From contig NZ_CP034885.1 in the NCBI RefSeq assembly GCF_005083105.1, positions 62,001-126,000 of the forward strand: a stretch of 64,000 nucleotides of DNA, in the 5' to 3' direction. The DNA comes from Buchnera aphidicola (Aphis nerii). Lineage in GTDB: Bacteria > Pseudomonadota > Gammaproteobacteria > Enterobacterales > Enterobacteriaceae. Both the position numbers and the translations under genes were made by a program. Under the pieces are notes generated by a model. It had not been told where the DNA came from and made no database searches. It saw only the letters and a list, made by a program, of their open reading frames with translations. Every line of letters begins with the position of its first letter. Positions within the stretch are counted from its first letter, which is position 1. Below, in pieces: positions 1-64,000 of the stretch.

Positions 1-38
1 TTATATTATTTAACTTTGAGTAGTAAGTAGGTGTTCAA

Positions 39-1052
39 ATGAAAGTATTAGGTATTGAAACATCATGTGATGATACTGGAGTTGCTATTTATGATAGTAT
101 GCAAGGTTTATTGATAAACGAATTATATAATCAAAAAAAAATACACGTTCGTTACGGAGGAATTGTTCCTGAATTAGCATCACGAGAACATGCAAAAAAA
201 ATTATTTTTTTAATAAATAAAATTCTAAAAAAAATAAATATAAAAAAAGAAATTGATCTTATTGCATATACCGCAGGTCCTGGTTTAGTTGGTTCTTTAT
301 TAGTCGGTTCTACATTAGCATGTTCTTTAGGTTTTTCTTTAGATGTTCCTGTATTACCTATAAATCATATGGAGGCACATTTATTATCACCAATGATTGA
401 GAATAAGTCAATGAAATTTCCATTTATTGGATTGCTAGTATCTGGCAAGCATACTCAAATTATTGCAGCTTATAAATTAGGAAAATACGAAATTCTTGGA
501 AATTCATTAGATGATGCTGCAGGTGAAGCATTTGATAAAATATCGAAATTATTAGGATTAAAATATCCAAATGGTAGAGAATTATCTAAATTAGCAATGA
601 AAGGTGTAGAAAGTAATTTGTATTTTCCTCGCCCTATGAAAAATCATCCTAATTTAAATTTTAGTTTTTCAGGTTTAAAAACTTTCACTTCTAACATTAT
701 TAAAAATAATGTTTTAGATATTCAACAAAAGGCAAATATTGCAAAAGCTTTTGAAGATGCAGTAGTTGATATATTATTAATTAAAACTAAAAAAGCTCTA
801 TTTCAAAAAGGATGGAATAATTTAGTTATAGCTGGTGGTGTAAGTGCAAATAAATTATTACGTAAGAATGCGTCAATAATGATGAAAAAAATTTTTAATG
901 GCGACGTATTTTATGCTTCATCACATTTTTGTACAGATAATGGTGCGATGATTGCTTATTTAGGATCATTATATTATAAAAAATCATATATTTCTTCATT
1001 GGAAATTTTAATAAAACCAAAATGGTCCTTAGAAGATGTGTGTAAAAGATAA
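39..1052 (+). CDS. tsaD: tRNA N6-threonylcarbamoyladenosine transferase subunit TsaD
   Basis: TsaD transfers the threonylcarbamoyl group to A37 of ANN-decoding tRNAs, working with TsaB, TsaC and TsaE in the cytoplasm. The 337-residue product has the family's usual length and aligns with the enteric protein from end to end. Visible motifs are GIETSCDDTG at 5-14, the metal-binding NHMEAH at 109-114, DDAAGEAFDK, FSFSGLKT and the C-terminal CTDNGAMIAY. The start is the only sensible ATG before GIETSCD. One oddity is that the usually invariant VSGGHT reads VSGKHT, with Lys137 replacing a glycine. It stands alone, convergent with ribB. The family call is certain; the effect of Lys137 is unknown. 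Confidence 0.97.
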   Translation: MKVLGIETSCDDTGVAIYDSMQGLLINELYNQKKIHVRYGGIVPELASREHAKKIIFLINKILKKINIKKEIDLIAYTAGPGLVGSLLVGSTLACSLGFSLDVPVLPINHMEAHLLSPMIENKSMKFPFIGLLVSGKHTQIIAAYKLGKYEILGNSLDDAAGEAFDKISKLLGLKYPNGRELSKLAMKGVESNLYFPRPMKNHPNLNFSFSGLKTFTSNIIKNNVLDIQQKANIAKAFEDAVVDILLIKTKKALFQKGWNNLVIAGGVSANKLLRKNASIMMKKIFNGDVFYASSHFCTDNGAMIAYLGSLYYKKSYISSLEILIKPKWSLEDVCKR

Positions 1053-1074
1053 AAAATTTTATATATTTTATTTT

Positions 1075-1710
1075 TTATTTCAAAATATATTGAATTAAAT
1101 CTCTTATAGTTAAAACAGTTATATTTTTTTCTTTTGAAAATCTAACAATTTCGGGTATACGAGACATTGAACCATCTTCATTGGTTAATTCACAAATTAC
1201 TCCTGCTGGTTTAAATCCTGCAAGAGATACTATTTCAATAGCTGCTTCTGTATGACCAGATCTAGCTAAAATTCCGTCTATGTTTCCTATTAAAGGAAAA
1301 ACATGACCTGGTCGATTTAGATCGTTAGGTTTGACATTATCCGCTATAGCTGTCTTAATAGTTGTTAATCTATCTTGAGCTGATACACCAGTAGAAACAC
1401 CTTTAGATGCTTCTATTGTGACTGTAAAAGCTGTTTGATACCTACTTGTATTATTTTTTACCATCATTGGTAAATTTAATTTTTTTCGTTGATCCTCTGT
1501 TATACATAGACATACGATACCACTTCCGTAACGAATTGTTAAAGCCATTTGTTCTACTGTCATTTGTTCACAGGAGAAAACAAGATCTCCTTCATTTTCT
1601 CTGTTTTCGTCATCTATTATAATAACACCTTGTCCAGATTTTAAAGCTGCTATTCCTTTTTCTACACGTTCTATAGGGTTTCCAAATTCATAAAGTAGTA
1701 TTTGATTCAT
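1075..1710 (-). CDS. ribB: 3,4-dihydroxy-2-butanone 4-phosphate synthase RibB
   Basis: RibB converts ribulose 5-phosphate to 3,4-dihydroxy-2-butanone 4-phosphate plus formate, the four-carbon branch of riboflavin synthesis. At 211 residues it is a monofunctional RibB of normal enteric size, with no GTP cyclohydrolase II domain. The conserved metal and substrate motif [12 protein letters not shown] lies at residues 33-44, followed by SGIVCL, a DRLTTI segment and RPGHVFPL. It is transcribed leftward with 194 bp between it and hldE. I see no FMN riboswitch in that leader, although enteric ribB normally has one. The pathway partner ribE is at 52.9 kb. Confidence 0.97.
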
Positions 1711-1904
1711 TTTGAAAACCTTAATTAGTTTAGATTAAATAAAAATTTTACATATAAAAAAAATATTTTTATATATTATATCTCGAGTAAAAATTAAGAG
1801 CAATCTTAAAATATATAGCTAATATTATTTATATTTAAATATTACATATAAAATTTATTTTAATTTATTTAATAAATAATATGAATATTTTTTTAAATAT
1901 TTCT

Positions 1905-2849
1905 TTATATATTTAAAATTGTATTTAGTTCATTTATATTTAAAGTTTCAGTGCCTATTTTTTTTATTACTATACTTGCTCCAATGTTTGCATAAAAACA
2001 CGATTCTTCTAAAGAATATCCGTTAGATAAAGCCGCTGCTATAATAGAAATGACTGTATCACCTGCACCTGTTACATCTGATGCTATTTTAGATATTGCC
2101 GGAAAATGTATTGGTTTTTTTTTATTTTGAAATAATGTCATGCCATTTTTAGATCGAGTGACTAATAATGCTGATAAGTTTAGTTGAGATATTAATTGTA
2201 TTCCTTTTTTTAATATTTCTTTTTCTTCATGACATTGTCCAACTATCTTTTCAAATTCAGAAAGATTAGGTGTTAATAAAGTAGCTCCAGAATATTTTTC
2301 GAAATCTATGCCTTTTGGGTCTATAAGTGTAATAATAGACATTTCATTGGCTAATCTAATAATTTTTTTAATATGACATAGTGTTCCTTTTGCATAATCT
2401 GATAATACTAAAATTTTATAACTTTTTAATGAATTAATAATTTTTTTATATAATAAATTGAAATTATTTAAACTATATTTTTCTTCAAAATCTAATCGCA
2501 TTAATTGTTTTTTGTTTGATATGATTCTAATTTTCGTAATTGTTTTAGTATTTTTAATATTAATTAAATCAGAAGAGATTTTTTCATGTTTAAGTAATTT
2601 TTTTAATATTTCACCTTCATTATCATCACCAATTATACTAATTATTTTACATTTTCCACCTATTTCAGCAATATTTTTAGCTACATTACCTGCACCACCT
2701 GGTTGATTTTTAATTTTTTTAATTGATGCGACAGGTATTGATTGTTCTGATAGCATATAATAATTTTTACTGTACCAGTAACAATCTAGTATTAAATCTC
2801 CAACTACAAGAACAATTGCATTGTTAAAATCAATATTTTTTTTTTTCAT
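1905..2849 (-). CDS. hldE: Heptose 7-phosphate kinase HldE, kinase domain only
   Basis: In enterics HldE is a two-domain enzyme of about 477 residues. An N-terminal ribokinase-like kinase makes heptose 1,7-bisphosphate, and a C-terminal adenylyltransferase activates heptose 1-phosphate for LPS core synthesis. This 314-residue protein matches only the kinase half. It has the [12 protein letters not shown] start, [31 protein letters not shown] and the catalytic DVTGAGDT near the end. It stops just after the kinase domain, and the adenylyltransferase motif GVFDILHAGH is absent. Only 194 bp separate it from ribB, too little for the missing half. The kinase fold looks intact. Its substrate here is uncertain, because no other heptose gene is in the window. 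Confidence 0.9.
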
Positions 2850-3019
2850 TGTGAACCTCTTTAAGATATGGTTAAAATAATTATTATTTTTTAATATATT
2901 AATTTTATTTTTAAAATGATAATAATACCTAATTATTACAAATAATTTTTAAATATTTAAGTATTTTGTATTTTTATTTAAAATAAAATTTCATTTTTTT
3001 AAGTATGAGAAAATTTTTT

Positions 3020-4243
3020 ATGAAAATTTATTTAGTTGGCGGCGCAGTTCGTGATCAATTATTAAAATTACCAATTAAAGATAGAGATTGGGTGGTAGTA
3101 GGTGCTACTAAAAAAGAATTATTAAAGAAAAATTTTCAACAAGTTGGTAAAGATTTTCCAGTTTTTTTGCATCCAGAAACACATGAAGAATATGCTTTGG
3201 CAAGAAAAGAAAGAAAATTAGGAAAAGGTTATAGTGGTTTTTATACTAATTTTAGTTCTAATATAACTTTAGAAGAAGATTTAATTAGACGTGACTTAAC
3301 AATTAATGCTATTGCTCAAGATGAATTTGGAAATTATATTGATCCATATCAAGGTAAGAAAGATTTAGAAAATTGTCTATTACGTCATATTTCTGATGCG
3401 TTTATCGAAGATCCATTACGTGTTTTAAGAACAGCTAGGTTTGCTGCTCAATTAATGCATTTAGGATTTCGTATTGCAAATGAAACTATTCTTTTAATGC
3501 GGAAAATAGTGAAAAGTAAAGAACTATTATATTTAACTATAAATAGAATTTGGATTGAAACTGAAAAAGCATTTAAAACTAGAAATCCACATGTTTATTT
3601 TCAAGTTTTATATGACTGTAAAGCACTTCATTTAATATTTCCAGAAATACATTTTTTATATCAAAAAGAACTACTTTTTCCTAACGTATTAAATAAATTA
3701 AATAATTTTTTTTTATCAATTGGTTTGTCTAAGATATCCATGTTAACTGAAGACATTTCTATACGTTTTTCTTTTTTATTTCAATTTTTTTCTTTGCATG
3801 TTAATTATATGTCCGGAAAAAAGTTTTATGATGAAATTTCTGCATCTATTGTTAAAAATTTTTGTAATCGTTTTAATATTCCTATATATGTTAAAGAAAT
3901 AGCTATATTGAGTGTTGGTTTTTATAAATTTCTAAATTTAATACAATATCAATCTTCTGAAGATATTATCAATTTTTTTTGTAAAATAGATGCTTGGAGA
4001 AAACCAGAACGTGTTAAAAAATTTTCATTTTTAAGCAATTTTAATTTTTTAAATAATCAAGGAAATAATATCTTAAATATTGATAATACACCTGGTTTTT
4101 TTCTTGAAACATCTTTTCATATTACAAAAAATATATCTATCAAATTAATTTTACAAAAAGGTTTTAAAGGAAAAGAAATAAAAAATGAGTTAAATCGATT
4201 AAGAGTTAAAAAATTAAATTTATGGAGAATAAATAAATTTTAA
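3020..4243 (+). CDS. cca: CCA-adding tRNA nucleotidyltransferase Cca (HD motif lost)
   Basis: Cca adds or repairs the 3' CCA of tRNAs. This is essential here because the four tRNA genes in the window do not encode CCA. I chose the ATG at 3020 because MKIYLVGGAVRD is the exact family start; an in-frame ATG at 3005 would add five residues. The class II nucleotidyltransferase head is complete: GGAVRD, DRDWVVVG, the RRDLTINA motif, and EDPLRVLR with ARFAAQ. The C-terminal region keeps DAWRKPERV and GFKGKEI. The metal-dependent HD phosphohydrolase segment of enteric Cca (CHDLGKG) is replaced by aromatic-rich sequence near residues 240-260. Nucleotidyl transfer should persist, but phosphatase and phosphodiesterase activity should not. 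Confidence 0.93.
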   Translation: MKIYLVGGAVRDQLLKLPIKDRDWVVVGATKKELLKKNFQQVGKDFPVFLHPETHEEYALARKERKLGKGYSGFYTNFSSNITLEEDLIRRDLTINAIAQDEFGNYIDPYQGKKDLENCLLRHISDAFIEDPLRVLRTARFAAQLMHLGFRIANETILLMRKIVKSKELLYLTINRIWIETEKAFKTRNPHVYFQVLYDCKALHLIFPEIHFLYQKELLFPNVLNKLNNFFLSIGLSKISMLTEDISIRFSFLFQFFSLHVNYMSGKKFYDEISASIVKNFCNRFNIPIYVKEIAILSVGFYKFLNLIQYQSSEDIINFFCKIDAWRKPERVKKFSFLSNFNFLNNQGNNILNIDNTPGFFLETSFHITKNISIKLILQKGFKGKEIKNELNRLRVKKLNLWRINKF

Positions 4244-4277
4244 AATTATTTTTAATAAATTAGGTAAGTATTATTCA

Positions 4278-5066
4278 TTAGTTTATAAAATAAATTAAAC
4301 CAGCTAGTATAAAACGGTACAATCCAAAAATATTTAATGGAATTTTATTAAGTATTTGAATTAATTTTTTTATTGAAAATAAAGAAATTATTAAAGATAT
4401 AAAAAATCCACTTAGGTAATAAGGTATATGGTGAATATTAATTTGATTTATATTTTTAAGTAAATCTAAAAAAGATGCTCCTATTGTTAAAGGTATCGAA
4501 ATAATAAAAGAGAAGTCTATTGCGACAGAACGTTTGATACCCAATAATATTGCAGTTCCTATTGTAGCACCTGATCTTGAGAAACCTGGGTATAAACACA
4601 ACGATTCAAAGCATCCAATAATTAGTGATTGTAATATATTTATGTCATTAATAGAATTTATTGTTGATTTTTTAGGTTTGAAAATTTCGCTAATAATAAG
4701 GAAAATACCTCCGAAAATTAATGCATACATTATATTCTTAGGATTAAATAATAATTTGATACTATCATAAAATATAAAACCTAAAGATACCGTAGGTATC
4801 AGAGATATTAAAATATGTATATTTTTATTTCTTTTTTTCTTTTTAAAATTTATTAAATTTATTATTTCTTTAAAAAAAAATATGAATATTGCTATTGATG
4901 ATCCAAATTGAACAAATATTTTTAATATATCTATATTTTTGTTTGATATACCTAACCAGTGACTAATAACGACTATATGTCCGGTTGATGAAATAGGAAA
5001 GAATTCTGTTATTCCTTCTATGATTCCAATTACTATAGAAATAATTATTTTATAGATATAAAACAT
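4278..5066 (-). CDS. uppP: Undecaprenyl-diphosphatase UppP (BacA)
   Basis: This inner-membrane enzyme dephosphorylates undecaprenyl diphosphate, recycling the lipid carrier for peptidoglycan synthesis. The 262-residue protein is slightly shorter than the enteric one (about 273) and is almost entirely hydrophobic helices. The two active-site signatures are both present: EGITEFFPISSTGH at about residues 18-31, and the PGFSRSG motif in the second half. It is transcribed leftward, toward cca, and sits upstream of the crr terminator hairpin at 5086-5114. Retention fits a symbiont that still makes a cell wall. Confidence 0.96.
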   Translation of the reverse strand: MFYIYKIIISIVIGIIEGITEFFPISSTGHIVVISHWLGISNKNIDILKIFVQFGSSIAIFIFFFKEIINLINFKKKKRNKNIHILISLIPTVSLGFIFYDSIKLLFNPKNIMYALIFGGIFLIISEIFKPKKSTINSINDINILQSLIIGCFESLCLYPGFSRSGATIGTAILLGIKRSVAIDFSFIISIPLTIGASFLDLLKNINQINIHHIPYYLSGFFISLIISLFSIKKLIQILNKIPLNIFGLYRFILAGLIYFIN

Positions 5067-5085
5067 TTATTTTATCTCTTTAAGT

Positions 5086-5114
5086 AAAACGGCACTAAAT
5101 AATAGCACCGTTTT
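5086..5114 (-). terminator. Hairpin terminator after crr
   Basis: The arms AAAACGGCACTA and TAGCACCGTTTT form a 12-bp stem containing two G-U pairs, with a 5-base loop. It begins 14 bases beyond the crr stop codon in the leftward direction and ends in a T run. It is the likely end of the ptsH-ptsI-crr transcript. Confidence 0.75.
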
Positions 5115-5128
5115 TATTTTTCTAGGAA

Positions 5129-5632
5129 TTAATTATATAAAGACATAATTATTGTTTCACCGGCAATAATAGAACCTGATGATTTTTCTATTTTTTTAAA
5201 TTTTTCCATATTAGATATTACTACAGGTGTCAAAATAGAACGTGCTTTTTTTTCTAATATATTTAAATCGAATAAGATAATAGTATCTCCTATTTTTACT
5301 TTTTGATCATCTTTAGCTATTTGTTTAAAACCTTCTCCTTTTAATTGTATTGTATCAATACCAAAATGTACGAATAATTCCACACCATCTTCTGAAAAAA
5401 TTGAAAAAGCATGTTTACTATTGAGTATTTTACTAATAGTTCCATTTACTGGTGATATTATTTTATTGCCTGATGGTTTAATTGCAATTCCATCACCTAC
5501 AATTTTTTTAGAAAAAACAACATCTGGCACATCTTCAATATTTATTATTTCGCCTGATACAGGTGCAAAAATTTCTATTTTGTTTGAAAAATGAGATTTT
5601 TTGACATTAAAAAAATCTGATAAGAAACCCAT
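5129..5632 (-). CDS. crr: Glucose-specific PTS component EIIA(Glc), Crr
   Basis: EIIA(Glc) accepts phosphate from HPr and passes it to the membrane glucose transporter EIICB. In free-living enterics it also signals to adenylate cyclase. The 167-residue protein matches the family from end to end. The supporting His74 lies in KHAFSIFS, and the phosphorylated His is His89, in the [10 protein letters not shown] motif. The order ptsH-ptsI-crr is the same as in enterics, with 57 bp between ptsI and crr. A hairpin terminator follows. A membrane EIICB gene is not in this window. Confidence 0.97.
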
Positions 5633-5689
5633 TTTATTCTCCTAAGCACTTCTATTATTATTTCTTATTTTAAAAAATTAAATGACTCC

Positions 5690-7399
5690 TTAATTAAATT
5701 TATTTAATAAATTAAATATTTCTTTTGTCGTAGGTAAATCTAATATTTTTTTAGCTAAATTTTGAGCCTTTGAGAAAGAAGTTTTTCGAATTTTTTCTTT
5801 GATTTTAGGAATACTTGTTGAACTCATACTAAACTCATCTAAACCCATACCTAATAAAAGAGCAGTAATACGTTCGTCTCCTGCTAATTCTCCACACATA
5901 CCAGTCCATTTTTTATTTTTATGAGAAACATCAATTACATTTTTAATTAATTTTAATATAGCTGGACTAATTGGATTATACAAATGTGAAATTAAATCAT
6001 TACCTCGATCAACAGCCAAAGTGTATTGTGTTAAATCATTAGTTCCAATACTAAAAAAATCTACTTCTTTGATTAAATGTTCTGCTATTATGGCTGATGC
6101 AGGAGTTTCTATCATAATTCCAATTTTAATATTTTCATCAAACTTTATATTATTCTTACTTAATTGCTGTTTTAGTTTATTAATTTCTATTTTTAATATT
6201 CGAATTTCCTCTACTGATATGATCATAGGAAATAAAATATATATTTTACCAAAATCAGAAGCTCTTAGTATAGCTTTTAATTGAGTGTGTAAGATTTCTT
6301 TTCTATCCATTGAAATACGTATAGCTCTCCATCCAAGAAATGGATTTTCTTCTTTTGGTAAGTTCATATACGGAAGATCTTTATCACCTCCAATATCCAT
6401 AGTTCTGATAATAACTGATTTATTTCCCATAGTTTCTGCAATTTCTTTATATGCTTGAAATTGTTCTTGTTCTGTCGGCAATGTATTTCGTCCCATAAAT
6501 AAGAATTCTGTTCGATAAAGACCAATACATTCAGCTCCATTTTTTTTTGCTGATTCAACATCTTGAATGTTGCCAATATTAGAACCAATTTTAATGTTAT
6601 GTCCATCAATTGTAGTTGCTGGTAAGTTTTTTAGTTTTATAAAACTATTTTTTTTAAGAAAATATTTTTTTTCTACTTCTTTTTTTTTATTTATTAATTC
6701 AATAGAAGGATTAATAAAAATTTGATTATTGATTGAGTCTAAAATAACATAATCGTTGTTTTTTACTGTGTTTGTAATATTACCAGTACCTACAATTGCA
6801 GGTATTTCCAGTGATCTTGCCATAATTGAAGTATGCGATGTTGGACCACCTAAATCTGTAATGAATCCTAAGATATATTTTAAATTAATTTGCGCAGTTT
6901 CTGAAGGAGTGAGATCTTTTGAAATTAAAATTACTTGATTTTTTATATTGTTTAAATCAACAATATTAATATTAAGTATATTTTTTAATAAACGTAATCC
7001 AATATCTCTTACATCAATTGCTCTGTTTTTTAAATATTCATCTTTTATTTTTTCTAATGATTTAGCTTGTTCTTCAATAACATATTCAGTTGCTTCTGCT
7101 GCGGATATTTTTTTTTCTTGAATTAAGTCTATTATTTCTTTTTCTAATTCTTCATCTTCAAGAAGCATAATATGACCTTCAAAAATGCCTTCTTGTTTTG
7201 TACCAAATTTTTTCCCTGTAATTAATTTGATTTCTGTTAATTGATTAATTGATTTTTTTCTTCCGTTAAAAAATTTATTGATTTCTGTTTTAATATTTTG
7301 AACAGAAATTGTTTTACGGTTAATAACAATATCTTCATTTTTTAATAAAAGAGCATGACCAAATGCGATACCCGGTGATGCCAAAATGCCTGAAATCAT
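5690..7399 (-). CDS. ptsI: PTS enzyme I (phosphoenolpyruvate-protein phosphotransferase)
   Basis: Enzyme I takes phosphate from phosphoenolpyruvate and gives it to HPr, the first step of sugar uptake by the phosphotransferase system. The 569-residue protein is near the enteric length of 575. The phosphorylated histidine is His189, in [13 protein letters not shown]. The PEP-binding barrel contains [41 protein letters not shown] and the catalytic cysteine in GMCGELAGD. It lies 151 bp downstream of ptsH, and that spacer holds a small G+C-rich hairpin that may reduce read-through. Confidence 0.98.
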
Positions 7400-7487
7400 A
7401 ACATTACCTTTAACTATAAATTTTATATTTGTTGTAGATAGGAGAACATTGAATGTCAGGCGAATATATTTTTTTTATAAAAGAAAT

Positions 7488-7511
7488 CCGGAAGTAGGAT
7501 TAAACCTCCGG
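7488..7511 (-). terminator. Small hairpin between ptsH and ptsI, possible attenuating terminator
   Basis: The arms CCGGA and TCCGG enclose a loop in which a further GG and CC can pair. This is unusually G+C-rich for the window. It lies about 40 bases past the ptsH stop, and on the leftward strand it is followed by ATTTCTTTT. It could partly terminate transcription and make HPr more abundant than enzyme I, or it could be an RNA end stabiliser. Confidence 0.45.
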
Positions 7512-7550
7512 TGTTTTATAAAAATTCATAAATTATTTTTTAATTATGAT

Positions 7551-7808
7551 TTATTCTAATTCTGTCATTATTTTAGATAAATATTCAATTGCTTTTTTTT
7601 CGTCTTGTCCTTCTGCAGATAATGTAATTAAACTTCCGTGTACTAAACCAAGTGTTTGAATTTTAAATAAACTTTTTGCATTAACAGATTTTCCATTATA
7701 AATTATGTTAATATCAGAAATAAACTTTTTCGCTTCTTTTACAAATTCAGCTGCAGGTCGAGTGTGTAAACCATGCAATGCAGTGATTTTTATTTTATTT
7801 TGAAACAT
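7551..7808 (-). CDS. ptsH: Phosphocarrier protein HPr
   Basis: HPr carries phosphate from enzyme I to the sugar-specific EIIA proteins. The 85-residue protein has exactly the standard HPr length. The phosphorylated His15 sits in [13 protein letters not shown], and Ser46 is in the conserved [12 protein letters not shown] segment. The start is the only Met at the right place. The gene follows cysK in the same direction, as in enterics, with 111 bp between them that contain the cysK terminator hairpin. It therefore probably has its own promoter in that spacer, though I cannot point to convincing boxes. Confidence 0.98.
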
Positions 7809-7862
7809 TTTTTTTTCCTTATTAATTCGAAATTTCAGAGAATATTTTCTATTTTAAATATT

Positions 7863-7919
7863 AAAATACAACTTCTATAATAAAATTTTTATTGTTTTTT
7901 ATTAAAGAAGTTGTATTTT
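7863..7919 (-). terminator. Terminator hairpin after cysK
   Basis: There is a perfect 14-bp inverted repeat, AAAATACAACTTCT and AGAAGTTGTATTTT, with a 29-base A/T-only-like loop. It abuts the cysK stop codon and lies in the spacer before ptsH. The stem strongly suggests a transcript end for cysK, although the loop is longer than in a typical intrinsic terminator. Confidence 0.65.
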
Positions 7920-8888
7920 TTAATATTTATTTCTACTTTGAAATGATTTAGAAAATAATTCTGTACTTAGATAACGTTCTCCAGAAGAAGGAAGTATAAC
8001 TACTATTTTTTTATTCATAAATTTTTTTTGATTCTGTATTTTTAAAGCTGCTGCAATAGCAGCACCTGAAGAAATGCCAGCCAGTATTCCTTCTTTTTTC
8101 ATTATGTTTTGAGCATGTAATATTGATTCTTCACTTGATATTGTAATAACTTTATCAATCAAATTTAAATCTAAATTTTTAGGAATAAATCCAGCTCCGA
8201 TACCTTGTATTTTATGTAATCCAGGCTCTATTTTTTTACCTGATAAAAATTGAGTAATTACAGGTGATTCTAAAGGTTCTACAGCAATGCTAATAAAGTC
8301 TTTTTTTCCTCTGATTTTTTTTATATATTTTGTGATTCCTGTAATTGTTCCTCCTGTTCCAACTCCTGCAACTAATATATCTATATCTCCATTTGTATCA
8401 TTCCAAATTTCTGGTCCAGTAGTTTTTTCGTGTATTTCTGGATTAGCAGGATTCTCAAATTGTTTTAATAGAAAATAATCTTTTTTATTTAAAGATATAA
8501 TTTCATTTGCTTTAGAAATAGCTCCTTTCATCCCTTTTTTAGCATCTGTTAAAATTAATTTTGCACCTAAATATTTTAATAATTTTTTTCTTTCAGTAGA
8601 CATCGATTCAGGCATTGTAAGAACTAATTCATAATTTCTAGCAGCTGCAACATATGCTAAAGCTATTCCTGTATTTCCACTTGTTGCTTCAATTAATTTA
8701 ATTTTTTTATTTAAATTTCCGTTTTTTTCTGCATTCCATATCATATTAGCACCGATTCTGCATTTAACACTAAAACTTGGATTTCTGGATTCTATTTTTG
8801 CTAAAATATTTCCATTTCCTATTCTATTTAAACGAACAATCGGTGTATTTCCAATAGTTAATGAATTATCTTTATATATTTTATTCAT
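7920..8888 (-). CDS. cysK: Cysteine synthase A (O-acetylserine sulfhydrylase)
   Basis: CysK makes L-cysteine from O-acetylserine and sulfide, using pyridoxal phosphate. The 322-residue protein has the family length. The PLP lysine is Lys42, in [16 protein letters not shown]. The substrate loop [12 protein letters not shown] and the phosphate-binding [10 protein letters not shown] follow, and [11 protein letters not shown] near the C-terminus closes the PLP site. In enterics cysK is followed by ptsHI-crr, as here. On its other side a 433-bp empty gap separates it from ligA, where enterics carry cysZ and zipA. Confidence 0.97.
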
Positions 8889-11334
<2,446 letters not shown>

Positions 11335-11346
11335 AATGTTTTTATT

Positions 11347-11419
11347 TGGGTCGTGCAGGATTTGAACCTGCGACCAATTGATTAAAAGTCAACTGCTCTA
11401 CCAACTGAGCTAACGACCC
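11347..11419 (-). tRNA. tRNA-Lys (anticodon UUU)
   Basis: This 73-nt cloverleaf on the leftward strand has the acceptor pair GGGTCGT and ACGACCC, D-arm GAGC/GCTC, anticodon TTT in loop CTTTTAA, and a T-arm with the TTCAAAT loop. No CCA is encoded, so Cca must add it. Together with the next tRNA it matches the enteric valU-lysV cluster beside gltX. Confidence 0.97.
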
Positions 11420-11430
11420 CAAATATTTTT

Positions 11431-11503
11431 TGGGTGATGACGGACTCGAACCGCCGACTTCCTCCGTGTAAAGGAGGAGCTCTACCAACTGAGCTAATCA
11501 CCC
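11431..11503 (-). tRNA. tRNA-Val (anticodon UAC)
   Basis: This 73-nt cloverleaf on the leftward strand has acceptor arms GGGTGAT and ATCACCC and the anticodon stem CTCCT/AGGAGG-like pairing around loop TTTACAC, giving anticodon TAC. No CCA is encoded. It is 11 bp upstream of tRNA-Lys, and the two are probably one transcript from the promoter at 11525-11553. Confidence 0.97.
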
Positions 11504-11524
11504 TTTTATTCATGTATCTATTTC

Positions 11525-11553
11525 ATTTTATAGATCAAAAAAATCTTAGTCAA
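11525..11553 (-). promoter_or_regulatory. Sigma-70-type promoter for the Val-Lys tRNA pair
   Basis: Reading leftward, TTGACT (5 of 6 consensus) at 11548-11553 is followed by exactly 17 bases and TAAAAT (5 of 6) at 11525-11530. The first tRNA base is 22 bases beyond the -10 box. This is better than chance even in A+T-rich sequence, because the -35 box contains GAC. Confidence 0.65.
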
Positions 11554-11678
11554 TCTTTTTTTGAAAAATTATTTATTTTTTATATTTTAATCATTTTGAT
11601 CAATAATTATCTGTTTTTTATTATATAAAATTTATTTTAAACTTTTCATACAAATTTTTAAAATATTTTAAGGAATAT

Positions 11679-13085
11679 ATGAAAGTAAAAACTCGTTTTG
11701 CTCCTAGTCCTACTGGAGATTTGCATATTGGTAGTATTCGTACAGCATTATATTCTTGGTTATTTGCACGTCGTTATAATGGAAAATTTGTACTTCGTAT
11801 AGAAGACACTGATGTTGAAAGGTCTCAAGAATTATCAGTAAAATCTATTTTACAAGGACTAAAATGGTTAGGATTAAATTGGGATGAGGGTCCTTATTTT
11901 CAGAGTCAAAGATTAGAAAGATATAAAGAAGTAATTGAAATAATGTTACAAACAGGAAATGCATATAAATGTTTTTGTTCTGCAAAAGAAATAGAAGAAG
12001 AACGTCTTAAACAGCTTTCTGAAGGTAAAAAACCGCGTTATAATAGATTTTGTAGAAATTTAAAAAAAAAATATAGTTCTAATAAAAAATATGTAATCCG
12101 ATTTAAAAACCCTACTTTTGGAAAGGTATCATTTGAAGATAAGATTCGAGGAAAAATCACTTTTAACAATTTTGAATTAGATGATCTTGTGATTCAACGT
12201 TCGAATGGAATTCCAACATATAATTTTTGTGTTGTAATAGATGATTTGGATATGAATATTACACACGTTATTCGTGGTGAAGATCATATCAATAATACAC
12301 CTCGTCAAATTAATATTTTAAAATCTTTAAAAGCAGAAATACCTATTTATGCTCACGTTTCTATGATACTTGATGAAAATAAAAAAAAATTTTCTAAAAG
12401 GAATAATTCTGAAAATATTATTGAATACTATAAAAAAGGTTTTTTACCAGAAGCGTTAATTAATTATATCATAAGACTAGGTTGGTCCCATGGTGATCAA
12501 GAAATTTTTAACATTTCAGAATTAAAAAAATTGTTTAACTTAGATACTATCAGTAAATCTTCTAGCGCTTTTAGTATGAAAAAACTTTTATGGTTAAATA
12601 AATATTATATTAATACTTTACCATCGAGTTATATTACCAATTTGTTACAAGATTATATGAAAAATGAAAATATTAATATAGCAAATGGTCCTAATTTAAA
12701 ATGTTTATTAAAACTATATAAAAATCGTTATCATACTTTAAAAGAAATTGCATGTTCCTTTAGATTTTTTTATGAAGAATTTGAACTTTTTAATATTAAA
12801 GAAGTTAATAAATATTTAATTTCAAAAAATTTATATATTTTAAAAAATATTTATACTCAATTAAATGAATTATCTTCTTGGACAATTAAAATATTGTCTG
12901 AATTTTTTAATAATCAATCTATAGTATTAAATCTCGAAATAAGAGAAATAAATGTATTATTACGAGTGGTATTAACTGGAAATGTACATTCACCAAATAT
13001 ACATTCTATAATATTATTACTTGGAAAAGAAAAAACTTTATTAAGAATAAAAAAAGCAATTTTTTTTATACAAGCAAAAAAATAA
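11679..13085 (+). CDS. gltX: Glutamyl-tRNA synthetase
   Basis: GltX charges tRNA-Glu with glutamate. The 468-residue protein is close to the enteric 471. The class I HIGH signature is present as [17 protein letters not shown] at residues 10-26, followed by [10 protein letters not shown]. The second signature (KMSKS class) is read as KKKFSKRNN at about residues 234-242. The middle carries the [20 protein letters not shown] pocket and [14 protein letters not shown]. The C-terminal anticodon-binding domain is A+T-drifted but of full length. Both flanks are tRNA genes, as in enterics. Confidence 0.97.
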
Positions 13086-13177
13086 TATGAAATTTTAGTT
13101 TAAATATTTTTGCACTTTATTAAATTCATTTAAATTCATTAGTTTTTAATATAAAAAGCATTTTACAGAAAAATAAA

Positions 13178-13206
13178 TTGACAGAATTCATGTGTTTTTA
13201 TATTGT
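13178..13206 (+). promoter_or_regulatory. Sigma-70 promoter for tRNA-Ala
   Basis: A perfect TTGACA at 13178-13183 is followed by 17 bases and TATTGT (4 of 6) at 13201-13206. The tRNA starts 9 bases after the -10 box, so the transcript would begin almost at the mature 5' end. A perfect -35 box is rare in this window. Confidence 0.8.
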
Positions 13207-13215
13207 AATAATTTT

Positions 13216-13288
13216 GGGGCTATAGCTCAGAAGGTAGAGCATTTGCATGGCATGCAAAATGTCAGCGGTTCGATTCCGCTTAGCTCCA
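13216..13288 (+). tRNA. tRNA-Ala (anticodon GGC)
   Basis: This 73-nt cloverleaf has acceptor arms GGGGCTA and TAGCTCC. These include the G3:U70 pair that defines alanine tRNAs. The anticodon stem TTTGC/GCAAA closes the loop ATGGCAT, giving anticodon GGC. No CCA is encoded. Its position beside gltX matches enteric alaW/alaX. Confidence 0.98.
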
Positions 13289-13343
13289 GAAAAATTAATT
13301 AATTTTTAATTAAATAAATTTAAGATTTTTTTAAATTTTACTT

Positions 13344-13380
13344 AAAATGCTGTGCGAAATATGATTCAGCACAGCATTTT
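13344..13380. terminator. Bidirectional hairpin terminator between tRNA-Ala and fliE
   Basis: A perfect 12-bp stem, AAAATGCTGTGC and GCACAGCATTTT, carries a 13-base loop. It lies between two converging transcripts, 55 bp past tRNA-Ala and just 3 bp past the fliE stop. The A and T ends of the stem give a T run in both directions. Confidence 0.85.
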
Positions 13381-13383
13381 AAG

Positions 13384-13689
13384 TTAGATTTGTTGACTCA
13401 TTATTTCTTTGTAAGCTGACATAACTTTATTTCTAATTTGAATAGCTAATTCTATAGAAATAGAAGATTTTTGTAAATTTATCATTACGTCATTTAAAGA
13501 CATAGAAGATGGATTTAATTCAAATTTTTCAATATTTTTTTTTGCATTATTTTGAATACTACTGACTTCTCCTAATGCTTTTTGAAAAAATTGAATAAAG
13601 TTATTAGATTCTTTAATATTTTTTGTATTTTCATCTAAAAAATTAATCTTGGTATAAATATTTTGATTATGAATGTTATCAATAAACAT
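13384..13689 (-). CDS. fliE: Flagellar hook-basal body protein FliE
   Basis: FliE is a small periplasmic rod protein that joins the MS ring (FliF) to the rod. The 101-residue protein is near the enteric 104. Its C-terminal half carries the conserved pattern MSLNDVMINLQKSSISIELA and ends with IRNKVMSAYKEIMSQQI, the helical region shared with rod proteins. It faces fliF divergently across 167 bp, as in enterics. It is exported by the flagellar type III apparatus and has no Sec signal. Confidence 0.95.
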   Translation of the reverse strand: MFIDNIHNQNIYTKINFLDENTKNIKESNNFIQFFQKALGEVSSIQNNAKKNIEKFELNPSSMSLNDVMINLQKSSISIELAIQIRNKVMSAYKEIMSQQI

Positions 13690-13856
13690 ATTTTCCTCTA
13701 AATTTTTTACTAAGAATTTTTTAATAATATCATATCTTTTATAAACATGAACATTTTATGTTATAGGTAAATTTATCAGGAAATATTTTTATTTCAAGTG
13801 AAATTTAATTGTTGTTCAATTATAGTTAAGATTATCTACTAGATCAGGAATATGTC

Positions 13857-15521
13857 ATGAATTTTAGTACTATAGAAGAATCAAATTCAGAAGAGAAAAA
13901 AAAATTTAGTAATTTTCTACCTTATTTTTTTAAAAATGCACGTATTTTAATAATTTTATTAGTATTGGCAGTAATTACTACAATTTCAATTTCTGTATGG
14001 AGAAAATCTTCTGATTATCAAGTTTTATATAACAATTTATCTACCGAAGATGGAGCATTTATTATTGATTATTTAAATCAAATGAAAATTCCTTATCAGT
14101 TTTCTGAAGATTCTGGGAAATTATTAGTACCGAAAAACAAAATTTATGATCTACGTTTATATTTATCAGAAAAAAAATTGCCTAGTAGTGGAATAGGTTT
14201 TGAAATTTTAGACAAAGAAAAATTTGGACTTAGTCAGTTTAATGAGCAAGTGAATTATCAACGTGCTTTAGAAGGTGAATTGGCACGCACTATAGAAAGA
14301 ATTAATATTGTAAAAAGCGCGAGAATACATATAGCAATGCCAAAAAATTCTTTATTTTTACAAGATAAAAAAAAACCATCAGCTTCAGTAATTTTAAGTT
14401 TAAAACTTGGAACTCAGTTAAATTCAAGCCAAACAAATGCTATATTACATTTACTTTCTAATAGTGTATCTGATTTATCTGTAGATAATATAACTATAGT
14501 TGATGAATTTGGTAAATTATTAAATAATTCTGCATTCACGTCAGAGCAAATAAATGATGCTAAATTAAAATATTCTGAACAAATTGAATTAAGATATACC
14601 AATAAAATTCAAAGTATTCTAGAACCATTATTTGGTTTTGGAAATGTACACGCTCAAGTAACTGCACAAATTGATTTTAATTCACAAGAGAAAACAAGAG
14701 AGCAATATGAACCTAATACTAATCGTAAAAATCAGTCAATACGTTCATATCAAACCGCTATTAATGATAAAATAAAAAGTAAAAAAGAAAACGATCACAA
14801 CAGTAATACTTTAACTAAAAATAATAGTAATTATAATGTAAAAAACAAACAACCTAATATAATAGACAATCATAAATCATTCAAGGATAGTTTTATTATC
14901 TCTGATTCAAATATTAATCATGACAATACGATAAATTATGAATTAAATCATACTTTATCACATATAAAAATGAATATGGGAGAAGTAAAAAGATTATCTG
15001 CTGCAGTAGTTATCAATTTGATTAAAGATACAAATGGAAAAGCAGTTCCATTGAGTAAAAAACAAATAAAAAATATCAAAAATTTAGTTTGTGAATCAAT
15101 AGGTTATTCTAAAATTAGAGGTGATAGTGTACATATAATTAATGAGTCCTTTTCTCAAAATAAAAATACTTTTATTCCATTTAATAAATTTAATCAATCT
15201 AATGTTTTTAATACTTATTCAATTTTAATTCCATGGTGTATTTCTGCATTATTTATTTTATATTTTTTAAAAAAATATATTTGTTCTTTTATAAAAAATG
15301 TTTTAAAAAATAAAATATTAGATAAAAACATTGTAAAAAAAGAAACTAAAAATTCAAATATTCATGAAAAAGAAATAGTTGATGATATTGAATCCAAAAT
15401 TGTGAGTACTTCGAACATAGAAAATACAGATAATTTAATTCATCAAATTTGTAATATATCTAATCAGAATCCGCGTGTTATAGCGTCGATTATTCGTCAA
15501 TGGATGAGTGATAAAAAATGA
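13857..15521 (+). CDS. fliF: Flagellar MS-ring protein FliF
   Basis: FliF forms the inner-membrane MS ring, the base on which the export gate and C ring assemble. The 554-residue protein is the usual length (about 552). A first membrane helix lies at about residues 31-47, then the ring-building domains with VLYNNLSTEDGAFI and the conserved GFEILDKEKFGLSQFNEQ. A long low-complexity Asn/Lys-rich insert lies at about residues 290-350. The second membrane helix (YSILIPWCISALFILYF) precedes a cytoplasmic tail ending NPRVIASIIRQWMSD, which is the FliG-binding end. It overlaps fliG by 4 bp (ATGA). Confidence 0.97.
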   Translation: MNFSTIEESNSEEKKKFSNFLPYFFKNARILIILLVLAVITTISISVWRKSSDYQVLYNNLSTEDGAFIIDYLNQMKIPYQFSEDSGKLLVPKNKIYDLRLYLSEKKLPSSGIGFEILDKEKFGLSQFNEQVNYQRALEGELARTIERINIVKSARIHIAMPKNSLFLQDKKKPSASVILSLKLGTQLNSSQTNAILHLLSNSVSDLSVDNITIVDEFGKLLNNSAFTSEQINDAKLKYSEQIELRYTNKIQSILEPLFGFGNVHAQVTAQIDFNSQEKTREQYEPNTNRKNQSIRSYQTAINDKIKSKKENDHNSNTLTKNNSNYNVKNKQPNIIDNHKSFKDSFIISDSNINHDNTINYELNHTLSHIKMNMGEVKRLSAAVVINLIKDTNGKAVPLSKKQIKNIKNLVCESIGYSKIRGDSVHIINESFSQNKNTFIPFNKFNQSNVFNTYSILIPWCISALFILYFLKKYICSFIKNVLKNKILDKNIVKKETKNSNIHEKEIVDDIESKIVSTSNIENTDNLIHQICNISNQNPRVIASIIRQWMSDKK

Positions 15522-16513
15522 CTTTAAATGGTACCAATAAAAGTGCACTTTTATTAATGTCTATAGGAGCTGATCAAGCATCAGAGGTATTGAAATACTT
15601 AACTCCTTTTGAAGTTCAAGAATTAGTTACTTCTATGGTTAATATTAAGCAGATATCTAACACATTATTAAATAATGTATTGACTGAATGTTATGATCTT
15701 TTTATGAAAAATAATAATTTAGTGTATAATAACAATGATGAATATATATCTCATATGTTAAATAAAGCATTGGGTGACAAAAAGGGAAATATTTTATTCA
15801 ATGATGCATTAGAAGTAAGAAATATTAAAATGTGTATTGAATCTCTTAATTCTATGGAACCAGAAAAACTAGCTGATTTATTAAAAAAAGAACATTCTCA
15901 AATTATTACAACAATACTTATATATTTAGATAAAAATCAAGCAGCTAAAATTTTATCTTATTTAAATATAGAAAAACGTTCTGAAATTATAATAAAAATC
16001 TCTGAATTTAATGGTTTAGAAGAAAATAAATTTCTTGAATTAAAAAATATTATTAATAATTTAATAAAAAATAAAAAGTTAATCTTTTCAAATAAAGGAG
16101 GTATAAAAACTGTTGCTAATATTTTAAGTTCTATGAAAATAGAAAATCAAAAAGATTTGCTAAAAAAACTTGAAGTCTCTAATAACAATTTATCTAAAAA
16201 ACTTATTAAGGAAATTTTTTTATTTGAAAATATAGTTAATGTTAATGATAACGTTATTAAATGTTTAATGAATGATTTAGAAGAAGAAAAATTATATATT
16301 GCACTTCAAAACAGTAGTGAAACTATAAAAAATAAATTTTTTAATAATATGACTGAATCAAAATTAACAAAGTTATTATTTTATTTAGAAAAGAAATCTT
16401 ATATTTCTAATATTTCTATAGAAAACGAACAAAAATTAATTTTAATGATGATTAAAAATATTTTAGATTATGGTGTTTTTTCATTAGAAAATTTAGGAAA
16501 ATATTATGTCTAA
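15518..16513 (+). CDS. fliG: Flagellar switch protein FliG, with torque residues lost
   Basis: FliG links the MS ring to FliM and, in motile bacteria, receives force from the MotA stator. The 331-residue protein is exactly the enteric length and aligns without gaps in its C-terminal domain. The FliM-binding EHPQ motif is EHSQ at 125-128, and the hinge GG at 194-195 is kept. The five charged residues needed for torque (K264, R281, D288, D289, R297 in E. coli) read Q, S, F, Y and S here. The assembly parts are therefore kept, but not the motor interface. It overlaps fliF by 4 bp and fliH by 8 bp. Confidence 0.96.
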   Translation: MTLNGTNKSALLLMSIGADQASEVLKYLTPFEVQELVTSMVNIKQISNTLLNNVLTECYDLFMKNNNLVYNNNDEYISHMLNKALGDKKGNILFNDALEVRNIKMCIESLNSMEPEKLADLLKKEHSQIITTILIYLDKNQAAKILSYLNIEKRSEIIIKISEFNGLEENKFLELKNIINNLIKNKKLIFSNKGGIKTVANILSSMKIENQKDLLKKLEVSNNNLSKKLIKEIFLFENIVNVNDNVIKCLMNDLEEEKLYIALQNSSETIKNKFFNNMTESKLTKLLFYLEKKSYISNISIENEQKLILMMIKNILDYGVFSLENLGKYYV

Positions 16514-17171
16514 TTTAGACGTTAAAAAAGACTGGAAAAAGTGGTATCCAGAAGAAATTTCTTTAAATCATCCTAAAAAAAATTATAATGTTTTTTGGAA
16601 CATAAGTACTTTAAAAGAATCAGACTTTTATGTTATAAAAAAACCTAAATTAAATCATAAATTTAAAGAATCAAATCAAATTAAAGATAATTTTTTTAAA
16701 AATGAATCATATCTTTTAAATATAAAAAAAAATCTTATAGAAAAAGAAAAAAAATATGTTCTTTTAAATAAAAATTTAAAAGATTTATGTGTTAATTTTG
16801 AATCTACAATCACTTTATTTGAAAAAACATTATTTTCACGTTTGTTAAAAACCACTTTAATAATTTGTTCTTATATCATTGGAGAAAAAATTTCAATTAA
16901 TGAATCAAGTTTATTAAAAAAAGTTAATAAAATTGTTAAAAATGATGATTTTTTTTTAAAAAAACCTAAATTAGTTATACATCCTAGTAATAAAAAAATA
17001 TTTGAAAAAATTTTAAAACAATCCATAAATAATAAATGGGAATTCATTTATAGTGAGAATATTGATATTAATGGTTTTAAAATTCAATCTGAAAATAGTA
17101 ATATAGATTCGACTATTAATGCTAGATGGAAAGAAGTATATCGTATGATTCTTGAAGAAGAGAAGAATTAA
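16506..17171 (+). CDS. fliH: Flagellar export ATPase regulator FliH
   Basis: FliH binds the ATPase FliI and anchors it to the C ring and export gate. The 221-residue protein is close to the enteric 228. Sequence identity is low, but the opening SNLDVKKDWKKWYPEE, a central Lys-rich coiled-coil stretch, and the C-terminal DINGFKIQSEN region before a final acidic helix fit the family. The call rests mainly on position: it overlaps fliG by 8 bp and ends within the fliI start (TAATG). Confidence 0.9.
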   Translation: MSNLDVKKDWKKWYPEEISLNHPKKNYNVFWNISTLKESDFYVIKKPKLNHKFKESNQIKDNFFKNESYLLNIKKNLIEKEKKYVLLNKNLKDLCVNFESTITLFEKTLFSRLLKTTLIICSYIIGEKISINESSLLKKVNKIVKNDDFFLKKPKLVIHPSNKKIFEKILKQSINNKWEFIYSENIDINGFKIQSENSNIDSTINARWKEVYRMILEEEKN

Positions 17172-18529
17172 TGAAATTAAAATATTCTAAATTATTGAAT
17201 CAAATTACTTCTTTTGAAAATAAATTTAATGATCTTTCCGATATTATTATATACGGTCGTGTAGTTAGTATAAACGGTTTAATACTAGAAGTATTAGGTT
17301 TAAAGGTTCCTATTGGATCTGAATGTATTATTGAAAGGAGAATAGGTAATAAATTATCAAACGTGTTAGCTGAAGTTATTAAATTTGATGAAGAAAAAAC
17401 ATTGTTATTTTCTTTACAGGAAACTTATGGTATTTTGCCTGGTGCAAAAGTTTTTTTAAAAATACCTAAAAATATTAATAAATTTACAAAAAAAATTCCA
17501 TTAGGATTCAATTTATTAGGTAGAGTATTAAATAGTAAAGGAGAACCATTAGACGGACTACCGAAGCTAGATTTAGAATGTTTTACTACAATTACAAAAA
17601 AATATATTAATCCATTACAAAGAAAACCAATTAGTGAAATATTAGATACAGGAATATGTGCTATAAATGGATTATTAACTATTGGTAGAGGACAAAGAAT
17701 AGGAATTTTTTCAAGCTCAGGAATTGGTAAAAGTATTCTTCTTGGTATGATGGCAAAATATACGAAAGCAGATGTGGTAGTGATAGGATTAATTGGAGAG
17801 AGAGGTAGAGAAGTAAAAGATTTTATAGAAAATATATTAGGAGTAGATGGATTGTTAAAATCAGTAGTAATAGCTGCTCCAGCAGATGTATCTCCTTTAA
17901 TACAAATTGAAGCGGCATCATATGCTACAAGTATAGCTGAATATTTTCGAGATAAAAATAAAAATGTATTGTTAATTATGGATTCTTTAACTCGCTACGC
18001 GATGGCTCAGAGAGAAATATCATTATCTTTAGGTGAATTACCAGTTTCTAGAGGATATCCATCTTCTGTTTTTTCAAAAATTCCTATTTTAGTAGAGCGC
18101 TCAGGAAATATAGACAATCAAGGATCTATTACTTCTTTTTATACTGTTTTAACTGAAGATCAAGAAGAACAAGATCCTATTTCACAAATTTGTCGTTCTA
18201 TACTTGATGGTCATATTATATTATCTCGATATTATGCAGATTTAGGACATTACCCTGCTATTGATATTGAATCTTCTATAAGTCGTGTTATGCCAGAAAT
18301 TGTTAGTAAAGAACAATATTTACAAGCTTGTTATTTTAAAAAATTATTCGCATCTTATCAAAGAAATAAAGATTTGATTAATATTGGCGCTTATGTTAAA
18401 GGTAATGATCAGATTTTAGATGATGCAATTAAAAAATGGATAAATTTAGAAAAATTTTTACAACAACAACCGTCAGAACAAAGTGATTATTTAGTTTCTT
18501 GTGAAAAATTAAATAAAATATTCATTTAA
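17171..18529 (+). CDS. fliI: Flagellum-specific export ATPase FliI
   Basis: FliI is the hexameric ATPase that drives substrates into the flagellar type III export gate. The 452-residue protein matches the F1-beta-like family from end to end. The P-loop region is SSSGIGKSILLG, where enterics have AGSGVGKS, so the first P-loop residue is Ser instead of Ala or Gly; GKS is intact. The Walker B strand VLLIMDSLTRYAMAQREI, the LIGERGREV signature and SVFSKIPILVERSG are present. It starts 1 bp inside the fliH stop. The strong conservation argues that export is still in use. Confidence 0.97.
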   Translation: MKLKYSKLLNQITSFENKFNDLSDIIIYGRVVSINGLILEVLGLKVPIGSECIIERRIGNKLSNVLAEVIKFDEEKTLLFSLQETYGILPGAKVFLKIPKNINKFTKKIPLGFNLLGRVLNSKGEPLDGLPKLDLECFTTITKKYINPLQRKPISEILDTGICAINGLLTIGRGQRIGIFSSSGIGKSILLGMMAKYTKADVVVIGLIGERGREVKDFIENILGVDGLLKSVVIAAPADVSPLIQIEAASYATSIAEYFRDKNKNVLLIMDSLTRYAMAQREISLSLGELPVSRGYPSSVFSKIPILVERSGNIDNQGSITSFYTVLTEDQEEQDPISQICRSILDGHIILSRYYADLGHYPAIDIESSISRVMPEIVSKEQYLQACYFKKLFASYQRNKDLINIGAYVKGNDQILDDAIKKWINLEKFLQQQPSEQSDYLVSCEKLNKIFI

Positions 18530-18574
18530 ATTATTTTTATTTTTTAGTTTAATTAATACTCAATAGGATATTTT

Positions 18575-19027
18575 ATGAAAAATAAAAAAAATTTATTTTT
18601 TATTTTAGAAAATATAGAAAAACAAAAAATAAAACAAGAAACAATTAATATCAAAAATTTATATATACAAAAAAAAGAACATATTAAACAATTAAAATTA
18701 TTAATAAAATTTCGTAATGAATATATTACAAAATTAAATATTAAACTTAAATCAGGAATATCTATAGATTGTTGGAAAGTATATAATAATTTTATTTTTA
18801 TGTTATATGTTGCAATTAAAGAAAATAATAATATAGTTAAAAAACATGAATATATCATTAAAAAAAACATAGATCAATGGTTAAAAAATCATGTTAAACT
18901 AAAAACTTGGAATTTTTTGAATCAAAAAAATAAAATATTATTTAAAAATCGTCAAATTTTAAAAGAGAATATTGTTAGTGATCAATTTTCTCAATTTGAA
19001 TTTTTTAAAAAAAGGCAATTATTATAA
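18575..19027 (+). CDS. fliJ: Flagellar export chaperone FliJ
   Basis: FliJ is a cytoplasmic coiled-coil protein at the centre of the FliI ring that helps deliver export substrates. The 150-residue product is near the enteric 147 and is a run of Lys/Glu/Gln-rich helix with the heptad-like spacing expected of an antiparallel coiled coil. Sequence similarity alone would be weak. Placement between fliI (45-bp gap) and fliK (1-bp overlap) and the length settle it. Confidence 0.88.
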   Translation: MKNKKNLFFILENIEKQKIKQETINIKNLYIQKKEHIKQLKLLIKFRNEYITKLNIKLKSGISIDCWKVYNNFIFMLYVAIKENNNIVKKHEYIIKKNIDQWLKNHVKLKTWNFLNQKNKILFKNRQILKENIVSDQFSQFEFFKKRQLL

Positions 19028-20148
19028 TGTTAAATCATCTTAATAATATAGAATTTAAAAAAAATGTTACAGTAAGTTTAGATAATCGTATTTCTTCTAA
19101 TTTTGATGAACTAAATTTATATCAATCTATTTTCAATGAATGTAAAAAAAAATTGTTAAACAAAGAAATTAAATTTGATAATATTTCTACGAAAGAAAAG
19201 AAAAAAGATGATGAAAATAATATATCTACTAATTTTGTAGTAAATAACTTACTAAATATTTTAAATTCAAAAAATATACAACAAGATTTTTATATTCAAA
19301 AAAATAATAATTTAAAACAAGAAAAAAAAAAATTAGATCAGAATATTAAATTAAGATCTAATATTTATTTAAAAAATAAAGATAATGTTAATATAGAAAA
19401 AAATGAAAAAAAACATAAAATTTTTCAAAATCATGAAATATACAAAAATTTAACATTTCTTAAAAATAAACATTTTTTATTTTATAATTATAATACTATT
19501 GATTTATCTAAAAAATCCCATAATCAACATATCTTCAATAAATTTAATAATTTAAATATTGTAAAAAATAAAAAAAATTGTATTAAATGCAGTAAGAATT
19601 TTATATATTTTAAAAATCATAAAAATAATGCATCTAGTATATTTTCTTCTAAAAATATACAAAAAAACCAAAATTCTATTTATGAACTAAATTATTTTAA
19701 AAAAATAAATGAAAATAATTCTTTTAAATCAAATAAAAAATCAATATTTTTTTCAAATCTTAAAGAAAATATTCAATGGAAAAAAGCAATTAGTCAACAA
19801 GTTTTATTATCTATTTCTAATAAAAATAACCGAGCTGAGATTCGTTTAAAACCAGAATATCTTGGTTCAGTATATATAACAATTAATATGAAAGATGATC
19901 AAGCAAAATTGAAGTTTATTTCTGATAATAAGGAAGTAAAAAATTTTTTAAATAATTGTGTTCCATTTTTAAAAGATTCTTTAATTAAGAATGGTATTTT
20001 TTTAAAAAAAATTAATATTTGCAGCTCTTTTAATTCGGGTAAAAGTACAAAATTATTTATTTCACAAAATAAAATAAGATCATCTAATTCAATTAAACAA
20101 TTTTATAAAAATATAACACAGAAAAAAGTAGTTGATATGTATATTTAA
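19027..20148 (+). CDS. fliK: Flagellar hook-length control protein FliK
   Basis: FliK measures hook length and switches export specificity. The 373-residue protein has a long Asn/Lys-rich N-terminal part that is poorly conserved. Its C-terminal globular domain is recognisable: AEIRLKPEYLGSVYITINM, then AKLKFISDNKEVKNFL and DSLIKNGIFLKKINI, matching the family's RLxPExLGxVxI core. An A10 tract at 19322-19331 lies in the low-complexity part and keeps the frame. A 101-bp gap separates it from fliM, where enterics have fliL. Confidence 0.92.
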   Translation: MLNHLNNIEFKKNVTVSLDNRISSNFDELNLYQSIFNECKKKLLNKEIKFDNISTKEKKKDDENNISTNFVVNNLLNILNSKNIQQDFYIQKNNNLKQEKKKLDQNIKLRSNIYLKNKDNVNIEKNEKKHKIFQNHEIYKNLTFLKNKHFLFYNYNTIDLSKKSHNQHIFNKFNNLNIVKNKKNCIKCSKNFIYFKNHKNNASSIFSSKNIQKNQNSIYELNYFKKINENNSFKSNKKSIFFSNLKENIQWKKAISQQVLLSISNKNNRAEIRLKPEYLGSVYITINMKDDQAKLKFISDNKEVKNFLNNCVPFLKDSLIKNGIFLKKINICSSFNSGKSTKLFISQNKIRSSNSIKQFYKNITQKKVVDMYI

Positions 20149-20249
20149 TTGTTTTTTTTAATATATTTAAAATGCTGATTCTTTTTAAAACTAGAATAAT
20201 AAGTTTTAAAATAATCTTTAATCACTTTTACCTATAAGGTATATAATAA

Positions 20250-21191
20250 ATGGGCGAAAGTAATCGTGTAAATATTATAAGTCAAAATTCTAGTAATAAA
20301 AAAGAAGAGATATATAATATTTTAAGTTCTAGTGAAATTAAAATATTAGAAAAAATTAATAAAAAATTCATAGATAAGACAATTAAATATTTTGCAGACT
20401 TTATTAAAAGTAATATAAAATTGAATTTTTTTACTATTAAATTAAATTCTTATACAGATAATGATAAATATATAAAATATTTGTTTTCCAATGAAATAAA
20501 AATATTAGATTCAAAAAATCAGTGTTTTATATTTTTTTCAGACAATTTTTTACCTGTTTTTATAGATTTATTATTTGGAGGAAAAGGAACATATATAAAA
20601 AAAATTAGTAAAGAAAGAAATATTACGTATACTGAAGAAGTTATTTCTCAAAAAGTTTTAAAAATAATTTTTAGTGCTTATTGTAAGTCTTTTCAAAAAG
20701 TTTTTTTTATTGATACAAAAACTATCAATATAAAAATTATTGATATTCAAAAAAAAGATTTTTTAAAAGAAAATTTTATAACTAATTGTTTTAATTTAAG
20801 TTTAAATAATGTAAATATTTTTTTAAGTATTTTATTTCCTATTTCAATAATTAAAAAAAATTTAAACGAATTAATATCTTTAGAAATGAATAAAAAATCT
20901 TTTATAAACAATGTAGATACTAAAAAAAATATTTCTATTAATAATTTATATGATATTGAATTAAATATTATTATGAAATTGATAATGTTAAAGGAAGTAA
21001 ATTATAAAAGTTTAGCTATAGGAGATATTTTAACCATTCATAAACCTGATAAGGTCATTGGTTATATAGATAAAAGACCTATATTTTTAGGTCATTACAA
21101 AAATTTTAATAAAAAATCTATTGTTTTTTTAGAAAAATTTATACATAAAGATTTAGATTTAAACAAACATAAGGATTTTTTTAATGAATAA
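20250..21191 (+). CDS. fliM: Flagellar switch protein FliM, without CheY-binding motif
   Basis: FliM makes the wall of the C ring and binds FliG and FliN. The 313-residue protein is about 20 residues shorter than the enteric one. The FliG-contacting motif GGKG is kept in [12 protein letters not shown], followed by the [12 protein letters not shown] helix. The C-terminal SpoA-like domain has [18 protein letters not shown]. The N-terminal CheY-binding peptide (LSQAEIDALL in E. coli) is not recognisable in residues 1-30. It overlaps fliN by 8 bp. The protein looks kept for C-ring structure, not for switching. Confidence 0.95.
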
Positions 21192-21558
21192 ATTAAAAAA
21201 AAAATATAGTTCTGAAAAAGTCAATGATTCTATTGAAAACAATATAGACACTAATGATGATAATACTTTTAAAGAAAAAATGTCTGATTTTAATTCTGAT
21301 AAAGTATTAAATAATGAAAAAATAATATTTGATATACCAGTAAATATAACTATCGAATTAGGTAAATCAAAAATAAAAATAAAAGAATTATTAAATTTTT
21401 CTAAAGGAAGTACATTTTTTTTAAATAAACACAAAGAAGATCCTCTAAAAATCTTTGCAAATGGTAAATTAGTTGCATTAGGTGAAATTATTATGTCAGA
21501 AAATACATATGGCGTAAGAATTATTAGTATAAAAAATTCTTTAAATACTATGAATTGA
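21184..21558 (+). CDS. fliN: Flagellar switch protein FliN
   Basis: FliN forms the bottom of the C ring and docks FliH-FliI for export. The 124-residue protein (enteric 137) has a variable acidic N-terminus and an intact SpoA domain: [20 protein letters not shown], then [12 protein letters not shown], and [21 protein letters not shown]. It starts within fliM and ends 4 bp inside the TTG start of the FliO-FliP frame. Confidence 0.95.
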
Positions 21559-21572
21559 TAACTTTGAATTTT

Positions 21573-22712
21573 ATGAAAAATAATATTGAATCACATTTGG
21601 CTTTGAATAATTCTCAATCAGTATTTAATGGAACAAATTTTCTTCAAATAGCTAGCTCATTAGTACAAATAATATTATTAATATTAATTTTAAGTTGGAT
21701 TTTAAAAAAATTCACATTAATAAGAAAAAATAAAAATAATTCTTATATAAATATTATAGAAAAAATATCAATAGGATCAAACGAATCTATCGTTTTAATA
21801 GATATAAAAGAGGTAAAATTAATATTAGGTGTTACAAAAACTAATATTACTCATCTATATACATTAACATCTCAATTAAAAGACGAGTTGCCTAGTAAAG
21901 AAGAAAAAATTATGTTGCCAAAAAAAAATTTTTGTAATTTTTTCAGGAATTTGACTAAAAATTTTTTGAAAAAATTCACGTTTTATCAAACTTTTCCATT
22001 TATATTTTTACTATTATTTTGTCCTTTGGTTTATGCTGATATACCAGGACCAACAATTCATAATTTAAGTAATGGTACTCAAATTTGGTCGCTACCTGTA
22101 CAAACTTTAGTTTTTTTAACTGGACTTACTTTTCTTCCAGCTTTTCTTTTAATGATGACAAGTTTTACCCGTATTATAATTGTTTTTGGATTGCTCAGAA
22201 ATGCTTTAGGAACTCCATATGCACCACCTAATCAAATATTATTAGGTTTGGCACTTTTTTTAACTTTTTTTATAATGTCTCCAACGTTTGAAAAAGTTTA
22301 TGAAGAAGCATATCTTCCATTTAGTAAGGAACAAATTAATATGGATGAAGCTATTTCAAAAGGTGCAATTCCATTAAAAAAATTTATGTTAAATCAGACA
22401 AGAATATCTGATTTAGAGTTATTCTCAAAAATAGCGCATATTTCATCTTATAAAGATAAACAAGATATACCTATGCGTATTTTGTTGCCTTCTTTTATTA
22501 CAAGTGAATTAAAAACAGCTTTTCAAATTGGTTTTACTATTTTTATACCTTTTTTAATTATTGATTTAATTATTGCGAGTGTTTTAATGTCTCTTGGTAT
22601 GATGATGGTACCACCTTCAACAATTTCATTACCTTTTAAATTAATGTTGTTTGTATTAGTAGATGGTTGGCAATTGTTAGTAACTTCTCTATCGCAAAGT
22701 TTTAATATGTAA
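21573..22712 (+). CDS. fliOP: FliO-FliP fused reading frame, flagellar export gate
   Basis: FliP, with FliQ and FliR, forms the type III export channel, and FliO helps assemble FliP. Both are encoded in one continuous frame here. Residues 1 to about 115 match FliO: a membrane helix ([20 protein letters not shown]) and a cytoplasmic part with [16 protein letters not shown] and LILGVT. A FliP signal peptide follows ([19 protein letters not shown]), then full FliP with [11 protein letters not shown]-like start, [20 protein letters not shown] and [15 protein letters not shown] prefer the ATG at 21573; a TTG at 21555 overlapping fliN is also open. An in-frame ATG at 21912 could start FliP alone. 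An A9 tract (21920-21928) lies at the junction. Confidence 0.93.
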
Positions 22713-22730
22713 TTTTTAATGGAATTTTTT

Positions 22731-23000
22731 ATGACTCCTGAATATATAATGATTTTATTTAGTCAAGCTATTAAAGTTGCATTAATGATTGCTTCGCCAT
22801 TGTTATTATCTGCTTTAATAAGTGGCTTGATTGTTAGTATATTACAAGCTGCTACGCAAGTAAACGAACAAACTCTTTCATTTATTCCTAAAATAATTTC
22901 AATTTTAGTTACAATTGTTATACTTGGTCCGTGGATGTTGGGTGTTATGTTGGATTATATGCATAATTTATTTAATAATATACCAGTAATTATAAAATAA
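22731..23000 (+). CDS. fliQ: Flagellar export gate protein FliQ
   Basis: FliQ is a two-helix membrane subunit of the FliPQR export gate. Starting at the ATG at 22731 gives MTPEYIM and 89 residues, exactly the enteric start and length; an in-frame ATG at 22719 would add four residues. The hydrophobic helices flank SILQAATQVNEQTLSFIPK, the family signature, and the protein ends shortly after GPWMLGVMLDYMHNLF. It overlaps fliR by 1 bp. Confidence 0.96.
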   Translation: MTPEYIMILFSQAIKVALMIASPLLLSALISGLIVSILQAATQVNEQTLSFIPKIISILVTIVILGPWMLGVMLDYMHNLFNNIPVIIK

Positions 23001-23776
23001 TGTTAACATTTAATAATTTACAACTATTAACGATTATAAGCAATTTTTTTTGGCCTTTAGTCCGTATTTTAGCGTTCTTTTCAACTGCTCCAATTTTTAA
23101 TGATCAACATATAAATATAAAAACTAAAATATTTCTATCTATATTAATTAGTTGGATAATTTTTCCATTTTTACCTAATATAAACATAGAGTTGTTTTCT
23201 TTCATTGGTTTATTGCTTTTATTGAAGCAAATTTTAATTGGTATTTCTTTAGGTTTTACTTGTCAATTTTTGTTTGCTACAATTAACTTTTCAGGTGAAT
23301 TAATAGGATTGCAAATGGGTTTATCATTTGCAACATTTTTTAATGCAAATAATAATATTGGTATTTCTATAATATCGCGTTTATTAAATATTTTAATGCT
23401 ATCTTTCTTTATATCGCTTGATATTCATCTCTATTTAATATCAATATTAATTGATAGTTTTTATAGTATACCTATTGATATTGTTTTTTTTAATAGAAAT
23501 GTTTTTTTTACTTTATTAACATTTTCAAGTAGTATTTTTTTAAATAGTATAATGTTTATTATACCAATTATGATTTTTTTGTTATTATCTAATTTAATAA
23601 TGAGTATTTTAAATCGACTATCTCCTCAAATATCTATTTTTTCTATTGGATTTCCGTTGAATTTATTAATAGGATTAGTAATATTATATTATTTAGTATC
23701 TATTTCATTTCCTATTTTTAATAAATTATTAAATCAGTTAGTTTTATTCTTATCTTCTACTTTTTTAAAAGTATGA
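23000..23776 (+). CDS. fliR: Flagellar export gate protein FliR
   Basis: FliR is the third subunit of the export gate, sitting at the top of the FliPQR helix. The 258-residue protein is about the enteric length (261) and is mostly membrane helices. Recognisable segments are FFWPLVRILAFFSTAPIFND near the start, the IGLQMGLSFATFFN region in the middle, and LSPQISIFSIGFPLNLLIGL toward the end. It is the last gene of the flagellar operon and is followed by a strong hairpin terminator. Confidence 0.96.
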   Translation: MLTFNNLQLLTIISNFFWPLVRILAFFSTAPIFNDQHINIKTKIFLSILISWIIFPFLPNINIELFSFIGLLLLLKQILIGISLGFTCQFLFATINFSGELIGLQMGLSFATFFNANNNIGISIISRLLNILMLSFFISLDIHLYLISILIDSFYSIPIDIVFFNRNVFFTLLTFSSSIFLNSIMFIIPIMIFLLLSNLIMSILNRLSPQISIFSIGFPLNLLIGLVILYYLVSISFPIFNKLLNQLVLFLSSTFLKV

Positions 23777-23820
23777 TAATAGTTTATAAATGAACATGTT
23801 AAAGTATACTAAACTATTTA

Positions 23821-23851
23821 TAAAGTATAATTTAGTATAAATTATACTTTA
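23821..23851. terminator. Strong hairpin terminator between fliR and rpmG
   Basis: A perfect 14-bp stem, TAAAGTATAATTTA and TAAATTATACTTTA, has a 3-base loop and is followed by ATTTTTAAA. It lies between converging transcripts, 44 bp after fliR and 32 bp after rpmG, and probably ends both. An overlapping weaker stem, TATACTAAA with TTTAGTATA, could form as an alternative. Confidence 0.85.
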
Positions 23852-23883
23852 TTTTTAAAAAATATCATTGAAAAATTTTTTTA

Positions 23884-24051
23884 TTATTTAATTTTTCCTT
23901 CATTATATAATACATGTTTCCGAATAGTTGGATCATATTTTTTTAGTACTAATTTATCAGGTGTATTTCTTTTATTTTTAGTAGTAGTGTAATAATGGCC
24001 TGTACCTGAAGATGAAATCATTTTTATTTTTTCTCTATTTTTTTTAGCCAT
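23884..24051 (-). CDS. rpmG: 50S ribosomal protein L33
   Basis: This 55-residue basic protein of the large ribosomal subunit is too short for many gene finders. The translation begins [19 protein letters not shown] and continues with [20 protein letters not shown] and [16 protein letters not shown], which is the enteric L33 sequence pattern in full length. It lacks the CxxC zinc motif, as in enteric L33. It follows rpmB with only 1 bp between stop and start, the usual rpmB-rpmG operon. Confidence 0.97.
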
Positions 24052-24052
24052 A

Positions 24053-24283
24053 TTAATTACCTTTATTATTTATTTTTTGTATAATTGACTCTATTCCATT
24101 TTTATCAATACAGCGCATTCCATTAGCAGATATGCGTAATTTAATAAATCTTTTTTCTTCTGGAATCCAAAAACGATGATTTTGAATATTTGGTAAAAAT
24201 TTTCTTTTTGTAGCATTTAAAGCATGTGATCTATTATTACCAACCATTCGCTTTTTTCCTGTTACTTGACATATACGAGACAT
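24053..24283 (-). CDS. rpmB: 50S ribosomal protein L28
   Basis: L28 is a basic protein of the large ribosomal subunit. The 76-residue product has the standard start [20 protein letters not shown], then [19 protein letters not shown] and [20 protein letters not shown]. It is close to the enteric length of 78. It is the first gene of the leftward rpmB-rpmG pair and is divergent from tamB across 240 bp. Confidence 0.98.
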
Positions 24284-24523
24284 ATAAATTTTTCCCTAAA
24301 ATTTAATTTTTTATTATTTCATTACATATAACTAAATAAGTTACTAAAATAGTCTGTATTATATAAAATAATTCTATGTTTTTTAAATTTTTTATGATAA
24401 AGAACATAAATAAATTTAAAAATACTTTATTTTTAAAATATAAAAATTTTTTTTATTTAAATTAATATAATATACAAATTCATATTTGCAAGTGCTAATT
24501 CATATTTAATCAGGATCACTTAT

Positions 24524-27214
24524 ATGAATATATATCAGAGATATTTCTCTAAATCTTTGATTTTGTTTTCTATCCTATTATTTTTGATAGTATTACTTTT
24601 AGAAAGTAATTTTGGATTTAAATTGTTTTTTAATGTTACTAACTATTTTTTATGGGGATTGAAAACCAAAAAAATATCAGGCAATTGGCGTGATTTTACA
24701 TTAAAAAAAATTACTTATAATTTTTCTGGATTATCTATTAAAGCTGATAATATTCATATATTAATAGATCCAATATCTTTATTTAAAATAAATAAAATTT
24801 TTAAAAGAATTGAAATAAAAAATTTAATTTGCTTTTTTAACGAAAAAAATTTATTTCATTTAGGAAAAAAAACTTTCACAAAAAAGATATTAAAAAAAAA
24901 TATATTTTTCAAAAACATCATTTTAAAAAAAATTTATTTTAATAAAATTTTAATAAAATCAAATCATGTTAATGTATTTTTATCAAATGTTCATAGTGGT
25001 GTAAAATTAACTAATAATAATTTGACTATATTTAATACTTACATTAATTTTGTTTCTTTAAATTCAAATAAAAATAACCAAGAACATTCATTAAGAAAAA
25101 AACAATTTAGTGTAAAGAACAAAGTAAGTCATTTTTTATCCGTTGTTTTAAATCATAAAAAAATTTTATGTCCAATAAAGATAAATTTATTATTTTTAAA
25201 ATGTAAAAAAATTCAATTTTTTGATCATTCATTTAAAAATATTTTATTTATGGGTACTTTTAATAAAGCATTTATATTTAAATTAAAATTTAATAATTTT
25301 TGTAAATTTAGTTTATATGGAAAAATATTATTAAATAATTTAAATCATCCTTTATATATTAACTTATATATGCATCGTTTTTCATTTCCAATAAATAAAA
25401 ATTTAAAATTTGTTTCAAAGAGTTTTAGTTTGATTTTAAAGGGAACAGTGAATCAGTATAACTTATCATTAAAAAACATTGTTAATATATCTGGTATGCC
25501 TTCAGTTATTTTGAATATTTTTGGTGGTGGTAGTTTGAAAAATATTTATTTAAGTAAAATTCATTGTATTCCATTATTTAAAAAAATTAAAAATAATCAA
25601 TTAATTAGTTTAAAAAAAAATAATGATAACCAGTGTATTTCTCAATTAAAAGGCAATATTAATATATTAAATAATTTTAATAAAGGAATAAATAATATCA
25701 ATGTTCCTGATTTTAATATAACGGCTAATATAATAAATAAAAAATTTTTAATATTAGGTTCATTATATTATAATGAAATAAATAATTTAAAAATACCTAA
25801 AATAATGTTTTTTTCAGGTAAAAATGTTGGATTTATATCCGGTTCAATATCAAAAAATATTAATATAAATTCATCTATTAATATTAATAATTTAAATTAT
25901 TTTATACCTAATTTAAAAGGTGCAATTACATCTACATTAAATATTTATGGTTTTTATCTATCACCTATTACTTCTGGTTTTATTTTAGGAGAAAAACTAA
26001 ATTGGAATAATATAATATATTTAAATAGCATGAAAATGATTATTGATATAAATTCTGAAAAAAAATTTACAAAAAATATTTTTCTTACTATCAAAAAAAT
26101 TAAATTTTTTAAATTTTATATGGATTTTTTAAATTTAAATTTGAATTGGAACGAGAGAAATCAAAAATTATATTTTTTTTTAAAAAATAAAGATTTAACT
26201 ATAGATTTTATTGTAAACGGTAGATTTGATTATCAAATAGGAGCTTGGAAAGGTTGTTTTGAGAAAATAAATATTTTGACTTTTAATAAAACATTGATTA
26301 TGGGTAAAAATCCAATTATTTATTCTTTTAATAAAAATACAAAAATAAATCAAAAAAAGAAAATTAAAGATATAAATTCTGTTTTTGATATTATAAAGAA
26401 ATCTAAAAAAATTTTATTTTCATCTATTTTTAATTCATCTGTCAATTTTAAAGCTAATTTGTTTTTTAAAGTAAATTTTATATCAAAAATTAATGAAAAA
26501 TACTCTAATATAAAAGTATTTTTATGCAGTAATAATATCCAATTTAAAAAAAGAATAAAACATAAAAATTTTATTAAAAATATAGATTCTTTAAAATTAT
26601 ATATTAATTTTAAGAAAGATTGTCTTCTAACTAAATTGATTATATATCCATTAAAAAATCAAAATAGTAGATTATTTGGATTTTTCAACATTTATGATAT
26701 TTTTAATAAAAAAAATATACGAGGTAAATATTTTCTATTTAATTGTCCATGTTTTATTTTAAATTTTTTTATTTCAAACTCTATAAAAGTAAAAGGAACA
26801 TGTACTGGTTATATAAAATTTTTAAATACTTTATATCAGCCTAATATATTGGCTGATATTCATTTAAAAGATTTCTGTTTCAAAAGCGATAAAATATTAA
26901 AATATATTATTTCGTTTTTTTATCCTTCTTTGAATCCTATTAAATATATAAAAATTAATCAATCAATTTTTATAAGTAAAGGAGATATATTTTTACAATT
27001 AAATTCATCTACAAAAAATAATTTTACAAATTCTATAGAATGGAATTGTTTGTTTAATAGTAATCAAATTCTTTTTTTTATGCTTCCAAAAATAAAATTA
27101 AAACTTTCTTCTCAAATAAATTTACATTATTTTTTATTAAGATATGATTTAATTGGGTATTTAAAATCATGTTTATTTTATTTTAAAATTAATGAAAAAA
27201 ATTTTATTTTTTAA
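24524..27214 (+). CDS. tamB: TamB-like AsmA-family envelope protein, shortened
   Basis: TamB is a long beta-rich periplasmic protein anchored in the inner membrane. It is thought to bridge the membranes, for lipid transport or outer-membrane protein assembly. The 896-residue product is about 70% of the enteric length (about 1259). An N-terminal membrane helix (about residues 10-28) is followed by ISGNWRDFTLKKITYNFSG and IKADNIHILID, which match the start of enteric TamB closely. The rest is repetitive Asn/Lys/Ile-rich beta-strand-like sequence. I could not delimit the C-terminal DUF490 domain with certainty. Position beside ppa agrees with the enteric order. The usual partner tamA is not adjacent. 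Confidence 0.82.
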   Translation: MNIYQRYFSKSLILFSILLFLIVLLLESNFGFKLFFNVTNYFLWGLKTKKISGNWRDFTLKKITYNFSGLSIKADNIHILIDPISLFKINKIFKRIEIKNLICFFNEKNLFHLGKKTFTKKILKKNIFFKNIILKKIYFNKILIKSNHVNVFLSNVHSGVKLTNNNLTIFNTYINFVSLNSNKNNQEHSLRKKQFSVKNKVSHFLSVVLNHKKILCPIKINLLFLKCKKIQFFDHSFKNILFMGTFNKAFIFKLKFNNFCKFSLYGKILLNNLNHPLYINLYMHRFSFPINKNLKFVSKSFSLILKGTVNQYNLSLKNIVNISGMPSVILNIFGGGSLKNIYLSKIHCIPLFKKIKNNQLISLKKNNDNQCISQLKGNINILNNFNKGINNINVPDFNITANIINKKFLILGSLYYNEINNLKIPKIMFFSGKNVGFISGSISKNININSSININNLNYFIPNLKGAITSTLNIYGFYLSPITSGFILGEKLNWNNIIYLNSMKMIIDINSEKKFTKNIFLTIKKIKFFKFYMDFLNLNLNWNERNQKLYFFLKNKDLTIDFIVNGRFDYQIGAWKGCFEKINILTFNKTLIMGKNPIIYSFNKNTKINQKKKIKDINSVFDIIKKSKKILFSSIFNSSVNFKANLFFKVNFISKINEKYSNIKVFLCSNNIQFKKRIKHKNFIKNIDSLKLYINFKKDCLLTKLIIYPLKNQNSRLFGFFNIYDIFNKKNIRGKYFLFNCPCFILNFFISNSIKVKGTCTGYIKFLNTLYQPNILADIHLKDFCFKSDKILKYIISFFYPSLNPIKYIKINQSIFISKGDIFLQLNSSTKNNFTNSIEWNCLFNSNQILFFMLPKIKLKLSSQINLHYFLLRYDLIGYLKSCLFYFKINEKNFIF

Positions 27215-27232
27215 AAAATAAAAAATGATTTT

Positions 27233-27772
27233 TTATATTTTATTTTTATTTTTAAAGCGATGACATGAAGAAGTAATTTCTAATTTTGCAGCTGTTTGAT
27301 TTTCCCATCCTATAATTTTTGTCCATTTTTCTTTTTCTAGTTTTTTGTAATGTTTAAAAAAATGTTCTATTTGTTTTTTTAATAATTGGGATATATCTGT
27401 AATATTATTTATATACTTATATTCTTCACAAACTTTAGTTTTTGGTACAGCTATAATTTTAGCATCATCTCCTGATTCATCTTGCATTCTAAGCATCCCA
27501 ACAGGTTTACAATGAATAACAGAGTTAGACTGTACAGGATATGGAGATGGTACTAAAACATCTAAAGGATCTCCATCCATGGATAATGTTTGATTAATAT
27601 ATCCATAGTTACAGGGATAAAACATTGGTGTAGATATAAAACGATCTACAAAAAGTAAACCTGATTCTTTTTCTATTTCATATTTCACAGGAGATGAATT
27701 ATATGGTATTTCAATGATAACATATATATCATTTGGTATATTATCACCTGCAATGATTTTATTATAATTCAT
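27233..27772 (-). CDS. ppa: Inorganic pyrophosphatase
   Basis: Ppa hydrolyses pyrophosphate from biosynthetic reactions. The 179-residue protein matches family I soluble pyrophosphatases. It has VIIEIPYNSSPVKYE, the FYPCNYGYI segment and the metal-binding signature DGDPLDVLV, followed by a second acidic site in DESGDDAKIIAVP. Its C-terminus retains the Lys/Trp region around EKWTKIIGWEN. It converges with tamB and is divergent from pmbA. Confidence 0.97.
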   Translation of the reverse strand: MNYNKIIAGDNIPNDIYVIIEIPYNSSPVKYEIEKESGLLFVDRFISTPMFYPCNYGYINQTLSMDGDPLDVLVPSPYPVQSNSVIHCKPVGMLRMQDESGDDAKIIAVPKTKVCEEYKYINNITDISQLLKKQIEHFFKHYKKLEKEKWTKIIGWENQTAAKLEITSSCHRFKNKNKI

Positions 27773-27960
27773 TGATATTTACCTTATATTATTTAAAAAT
27801 ACATTACTAATATTTCATTATTATATTTTTTAAAATACAATAAATATTATTTTTTAAATGAGCAACTTATTTTAACAAGAGTTATTTTTTATATAGTTGT
27901 CTGTATAATAATATTAATATATCTTACTTATATATTATATATGTTATTAAGGAGTTACAA

Positions 27961-29304
27961 ATGAAATTAATTAACCAAATTAATACTGAAGAAAATTTAT
28001 TAATAAATACAGTCAATAATACTCTACAATTAGCTAAAAAAATAGCTAATTGTTCTGTTGAAGTTTTCGTTAAAAAAACGATAGGAATTAATATTAATAT
28101 TAGAAATAATATTGTAGAAAACATAGAATTTAATAGTGATGGAGCATTGTTTATTACTGTGTATAATAAATTTTCCAAAGGCAGTGTATCATCAAGAGAT
28201 TTTAGTATAAATGGTATTGAAAAAATGCTTAAAATAGCTATTGATATTTCAAAACATTCTTCTTCTGACTTTTTTTCAGGATTACCAAATATAGAATTAT
28301 TATGCTTTCATGCTGATGAACTTGATTTATTTTACCCTTCGGAGTTAAATATAAAAAATGGAATTAATTTTGCTTCTATAGTAGAAAAAGAAGCATTTAA
28401 ATTCGATAAAAGAATTATAAATAGTGAAGGAAGTTTTTTTAGTAATCATGTTACTATGAACGTTTTCGGTAATAGTTTGGGAATGTTGGAGAAATATAAA
28501 TCTACTCTTTATTCAGCTTATAGTTGTATGATTGCAAAAGAAAAAAATTCAATGCAAAGAGATTTTGATTATTCTACATCTAGAAAAATAGAAGATTTAG
28601 AAAAACCTGATATATTAGGTAAAAAAACTGCAAAACGTGCTATTTCTCGATTATGTTCTAAAAAAATTAATACGATGAAATCTGCAGTTGTATTTTCAAA
28701 AGAAATATCTAGTACTTTTTTCTCCTATCTTGTTTCTGCTATTAGTGGAGATAATGTTTATCGTAAATCTACTTTTTTACTTAATGATTTGAAAAGAAAA
28801 ATTTTTCCAAATTGGTTAAATATTTTAGAAAATCCACATATAAAACAAGGTTTAGGTAGTAAACCATTTGATAATGAAGGTGTAAAAACTACTGTAAAGT
28901 ATATCGTTGAAAATGGAATATTAAAAACATGGTTACTTAATAATTATAATGCTCGTAGATTAGGTTTAATCAGTACTGGAAATTCTGGAGGTATTCATAA
29001 TTGGATTGTATCTAATAAAAATATATCTTTTAAAGAATTATTAAAAAATATGAATACTGGTTTATTAGTTACTGAGTTAATGGGACAAGGAGTAGATATC
29101 ATTAGTGGAAATTATTCACAAGGTGCAATAGGATTTTGGATTGAAAATGGAATAATACAATATCCAGTAAACGAAATTACTATATCTGGTAATTTAAGAA
29201 ATATGTGGAATGATATTCTTACTATTAGTAACGATATTGATATGCGAAACAATATCCAATGTGGTTCTATTTTAATATCAGAGATGCAAATTTCAGGAAA
29301 CTAA
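27961..29304 (+). CDS. pmbA: Metalloprotease PmbA (TldE)
   Basis: PmbA (TldE) forms a heterodimer with TldD that degrades peptides and processes microcin and CcdA in E. coli. The 447-residue protein is near the enteric 450. Visible family segments are [29 protein letters not shown], the [18 protein letters not shown] region, and the C-terminal [20 protein letters not shown] and [10 protein letters not shown]. The zinc HExxxH motif belongs to the TldD partner, so its absence here is normal. A palindromic terminator follows. Confidence 0.96.
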
Positions 29305-29335
29305 TTTTTTATAATTTTAATAGAAAAAATAAATA

Positions 29336-29361
29336 AAAAGGTAATAAATTTATTACCTTTT
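29336..29361. terminator. Palindromic terminator between pmbA and rnpB
   Basis: AAAAGGTAATAAA and TTTATTACCTTTT form a complete 26-base palindrome with T runs on both sides. It lies 31 bp past pmbA and about 35 bp past the 3' end of RNase P RNA on the other strand, so it probably terminates both transcripts. Confidence 0.8.
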
Positions 29362-29395
29362 AAAAGTATCCATTGTGTTTTTAATGATTATATTT

Positions 29396-29762
29396 ATAAG
29401 AAGTTGACTGATAAGCCGGGTTCTGTTTTAAACAGTCATTCATCTAGATTAGTAATTTCTTACTAATTCAAGCAGTCTACCCAGGTTTTTTTTTAGTACG
29501 AGCAATACCTAATAACCTATATTTGACTTTGCTCCAGGTGGAGTTTACCATGCCATAGTTGTTGCCAATTATGCGGTGTGCTCTTACCACACCTTTTCAC
29601 CCTTACCATGTTAAAAACTTTCATTTAAACATGGCGGTTTTTTTTCTGTTGCACTAGTCATAAGTTTACACTTTCCAGGTGTTACCTGGCACCTTGCTCT
29701 CAGGAGCCCGGACTTTCCTCTCTTTAGTAAATAACTAAACAGCGACTGTTTTAATCAACTTC
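29396..29762 (-). ncRNA. rnpB: RNase P RNA (M1 RNA)
   Basis: This is the catalytic RNA that trims the 5' leader of pre-tRNAs. Reading leftward, it starts GAAGTTGATT, which pairs with AGTCAACTTC at the 3' end to make P1. The universal core follows: GAGGAAAGTCCGGGCTCC near the 5' side, AGGTAAGGGTGAAAAGGTG in the middle, GGTAAACTCCACCTGGAGC, and CAGAACCCGGCTTAT near the 3' end. The length of about 365 nt is that of a type A RNA. It lies next to rsmI, as in enterics. Exact ends are inferred from P1; the 3' tail could vary by a few bases. Confidence 0.97.
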
Positions 29763-29770
29763 TTAAAAAT

Positions 29771-29799
29771 ATTATACGTTATTTTAATAAAAATGTCAT
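29771..29799 (-). promoter_or_regulatory. Sigma-70 promoter for rnpB
   Basis: Reading leftward, ATGACA (5 of 6) at 29794-29799, exactly 17 bases, then a perfect TATAAT at 29771-29776. The mature RNA begins 9 bases after the -10 box. The -35 box overlaps the end of the rsmI coding region. Confidence 0.85.
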
Positions 29800-30665
29800 T
29801 TTTCTTCTTTTTTTATTGCATATTTATATAAATTATTTTTATTCATTTTATGAATTTTAGAAGTAAGAAGTACTGATTGTTTTAATGATAAAACACTTCT
29901 TAATATTGAAAAAGTATTTTTTATATTTTCTGAAATATTTACTTTTTTAGGTTCTTGATAACCATCTATAATAACAACATTTTCTCCTTTATTATAACGG
30001 TTTTGATCTTCTTTTATCCAAGAAAGTATGATTTCTGCTTTATTAGAATAAATCATTTCCCATTTTTTTGTTATTTCTCTAGCAATGACGATATGTCTAT
30101 TTTTTCCAATTTCATTTATTATATCGGTTATAGTATCAATTATTCTATACTTTGATTCATAAAAAATCATTGTTCGTTTTTCTTTTCTTAAAGAATATAA
30201 TAAATCACATCTTGTTTTTTTTTTAGAAGGTAAAAATCCTTCATAACAAAAACGATCTGAAGATATACCAGAAGCACTTAGTGCAGTGATAGCCGCACAT
30301 GGCCCAGGAAGTGGAACTATTTTAATATTAAATATATGACATTGTTTTATTAATAAATAACCTGGATCATTAATTACTGGTGTCCCAGCATTAGATACTA
30401 ACGCAATTGTTTTTCCTTTTTTTAATTTTTTAATTAAATAACTACTTTGTTCAATTTCATTATTTTTATTAAAAGATATTAAAATATTTTTAATATTGAA
30501 ATGTTTTAGTAAAATATTAGTATGTTGAATATTTTCGCAAGCTATTATATCGACTTCTTGTAATGTTTTTAATGCACGATAAGTAATATCTGATAAATTA
30601 CCAATAGGTGTGGGTACGATATAAAGAATTCCAGTATTATTAAATAAATTCACTTTTTTATCCAA
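29796..30665 (-). CDS. rsmI: 16S rRNA 2'-O-methyltransferase RsmI
   Basis: RsmI methylates the ribose of C1402 in 16S rRNA near the decoding site. The 289-residue protein matches the family throughout: GILYIVPTPIGNLSDITYRA, ALVSNAGTPVINDPGY, the VPLPGPCAAITALSASG loop of the SAM pocket, and DRFCYEGFLPSKKK. The apparent start at 30665 is TTG; a GTG four codons later is the alternative, and neither has a clear Shine-Dalgarno sequence. The exact N-terminus is therefore uncertain by a few residues. It lies upstream of rnpB, as in enterics. Confidence 0.95.
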   Translation of the reverse strand: MDKKVNLFNNTGILYIVPTPIGNLSDITYRALKTLQEVDIIACENIQHTNILLKHFNIKNILISFNKNNEIEQSSYLIKKLKKGKTIALVSNAGTPVINDPGYLLIKQCHIFNIKIVPLPGPCAAITALSASGISSDRFCYEGFLPSKKKTRCDLLYSLRKEKRTMIFYESKYRIIDTITDIINEIGKNRHIVIAREITKKWEMIYSNKAEIILSWIKEDQNRYNKGENVVIIDGYQEPKKVNISENIKNTFSILRSVLSLKQSVLLTSKIHKMNKNNLYKYAIKKEEK

Positions 30666-30781
30666 ATATATTTTATATTTATTCTAATTTAAAAATTAAT
30701 TATCTGTTATATGAATCATATCAAATTTATTTTTTTTTTATATCTCATTTAATAAAAATTTATTATTTATAAGGAATATAA

Positions 30782-31999
30782 ATGCAAAGAGTAGTGATTA
30801 CAGGATTTGGTATAATTTCTAGTATTGGAAATAATAAAAAAGAAGTTTTAACTTCTTTATACAATGGTTATTCTGGAATTACATTCTCAGAAGAAATGAA
30901 AGAATTAGGTATGCGTAGTCAAGTATGGGGAAATATTAAATTAAAATATAAAAATTTAATAAGTAAAAAAATATCTCGTTTTATGACTGATGGTGCTATT
31001 TATGCTTTACTATCAATGCAACAAGCGATTAAAGACGCTAATTTAGAAGATAAATATTATCAAAAAAATTCTCGTGTTGGATTAATTATTGGTTCTGGAG
31101 CAGGTTCACGTAAGGATTACTTTAAAAATATAAAAATTATAAATAATCATTTTAGTTTCCGTTCTTTAAGTCCGTATACTGCTATTAAATCTATGACATC
31201 TAGTATTGCTGCAAATTTATCAACTATATTTAAAATTTATGGAGTTAATTATTCTATTAATTCTGCTTGTGCAACTTCTAGTCATTGTATTGGAAATGCT
31301 TTTGAATTAATTAAATTAGGCAAACAAGATTTAATTTTTGCCGGTGGAAGTGAAGAAGTAAGTTGTGAGTTAGCCGCAGAATTTGATGCAATGAAAGCTC
31401 TTTCTTCAAATTTTAATCAAACTCCTACTAAAGCATCTCGTGTATATGATTTAAACCGAGATGGATTTATAATATCAGGTGGTGGAGGTGTTGTAGTAAT
31501 TGAAAGTTTACAGTCTGCAGTTGCTCGTTCTGCTCGTATTTACGCTGAAATTATTGGATATGCTGCGACGTCTGATGGTGATAATATAGTAATACCTTCT
31601 GGAGTAGGTGCTTTAAGATGTATGAATTTAGCAAAAGGTAAACAAAAATTGTCTATTGATTATTTAAATGTTCATGGAACATCAACTAAAATTGGTGATT
31701 TAGTTGAATTAAAAGCCATTTCAAAATCTTTTATAAGTCAAAAAAAACCAATGATTTCAGCAACAAAATCTATAACAGGGCATTCTTTAGGCGCATCCGG
31801 AGTACACGAAATTATTTATACTTTATTAATGCTACAATATAATTTTATAGCTCCTTCAATTAATATTGAAATGTTAGAACCTTATGCACAAAATATGAAC
31901 ATTATTCAAAAAACTATTTCTAAAAAAATTACAACTGCAATGTCTAATAGCTTTGGGTTCGGAGGAACTAACGTTTCATTAATATTGAAAAAATACTAA
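30782..31999 (+). CDS. fabB: 3-oxoacyl-ACP synthase I (FabB)
   Basis: FabB condenses acyl-ACP with malonyl-ACP in fatty acid elongation, and in enterics is needed for unsaturated fatty acids. The 405-residue protein matches FabB from MQRVVITGFGIISS onward. The active-site cysteine is in NSACATSSHCIGNA, the two catalytic histidines are in NVHGTSTKIGD and ATKSITGHSLGASG, and the protein ends with SNSFGFGGTNVSLI. A clear AAGGA ribosome site precedes the ATG. No other fatty acid gene is nearby. Confidence 0.97.
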   Translation: MQRVVITGFGIISSIGNNKKEVLTSLYNGYSGITFSEEMKELGMRSQVWGNIKLKYKNLISKKISRFMTDGAIYALLSMQQAIKDANLEDKYYQKNSRVGLIIGSGAGSRKDYFKNIKIINNHFSFRSLSPYTAIKSMTSSIAANLSTIFKIYGVNYSINSACATSSHCIGNAFELIKLGKQDLIFAGGSEEVSCELAAEFDAMKALSSNFNQTPTKASRVYDLNRDGFIISGGGGVVVIESLQSAVARSARIYAEIIGYAATSDGDNIVIPSGVGALRCMNLAKGKQKLSIDYLNVHGTSTKIGDLVELKAISKSFISQKKPMISATKSITGHSLGASGVHEIIYTLLMLQYNFIAPSINIEMLEPYAQNMNIIQKTISKKITTAMSNSFGFGGTNVSLILKKY

Positions 32000-32089
32000 T
32001 TTTTAAAAAAATATTATTTAAATTATATATGAAATGTATGTATTATTTATGAAAATATATTTTATTAATTTTATTAATAAGGATTATAT

Positions 32090-33040
32090 ATGAATCAGTT
32101 GGAATTACTAAAAAAATTTACAATAATTGTCGCAGATACAAGTGAAATAAATTCTATTTGTAAATATAAACCTCAAGATGCAACTACAAATCCATCTTTA
32201 ATATTGAAAGCAGTAGAGCTAAAAGAAAATAGAAAGTTTCTCAATAAAGCAGTAGAATATGCTAAAAAAAATGGTGGATCTAAAAAAAATCAATTAACAA
32301 ATGCAAGTGATAAAATTTTAGTGGATCTTGGTATAGAAATTTTAAAATATATACCAGGTTATATTTCGAGTGAAGTAGATGCACGTTTATCTTTTAATAC
32401 AGAAGAATGTATTTTAAAAGCAAAAAAAATAATTCAAATGTATGAAGAGCAAGGTATTTCAAGAAAAAGAGTCTTAATTAAATTAGCAGCTACATGGGAA
32501 TGTATTAAAGCAGCAGAAGAATTAAAAAAAGATAATATTTTTTGTAATTTAACTCTTTTATTTTCTTTTGCTCAAGCACGTGCTTGCGCAGAATCAAATG
32601 TTTTTTTAATATCCCCCTTCGTTGGTCGTATTTATGATTGGTATGTATCTAAAAATTTAATATCAACTTTTTCTTATAATGAAGATCCAGGTGTTACTTC
32701 TGTCTGTAAAATATACAATTTTTACAAAAAACATAATTATAAAACTATTATTATGGGTGCTAGTTTTAGAAATATTCAACAAATTTTGTTACTTTCCGGA
32801 TGTGATCGATTAACTATTTCGCCTGTATTATTAAAAGAACTTGAATTAAATAATACAGTTTTTAATAGAAAATTAATCCCACCTACTATTTTTTTAGAAC
32901 CACCTCGTCCTCTTACTGAAGATGAATTTAGATGGGAGCATAATCAAGACGAAATGGCTGTTCAAAAATTATCGGAAGGTATACGAAATTTTGGAAAAGA
33001 CCAACTGCTTTTAGAACAAATTATTTCAAAATTAATATAA
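32090..33040 (+). CDS. talA: Transaldolase
   Basis: Transaldolase swaps a dihydroxyacetone unit between sedoheptulose 7-phosphate and glyceraldehyde 3-phosphate in the non-oxidative pentose phosphate pathway. The 316-residue protein has the enteric length. The Schiff-base lysine is in [19 protein letters not shown], with [10 protein letters not shown] near the N-terminus and [17 protein letters not shown] after it. The gene lies 47 bp before tktB, as enteric talA does, which decides the symbol over talB. Confidence 0.96.
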
Positions 33041-33087
33041 ATATTTAGTAAAGTATAATCTTTAAAATAAAATATTCAGGAAAATTT

Positions 33088-35085
33088 ATGTGTTCAGAAA
33101 AAGAATTATCAAATGCAGTTCGTATGTTAAGTATAGATGCAGTTCAAAATGCTAAATCAGGTCATCCCGGCATGCCTATGGGAATGGCAGATATTGCAGA
33201 AGTATTATGGAGGAATTTTTTAAAACATAGTCCAACAAATCCTAATTGGCATAATAGAGATCGATTTATATTATCTAATGGTCATGGTTCAATGTTGCTT
33301 TATAGTTTATTACATCTTACTGGATATAATTTATCAATCGAAGAAATTAAAAAGTTTAGAACATTTAATTCTAAAACCCCAGGACATCCAGAAATAAAAG
33401 AAACACCAGGTGTTGAAACTACAACCGGTCCACTAGGTCAAGGTTTAGCTAATGCTGTTGGAATGGCTATTGCAGAAAAGACATTGGGCGCTTATTTCAA
33501 TAGGTTAAATTACGATATAGTAAATCATTATACTTGGGTTTTTGTAGGAGATGGATGTTTAATGGAAGGAATCTCTCATGAGGTTTGTTCTTTAGCTGGA
33601 ACTTTGAAATTAGGAAAATTAATTGTTTTTTATGATAGTAATGGTATTTCAATTGATGGTAAAATATCCAATTGGTTTACAGATGATACAGTAATGCGTT
33701 TTAATGCTTATAATTGGCATGTTATTGATAAAGTTAATGGTCATGATTCTAAATCTATTATGAATAGCATTCAAAAAGCAATTTTAGTAAAAGATAAGCC
33801 TTCTCTCATTATTTGTAATACTATTATTGGTTTTGGTTCTCCAAATAAATCAGGTACATCAGAATCTCATGGAGCTCCTCTTGGAGAATCTGAAATAGAT
33901 TTAACAAGGAAATATTTAAAATGGAAATATTCACCTTTTGAAATTCCTCAGAAAATTTATAAAAAATGGAATTTTGTTAAACAAGGGCTGAAACTAGAAC
34001 AAGAATGGAATAAAAAATTTTCTTTATATAAATCAAAATATCCTGAACTTGCAGACGAATATTTAAGACGATTGAAAAAAGATTTGCCTCCAATATGGTA
34101 TAAAAAAACTAGTGATTATATTATTAAATTACAAAAACATCCTAAAAATATTGCAAGTCGGAAAGCTTCTCAAAATATTTTAGAAAAATTTGTAAAATTA
34201 TTACCTGAGTTAATTGGTGGATCAGCAGATTTATCTCCTAGTAATTTAACTACTTGTTCTTTTTCTAGTTCTATTGTAGAAAATATTTCTGGTAATTATA
34301 TTCATTATGGTGTTCGTGAATTTGGAATGACTGCTATTGCTAACGGTATTTCACAACATGGTGGTTTTATTCCATATACTTCAACATTTTTGATGTTTGT
34401 TGAATATGCTCGAAATGCTGTTCGAATGGCTGCTTTGATGAATACTAAACATATTTTTGTATACACTCATGATTCCATTGGACTAGGTGAAGACGGTCCT
34501 ACACATCAACCTGTAGAACAATTAGCAAACTTAAGAATGACTCCGAATATAGATGTTTGGAGACCTTGTGATCAAGTTGAAACTGCTATAGCATGGAAAT
34601 TTGCAATTGAAAAAAAAGAAGGTCCAACCGCATTGATTTTATCTCGTCAAAATTTATCTCAGCTTCATAGAAATAACGACCAATTGAATGCCATTTCATA
34701 TGGAGCATATATATTGTATGATTCTAAACAACCTATTGATGTTATTTTTATATCCACTGGTTCAGAAGTTGAAATTACTTTGCTAGCTGCAAAAGAAATT
34801 TTTTCTTTAGGTTATTCTGTACGTGTAGTTTCAATGCCTTCTAATAATGTTTTTGATCAACAAAATAAAACATATAAAGAATTTGTATTACCTTCTAATG
34901 TTACTAAAAGAATTGCAATAGAAGCAAGTGCAAAAGATTTTTGGTATAAATATGTAGGAATAAATGGATTAATTATTGGTATGGAAACATTTGGAAAATC
35001 AGCTCCAGCCGATGTTTTATTTGAAGAATTTGGTTTTACTGTAAAAAATATAGTAAATAAATCAAAAAATTTTTTAAAACATTAA
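33088..35085 (+). CDS. tktB: Transketolase
   Basis: Transketolase moves two-carbon units between sugar phosphates with thiamine diphosphate. The 665-residue protein is full length. The N-terminal part has [20 protein letters not shown] and the thiamine-binding [19 protein letters not shown]. The pyrimidine domain carries [16 protein letters not shown] and [20 protein letters not shown]. It follows talA by 47 bp, and two small hairpins follow it. With gnd at 47.4 kb it gives this genome oxidative and non-oxidative pentose phosphate steps. Confidence 0.97.
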
Positions 35086-35111
35086 TTTTTAACTATTATA
35101 AATAGTTAGCA

Positions 35112-35131
35112 GGGGCTATTTAGCTAGCCCC
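35112..35131 (+). terminator. G+C-rich hairpin after tktB
   Basis: The arms GGGGCTA and TAGCCCC form a 7-bp stem with a 6-base loop, 26 bp after the tktB stop. A second, A+T-rich stem (TAACTAT and ATAGTTA, 35090-35108) lies just before it. The trailing sequence is A-rich, not a strong T run, so termination may be incomplete. Confidence 0.55.
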
Positions 35132-35188
35132 ATCTAAAAACAATTTTAAAATATTTAAAGTTATAAAAATTATTTTAAAGAGAAGAAT

Positions 35189-36316
35189 ATGATTTGTTCA
35201 GTAACTGAATTAGCAAAAAAATTAATTCGGATTCCATCTATTAGTCCAAAGGATTTAGGATGTCAAGATATTATGATAGACTTTTTGTCTAATCTAGGTT
35301 TTAAAATAAAAAAGATTAATGTTAATGATACAAAAAATTTTTGGGCTACTAGAGGTGTAGGTAAAACTTTAACATTTGCAGGTCATACAGATGTAGTACC
35401 CCCGGGCGAATATGAAGATTGGAATAATAATCCATTTGATCCGATAGTACAAAATGGGTTTTTATTTGGTAGAGGTGCATCAGATATGAAAGGTGCATTA
35501 TCAGCTATGTTAATAGCAGCAAAAAGATTTATAAAAAAACATCCTTATTATAATGGTAGATTATCTTTTTTAATAACTTCAGACGAGGAGTCTTCTGCTA
35601 TTAATGGTACTACAAAAGTAGTGGATTATTTAATTGATAAGAAAGATCCAATTGACTATTGTATCATAGGAGAACCCACTAGTTATGTTAAAGTTGGTGA
35701 TTGTATAAAAAATGGACGAAGAGGATCTTTGACAGCTGATTTAAAGATTTTTGGTGTTCAAGGACATATTGCGTATCCGCATTTAGCAGATAATCCAATT
35801 CATAAAGGTTTACCTATTATTTTAAAGTTATTATCAATGTCATTAGACTCTGGTAATCGTTTTTTTGCTCCTACCAGTATAAATATTGCGAATATTCATG
35901 CAGGAAATGGAAGTAATAATATGATTCCGGGAACTTTATTTGTACAATTTAACTTTAGATTCAGTAATGAAATATCTGAAAATGAAATACAATTAAAATT
36001 TATAGAAATACTTAAAAAAAATAACATTGATTATTCTATAAAATGGCATTTATCGGGATTACCATTTATTACAAAAACAGGATTATTAACAAAAACTGTC
36101 ATTAAATCTATTGTAAATTTTACTAAAGAAAAACCTATTTTATCTACAGATGGTGGAACTTCTGATGGACGTTTTATTTCTAAACTTGACGCGCAAATAA
36201 TAGAATTAGGATTAACTAATAAAACTATTCATAAAATTAATGAATATGTTAAAATATCTGATTTACAAATATTAACTTTAATTTATGAAAGTATTATGGA
36301 AAAATTGCTTATTTAA
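35189..36316 (+). CDS. dapE: Succinyl-diaminopimelate desuccinylase DapE
   Basis: DapE releases succinate from N-succinyl-LL-diaminopimelate, supplying diaminopimelate for peptidoglycan and for lysine made for the host. The 375-residue protein has the M20 dizinc peptidase motifs: [34 protein letters not shown] with the general-base glutamate, [11 protein letters not shown], and a C-terminal histidine in [12 protein letters not shown]. The length equals the enteric protein. It converges with the bamC stub, with a hairpin between them. Confidence 0.97.
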
Positions 36317-36352
36317 ATGATAACAATTCATAGATTATTTAAGTTCACATGA

Positions 36353-36380
36353 TGCAGAATATCTACAAAGATAATCTGCA
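36353..36380. terminator. Hairpin between dapE and the bamC stub
   Basis: The arms TGCAGAATATCT and AGATAATCTGCA pair over 11 of 12 positions (one A-A mismatch) around a 4-base loop, followed rightward by a T run (TATATTTTTTT). It sits 37 bp after dapE and probably ends that transcript. Confidence 0.7.
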
Positions 36381-36432
36381 CCTATATTTTTTTATATAAA
36401 TAATAATTTTTATATTTTTAAATTTCGTTAAT

Positions 36433-36699
36433 TTATACAGGAGGAAATATATCAATTTTTTCTTTTTTTAAATCTTCTTCTGTATAAGGTATCTTATATT
36501 CTAAATCTTCGTCAGGAAGTTTTATTCCGTTAGGTGTAATTATTTTTTTAAAATTATTTTTATCATTTTCATCAAAAAAAAAGTTATGATTTTTTTGAAA
36601 AATATTTAAATTACAAGAGGTTATTATAAGTATAATAAAAATGTGTAAAATGATTATTTTATATTGAAAAAAGAATTTTTTTTGCTTAAAATTTAGCAT
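36433..36699 (-). CDS. bamC: BamC stub: lipoprotein anchor plus BamD-binding segment only
   Basis: BamC is an outer-membrane lipoprotein of the BAM complex, about 344 residues in E. coli. This 88-residue product has a basic start and hydrophobic helix ending IITSC, a lipobox with Cys29. About 60 mature residues follow. They contain [17 protein letters not shown] and then IDIFPPV, which align with APAGMILPVTSGDYAIP and LDIRPP in the N-terminal unstructured region of E. coli BamC. Both helix-grip domains are absent and 116 bp of empty sequence follows. Start chosen at 36699, overlapping the dapA end by 14 bp; an upstream in-frame ATG at 36732 would spoil the signal peptide. Position after dapA matches enterics. 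Confidence 0.8.
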
Positions 36700-37561
36700 G
36701 TTGAAAGGCTTTTTCAAGTTGAATCTGTCCATTATATGAAATTGGAGTCATAGGTAATCGAAGTGTGTCGTTTTTTATTAAACCCATTTTTTTAGCAAGC
36801 CATTTAATTGGAATTGGGTTTGGTTCTATAAATAACGCTTCGTGTAATAAAGACAAACGTTTGTTTATAGATCTTGCTTTGGAAAAATCACCCCTTAGTG
36901 CATATGAACACATTTCAGTCATTTCTTTAGCAGCAATATTTGCCGTAACTGATATTACTCCCTGACCACCTAACTGTATAAAATCTAATGCTGTAGCATC
37001 ATCGCCACTAATTAGTAAGAAATCATTTTTTACTATGCTTTTAATTTGATTAATTCTCGATAAATTCCCAGTTGCTTCTTTTATTCCGATAATATTGTTT
37101 AATTTAGATAGTCGAGCAATAGTTTTTGGAAGTAAATCACATCCTGTACGACTAGGAACATTATATAAAATTTGTGGTAATTCTGTACTTTCTGAGATAG
37201 CTTTAAAATGTTGATATAATCCCTCTTGAGTAGGTTTATTATAATATGGGGTTACAGTAAGACAAGCTGCAATTCCAGAATTTTCAAATCTTTTTGTTAA
37301 TGATATAGCTTCAGTTGTTGCATTTGCACCTGTTCCTGCAATAATAGGAATTTTTTTATCTGCCATTTCTAACGTTAACATAACAACTTCAATATGTTCT
37401 TCTTGACTTAAAGTTGCTGACTCTCCAGTTGTTCCAATAGAAACGATAGCTGTTGTTTTATTTAATATATGATAGTTGATTAAATTTTTTAAACTAGATC
37501 GACAAATTTTACCTGATTTATTCATTGGTGTAATCAAAGCTACAATACTTCCCGTAAACAT
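36686..37561 (-). CDS. dapA: 4-hydroxy-tetrahydrodipicolinate synthase DapA
   Basis: DapA condenses pyruvate with aspartate semialdehyde, the first committed step of diaminopimelate and lysine synthesis. The 291-residue protein is full length. It has the [14 protein letters not shown] start, the STIGTTGES-like [12 protein letters not shown] loop, the tyrosine in [12 protein letters not shown], and the Schiff-base lysine in [11 protein letters not shown]. Its last 14 bp overlap the bamC stub, keeping the enteric dapA-bamC operon. Confidence 0.97.
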
Positions 37562-37864
37562 TATTTTTATTTCCCTTCATAAAAAAAATTTTATGGTATA
37601 TTTTTGAAAAATTTAAAATCAATTCAAATATATTATATAGTTAATTAAATAAATTTAATTTATTAATACAATATTTATATTTATTATTTAATAATATTAT
37701 TAATGATATACTTTAAAAAATTATTTTTAAATATTTAAGTAATACTTATTTAACATTAAAATTTTCAAAAATATATTTTAGTTGTAACATTTTTATATTT
37801 TATTTTTTATACCACTAAACGTATTTTTAGTATGGATAAATTATTTTAAATATTATGTATTAGT
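37562..37864. other. 303-bp gap between aroC and dapA, no gene seen
   Basis: This is almost pure A+T with stop codons throughout and no recognisable similarity. A weak imperfect hairpin (ACTAAA with TTTAGT near 37812-37834) lies 30 bp past the aroC stop and could be its terminator. The right part of dapA's upstream region presumably holds its promoter, which I cannot resolve. Confidence 0.6.
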
Positions 37865-38929
37865 TTATTTTTTATCACATTGTGCTCTATATCTTAATAA
37901 ATGATCCATTATTACAATTGCAACCATTGCTTCAGTTATTGGTATCGCTCTAATTCCTACGCATGGATCATGTCGACCTTTTACAATTATTTCTGTTGTT
38001 TCATTATTTATATTAACTGTTTGTCCGGGTATTCGTATACTTGAAGTAGGTTTAAATGCTGCTTTTAATATAATATTTTCACCATTGCTAATGCCTCCTA
38101 AAATTCCACCACAATGGTTACTTTTAAAACCTTCTGGAGTGATTTCATCTCGATTTTGACTTCCGTTCTGACTAACTACTAAAAAACCATCTCCAATCTC
38201 TACACCTTTAACAGCATTAATACTCATTAATGCATGCGCTAAGTCTGCATCTAATCTATCGAAAACTGGTTCTCCGAGTCCTATAGGAACATTTTCAGAG
38301 ATAATTGTTATTTCAGCACCAACTGAATCTCCTGATTTTTTTAATTGTTTAATTAATTTTTTTATATCTTCAACTTTTTTTGAATTAGCACAGAAAAAGG
38401 GATTATTATTTACTTCTTCCCATGATTCAAATGAGCATTGAATATGGCCTATTGCTGATAAATATGCTCTAATTATTATTCCATATTTATGTTTAAGATA
38501 TTTTTTTGCAATAGCTCCTGCTGCAACTCGCATAGCAGTTTCACGTGCCGAAGCTCTTCCTCCTCCTCGATAATCTCTAATACCATATTTTTTTTCATAA
38601 GTATAATCTGCATGCCCTGGTCTGAATAAATCTTTTATTTCTTTATAATCCTGAGATCTATGATCAGTATTATTAATAATTAAACCAATACTAGTTCCTG
38701 TAGTTATACCATGAAAAACTCCAGAAAGTATTTGAACTTTATCTAATTCATTTCTTTGTGTCGTATATCTGGAAGTACCTGGTCTTCTTCTATTTAAATC
38801 ATTTTGTAAATCACTAGAAGATAGTTTCAATCCTGGTGGCACACCATCTATTATACATCCCAATGCTATTCCATGTGATTCACCGAAAGTTGTAACGCAA
38901 AAAATTTTACCAATTGTATTACCAGCCAT
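37865..38929 (-). CDS. aroC: Chorismate synthase
   Basis: AroC makes chorismate from EPSP with reduced FMN, the branch point for the aromatic amino acids supplied to the host. The 354-residue protein is near the enteric 361. The three family signatures are present: [38 protein letters not shown] as [18 protein letters not shown], and [14 protein letters not shown], followed by [13 protein letters not shown]. It is divergent from smrB across 221 bp. Enterics have prmB next to aroC, and it is missing here. Confidence 0.97.
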
Positions 38930-39150
38930 TATTTTGTCTTCTTTTTATTTGATTTATATTTACATAGTTAATATTTAATAATATAAACTATACAGAAAAA
39001 ATAAAAAAATAATTTTTTTATTAAATAAATTAATGATAAGTTTTTTATTTGTTGTTTTTGTAAAAACTAAATTATATAATCAAAAAAATATTTATTAAAA
39101 CAATAATTTTAAACAATATGAATTTATTTAAGCTTTGGTAATAAATAATT

Positions 39151-39687
39151 ATGAATAAAAATCGAGCATGTATTAATGATAGTAATTTTTCTTTTCGTCA
39201 ATATTTAAATGGTACACGTGAAATAGTTCAAGATACCATATTTCATTCAAGAATAAATAAGGTAATAAATCAAAATACAATATCAAAAAAAAATCTTATT
39301 GAACAAGAAGCTCATAGTTATTATTTTTCTTGTTTTCCAAATGAAACAAATGTTTTTAAAGAAAACCCAGTTTCTTATATACGTAGTAAAAATTCAAATA
39401 ATATTTTGCAAGGATTAAAAAAAGGTAAATATTTACCTGATATTTCTCTTGATTTACATGGCTTAACACAATATCAAGCACAAAAAAAATTAGGTCAATT
39501 AATTACTATATGTCAAAAAGAAAAACTTTTTTGTGCACATATTATTCATGGATATGGAAAAAATATTTTAAAACAGCAAATACCTTTTTGGTTATCTCAA
39601 CATCCTGATGTAGTTGCTTTTCATCAAGCTCCTAAAATTTTTGGAAACGATGCTGCTATTATAGTTATTATTGAAGTTTACAGTTAG
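39151..39687 (+). CDS. smrB: Smr-domain ribosome rescue endonuclease SmrB
   Basis: SmrB cleaves mRNA at collided ribosomes in E. coli. The 178-residue protein is close to the enteric 183. The C-terminal Smr domain is well conserved: SLDLHGLTQYQAQKKL, IIHGYGKNILKQQIPFWL, and AFHQAPKIFGNDAAI. Both the DLHG and HGYG catalytic-site motifs are intact. The N-terminal half, with conserved basic and aromatic residues, is also recognisable. It is divergent from aroC, as in enterics. An apparently functional rescue nuclease kept in so small a genome is noteworthy. Confidence 0.95.
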   Translation: MNKNRACINDSNFSFRQYLNGTREIVQDTIFHSRINKVINQNTISKKNLIEQEAHSYYFSCFPNETNVFKENPVSYIRSKNSNNILQGLKKGKYLPDISLDLHGLTQYQAQKKLGQLITICQKEKLFCAHIIHGYGKNILKQQIPFWLSQHPDVVAFHQAPKIFGNDAAIIVIIEVYS

Positions 39688-39867
39688 GAATTAAATAATT
39701 TCAAAATATTTTTTTTAAATATATTTTAATAAAAAATATTTAAAAATTAATTTTAAAACAAAATACTGTATTAAATAGTACATATTTTAAAAATTTTTAA
39801 AATATTTTTACTTTTTAGAAATTTATCAAAAAATTAATATTTATATAAAATAAAAATAATTCTTTTT

Positions 39868-39894
39868 AAAACCCTTATTTTTTTGGGTTTTTTT
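39868..39894 (+). terminator. Intrinsic terminator 65 bp upstream of hisG
   Basis: AAAACCC and GGGTTTT form a 7-bp stem with a 10-base loop, followed by a continuous run of seven Ts. It lies 180 bp after smrB and 64 bp before hisG, the place occupied by the attenuator in enteric his operons. There is no ATG between the smrB stop and the hairpin, so a His-rich leader peptide cannot be translated from an ATG. It may be a relic attenuator terminator or the smrB terminator. Confidence 0.7.
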
Positions 39895-39958
39895 GTTTTA
39901 TAGAAATTAGTATTTTATAAATTTAATTCTACATATAAAATAACGCAGGATTTTTAAG

Positions 39959-40858
39959 ATGTTAAATAATAATCGTTTACGTATCGCTATGCAAAAAACT
40001 GGCCGTTTAAGTAGTGAATCTATAAAATTATTAATGCTATGTGGAATTAAAATTAATTTAAAACAACAGAAATTAATAGCTTTTGCTGAAAATATGCCCA
40101 TTGATGTCATGTTAGTACGTGATGATGATATTCCAGGTTTGGTAATGGATAAAGTGGTTGATTTAGGTATAGTAGGAGAAAATGTTTTAGAAGAAGAATT
40201 ATTGAATCGAAAATCACGAAATTTAGATAGTTCATATATTACTTTAAGACGTCTCGACTTTGGTATCTGTAGGTTGTCTCTTGCAATTCCTATTAATACT
40301 TCATACATTGATATAGAATCTATAAAAGATTTCAGAATAGCTACTTCATATCCTTATCTATTAAAAAAGTATTTAGATAAAAAGAAGATTAATTTTAAAT
40401 CTTGTATGTTAAATGGTTCTGTAGAAGTGGCACCTAGAGCAGGACTAGCTGATGCTATTTGTGATTTAGTTTCAACAGGAGCTACATTGGAAGCTAATGG
40501 ATTACGTGAAGTAAAAGTTATATTTCGTTCACATGCATGCCTTATTTGTAAAACAGGAAATATTAATATTTCAAAAAAAGAAGTAATTAATAAATTGATG
40601 ACTCGTATTAAGGGAGTAATTAAAGCAAGAGAATCAAAATATATTATGTTACATGCTCCTGTTGATAAGCTCGATCAAGTAATATCTCTACTACGTGGTG
40701 CAGAAAGACCTACCATTTTAAATTTAGCTGGAGATAAGAACAGAGTAGCCATGCATATGGTGAGTAGTGAAACATTATTCTGGGAAACAATGGAAAAACT
40801 AAAATTATTAGGAGCTAGTTCAATTTTAGTTTTACCTATAGAAAAAATGATGGAATAA
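39959..40858 (+). CDS. hisG: ATP phosphoribosyltransferase HisG
   Basis: HisG joins ATP and phosphoribosyl pyrophosphate in the first step of histidine synthesis. The 299-residue long-form enzyme has exactly the enteric length. Visible are the start [15 protein letters not shown], the PRPP loop [20 protein letters not shown], and the C-terminal ACT-like regulatory domain with [16 protein letters not shown]. Keeping the regulatory domain suggests histidine feedback may survive although the leader peptide is gone. It is the first gene of the complete operon, 6 bp before hisD. Confidence 0.98.
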
Positions 40859-40864
40859 ATTTTT

Positions 40865-42178
40865 ATGAAATATTTTAATAATATTGTTAATTGGAATCAA
40901 CTGAATTCTAATGAACAAAAAAAAATTTTATCAAGACCTGTTTGTTTAGAAAATAATACAATTAAAAAAAAAGTAAAAGATATAATTAAAGATGTACAAG
41001 TTTTAGGAGATGAAGCTCTAAAAAAATATACTAATTTATTTGATAATTATCGATTAAATACATTTCAATTATCTGAAAAATATATATCATCCTCTTTGCT
41101 AGGAATTAATCCAATATTACAAAAAGCTATTGCAATAGCAAAAAAAAATATCACGTCTTTTCATGAAGCGCAAATTTTACCTGAAACAGATATTGAAACA
41201 CAATCTGGTATACGATGTCAGCAAATATATTTACCTTTGAATTCTGTTGGAATATATATTCCAAATGGAATAGCACCTTTATTATCTACTGTGTTAATGT
41301 TAGGAATACCTGCTAAAATTGCTGGTTGTAAAGAAATAATATTATGTTCACCGCCTCCAATTAGCCAGGAAATCACTTATGCTGCACATATTTGTGGAAT
41401 TAATAAAATATTTCAAGTAGGTGGTGCGCAAGCTATTGCTGCGCTTGCTTTTGGTACTGATAGTATTCCAAAAGTAGATAAAATTTTTGGACCTGGTAAT
41501 GCTTATGTTACAGAAGCAAAATTACAAGTTAGTTCTATTTTAAATGGACCAGAAATAGATATGTTAGCAGGTCCTTCTGAACTATTAATTATTGCAGATG
41601 AAGTTTCTAATCCAGATTTTATTGCAGCAGATTTATTATCTCAAGCGGAACATGGTATATCTTCTCAAGTAATATTATTAACCTCCTGTAGTCAATTAGC
41701 TAAAAAAGTAGTTTTATCTATTAATAAACAATTAAAAAATTTGTCTAGATCATCTCAAATATATATCGCATTAAAAAATAGTTCGATTATTTTAACTAAA
41801 AGTTTGTTTCAATCTATTGATATATGTAATACATATGCACCAGAACATTTAATTATTCATACAGAAAATGCAAGATCATTACTTAATCATATATTAAATG
41901 CTAGTTCAATTTTTTTAGGACCTTGGTCCCCTGAATCAGCAGGTGATTATGCTTCTGGAACAAATCATGTTTTACCAACATATGGTAAATCGCTTTCAAG
42001 TTCTGCTTTAGGTTTATCTGATTTTAAAAAACGTATATTAGTACAAGAATTAACAGCTAAAGGATTTATGGATTTATCACATACGCTTGAAACTTTATCT
42101 CAAGCAGAAAAATTAGAGGCACATAATAATGCTGTTAAAATTAGAATAAATTTTTTGAAGGATAAATATGAAAGATAG
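40865..42178 (+). CDS. hisD: Histidinol dehydrogenase HisD
   Basis: HisD oxidises histidinol to histidine in two NAD-dependent steps, using a zinc ion. The 437-residue protein matches the family throughout: SVGIYIPNGIAPLLSTVLM, VGGAQAIAALAFGTDSIPKV, IFGPGNAYVTEAK, DMLAGPSELLIIAD and the zinc-ligand region SQAEHG, ending with SGTNHVLPT. It overlaps hisC by 11 bp. Confidence 0.98.
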   Translation: MKYFNNIVNWNQLNSNEQKKILSRPVCLENNTIKKKVKDIIKDVQVLGDEALKKYTNLFDNYRLNTFQLSEKYISSSLLGINPILQKAIAIAKKNITSFHEAQILPETDIETQSGIRCQQIYLPLNSVGIYIPNGIAPLLSTVLMLGIPAKIAGCKEIILCSPPPISQEITYAAHICGINKIFQVGGAQAIAALAFGTDSIPKVDKIFGPGNAYVTEAKLQVSSILNGPEIDMLAGPSELLIIADEVSNPDFIAADLLSQAEHGISSQVILLTSCSQLAKKVVLSINKQLKNLSRSSQIYIALKNSSIILTKSLFQSIDICNTYAPEHLIIHTENARSLLNHILNASSIFLGPWSPESAGDYASGTNHVLPTYGKSLSSSALGLSDFKKRILVQELTAKGFMDLSHTLETLSQAEKLEAHNNAVKIRINFLKDKYER

Positions 42179-43235
42179 TATAATAAATTTAGTTAGATCA
42201 AATATAAAAAATTTAGAGCCTTATCAATCAGCAAGACGTATTGGAGGAAATGGTGATATATGGTTGAATGCGAATGAATCTCCAATATCTAGTGTATTTA
42301 TAACAAATATTACATCGTTTAATCGATATCCCGAATGTCAGCCTCAAGATTTAATTATGTCTTATGCTAATTATGTTGGTTTATCAAAAGACGAAATTTT
42401 AGTAACTAGAGGTGCTGATGAAGGAATAGAATTATTAATTAAAGCTTTCTGTGATCCTGCTAAAGATTCAATTATTTGTTGTCCTCCGACTTATGATATG
42501 TATTCTGTAAGCGCAAGAATTGCAAATGTTCAAATAAAAGAAATTCCGACATTTAAAAATACCTGGGGAATAGATTTAAAAAATATTCAAGATAATCTAA
42601 ATCAAGTTAAATTAATATATATATGTAATCCCAATAATCCTACTGGTAATCTTATTTCAAAACAAGATATCATAAATTTATTAAAAATAACTTCAAAGTC
42701 TGCTTTAATAGTAATAGATGAAGCATATATAGAATTTTCCCCTAAAGATAGTATGGTTAGTTTTTTAAAAAAATTTTCAAATTTAATTATTTTACGAACT
42801 TTATCTAAAGCATTTTCATTAGCAGGTATTAGATGTGGTTTTACTTTAGCAAATAAGAATATTATTAATATTTTAAATAGAGTAATTAGCCCATATCCTA
42901 TTTCTACAATTGTTGCTGATATTGCAACTCAATCTTTGAATAAAATTTCAATAAAAAATATGAAAGATCGTGTTTTAACACTCAATTTAAATCGTAATTG
43001 GTTAGTGGGTAAATTAAAAAAGATTTCTTTAGTAGAAAAAATTTTTGATAGTCATGCTAATTATATTTTAGTTAAATTCCATATGTCTGAAAAAATTTTT
43101 CAGCATTTATGGAAGAAAGGTATAATTTTAAGAAATCAAAATCATAAAATTAAAGATTGTTTGAGAATATCGGTTGGTTCTCATTTAGAATGCTCACATT
43201 TAATTAAAGAAATTAAGATTTTATCTTATGCATAA
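42168..43235 (+). CDS. hisC: Histidinol-phosphate aminotransferase HisC
   Basis: HisC transfers an amino group to imidazole-acetol phosphate to form histidinol phosphate, using PLP. The 355-residue protein is class II aminotransferase type. It has LNANESPIS near the start, ITRGADEGIELLI-type cofactor loop (VTRGADEGIELL), NPNNPTGN, DEAYIEF and the PLP lysine in LRTLSKAFSLAGIRCG. The 24-bp space to hisB contains an AAGG ribosome site. Confidence 0.98.
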   Translation: MKDSIINLVRSNIKNLEPYQSARRIGGNGDIWLNANESPISSVFITNITSFNRYPECQPQDLIMSYANYVGLSKDEILVTRGADEGIELLIKAFCDPAKDSIICCPPTYDMYSVSARIANVQIKEIPTFKNTWGIDLKNIQDNLNQVKLIYICNPNNPTGNLISKQDIINLLKITSKSALIVIDEAYIEFSPKDSMVSFLKKFSNLIILRTLSKAFSLAGIRCGFTLANKNIINILNRVISPYPISTIVADIATQSLNKISIKNMKDRVLTLNLNRNWLVGKLKKISLVEKIFDSHANYILVKFHMSEKIFQHLWKKGIILRNQNHKIKDCLRISVGSHLECSHLIKEIKILSYA

Positions 43236-43259
43236 GATTTAAAATATAAGGTTTTAAAA

Positions 43260-44321
43260 ATGAAAGAAAAAATATTATTTATTGATCGTGATGGCACTTT
43301 AATTGATGAACCTAAAGATAATTTCCAAGTTGATACAATTAATAAAATTATATTTAAAAAACATGTGATCTCGTCATTATGTAAATTAATGAAACTTGGG
43401 TATAAATTTGTTATGATTACCAATCAAGATGGATTAGGCAGCCCATCATTCCCATTAGAAAAATTTAATATACCTCATTTTTTCCTTTTAAGTATTTTAA
43501 AATCAGAAGGAATAATATTTAAAGATATTTTTATTTGTCCACATTTTGAATATGAAAATTGTGAATGTAGAAAACCTAAAATTAAATTATTAAAACCATG
43601 GTTAAATAAAATTGAGACAAAAATGAGTTATGTTATTGGTGATCGAATAACAGATATGGATTTAGCAAAAAATATAAATTTGCAGGGTATACAATATAAA
43701 GAGAATGAATTTACTTGGAAAAATATTGTTAAAGAAATTACAAAGAAAAATCGTTTTGGAGAAGTTTTTAGAAAAACAAAAGAAACTTGTATACATGTTA
43801 AAGTATGGTTGGATTTAGAACATTCTAGTAATATTAAAACAGGAATAAATTTTTTTGATCACATGTTAGAACAGTTATCAATACATAGTGGTATTTCAAT
43901 TTATATAAAAGCTAAAGGAGATTTAGAAGTTGATGATCATCATACTGTAGAAGATACAGGTATTGCTTTGGGAGAAGCATTATTAAAAACATTAAAAAAT
44001 AAAAATGGAATATCTAGATTTGGTTTTGTTTTACCTATGGACGAAAGTGTATCAAAATGTATAATTGATGTATCAAATCGTCCATATTTAAATTTTCAAG
44101 GTTCATTTCGATATCAGATGGTTGGGGATTTAAGTACCGATATGGTAGAACATTTTTTTTATTCTCTTTGTCAATCTATGAAAGTTACTTTACATTTATC
44201 TTTTAAAGGTAGTAATGATCATCACTCTGTTGAGAGTTTATTCAAATCTTTTGGAAAGGCATTACGTCAAGCAATAAAAATAGAAGGAGAAACATTACCA
44301 ACATCAAAAGGAATATTATAA
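43260..44321 (+). CDS. hisB: Bifunctional HisB (histidinol phosphatase / IGP dehydratase)
   Basis: The protein carries out two steps: dehydration of imidazole-glycerol phosphate and removal of phosphate from histidinol phosphate. Its 353 residues contain an N-terminal HAD phosphatase ([10 protein letters not shown] at about residues 9-18, with a zinc loop at [15 protein letters not shown]) and a C-terminal IGP dehydratase ([47 protein letters not shown]). The fusion is normal for enterics. Its stop overlaps the hisH start (TAATG). Confidence 0.98.
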
Positions 44322-44914
44322 TGAAAATAGTTATATTAAATACTGAATGTGCTAATTTAACTTCAATTAGAATAGCTATTGAAAGATTAGGATATACTCC
44401 TAAAATTACTTGTGATCCTGATTTTTTATTAACATGTAATAAACTTATAATACCAGGTGTAGGTACCGCTGCATCAGCTATGAATGTTTTACATCAAAAA
44501 AATATTGTTAATATTGTGAAAAATATAAAACAACCTGTATTAGGTATTTGTCTTGGAATGCAAATTTTTTGCAAGTTTAGTGAAGAATGTAATGGAATAA
44601 ATACAATTGGTATTTTGAATAATTGTTCTACGATTTTTTTAAAAAGTTCACATTTGTCTTTACCACATATTGGCTGGAATTGTATTTCTTTCAATACATC
44701 ACATCCATTGTTTAAAAATATCAAAACAAATTCTCGATTTTATTTTGTTCATAGTTATATTGTACCAATTAATGAATATACTCTAGCAGAAACTAATTAT
44801 GGAGTTTCTTTTAGTTCTGTTATTCAAAAAGATAATTTCTTCGGAGTTCAATTTCATCCAGAAAAATCAGGTGATATAGGTTCTCAATTACTAAAAAATT
44901 TTTTAGAGATATAA
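44321..44914 (+). CDS. hisH: Imidazole glycerol phosphate synthase glutaminase subunit HisH
   Basis: HisH releases ammonia from glutamine and channels it to HisF. The 197-residue protein is a class I glutamine amidotransferase: the oxyanion region is [13 protein letters not shown], the nucleophile cysteine is in [12 protein letters not shown], and the His-Glu pair is in [10 protein letters not shown] near the C-terminus. It is 4 bp from hisA. Confidence 0.98.
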
Positions 44915-44918
44915 TTTA

Positions 44919-45653
44919 ATGATTATTCCAGCATTTGATTTTTTAGATGGTAAAGCAGTTCGTTTATATCAAGGTAATTATTTAAATAAAAAATTTTATG
45001 ATATAAATTTGTATGAACGTTTTATAGATTATAAAAAAAAGGGAGTCAAAATTATTCATTTAGTAGATTTAAGTGGAACAAAAAATATAGCAAACAAACA
45101 ATTAAGTTTTTTTAAAGATATAATATATTGTACTCAGATTCCCATTCAAATTGGTGGTGGAATAAGAACAGAAAAAGATATAAATACATTTTTTGAATTA
45201 GGTGTTAAGAGAGTAATTCTTGGTTCTTCTGCAATAACAAACAAAAATGCAGTAAAAAAATGGTTAAAAATCTATGGTTCTAATAAAATTGTTTTAGCTT
45301 TAGATATTAATATCATAAATAATATTAAAAAAATTGCAATTAATGGTTGGTTAAAAGAAACTAATTCAACTTTAGAAGAAATAATCGATTTTTTTTCTTC
45401 TGAAAATTTAAAACATGTACTTTGTACTGATATATCTAAAGATGGTACTTTATCTGGACCAAATATTATATTGTATGAAGAAATTGTAAAAAAATTTAAA
45501 CATATTAAATTTCAAGCATCGGGTGGAGTATCAAAATTATCTGATATAATTGCTTTAAAAAAAACAGGAGTCAATAGTGTGATTATTGGTCGTAGTTTAT
45601 TAGAAAAAAAATTCACGATAAAAGAGGCATTAGAATGTTGGCCAAACGAATAA
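44919..45653 (+). CDS. hisA: Phosphoribosylformimino-AICAR phosphate isomerase HisA
   Basis: HisA opens the ribose ring of ProFAR by an Amadori rearrangement. The 244-residue TIM barrel is of standard length, with the catalytic aspartates in [13 protein letters not shown] near the start and in [14 protein letters not shown], and phosphate-binding loops [10 protein letters not shown] and FQASGGVSK. It overlaps hisF by 19 bp, as enteric hisA and hisF do. Confidence 0.98.
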
Positions 45654-46411
45654 TAGCATGTCTTGATGTTAGTAATGGAGTAGTAGTTAAAGGAGTTCAA
45701 TTTAAAAATCATAAAATTGTAGGTGATATAGTTCCATTAGCTAAACGTTATGCTAAAGAAGGTATTGATGAATTGGTTTTTTATGATATTACAGCTGCAA
45801 CTAGTAATAAATTGGTAGATAGAAGTTGGATAGAAAAAATTGCAGAAGTAATTAATATTCCCTTTTGTGTGGCTGGTGGAATTAAAAGTGTAGATGATGT
45901 AAAAAATATATTATCCTTTGGTGCTGATAAAATATCAATTAATTCTGCTGCGTTAATTGATCCTAGTTTGATAACAAGAATTGCAGATTGTTTTGGTGTA
46001 CAATGTATGGTCGTAGGAATTGATTCATGGTTTGATAAATCAAAACAATTTTATATGGTACAACAATATACAGGTGATATTAATCGTACCTATCAAACTA
46101 ACTGGAAAACATATGATTGGATTAAAGAAGTTCAAAAAAATGGTGCTGGAGAAATTGTTTTAAATATGATGAATACAGATGGGTTACAAAATGGATATGA
46201 CTTAATTCAGTTAAAAAAAATGAGAAAAATATGTAAAGTACCATTAATCGCATCGGGTGGAGCAGGGAATGTAGAACATTTTTATGAGGCATTACATTTT
46301 TCTAATGTTGATGGAGTATTGGCGGCTTCTGTTTTTCATAAAAATATTGTAAATATAAAATTATTAAAAAATTTTTTAATTAAGAAAGGATTGGAAATTC
46401 GAAAATGTTAA
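45635..46411 (+). CDS. hisF: Imidazole glycerol phosphate synthase cyclase subunit HisF
   Basis: HisF uses ammonia from HisH to close the imidazole ring, producing IGP and AICAR. The 258-residue TIM barrel matches the enteric protein from [15 protein letters not shown] onward. The catalytic Asp residues are in [12 protein letters not shown] and [12 protein letters not shown], and phosphate loops are [10 protein letters not shown] and IASGGAGN. It overlaps hisI by 7 bp. The AICAR by-product would normally feed purine synthesis. Confidence 0.98.
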
Positions 46412-47019
46412 TAAAACAAAAAAAAATATTTAAGTTAGATTGGGATAAAACTAATGGCATGATTCCAGTCATAATACAAGATCATTTGTCTAATGAAGTT
46501 TTAATGCATGGTTATATGAATAAAGATGCATTTTTAAAAACACAAAAAGAAGGTTTTGTTACTTTTTATTCTCGTAGTAAAAAAAGATTATGGATGAAAG
46601 GTGAAACATCTGGAAATTTTTTAAGAGTAATAGAAATAACTACAGATTGTGATTGTGATTCATTATTGATTTTAGTCGAACCTACTGGAAAAACATGTCA
46701 TTTGAATAAAAAAAGTTGTTTTTTTTTAAAAAATAATTATTTATCTTTTCTTTATGAATTAGAAAGAATAATAGAAGATAGAAAAAAAAATAATATAAAA
46801 AATTCATATACATCTAGTTTGTATCAATCTGGAACTCAACGAATAGCACAAAAAGTCGGTGAAGAAGCTGTGGAAACAATATTAGCTGCCATGAAAAAAG
46901 ATACAAATGAATTAATCAATGAATCTTCAGATTTAATTTATCATTTAATTGTATTATTACATGATCAGAATTTAAATTTTAATTTAATTATTGAAAACTT
47001 AAAAAAAAGAAGACAATAA
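46405..47019 (+). CDS. hisI: Bifunctional HisI (PR-AMP cyclohydrolase / PR-ATP pyrophosphatase)
   Basis: HisIE performs the second and third steps of histidine synthesis. The N-terminal cyclohydrolase half has [31 protein letters not shown] and the zinc-binding DCDCDSLL with CHLNKKSC. The C-terminal pyrophosphatase half has [18 protein letters not shown] and [13 protein letters not shown]. The 204 residues equal the enteric bifunctional enzyme. It is the last his gene, and I see no convincing terminator directly after it. Confidence 0.98.
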
Positions 47020-47391
47020 GATTATAAAATTTTTACTCTTGAATTAATTAAATTAATATTTTTATAAAATAATTAATAAAAAATATTTAGCTTATAATAT
47101 TTTAACTTTATTTTAATTTCAAAAAATTTCAATAAAATTAACATATATATAATATATGTAATTTTCTCTTATTGTTCAAATCAAATCAGATAAAAAATAT
47201 AAAAAATTTGTAGGATCATAAGATATACAACTAAATTTTATTATTGTAGCATTCTTATTTTTTTCAATGTTTATTAAAATTTTTTATGTACTAAAAATGA
47301 AAAATTGAAAATATTTATAATATCATTTATTGTGTAATGTATATAATTTAATAGTTTTGAAAAATAATATCTTTTAAAACCGGAGAAAAAA
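47020..47391. other. 372-bp gap between hisI and gnd, no gene seen
   Basis: This is A+T-rich and without a credible frame on either strand. In enterics this interval contains wzz, ugd and the O-antigen cluster, so the gap may be the scar of a large deletion. The last 15 bp carry a good ribosome site (CCGGAG) for gnd. Several TTGAAA and TATAAT-like strings occur, but none stands out from the base composition. Confidence 0.6.
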
Positions 47392-48807
47392 ATGTCAAAA
47401 CAACAGATTGGTGTTATAGGTATGGCTGTTATGGGTCGTAATTTAGCATTAAATATTGCAAGTAAAAATTATCGTGTATCTATTTTTAATAGAACTAGAT
47501 CAACAACAGAAGAAGTAATAAAACAAAACAAAGGAAATAATCTTTTTCCATATTTTTCTATTAAAGATTTTATAAATTCGTTAATTAAACCAAGATGTAT
47601 TTTATTGATGGTAAAAGCAGGATCTCCTACAGATAATACTATTTTATCTATTCTTCCGTATTTAGAGAAAGGAGATATATTAATTGATGGAGGAAATACT
47701 TTTTATAAGGATTCTATTAGAAGAAATAATGATCTTTATGAAAAAGGTATACATTTTATTGGAATGGGTGTTTCTGGGGGTGAATTTGGAGCATTGCATG
47801 GTCCGTCTATTATGCCAGGTGGATCAAAAGAAGCATATAACCTTGTTTCTTCTATTTTAAAAGAAATATCTGCTAAATTTAATAAAGAATCTTGTGTTTC
47901 TTACATTGGTCCTAATGGTTCAGGTCACTATGTAAAAATGATTCATAATGGAATTGAATATGGTGATATGCAATTAATTTCAGAATCATATTTTATTTTA
48001 AAAAATTTATTAAATTTAAATAACGAAGAACTTTCAAATATATTTTCTGATTGGAATAAAGGTGAATTAAATAGTTACTTGATTGAGATAACAAAAAATA
48101 TTTTTGTTAAAAAAGATGAAAATAATTGTTATTTATTAGATTCAATCGTAGATGAAGCAGAAGACAAAGGAACTGGTAAGTGGATTAGTAAAAATGCTTT
48201 AGAGTTAAGAGAACCTCTTACATTAATTACAGAATCTGTTTTTTCAAGATATTTATCTGTACTTAAAGAACAGCGTATTAAAGCTTCAAAGATTTTGAAA
48301 GGTCCTGCGTTGATTTATATATCTTATGAAAATAGAAAACAATTCATTGAAGAAGTTCGAAGAGCTTTATACTTAGGAAAAATTATTTCTTATGCACAAG
48401 GTTTTGCTCAATTAAAAAAAGCATCAGAAAAATATTTTTGGAATTTAAAATACGGCAAAATTGCTAAAATTTTTAGAGCTGGGTGTATTATAAGAGCTAA
48501 TTTTTTAGAAAAAATAATAGATGCATTTGATATGGATAATAATATAATTAATTTATTATTAACACCTTATTTTTCAAAAATATCTAATGAATATGAAAAA
48601 TCTTTACGAAATATTGTTATATATGGAATAAAATATGGAATTCCTATTCCTGCTTTTACTTCTGCTATATCATATTATGATAGTTATAGAACTGCATCAT
48701 CATCAGCTAATTTAATTCAAGCTCAAAGAGATTATTTTGGTGCACATACTTATAAAAGAAATGATAAAATAGGATATTTTCATACAGATTGGTTAGTTAA
48801 AGAATAA
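47392..48807 (+). CDS. gnd: 6-phosphogluconate dehydrogenase (decarboxylating)
   Basis: Gnd oxidises 6-phosphogluconate to ribulose 5-phosphate with NADPH formation. Ribulose 5-phosphate is also the RibB substrate. The 471-residue protein is full length: [17 protein letters not shown] nucleotide fold, the catalytic [19 protein letters not shown], and a C-terminal tail with [20 protein letters not shown]. It is preceded by CCGGAG and followed by a hairpin. Confidence 0.98.
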
Positions 48808-48884
48808 TTTAAACTATAAATATTTTAGTTTTCTATAAATTAAGTTAATTATATAATTTATTATGATTTTTATATTTTTTAATA

Positions 48885-48917
48885 TAGCAGAAGATGTTTA
48901 AATATATCTCTCTGCTA
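48885..48917 (+). terminator. Hairpin after gnd
   Basis: TAGCAGA and TCTGCTA make a 7-bp stem, extended by AGAT and ATCT inside, 77 bp after the gnd stop and 53 bp before dcd. The following T content is modest (CTAATTTG), so it is a likely but not strong terminator. Confidence 0.55.
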
Positions 48918-48970
48918 CTAATTTGTAAGATAGAAAAATATAAATATATATTGAAAATATAGGTAAAATA

Positions 48971-49561
48971 ATGCGTTTATGTGATCAAGATATTGAGCAA
49001 TGGTTAATTAATAAAAAATTAATTATTCAACCATATCCTAAAAAAGAACTTATTAATGGAATTACTGTCGATATACATCTTGGAAATACATTTCGTATTT
49101 TTTATGATCATACTATATCTTGCATCGATCTTAGTAGTTCACAAAAAAAAATATCCAAAAATCTAAATAAATTAATGAGCAACGAAAAATCATTTTCTAA
49201 AAAAAATCCGTTTTTTTTAAAACCAAAAACTTTAGTATTATTTTCAACTTTAGAAAGTATAACCTTGCCAAATAATTTAGTTGGTTGGTTAGATGGTCGC
49301 TCTTCTTTAGCTAGACTTGGCTTAATGATTCATGTAACGTCTCATCGAATTGACCCTGGCTGGAATGGTAATATAGTTTTAGAAATTTTTAATGCTGGAA
49401 ATTTAACATTAGTATTAACTCCAAAAATTAAAATTGCAGCATTAAGTTTTGAATTACTTTCAAAATCAGTCGATAGACCTTATAGTAATCGCAGTGAATC
49501 AAAATATAAAATTCAAAATGGAGTTGTTCCTAGTCTTATTTATAAAGAAGAGATATTATAA
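48971..49561 (+). CDS. dcd: dCTP deaminase
   Basis: Dcd deaminates dCTP to dUTP, the main source of dUMP for thymidylate in enterics. The 196-residue protein is the usual length (193). Key segments are MRLCDQDIEQWL at the start, the active-site GWLDGRSSLARLGLMIHVTS with the catalytic glutamate downstream in NIVLEIFNAGN, and the nucleotide-closing C-terminal region YSNRSESKYKIQNG. It is 105 bp from metG. Confidence 0.97.
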   Translation: MRLCDQDIEQWLINKKLIIQPYPKKELINGITVDIHLGNTFRIFYDHTISCIDLSSSQKKISKNLNKLMSNEKSFSKKNPFFLKPKTLVLFSTLESITLPNNLVGWLDGRSSLARLGLMIHVTSHRIDPGWNGNIVLEIFNAGNLTLVLTPKIKIAALSFELLSKSVDRPYSNRSESKYKIQNGVVPSLIYKEEIL

Positions 49562-49666
49562 ACATATAATATTTTTTAAAAATTTATTTATATATTTTAA
49601 AATAAATTCTTTATTATTATTTTTTTGTATATTATATTGTTGGTTTTAACAAATAAAATATTATTT

Positions 49667-51310
49667 ATGTCTATTGAACCTAGAAAAATACTAGTTACTT
49701 GTGCTTTACCATATGCAAATGGTCCTATTCATATAGGACATATGTTAGAGCATATTCAAGCAGATATTTGGGTACGTTATCAAAGAATGCGAGGCCATGA
49801 AGTTTGGTTTATTTCTTCAGATGATGCGCATGGTACTGCTGTTATGTTACGTGCTAAAGACCTTGGCATTTCAGAAAAACAATTGATAAGAAAAACTCAA
49901 AAAGAACACAAAATAGATTTTATGAATTTTAATATTTCTTATGATAATTATCATACTACACATAGTACAGAAAACTTGTTTTTACTTAGAAAGATATTTT
50001 ATTGTTTAAATAATAAAAAACTTTTAAATAAAAAAACAATTATTCAATTATATGATAATAAAGAAAAAATATTTCTTCCAGATAGATTTATAAAAGGAAC
50101 TTGTCCTGTTTGTTATTCAGAAAATCAATATGGAGATGTTTGTGAAGTATGTAGTGCAATTTATGATCCTGTAGATTTAATTAATTCTGTTTCCGTGATT
50201 TCAAATACAGCTCCAATTTTAAAAAATACTGAACATTTATATTTTAATTTACCTGTTTTTACAGATATGTTAAATAAATGGATACATTCTGGTGTTTTAG
50301 ATGAGTCTATAATTAAAAAAACAGAGGAGTGGTTAAAGTTAGGATTAAAAACTTGGTGTATTTCTCGAGATTATCCATATTTTGGTTTTAAAATCCCAAA
50401 TTTTTATAATAAATATTTTTATGTTTGGTTAGATGCTCCTATCGGTTATATAAGTGCATTTAAAAATCTTTGTTTGAAAAATAAAAATTTAAATTTTAAT
50501 GATTTTTGGAATGAAAAATCAAAATATGAACTCTATCATTTTATTGGTAAAGATATTATTTATTTTCATACATTATTTTGGCCTTCAATATTAGAAGCGT
50601 CGTCTTTTCGAAAACCAAACGGTATTTTTGCACATGGTCATCTTACAATAAATGGATTAAAATTATCAAAATCCAAAGGTCTCTTAATTAAAGCATCAGA
50701 TTGGCTAAAATGTTTTGATTCTGATAGTTTACGTTATTATTATGCAAGTAAATTAACAAATAATATTAATGATATTGAAATGAATTTAGATGATTTTGTC
50801 TATAAAGTAAACAGTGATATTGTAAATAAATTAGTAAATTTAGCTTCAAGAAGCGCAAGTTTTATTAATAAATATTTTAATGGATATTTATCTGATAAAT
50901 TAGACGATTTTTCTTTATATGAAGTTTTTATTAATTCAAACAAAGAAATTGAAAGTTTTTTTGAAAATAGAAAGTTTAGTTCTATTGTCAAAATTTCCAT
51001 GAAATTATTAGATTTAGCTAATCAATATATTAATGACAACAAACCTTGGAAAATTCAAACAAAAATTCAAAAAAATAATAGATTACATGTGATTTGTACT
51101 ATGGGGATTAATCTATTTAGAATTATTATGATTTATTTAAAACCTATTATTCCTGTTTTATCTGAAAAAACAGAATCATTTTTAATGTCAAGTTTAGTTT
51201 GGAATGAAATTAAAAAACCATTATTATCTAAAAAAATCAAAAATTTCCCAAGATTATACGAAAGAATAAGTTCTGATAAAATATTACAATTATTTACATT
51301 ATCTAAGTAA
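49667..51310 (+). CDS. metG: Methionyl-tRNA synthetase, without C-terminal domain
   Basis: MetG charges initiator and elongator methionine tRNAs. I place the start at the ATG at 49667 (MSIEPRKILVTCALPYANG), which matches the family; an in-frame ATG at 49625 would add 14 hydrophobic residues with no counterpart. The catalytic HIGH motif is IHIGHMLEH, the zinc knuckle CPVC and CEVC, and the second signature LKLSKSKG. At 547 residues it covers the catalytic and anticodon-binding domains but lacks the roughly 110-residue C-terminal tRNA-binding dimerisation domain of enteric MetG (677). Confidence 0.96.
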   Translation: MSIEPRKILVTCALPYANGPIHIGHMLEHIQADIWVRYQRMRGHEVWFISSDDAHGTAVMLRAKDLGISEKQLIRKTQKEHKIDFMNFNISYDNYHTTHSTENLFLLRKIFYCLNNKKLLNKKTIIQLYDNKEKIFLPDRFIKGTCPVCYSENQYGDVCEVCSAIYDPVDLINSVSVISNTAPILKNTEHLYFNLPVFTDMLNKWIHSGVLDESIIKKTEEWLKLGLKTWCISRDYPYFGFKIPNFYNKYFYVWLDAPIGYISAFKNLCLKNKNLNFNDFWNEKSKYELYHFIGKDIIYFHTLFWPSILEASSFRKPNGIFAHGHLTINGLKLSKSKGLLIKASDWLKCFDSDSLRYYYASKLTNNINDIEMNLDDFVYKVNSDIVNKLVNLASRSASFINKYFNGYLSDKLDDFSLYEVFINSNKEIESFFENRKFSSIVKISMKLLDLANQYINDNKPWKIQTKIQKNNRLHVICTMGINLFRIIMIYLKPIIPVLSEKTESFLMSSLVWNEIKKPLLSKKIKNFPRLYERISSDKILQLFTLSK

Positions 51311-51341
51311 TTTTTAAATATTTTAATTTATATTTATTGAA

Positions 51342-52661
51342 TTAGACAAAAAAATAATCATATTTTAATTTTGTAGTATGTATCCAAGATATTTTCCATT
51401 TATGTTTGTTGTTTTCTGTATTTTTTTGATTAACAACAAAAACTCCTAATGCACTGATTAATTTATTGTCATAAAACAAAAGAGGAATTTGATGACGTAA
51501 CCAAGGTGGAATATTATGTTCTTGCCAGATTTTTTTAATGCTTTTTTGTCTATTTTCTCCTAAAATTAATATTTTTCCATCATATTGAAAACGAATATTA
51601 ATTAATTCATTATTTCCAGGCATTGGTATGCTAATGCCTTCTTTTTTATTTTTAACAATATATCCAAAATTATTTGGAAGAGTTAATTTATAATGAACGT
51701 TATGCCAAAATATTATCATATTTTTTATATTTTTTTTTGTTTCAATAAAATATAAAGACTCTTTATAACATCTAATTTCGTTTTTTTTAATAATTATTTT
51801 GATGTTGTATTTTTTTTTACTATGTATAATTTCATTGTATATAGATTGAATAGTTTTATATGATGGTGATTTTATATTTTTTAAAAGAATCCAATATCGA
51901 ATTAATCCTTTACATACTTCTTCTGTTAAATTTTTAAAATTTTTAATATTTAAACATTCATGAAAATGAAGAAATTTTTCAATTTTTTCTTTTAAAAGTA
52001 TATTTTTTAATTTTGTTTCTTCATTACATATTTTTGTAGTGCGAAAACAATTTTTTAAAAAAAAAGGCCATTTTTTTTCTAAAACTGAAATTATTTTATG
52101 TCGTATAAAATTACGATCATAATTTGTGTTAAAATTTGTAAAATCTTCAATCCATATTAAATTATTATATTCAGCCCACTTTTTCAATTCATTTTTTGTT
52201 TTTGTTAAAAACGGACGAATAATTTTAGTTTTTCCAAAGGTTCTTTCAGAAGACATTGCAGATAATCCAGTAGGACCACTACCGCGCTTTAAAGATAAAA
52301 ATAATGTTTCACATTGATCATTTAAATGATGAGCTGTTAATAGTATCTCGTTATGTAATAAATGCTTATAAATTAAATTATATCTTTTAATACGTAATTG
52401 TTCTTCAATATTTTTAGTAATTTTTGTATTTATTTCTTCAATAATCAATGGTATGTAATTTTTTTTACAAGTATTAATACAATGTATTTGCCATTTTTTT
52501 GAATTTTCATGAAGATTATGATTAATATGAATTGCACGTATATTAACATCAGTATTTATTTCTTTGAATTTTAATAATTGATATAATAGTACTGTAGAAT
52601 CCATTCCACCACTATATGCTATTAAAAATAATTTATATTTTTTAATTATATCTGTAATCAA
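51342..52661 (-). CDS. tilS: tRNA(Ile)-lysidine synthetase TilS
   Basis: TilS changes C34 of the AUA-reading tRNA-Ile to lysidine and so is essential for decoding. The 439-residue protein has the PP-loop AYSGGMDSTVLL near the N-terminus, followed by AIHINHNLHENS, LLTAHHLNDQCETLFLSLKR and RIKRYNLIY-type helices. The C-terminal substrate domains include GRNGGRKLKKIW-like ILGENRQKSIKKIWQEHNI and PPWLRHQIPLLFY. The start is a TTG at 52661; the first ATG would lie inside the PP-loop, so TTG is required. Confidence 0.96.
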   Translation of the reverse strand: MITDIIKKYKLFLIAYSGGMDSTVLLYQLLKFKEINTDVNIRAIHINHNLHENSKKWQIHCINTCKKNYIPLIIEEINTKITKNIEEQLRIKRYNLIYKHLLHNEILLTAHHLNDQCETLFLSLKRGSGPTGLSAMSSERTFGKTKIIRPFLTKTKNELKKWAEYNNLIWIEDFTNFNTNYDRNFIRHKIISVLEKKWPFFLKNCFRTTKICNEETKLKNILLKEKIEKFLHFHECLNIKNFKNLTEEVCKGLIRYWILLKNIKSPSYKTIQSIYNEIIHSKKKYNIKIIIKKNEIRCYKESLYFIETKKNIKNMIIFWHNVHYKLTLPNNFGYIVKNKKEGISIPMPGNNELINIRFQYDGKILILGENRQKSIKKIWQEHNIPPWLRHQIPLLFYDNKLISALGVFVVNQKNTENNKHKWKISWIHTTKLKYDYFFV

Positions 52662-52700
52662 AGTAATAATTGCCTAATGTTAAATATTTTAAATTTTTAT

Positions 52701-52774
52701 TACGTTCGAGTGGACTTGAACCACCAACTTCCACCATGTCATAGTGGTGCTCTAACCAATTGAGCTACGAACGT
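52701..52774 (-). tRNA. tRNA-Val (anticodon GAC)
   Basis: This 74-nt cloverleaf on the leftward strand has acceptor arms ACGTTCG and CGAACGT, D-arm GCTC/GAGC and anticodon stem CCACT/GGTGG around loop ATGACAT, giving anticodon GAC (not Asp, which would be GTC). It matches enteric valV/valW. Position 32 is A, which could pair with U38, where the enteric tRNA has U32. No CCA is encoded. Confidence 0.96.
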
Positions 52775-52877
52775 AAAATTTAGAATAATTATTTAAATTA
52801 AATATATCATAAAAATATTTTTTCCTCTATATTAAATTTATTTTTAGTAATAAATATTATTACATTTAGGGGTTTTT

Positions 52878-53504
52878 ATGTTTACAGGTATTGTTAATGG
52901 TATTGTTCAAATTATTTGTATAAATAAGAAAAAAAAATTATATACATATACTATGTCTTTTCCATCTGTTTTATTAGAAAAATTACAACTCGGTGCTTCA
53001 GTGTCACATAACGGATGTTGTTTAACAGTTAAAAGTATCGATAATTATTATATATCTTTTGATGTTGTAAATGTAACACTTGAACATACAAATTTAGGAT
53101 ATTTTAATGTAGGTGATTATCTCAATGTTGAAAGGTCTGTAAAATACGGTGATGAAATTGGTGGTCATATTGTATCTGGTCATATTATAAATACAGGAGT
53201 AATTTCTAAAATATTGCAATCAGATAATAATTATATTATATGGATTAAAATAAAAGATTTATCTTTAATAAAATATATTTTTCATAAAGGTTTTATTTGT
53301 TTAGATGGAATAAGTTTAACAGTTGTAAATATTATTAAAGATGAATTTTGTGTTAGTATAATACCGGAAACTTTGTCATTAACAACAATAGGTTCTAAAA
53401 AAATTGGAGAATTAATTAATATTGAAATTGATTTATATACTCAAATGACTGTAGATACAACAGAACGTTTAGTAAAAAATCACATTATTGATAAATATAA
53501 ATAA
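52878..53504 (+). CDS. ribE: Riboflavin synthase alpha chain
   Basis: This enzyme dismutates two 6,7-dimethyl-8-ribityllumazine molecules to riboflavin (E. coli calls the gene ribC). The 208-residue protein has two lumazine-binding barrels, one per half: [12 protein letters not shown] with [12 protein letters not shown], and the second with GGHIVSGHI and [16 protein letters not shown]. The length is near the enteric 213. Together with ribB at 1.1 kb it indicates riboflavin supply, relevant to the flavin-bearing Rsx complex just downstream. Confidence 0.97.
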
Positions 53505-53552
53505 TTTAAATATTTTTTATAACATTTTATTTTTTATGCATGGAAGTTACAC

Positions 53553-54134
53553 GTGAAAAATTATTTTCTATTTTTTATATCAAACATATTAGTTGATAAC
53601 TTTATTTTAGTAAAGTTTCTTAGTTTATGTCCATTTACCGGAGCTTCAAATAAATTAGAAACTTCAATAGGTATTAGTTTGGCTACTACTTTTGTAGTTT
53701 TTATATCTACTATTTTTTTATGGTGTATTAACTTTTTAATTCTATCTCCTTTTAATTTAATTTATTTGAGAATTATTATATATATGTTGATAATTTCATT
53801 TTTTGTGCAATTTTTAGAAATAATTTTACGTAATACTAGTCCTTTTTTATATCGTATACTTGGTATTTTTTTACCACTAATTACAACTAATTGTGCGGTT
53901 TTAGCAATTCCTTTATTTTGTTTATATGAAAATTATACATTTTTTGAATCAATTATTTATGCTTGTAGTGCTTCTTTAGGTTTTTCTTTAGTTATTATCA
54001 TATTTTCAAGTATTAGAGAACGTATATTATTATCTGATATTCCTGTTATATTTAATGGTTCTCCTATTATCCTTATTACTATAAGTTTAATTTCTATTTC
54101 TTTTATGGGTTTTAAAGGTTTAATAAGAATTTAA
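53553..54134 (+). CDS. rsxA: Electron transport complex subunit RsxA
   Basis: RsxA (RnfA) is a six-helix inner-membrane subunit of the Rsx/Rnf complex, which moves electrons across the membrane and in E. coli keeps SoxR reduced. The 193-residue protein is exactly the enteric length. Family segments are [36 protein letters not shown] with the conserved cysteine, and a final [10 protein letters not shown]. It is the first gene of rsxABCDGE-nth, 2 bp before rsxB. Confidence 0.97.
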
Positions 54135-54136
54135 TT

Positions 54137-54634
54137 ATGTTTATAATAATTATTTTAGTTTTTTCGATACTGTCTTTTTTGTTAGGTTTAATACTATCAT
54201 ATACTGATTATATTTTTCCTGTAAAAACAGAAGCACTTGTAAATAAAGTTAATGATATATTACCTCAAAGTCAATGTGCACAATGTGGATATTCGGGATG
54301 CTATCCTTATGCAAAAGCAATAATAAATAAAAATGAAAAAATTAATAAGTGTGTTCCTGGAGGAGATGATTTACTAATTAAAATGAGTAAATTATTAAAT
54401 TTAGATAAAAATTCAAAAGATGTAAATAATCATAATGCATCATTTGTATATACAAAAGTAAAGATTGATGAAATAAATTGTGTAGGATGTTCTAAATGTG
54501 TTTTATTTTGTCCAGTAGATGCAATAATTGGAGCTCCTAATTTTGTGCATACAGTAATACAAAATTCTTGTACTGGTTGTAATATTTGTATATTACATTG
54601 TCCCACTAATTGTATTAAAATAGTTGAAGAATAA
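54137..54634 (+). CDS. rsxB: Electron transport complex iron-sulfur subunit RsxB
   Basis: RsxB (RnfB) carries iron-sulfur clusters facing the cytoplasm. The 165-residue protein is shorter than the enteric 192, mainly at the C-terminal end. An N-terminal membrane helix is followed by the 4Fe-4S cysteine group in [18 protein letters not shown] with a fourth Cys in KCVPGG. Two ferredoxin motifs follow: [14 protein letters not shown] and [14 protein letters not shown]. All cluster ligands are present, so electron transfer looks possible. Confidence 0.97.
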
Positions 54635-54640
54635 TATATT

Positions 54641-56264
54641 ATGTTAATAATAAAACTTTTTTTAAAAAAATTATGGAATAATTTTAAATTTAATGTAATT
54701 AATAAAAAAAAAATATAATTTTTCAGGTGGAGTTAAATGTTTACCAATAAATCAAGACACAAATAAATATATTATTAACTATGTTCCTTATCCTACAAAA
54801 TTTTTTATTTATGTAAAATATAATACTTTAAAAAAAAATATGTTAAGAGTGAAAATTAATCAAAAAGTATTATGTGGTGAACCTTTGACTTTTGGTGATT
54901 CATCAAGTGTTCCTATACATTCACCTACCTCTGGCTTGATTGAAAATGTAGAATTTTATTCTAAACACGTTGATTTAAATCAAGAAAACATCAAAATTAC
55001 TATTATATCTGATCATTTAGAACAGTGGATTAGATTAAAAAAAATTAATAATTATAAATTATATTCACCTAAAAGTTTAATAAAAATTATCTATCAATTA
55101 GGTATAGTAGGTCTTGGAGGTGCTCAATTTTCTTCTGCTAAGAAGTTAATATTAAGTATCAATAAAGTACATACTTTAATTATAAATGCTGTTGAAAGTG
55201 ATCCTTATATAACTGCAGATTATTCTTTAATGCATAATTATTTTAATGAAATATTTATAGGATGTGAAATTATATCTTGGATATCTAAAGTAGAAAAAAT
55301 TTTAATTGTTATTCAAGAAGATAAAATTGAACTTATTTCAAAAATTCAATTACTAATTGAAAATAAAAAATTGTTCAAAATTTGTATTTTGAAAAAAAAA
55401 TATCCTGGAGGTAGTAGTAAAATAATTATTAAATCTTTAACAGGAAAAGAAATTCCTAATGGAAAACATGCTATAGATATAGGATATCTTATTTTTAATA
55501 TTTCTACTGTATATGCTATTAAAAGAGCTGTTATTAATGGAGAACCGTTAATTCATAGAATTATTAGTTTATATGATTATCAAAATAATTTATCAAAAAA
55601 TTTTTTAATTAGAATAGGAACTCCTATAAATTTTTTTTTAAATTATTTAAAAATTGATAATAATTTAAATTATAAAATTTATCTAGGAGGGATGTTTATG
55701 AAAGATTTACTAACTAATTTAAATTATTCAATATCAAAAGATATGAATTCTATTTTAATAAAAAAATATAAAAAAAAAAATAAAAAACTGATTAATTATT
55801 CATGTATTAATTGTGGTTATTGTGTTCAAGTATGTCCAATTAATTTACTTCCTCAAAAATTATATTTATATTCTAAAAATAATAATCATAAAGATGCAAA
55901 AAAATCTTATATTATGGATTGTATTGAGTGTAGAATTTGTGAAAAAGTTTGTCCTAGTAATATTAATTTAGTTAAATATTTTAAAAATGAAAAAAAACAA
56001 CAAAATAAAATAAAAATAGAAATCAATCAAAAAAAAATATTTTTTGATCTTTTTCAATTACGAGAAAAAAGAATTTTAAGTCAAAAAGAAAATATCTATA
56101 AAAATAAAAATTATTTTAATCATTTAAGTTTAATAGAATCTAATATTTTAGAAAAATTATCAACAAAAAAATTGATTAGCAATAAAGAAATTGAAAAAAA
56201 TATCAGAAAAGAAATACTACGATCGTCAATAAAACGTGTAAAATTAAAAAATAAAATTTTATAA
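54641..56264 (+). CDS. rsxC: Electron transport complex subunit RsxC, frame broken in an A10 tract
   Basis: RsxC (RnfC) is the iron-sulfur and flavin/NADH-site subunit. The ATG at 54641, 6 bp after rsxB, opens a frame that reaches a stop at 54716-54718. Directly after the A10 run (54704-54713) the other frame reads YNFSGGVKCLPINQD, matching DFNGGIHPP and the following RsxC N-terminal region, and continues through FGDSSSVPIHSPTSGLIENV, GLGGAQFSSAKK and two 4Fe-4S motifs (CINCGYCVQVCP, CIECRICEKVCP). Removing one A would give a 540-residue protein. The first ATG in the long frame is at 54840, but starting there would lose about 60 conserved residues. A second, in-frame A11 tract lies at 55770-55780. 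Enteric RsxC has a longer tail. Confidence 0.9.
54704..54713 (+). other. A10 homopolymer causing the rsxC frameshift
   Basis: Ten consecutive As separate the two frames of rsxC. Nine (or twelve) As would restore one open frame. Long A-tracts are known slippage sites for RNA polymerase in Buchnera, where a fraction of transcripts regain the frame. Confidence 0.9.
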
Positions 56265-56288
56265 TTCTAACTTTAAAACAATATAAAT

Positions 56289-57320
56289 ATGAATCTTTCT
56301 ATATATAATAATTATACTGTAAAAGAAATTATGTTTTTTGTGATTATAGCCTCTATTCCAGCTATATTTACAGAATGTTATTTTTTTGGTTTCATTATAT
56401 TAATACAAATATTATTATTTATAATATTTTCTTTAATTTTTGAAATAATTATATTGAAAATACGTCAAAAAAATATTAAAAATAATATATTAGATAATTC
56501 ATCAATTGTAACTTCAGTTTTGTTGGGTTTAAGTATTCCTTGTACACTAACTTGGTGGATGATAATTATTGGTGCTTTTTTTTCTATTGTTGTTTCTAAA
56601 CATTTGTATGGTGGGTTAGGACAAAATATATTTAATCCAGCTATGATTGGATATGCTGTATTATTAATATCTTTTCCTTTATATATGAGTTCTTGGAATA
56701 AAGAAAATACTAATTTATTTTCTTTAAATGATTTGAAAACTTCAATAAATAAAATTTTTTTTAAAACAAGTAAAAGTGATTTTTTAATTAGTAGTGATCC
56801 TGAAGATTTTACTGAAGCAACTCCTTTAAATGATCTTAAAAATAAATCTTATTATAATTATGATATTTCTTTAAAAAATTTAACATCACAAAACAAAAAA
56901 ATAACTGTTTTTTCAGCTTATAATTATATTAATATAAGTTTTTTATTAGGTGGTTTTTTTTTATTATATAAAAAAATTATTTGTTGGCGTATTCCATTTA
57001 GTTTTTTATTTTCTTTCTTTTTTTTATCAGTGATTAATTTTTTATTTTCAATAAATCCTATTGTTTCTCCATTCTTTCATCTTTTTTCTGGTGGAACAAT
57101 GATATGTGCATTTTTTATTGCTACTGATCCAGTTACTACCTCTTATAGCAATATAGGTAAAATTATTTTTGGTTCAATAGTTGGCTTATTAGTTTATATA
57201 ATTCGAAATTATAGTGATTATCCAGATGGAGTGGCATTTTCAGTGTTATTTGGAAACATGTTAGTCCCATTAATAGATAATTTTTTAAAAACATCTGGAT
57301 ATGGTCATCGAGATATATGA
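56289..57320 (+). CDS. rsxD: Electron transport complex subunit RsxD
   Basis: RsxD (RnfD) is a membrane subunit with covalently bound FMN. The 343-residue protein is close to the enteric 352 and has about nine hydrophobic helices. The likely flavin-attachment threonine is in DFTEATPLNDLK at about residue 177. Other family segments are KHLYGGLGQNIFNPAMIGYA, FSGGTMICAFFIATDPVTT and, near the end, YPDGVAFSVLFGNMLVPLID. It overlaps rsxG by 4 bp (ATGA). Confidence 0.97.
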   Translation: MNLSIYNNYTVKEIMFFVIIASIPAIFTECYFFGFIILIQILLFIIFSLIFEIIILKIRQKNIKNNILDNSSIVTSVLLGLSIPCTLTWWMIIIGAFFSIVVSKHLYGGLGQNIFNPAMIGYAVLLISFPLYMSSWNKENTNLFSLNDLKTSINKIFFKTSKSDFLISSDPEDFTEATPLNDLKNKSYYNYDISLKNLTSQNKKITVFSAYNYINISFLLGGFFLLYKKIICWRIPFSFLFSFFFLSVINFLFSINPIVSPFFHLFSGGTMICAFFIATDPVTTSYSNIGKIIFGSIVGLLVYIIRNYSDYPDGVAFSVLFGNMLVPLIDNFLKTSGYGHRDI

Positions 57321-57931
57321 AACATTTTATAAAAATATTAAAAAGTTCATTTATAATGAGCATTTTTTCTATTTTATCTTTATGTGTTGTTGAATATATA
57401 AATTATATTACGAAAAATCAAATAACAAATCAAAAAGAACAAGAAAAACAAATTTTTATTCAACAAGTCATACCACATGATCTTTATAATACTTACAAAG
57501 TAAAAAAATATTTAGTAAGTAATTCATTATTAGGAGATGCAAAAAAACATAGTTTGTGGATGCTTTTAAAGAACGAAACAGTAAAAATTGCTATTGTTGA
57601 AAGTACTGCTCCAGATGGATATTCTGGTTCAATTTATATATTAGTAGCAGCATACTTAAATGGAAAAATTATTGGTGTAAGAGTATTATCACATAAAGAA
57701 ACTCCTGGAATTGGAGATAAAATTGATTTATCTATTTCTAATTGGATTACTAAATTTAAAAATTTAAGTGTTAAAAATGTTGAAGATAATCATGTATTAT
57801 TAAAAAAATATGGCGGTGAAATCGAACAATTTACTGGTGCAACCATTACACCTCAAGCAGTTACAAATGCTATAAAAAGAACAGTAATTTTCATTAAGAA
57901 AATACCATTAATATTTTCTTTAGAGAGATAA
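57317..57931 (+). CDS. rsxG: Electron transport complex subunit RsxG
   Basis: RsxG (RnfG) is a single-helix membrane protein with a periplasmic FMN-binding domain. The 204-residue protein (enteric 206) has an N-terminal membrane helix at about residues 11-30, the segment [17 protein letters not shown], and the flavin-attachment motif [11 protein letters not shown] near the C-terminus, where the threonine carries FMN. The spacing to rsxE is 7 bp. Confidence 0.97.
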
Positions 57932-57938
57932 TAAATAT

Positions 57939-58598
57939 ATGAAATGGAATGATTTTTTTAAGAAAAGATTATGGTATAATAATTCTTCTTTAGTACAACT
58001 TTTAGGTTTGTGTCCAGTTTTAGCCATGACTACCAATGTAGTAAATTCAATCGGATTAGGTATTGCTACAACATTTATATTAACTATTACGAATACTATT
58101 ATTTCTATGTTTAAATATATAATACCAAAAAATATTAGAATTCCTATTTTTATGTTAATTGTTTCTTCAACAGTTACTTGTATAGAAATGATACTGCATG
58201 CATATCAATTTAATTTATATAAATCGTTAGGTGTATTTATTCCATTAATTGTAACAAATTGTATTGTGATTGGTAGGGCAGAATCTATAGCTTATCAAAG
58301 TTCTATTTTAGTTTCTTTTTTTGATGGATTATTAACAGGTTTAGGATCAACATTAGCAATGTTCTGTATGGGTTCAATAAGAGAAATATTAGGCCATGGA
58401 ACTTTTTTATTTGGGATAAATAAAATTTTTAATATTTTAGAAAATAATTACTTTTTTACTATATTAAATAGAAATGAAATAATGATTTTAGCTGTTTCTC
58501 CGCCAGGCGGTTTTTTAATTTTAGGTTTTTTAATTGCTTTTAAAAATTTTCTAGATAAACGAAAAAATAAAAAATATGAATGCAAAAAAACGTTATAA
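57939..58598 (+). CDS. rsxE: Electron transport complex subunit RsxE
   Basis: RsxE (RnfE) is a six-helix membrane subunit related to RsxA. The 219-residue protein is near the enteric 231. It has [20 protein letters not shown] at the start, the conserved [16 protein letters not shown] with its cysteine, and [15 protein letters not shown]. Near the end is [14 protein letters not shown]. Its last 23 bp overlap the start of nth. Confidence 0.97.
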
Positions 58599-59214
58599 AA
58601 TTTTATCATTATTCCAAAACAATTATCCAAATCCCAAAACAGAATTAATTTTTTCATCAAATTTTGAATTATTAATATCATTAATTTTATCTGCTCAGGC
58701 AACTGATATAGTAGTAAATAAAACAACTCGTGTTTTATTTAAAGTAGCTAATACGCCTGAAAGTATTTTACAATTAGGTATAGAGCAATTAAAATATTAC
58801 ATTAAAAGCGTTGGTTTATATAATACTAAAGCTGAAAATATTATTAAAACATCTTTTTTATTATTTCATAAATATCGAAATGAAATTCCTAATAATCGTG
58901 TTAAACTTGAATCTTTACCTGGTGTAGGAAGAAAAACAGCAAATATTATTTTAAATTTATTATTTAATAAAAAAACTATTGCTGTAGATACACATGTTTT
59001 TCGAGTTTCCAACCGAACTGGTTTTGCTATAGGAGACAATGTTATTAAAGTTGAAAAAAAATTAATGAAATTTGTTCCATCTATATTTAAAAGAAATGTT
59101 CATTTTTGGTTTGTTTATCATGGACGTTATATTTGTCAGGCAAGAAAAATACAATGTAATATTTGTTTGATAAGCAAATTTTGTGAATTTACGAATAACA
59201 AATTTATAATATAA
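58576..59214 (+). CDS. nth: Endonuclease III
   Basis: Nth is a base-excision repair glycosylase/lyase acting on oxidised pyrimidines. The 212-residue protein is full length. It has the helix-hairpin-helix [13 protein letters not shown] with the catalytic lysine, the catalytic aspartate in [11 protein letters not shown], and a C-terminal 4Fe-4S cluster with cysteines spaced [17 protein letters not shown]. It starts inside rsxE, as in the enteric rsx-nth operon. Base excision repair is one of the few repair systems kept in such genomes. Confidence 0.98.
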
Positions 59215-59229
59215 TATATGAATATATAA

Positions 59230-61227
59230 GTGATTATTGTAAGCGTTGTTTTACCTCTTCCAATTAGATCGTATTTTAACTATATATTACCATCTTCTAT
59301 GGAACCTATAATTGGTGCTCGTGTTATTGTGCCATTTCGTTCAAAAAATGTTATAGGTATTATTATTTCAATTAATACTATAAAAAATATTAACATTAAA
59401 AACTTTAAATTTATTAAACGTATTATTGATAATGAGTCAATTTTTAATGTTTCATTATTAAATATTTTAATATGGTTGAGTAAATATTATCAATATCCTA
59501 TAGGAAGTATATTTTCTTTAATTTTACCAAATATTTTAAGTTCTAAAGATATAGCATTAAGTAAAAATAAGATTTTTTTAAAAGATGATATAAATAAAGT
59601 TAATAAATTTATAATGAATAAAGTTTTTTTTGTAAGTAAAAAAAATTTATTTAAAATACGTCAAATATTAATCAAAAATTTTTTTATATCTTGGCTGATA
59701 TCAGAAAAAAATTTATATACAAAAATAAAATTTTATTTAGGACTCTTTAAAGAAATTTTAAAAAAAAATTTACAAATTTTAATTATTGTACCTTTTATTA
59801 AAGATGTATATAGAACATTGTTTTTTTTAAAACAATATTTTAATATACCAATCGATATTATCCACTCTAATTTAAGTGACGAGATATTTTTTAATGTATG
59901 GATAAAAACTAAAAATGGACAAAATGCTATTGTTATAGGAACAAAAACAAGCATTTTTTTTCCTTTTTTAAAATTAGGTTTAATTATTATTTATGAAGAA
60001 CACAATTTAATTTATAAAAATATAAAAAAATTTAGATTTAATATCAAAAATATAGCAATATTTCGAGCATATAAAGAAAATATACCTATTATTTTAGATT
60101 CAAACACACCTTCTGTAAAAACATTATATAATGTTGTTCAAAAAAAGATTTTTTGGATAAATTTTCATAAAAATCAAAGTTATTCAAATTTTCAACATCA
60201 AATTGTTAATTTAAAAAAAGAAAAAATAAGGGCTGGTTTGTCAGATACTTTAATTAATAATATTTTTGAAAACATAAAAAATAATTTTTCAGTTTTATTG
60301 ATTTATAATTCTTCTAATTTTATTTTTTTAGGTTTAATTTGTAAACATTGTAGTTGGGTTCCTAAGTGCAATATTTGCGATGGTTACTATGAAGTTAATG
60401 AATATAGTAATATTGTATTTTGTAAATATTGTTTAATTAATTTTAGAAAACCATTATTTTGTTATAATTGTAATTTTTCTCCATTAACTGTATTTAATTT
60501 TGGTATAAGAAAAATTAAAAAAGATATAAAAAAAATATTTCCTAATATACCATTATTATTTTTAATAAGTTTAAAAAATAATATAAAAAAAATAACACAT
60601 TTAAATTTTTTAAATTTTTCTATTGCTCATTTTGGAATTATTATTGCTACAGAAGAAATAGTGCAAAATTACTATTTTCCTAATGTACGACTAATTGGTT
60701 TAATTAATATTGATCATTACTTTTTTTCTTTAAATTTCCGTAATATTGAATATTTTGCTCAATTTTATTTTAATCTTATTAATTTAATACAAAAAAATTC
60801 AAAATTTTTAACTATATTGATTCAAACATCTATCCCAAATAATCAAGATTTAATAAATATATGTAATAAAAAATATTTATTTTGTGCTAGTAAAATATTA
60901 ACTTTAAGAAAAAAGTATTTTTTACCCCCATGTAGTTATCAAGTTATTTTATATTTTTACAGTAAAGATTTTAAACAAAGCTACACGTTTTTTAAATTTA
61001 TATATATTTTTTTAAAAAAACAATCTAAAAAAGATGGTATTTTATTATGGTTTGTAGGACCAGATCCTGTATTTAAAAAATTTAAAAAAAAATATTTCTA
61101 TAAATTATTAATTCAATGTTCATCACGTATTTATTTACATAAAATATTACGAATGTCACTTGAAGCTTCAAATTATTTTACTATGTTTAATTATGTTAAA
61201 TGGTTTATAGAGTTTGATTTGATTTAA
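59230..61227 (+). CDS. priA: PriA-like primosome protein with degenerate helicase motifs
   Basis: PriA recognises stalled forks and recruits PriB/DnaT/DnaB to restart replication. The GTG at 59230 gives MIIVSVVLPLPIRSYFNYIL, matching the family start. At 665 residues (enteric 732) the winged-helix region is cut by about half. All eight zinc cysteines remain (371, 374, 380, 383, 398, 401, 411, 414). The helicase motifs do not: the P-loop GVTGSGKT reads EKNLYTKI (159-166), DEEH reads YEEH (255-258), GSATP reads DSNTP, the GTQMLAKGHHFP motif reads ATEEIVQNYYFP, and the QVAGRAGR motif is gone. The frame is open throughout. It is 15 bp after nth. Confidence 0.93.
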   Translation: MIIVSVVLPLPIRSYFNYILPSSMEPIIGARVIVPFRSKNVIGIIISINTIKNINIKNFKFIKRIIDNESIFNVSLLNILIWLSKYYQYPIGSIFSLILPNILSSKDIALSKNKIFLKDDINKVNKFIMNKVFFVSKKNLFKIRQILIKNFFISWLISEKNLYTKIKFYLGLFKEILKKNLQILIIVPFIKDVYRTLFFLKQYFNIPIDIIHSNLSDEIFFNVWIKTKNGQNAIVIGTKTSIFFPFLKLGLIIIYEEHNLIYKNIKKFRFNIKNIAIFRAYKENIPIILDSNTPSVKTLYNVVQKKIFWINFHKNQSYSNFQHQIVNLKKEKIRAGLSDTLINNIFENIKNNFSVLLIYNSSNFIFLGLICKHCSWVPKCNICDGYYEVNEYSNIVFCKYCLINFRKPLFCYNCNFSPLTVFNFGIRKIKKDIKKIFPNIPLLFLISLKNNIKKITHLNFLNFSIAHFGIIIATEEIVQNYYFPNVRLIGLINIDHYFFSLNFRNIEYFAQFYFNLINLIQKNSKFLTILIQTSIPNNQDLINICNKKYLFCASKILTLRKKYFLPPCSYQVILYFYSKDFKQSYTFFKFIYIFLKKQSKKDGILLWFVGPDPVFKKFKKKYFYKLLIQCSSRIYLHKILRMSLEASNYFTMFNYVKWFIEFDLI

Positions 61228-61325
61228 ATCAAAAATTTTATATATCTTATTTATTGATGTTCAAAAAAAAATGCAATAAAATATTAAAATAATTTAAATT
61301 TTTTATTTATTAACAAGGTTATTTA

Positions 61326-62600
61326 ATGAATTATTTCAATTTAATCGACGAATTAAGACAAAGAAATTTAATCTACCATATTACCAATGAAAGTATCTTA
61401 AAAAAAAATATTGATCGTAATTTTATTTCACTTTATTGTGGTTTTGATCCCACTGAAGAAAGTTTACATGTAGGTCATCTTTTACCTTTAATCACTCTTA
61501 AACGATTTCAAATAATAGGTCATACTCCTGTTGTTTTAATTGGAGGCGGAACAAGTTTAATTGGAGATCCTAGTTTTAAAGAAAAAGAACGTTTATTAAA
61601 CTTTAGTAATAACATTGATATATGGACAATTAAAATAAGCAAACAAATATCTTCTTTCTTAGATTTTAATTGTGGTAAAAATAGTGCAATTATATTAAAT
61701 AATAAAACATGGTTTGAAAAAATTAATATTTTATCTTTTCTACGTGACATTGGGAAACATTTTTCCATTAATAGTATGATTAATAGAGAATCAGTAAAAA
61801 AACGCATAAAAACAATTGGTCAAGGAATTTCTTTTACAGAATTTTCATACAGTTTATTGCAAGCATATGACTTTTTTATGTTAAATAAAAAAAATCAAGT
61901 TTCTCTTCAAATCGGAGGATCAGATCAATGGGGTAATATTTCTTCAGGTATGCACTTAATCAATCGTATATTAAAAAAAGAAGTTTATGGTTTAACACTA
62001 CCTTTATTAATACAATCTAATGGTATTAAATTTGGGAAAACAGAATCTGGAACTATTTGGTTAGATCCGCAAAAAACAACTCCGTATAAATTCTATCAGT
62101 TTTGGAAAAACATAGATGATTCTAATGTTTATAATTTTTTAAGATTGTTTACTTTTTTAGATTGTAATGAAATTAATGATAGAGAAGCAAAAAAATATAA
62201 AAATGATCAAATTATTAATGATAAATCTTATTTAGCTAAATATCTTACTTGTTTAGTACATGGTGAAGAGAATTTATTATCCGTAGAAAGAATTACAAAC
62301 ATACTTTTTTTAAAAAATATTAAGAATATAAAAAAATCTGATTTACAGCAACTTAAAAAAGATGGTATACCTTTTATTGAAGTATATAAAGTGAAAGATC
62401 TTCCAGAAGCATTAGTTTTGTGTTCATTAGCTCAATCTAGAACTCAAGCAAAAAACATGATAATATCTAATTCTATATCTATTAATACGAATAAAATTAT
62501 AAATAAAAATCATGTTTTTCATGATAATGAAAAGTTGTTTAATCAATTTACTTTACTTTCAAGAGGTAAGAAACATCATTGTCTCATACATTGGAAATAA
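61326..62600 (+). CDS. tyrS: Tyrosyl-tRNA synthetase
   Basis: TyrS charges tRNA-Tyr. The 424-residue protein is exactly the enteric length. The class I signature is GFDPTEESLHVGHLLPL, the tyrosine pocket includes YSLLQAYDFFML and QIGGSDQWGNI, and the second signature is KFGKTESG, the usual bacterial TyrRS variant of KMSKS. A C-terminal S4-like RNA-binding domain is present (SRTQAKNMIISNSISIN). It converges with sufA, 13 bp away. Confidence 0.98.
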   Translation: MNYFNLIDELRQRNLIYHITNESILKKNIDRNFISLYCGFDPTEESLHVGHLLPLITLKRFQIIGHTPVVLIGGGTSLIGDPSFKEKERLLNFSNNIDIWTIKISKQISSFLDFNCGKNSAIILNNKTWFEKINILSFLRDIGKHFSINSMINRESVKKRIKTIGQGISFTEFSYSLLQAYDFFMLNKKNQVSLQIGGSDQWGNISSGMHLINRILKKEVYGLTLPLLIQSNGIKFGKTESGTIWLDPQKTTPYKFYQFWKNIDDSNVYNFLRLFTFLDCNEINDREAKKYKNDQIINDKSYLAKYLTCLVHGEENLLSVERITNILFLKNIKNIKKSDLQQLKKDGIPFIEVYKVKDLPEALVLCSLAQSRTQAKNMIISNSISINTNKIINKNHVFHDNEKLFNQFTLLSRGKKHHCLIHWK

Positions 62601-62613
62601 ATTCAAATATCTA

Positions 62614-62997
62614 TTAGTTAATCGAAAAACTTTCTCCACAACCGCAAAATTTATCTAATTTTGGATTAGAAAATTTAAATATTTGATTAATGTTATTTTT
62701 TATAAAATCAATTTTAATACCATCTACTAATGGAATGTCTTTTTTATCAATTTGTATTAAAATATTTTTATGAATAAAAGCTATGTTGTTTGCTTCTGAT
62801 ATATTCTTACTATTAATTAATTCCATGATATACCTAAAACCTGCACATCCAGATTTTTTTACAGTTATTTTTATTCCTTTATTATCTGTATTAAGATTAA
62901 TTAAAAATAATATTTGTTTTATAGCATTTTGAGTAATTTTAATTCCTTTCAATTTATATTGATTAAATAGATAAGATTTGTTTTGTTTTTCTTTCAT
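62614..62997 (-). CDS. sufA: A-type iron-sulfur carrier SufA
   Basis: SufA holds iron-sulfur clusters and passes them to target proteins; in this window these include RsxB, RsxC and Nth. The 127-residue protein has the three conserved cysteines: KKSGCAGFRY, and the C-terminal CGCGESF pair. The sequence NQIFKFSNPKLDKFCGCGES resembles SufA more than IscA or ErpA, and position beside ydiK fits the enteric suf neighbourhood. In E. coli sufBCDSE follows sufA, but here the gene ends against tyrS, so the rest of the suf operon is not linked. Confidence 0.9.
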   Translation of the reverse strand: MKEKQNKSYLFNQYKLKGIKITQNAIKQILFLINLNTDNKGIKITVKKSGCAGFRYIMELINSKNISEANNIAFIHKNILIQIDKKDIPLVDGIKIDFIKNNINQIFKFSNPKLDKFCGCGESFSIN

Positions 62998-63214
62998 TTT
63001 TTCCTCTTTTATTAAATTTAATAAAAATAATATTTTTTAAATAAAAATGTAAATTATACTTATATTGTTTTTTATTTAAAGTTTGTTATTTTGCATATCA
63101 TTATTTTTAAAAGTTTAATATTTTAATGTACAAATAATAAAGTTTTTAAATTATTTTATACTAATCATCTATAATATAAAGATATTTAAAAAAATATTGA
63201 GGTGAGACAACTAT

Positions 63215-64000
63215 ATGCAAAATCCAAAAGAAAAAATGGATTTATCGCAGTTTATTTTATCATTAATATTTATTATTGCCATAAGCATTGCAAGTTTTTT
63301 GATAATAAAACCATTTATGTTAGGATTTTTATGGGCTAGTACAATTGTTATTTCAACTTGGCCTCTTATGTTAAAAATACAAAAATTTTTAGGAGGTCAA
63401 CGTTTAATTGCTGTTATTAGTATGATTATTATTTTGTTATTGTTATTTATTATTCCTATAGTACTTTTAGTAAATAGCTTGATTGCAACAAGTATTCCTC
63501 TTATCCATTGGTTTAGTTCAAATACTTTAGAATTTCCAGAATTAATTTGGCTTAGAGATATACCATTGATTGGAAAAAAAATTTTTATTAGTTATCAAGA
63601 ATTATTAGATAGTGATGGAGCCGAATTAATTAAAGAAGTTAAGCCGTATATGGGTCGTACCACTGAGTTTTTTATTTTGCAAGCTAAAAATTTTGGATTA
63701 TTTGTAATGCATTTAACTTTAATGTTGTTATTTAGTATCTTACTTTATTGGAATGGTGAAAAAATTAGTAATTTAGTACGTCAATTTGCATCTCGTATCC
63801 ATGCTAAAAATGGCGACGCTATTATTTTACTTACAGTAAGAGCTATCAGATCAGTTGCATTAGGAGTTGTAGTAACAGCATTAATTCAAGCTTTTTTATC
63901 TGGTATCGGTTTGTTAATTTCAGGTGTTCCATATTGGACACTATTAATGATTTTAATTGTTTTTTCTTGTTTAATACAACTAGGTCCATTGCCTATTTTA
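63215..64000 (+). CDS. ydiK: YdiK, AI-2E-family membrane transporter (partial, runs off the window)
   Basis: YdiK belongs to the AI-2 exporter (UPF0118/PerM-like) family of inner-membrane proteins; its substrate is not known. The 262 residues inside the window start MQNPKEKMDLSQFILSLIF and match enteric YdiK closely: KPFMLGFLWASTIVISTWPL, FIIPIVLLVNSL, LLFSILLYWNGEKI, and RAIRSVALGVVVTALIQAFL. The frame is still open at base 64000, so roughly the last 110 residues are outside. A GAGGTGAG ribosome site precedes the ATG. It is divergent from sufA across 217 bp. Confidence 0.93.
   Translation, partial: MQNPKEKMDLSQFILSLIFIIAISIASFLIIKPFMLGFLWASTIVISTWPLMLKIQKFLGGQRLIAVISMIIILLLLFIIPIVLLVNSLIATSIPLIHWFSSNTLEFPELIWLRDIPLIGKKIFISYQELLDSDGAELIKEVKPYMGRTTEFFILQAKNFGLFVMHLTLMLLFSILLYWNGEKISNLVRQFASRIHAKNGDAIILLTVRAIRSVALGVVVTALIQAFLSGIGLLISGVPYWTLLMILIVFSCLIQLGPLPIL

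Follow-up and report, generated by a model that had tools for sequence, protein, structure and literature searches.

What becomes of a helicase once the residues that drive it are gone? This question is raised by priA of Buchnera aphidicola (Aphis nerii), which lies within a 64,000-nucleotide stretch of the chromosome (contig NZ_CP034885.1, positions 62,001 to 126,000; hereafter the window). An original prediction, made from the letters of the window, held that this gene had been kept by selection as a scaffold that loads the replisome, and that its motor had been discarded. We examined this claim by comparing the gene with its counterparts in the genus, in other reduced genomes and in free-living bacteria.

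A PriA protein with degraded motor motifs

The gene is flanked by nth and tyrS, and its product is recognisably PriA. The TIGR00595 profile scores it at 260.3 bits, above the cut-off of 230.35, which assigns it as a PriA orthologue, and the six PDB sequences that it matches are all PriA. Nine PRK05580 equivalog models also match, each below its own cut-off. The borders used to divide the gene into segments (Table 1) are those we take to delimit the PriA domains, and the roles given to individual motif residues are likewise assumed.

Table 1. Segments of priA in the window, with their positions in the 64,000-nucleotide stretch and, for motor motifs, the change from E. coli K-12 PriA.
Feature	Residues	Position	Strand	State and support
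priA, motor-dead PriA	665 aa	59230..61227	+	GTG start, stop codon included; open frame and PriA profiles
3'-end-binding domain (3'BD)	1-103	59230..59538	+	PF17764, E=1.4e-23, 82.9 bits; omega 0.116
Winged helix and linker remnant	104-144	59539..59661	+	PF21213 unmatched; alignment A1; omega 0.201
Ex-motif I (P-loop)	159-169	59704..59736	+	GVTGSGKTEVY now EKNLYTKIKFY; every glycine gone; K165 at the K230 position
Ex-motif Ia	186-195	59785..59814	+	alignment to E. coli PriA
Ex-motif II	253-263	59986..60018	+	IIYEEHNLIYK; DEEH now YEEH
Ex-motif III	290-298	60097..60123	+	DSNTPSVKT; GSATP now DSNTP; slowest segment, omega 0.028
Ex-motif IV	358-367	60301..60330	+	NRRGF now NSSNF; two arginines gone
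Cysteine-rich zinc region (CRR)	371-414	60340..60471	+	8/8 cysteines; omega 0.119
Ex-motif V	470-486	60637..60687	+	IIIATEEIVQNYYFPNV; IGTQMLAKGHHFPDV now IATEEIVQNYYFPNV; alignment to E. coli PriA
Ex-motif VI	512-525	60763..60804	+	QVAGRAGRAGK now NLINLIQKNSK; arginines gone; R584 position Leu in 34/36 genus copies
C-terminal domain (CTD)	566-665	60925..61224	+	PF18074 (PriA_C) 27.1 bits, barely above cut-off 26.9; omega 0.127

The original prediction placed the gene correctly and was right about its main feature, an open frame of 665 codons in which the motor motifs are degraded, as well as about the intact DNA-binding start, which we find to be a complete 3'BD, and about the eight zinc cysteines. 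Its statement that every motif had been replaced holds for the signatures of motifs I, IV, V and VI, but not for motifs II and III, in which EEH and S-TP remain. It had also described the winged helix as partly gone, and indeed the profile search with PF21213 found no match in the window protein, and the stretch comprising winged helix and linker is short in the window genome and its seven nearest relatives. The proteins of this group have 662-667 aa, compared with 693-741 aa for the remaining unbroken copies of the genus.

Only two of seven catalytic positions (K230 and E321) are retained, and the combination by which we would recognise an active SF2 helicase, namely P-loop glycines, the motif II aspartate and the motif VI arginines, is missing from the window protein. 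At residue 165 (window 59722-59724), the position of the P-loop lysine still encodes lysine, though the surrounding loop is unrecognisable. Of 29 CRR positions that are invariant in 31 free-living PriAs, 12 are retained, including all eight cysteines (hypergeometric p=1.2e-4); the other invariant CRR positions have diverged strongly, with four of 21 retained. An AlphaFold run on this PriA sequence alone gave a mean pLDDT of 34.2, too low for a usable model.

The degraded state is shared by the genus

PriA was found in all 36 genus genomes searched, and every copy has degraded motifs I, Ia, III, IV, V and VI together with all eight zinc cysteines. Relatives with intact motifs, which the original prediction had named as the sign of a recent local decay, are therefore absent from this set (0/36). 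The position of K230 is occupied by lysine in 34 copies and by arginine in two. Seven further genus labels in which tyrS lies beside PriA (g91, g92, g53, g31, g154, g19 and g120) also carry degraded copies. Identity to E. coli is approximately 25-32% for the genus PriAs, 78-80% for DnaB and 64-66% for DnaC.

One account of these data is that priA is decaying slowly toward loss, such that replication restart is nearly dispensable and PriA erodes while looking intact in most lineages. The low identity to E. coli is in keeping with this account, as are the broken frames of nine of the 36 genus copies, in each of which the overlap contains an A/T run of 8-12. Six of the nine breaks (L015, L017, L024, L025, L034 and L035) fall between the 3'BD and lobe 1 and leave fragments of 156-204 and 532-612 aa. 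At one Buchnera locus, slippage has been reported to act as a correction (PMC3164680), but a transcriptome study is reported to have seen no frame-restoring error (PMC5574713).

Losses of priA outside the genus also favor decay. PriA is absent from several sister genera with small genomes, and a search with A1 gave no profile match in 12 of 17 genomes, which had been picked mostly because they lack PriA. In G045 and G144, nth directly adjoins tyrS, a clean deletion. The interval of 2.8 kb that separates nth from tyrS in G053 holds a priA relic cut up by stops (L171:6774-8456), from which five plus-strand pieces exceed the HMMER inclusion threshold for the PriA profile (best E 1.7e-16). This relic had been missed by the whole-genome search and was found when the 20 kb locus was searched as 260 pieces. 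G053 retains dnaT and dnaC, and G198, which bears the same genus label, still has PriA. Genuine decay, when it can be seen, looks unlike the copies of the genus.

As a control we examined Mfd, another SF2 motor. Its P-loop, DEEH/Q, TATP and motif VI arginines are present in 25 of 25 aligned symbiont rows, including that of the window genome, and so the loss of motor motifs is specific to priA. Among 22 genus genomes in which both genes were examined, PriA is broken in six and Mfd in none inside the matched range (p=0.021), a comparison that is rough because many Mfd copies are N-terminally shortened. Specifically, the Mfd matches L148-L162 and L164-L167, from most genus genomes, begin only at E. 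coli residue 321-473. Their N-terminal part is thus absent or beyond recognition, yet every motor motif is intact.

Selection on the former motor

Codon substitution patterns argue against decay. Pairwise maximum-likelihood omega ranges from 0.073 to 0.193 (25 closest of 351 pairs among 27 unbroken genus copies). A joint fit to seven genus pairs that share no tree branch gave 0.116 for the lobes outside the motifs and 0.067 for the ex-motif segments, with 0.058 for tyrS and 0.078 for nth, so that omega of priA is close to that of its two neighbours; the same fit yielded the domain values in Table 1. Omega=1 is rejected for the ex-motifs, the rest of the gene and the winged helix (2dlnL of 600, 888 and 228, respectively). 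With an unbroken frame and an omega far from the value near 1 that the original prediction had proposed as the mark of a pseudogene, priA of the window is not a pseudogene.

The ex-motifs evolve more slowly than any other part of priA, with omega of 0.067-0.071 versus 0.118-0.128 elsewhere (p=2.9e-7 in the joint fit; p=9.8e-8 when refitted without tyrS and nth). This difference persists when any single pair is dropped and when motifs II and III are left out (p=1.4e-5), and individual ex-motifs range from 0.028 to 0.094. Site rates on a 27-row tree agree (0.73 versus 0.96, p=0.0005). Such constraint may be partly structural, because the motif segments presumably sit buried in the core of the lobes.

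A better argument comes from columns that have been fixed anew. We scored as new any residue that 90% or more of the genus copies share and that none of the 31 free-living PriAs has. These residues are enriched in ex-motif columns (11/81 versus 27/651, p=0.0015), where one of the 27 outside, M1V, merely reflects the GTG start. Examples are G355D, E232K and V581L (36/36 each), G256K (35/36) and R584L (34/36). Preferential loss of motif residues was not found among invariant lobe positions, since 22 of 69 in the motifs and 61 of 173 elsewhere in the lobes are retained (p=0.66).

Together with the absence of intact motors among the 36 relatives, the rejection of omega=1 supports that part of the original prediction in which a motor-dead PriA is maintained by selection. 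The other part, that the motor was simply discarded, does not survive: the expected contrast between constrained zinc and 3'-end-binding parts and relaxed lobes is absent (0.104 for the lobes, 0.121 for the binding parts), and the motor has been remodelled. Slow decay fits the frame breaks and the losses in other lineages, but it is at odds with the newly fixed residues and the eight cysteines found in every genus copy as well as with the omega values, and we regard it as unlikely, while still giving it real weight.

Motor loss in other reduced genomes

We extended the comparison to 57 rows, made up of PriAs from reduced genomes, the window PriA and one 3.6 Mb genome (L078 and L080 were omitted as duplicates of L206 and L207). 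At least six of the seven catalytic residues are present in 29 rows and fewer in 28, and all eight zinc cysteines are present in 56, while the remaining row is a fragment when read with the standard code. Several rows are only partly degraded: L079 retains GSGKT and has lost R584, L205 retains GSGKT and has lost both arginines, L204 lacks the P-loop and retains both arginines, and L206 lacks motifs I and VI and retains motif IV and most of motif V. Partly degraded PriAs differ in which motif goes first. Even a single label, g48, is mixed, with seven of seven catalytic residues in G360 (the 3.6 Mb genome) and G415, six in G215 and three in G082.

On a DnaB tree of 27 rows, the distribution of intact and dead motors requires at least four changes, a count that is weakly supported (five of 24 inner branches are strong) and for which G101 (5/7) was scored as dead and four rows lacking PriA were not counted. 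If our reading of the sequences is right, motor loss would have happened several times, each time with the zinc module kept.

Frames of 598-616 aa with eight cysteines are obtained for three PriAs of label g102 (L075, L217 and L219; genomes of 263-305 kb) only when TGA is read as a residue. In these genes TGA occupies one to three columns that hold tryptophan in E. coli and occurs at a few others, and TGG is absent from the frames, which points to UGA as a tryptophan codon in a tiny genome of the enterobacterial family.

Taking one copy from each of 16 motor-dead genus labels, we find K230, E322 and the eight cysteines in all 16 and E321 in 13, but G583, R584, G586 and R587 in none. The persistence of these charged residues, including the near-uniform lysine at position 230 in the window's own genus, raises the prospect that a weak nucleotide-binding switch remains, in which K230 and E321/E322 bind ATP or another ligand and hydrolysis is gone. 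The P-loop glycines, T231 and both motif VI arginines have been lost, however, and we consider such a switch distinctly improbable.

Partner proteins of the primosome

Measured against the E. coli-type PriA/PriB/DnaT restart pathway, the genus is complete for DnaT and DnaC (36/36 genomes each), but a search for PriB, for which the E. coli protein served as query, matched 0/36 (E≤0.01); a strongly diverged PriB could escape this search. PriC gave no match at E≤1 within the window.

Across the 57 rows, intact motors occur with PriB in 19 cases and without it in 10, and degraded motors with PriB in two (5/7 catalytic residues each) and without it in 26; no PriB was found in the 24 rows with four or fewer catalytic residues. 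By genus label the association has p=0.0006, or p=0.009 when the tyrS-syntenic labels are counted as one, in a test that leaves out the mixed label g48 and for which genome size is an obvious confounder.

PriB is described as docking on the CRR through Asp438, Ser481, Thr482 and His483 (PMC10175261). The planned exact test of this site, which called for both D438 and H483, found them in two of 21 PriB-bearing rows and in none of 34 without PriB (p=0.14). An acidic residue (D or E) at 438 is present in 21/21 rows with PriB versus 5/34 without (p=8e-11), a test that was chosen post hoc, ignores relatedness and omits L217 as a fragment; within the genus the acid persists in one of 36 copies. Its loss where PriB is missing supports our calls of PriB absence.

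Of 13 genus labels that carry dnaC, six have PriA and all six also have DnaT, against two of the seven that lack PriA (p=0.021); DnaT remains without PriA in G053 and G134. Four genomes with a degraded PriA (G040, G082, G098 and G122) have no match to DnaT, DnaC or PriB, and there PriA would need direct contact with DnaB, as proposed for D. radiodurans.

These patterns bear on whether PriA has left replication restart altogether to become an unrelated DNA- or RNA-binding protein. Such a change of role would be compatible with the missing PriB, with the post hoc finding at position 438 and with the new signature in the ex-motifs. Yet the parts that can still be recognised are those of fork recognition, namely the 3'BD, the CTD and the zinc ligands, and DnaT and DnaC have been retained alongside them, which makes a role of this kind very unlikely in our judgment.

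The original prediction relied on ATPase-dead E. coli PriA as a precedent. This precedent holds to the extent that such proteins, K230A included, are reported to load DnaB in vitro with PriB, DnaT and DnaC (PMC10175261). It falls short in that the helicase-dead priA300 allele depends on PriB, and its combination with a priB deletion is reported to cause severe defects (PMC9713433, PMC10175261). Because of these defects, the precedent alone is insufficient for a genome in which PriB was not found, and one must suppose that PriA reaches DnaB directly or by a rewired path.

A proposed ATP-free PriA

Taken together, these observations lead us to favor, with somewhat better than even confidence, the hypothesis that priA encodes a PriA that works without ATP, remaining bound to the fork and positioning DnaB, via DnaT and DnaC or directly, without PriB. 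In such a protein, fork recognition would fall to the 3'BD and CTD, and the CRR, held together by zinc, would join both helicase lobes in a body that has stopped cycling. The cleft that once took up ATP, putatively refilled with newly fixed residues around the retained K230 and E321/E322, may be held in one conformation by contact between these residues, and could offer the fork to DnaT and DnaC, which load DnaB, without help from PriB. Four features of this model are predictions: the protein does not hydrolyse ATP, it binds forks, it loads DnaB, and its cleft is locked in a single conformation. A need for K230 in such a scaffold has no support in E. coli, because K230A PriA still loads DnaB.

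More tentatively, the dead cleft might have been rebuilt, either as a new surface to which the DnaB loaders bind or as a fixed latch for them, taking over the job of the lost PriB and leaving a simplified, ATP-free PriA-DnaT-DnaC-DnaB route. Tiny symbionts that also lack DnaT and DnaC might run on PriA and DnaB alone, and the conversion might have taken place independently several times. This extension is a speculative possibility that we hold with low confidence. Points against an ATP-free PriA in general are the nine broken frames, the loss of PriA in sister genera and the presence of DnaT without PriA in G053 and G134.

If the ATP-free reading of the protein is true, then evolution has split the two jobs of PriA several times, retaining the zinc module and dropping the motor, which suggests that the lasting job of PriA is to place the copying machine rather than to unwind DNA. 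With a natural series of intact, half-lost and lost motors, available even within label g48, what PriA does apart from unwinding can be tested. A table of ATP-dependent functions published in 2019 gives Buchnera PriA (BU120) as the ATP-using helicase of the primosome (PMC6389857), an entry that would be wrong on our reading. No report of a motor-dead PriA in insect symbionts was found among the matches listed in the openly licensed literature, as far as the text of those sources was accessible.

Comparison with known PriA systems

A PriA pseudohelicase is a kind of protein already known from Deinococcus. PriA of D. radiodurans is reported to have no ATPase or unwinding activity and to retain DNA binding and interaction with DnaB (PMC4504706), and like the window protein it combines degraded motifs I and II with an otherwise retained PriA. 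The extent of the change differs: as described in that report, the outline of the D. radiodurans P-loop persists, with GKT altered to GRT, whereas the window PriA has lost the loop glycines and the signatures of motifs IV, V and VI. Moreover, the ex-motifs of the window PriA have been fixed anew, in a lineage that belongs to enterobacteria whose free-living members have intact motors. For the window PriA, the lack of ATPase and unwinding activity and the binding of DNA and DnaB are predictions.

A further resemblance is to the actinobacterial PriA-like proteins, described as ‘smaller and very divergent’ (PMC1193525). Their models (PRK14873) also represent a diverged PriA homologue and are among the weak NCBIfam matches of the window PriA, with 59.8 bits compared to 428.1 for proteobacterial PriA models.

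Another parallel is the E. coli laboratory variant K230R/K230A (priA300), also a motor-dead PriA and reported to be able to support primosome assembly in E. coli (PMC10175261). That variant carries a single change and depends on PriB, whereas the window PriA carries many changes, retains the very lysine that is altered in priA300, and resides in a genome in which PriB was not found.
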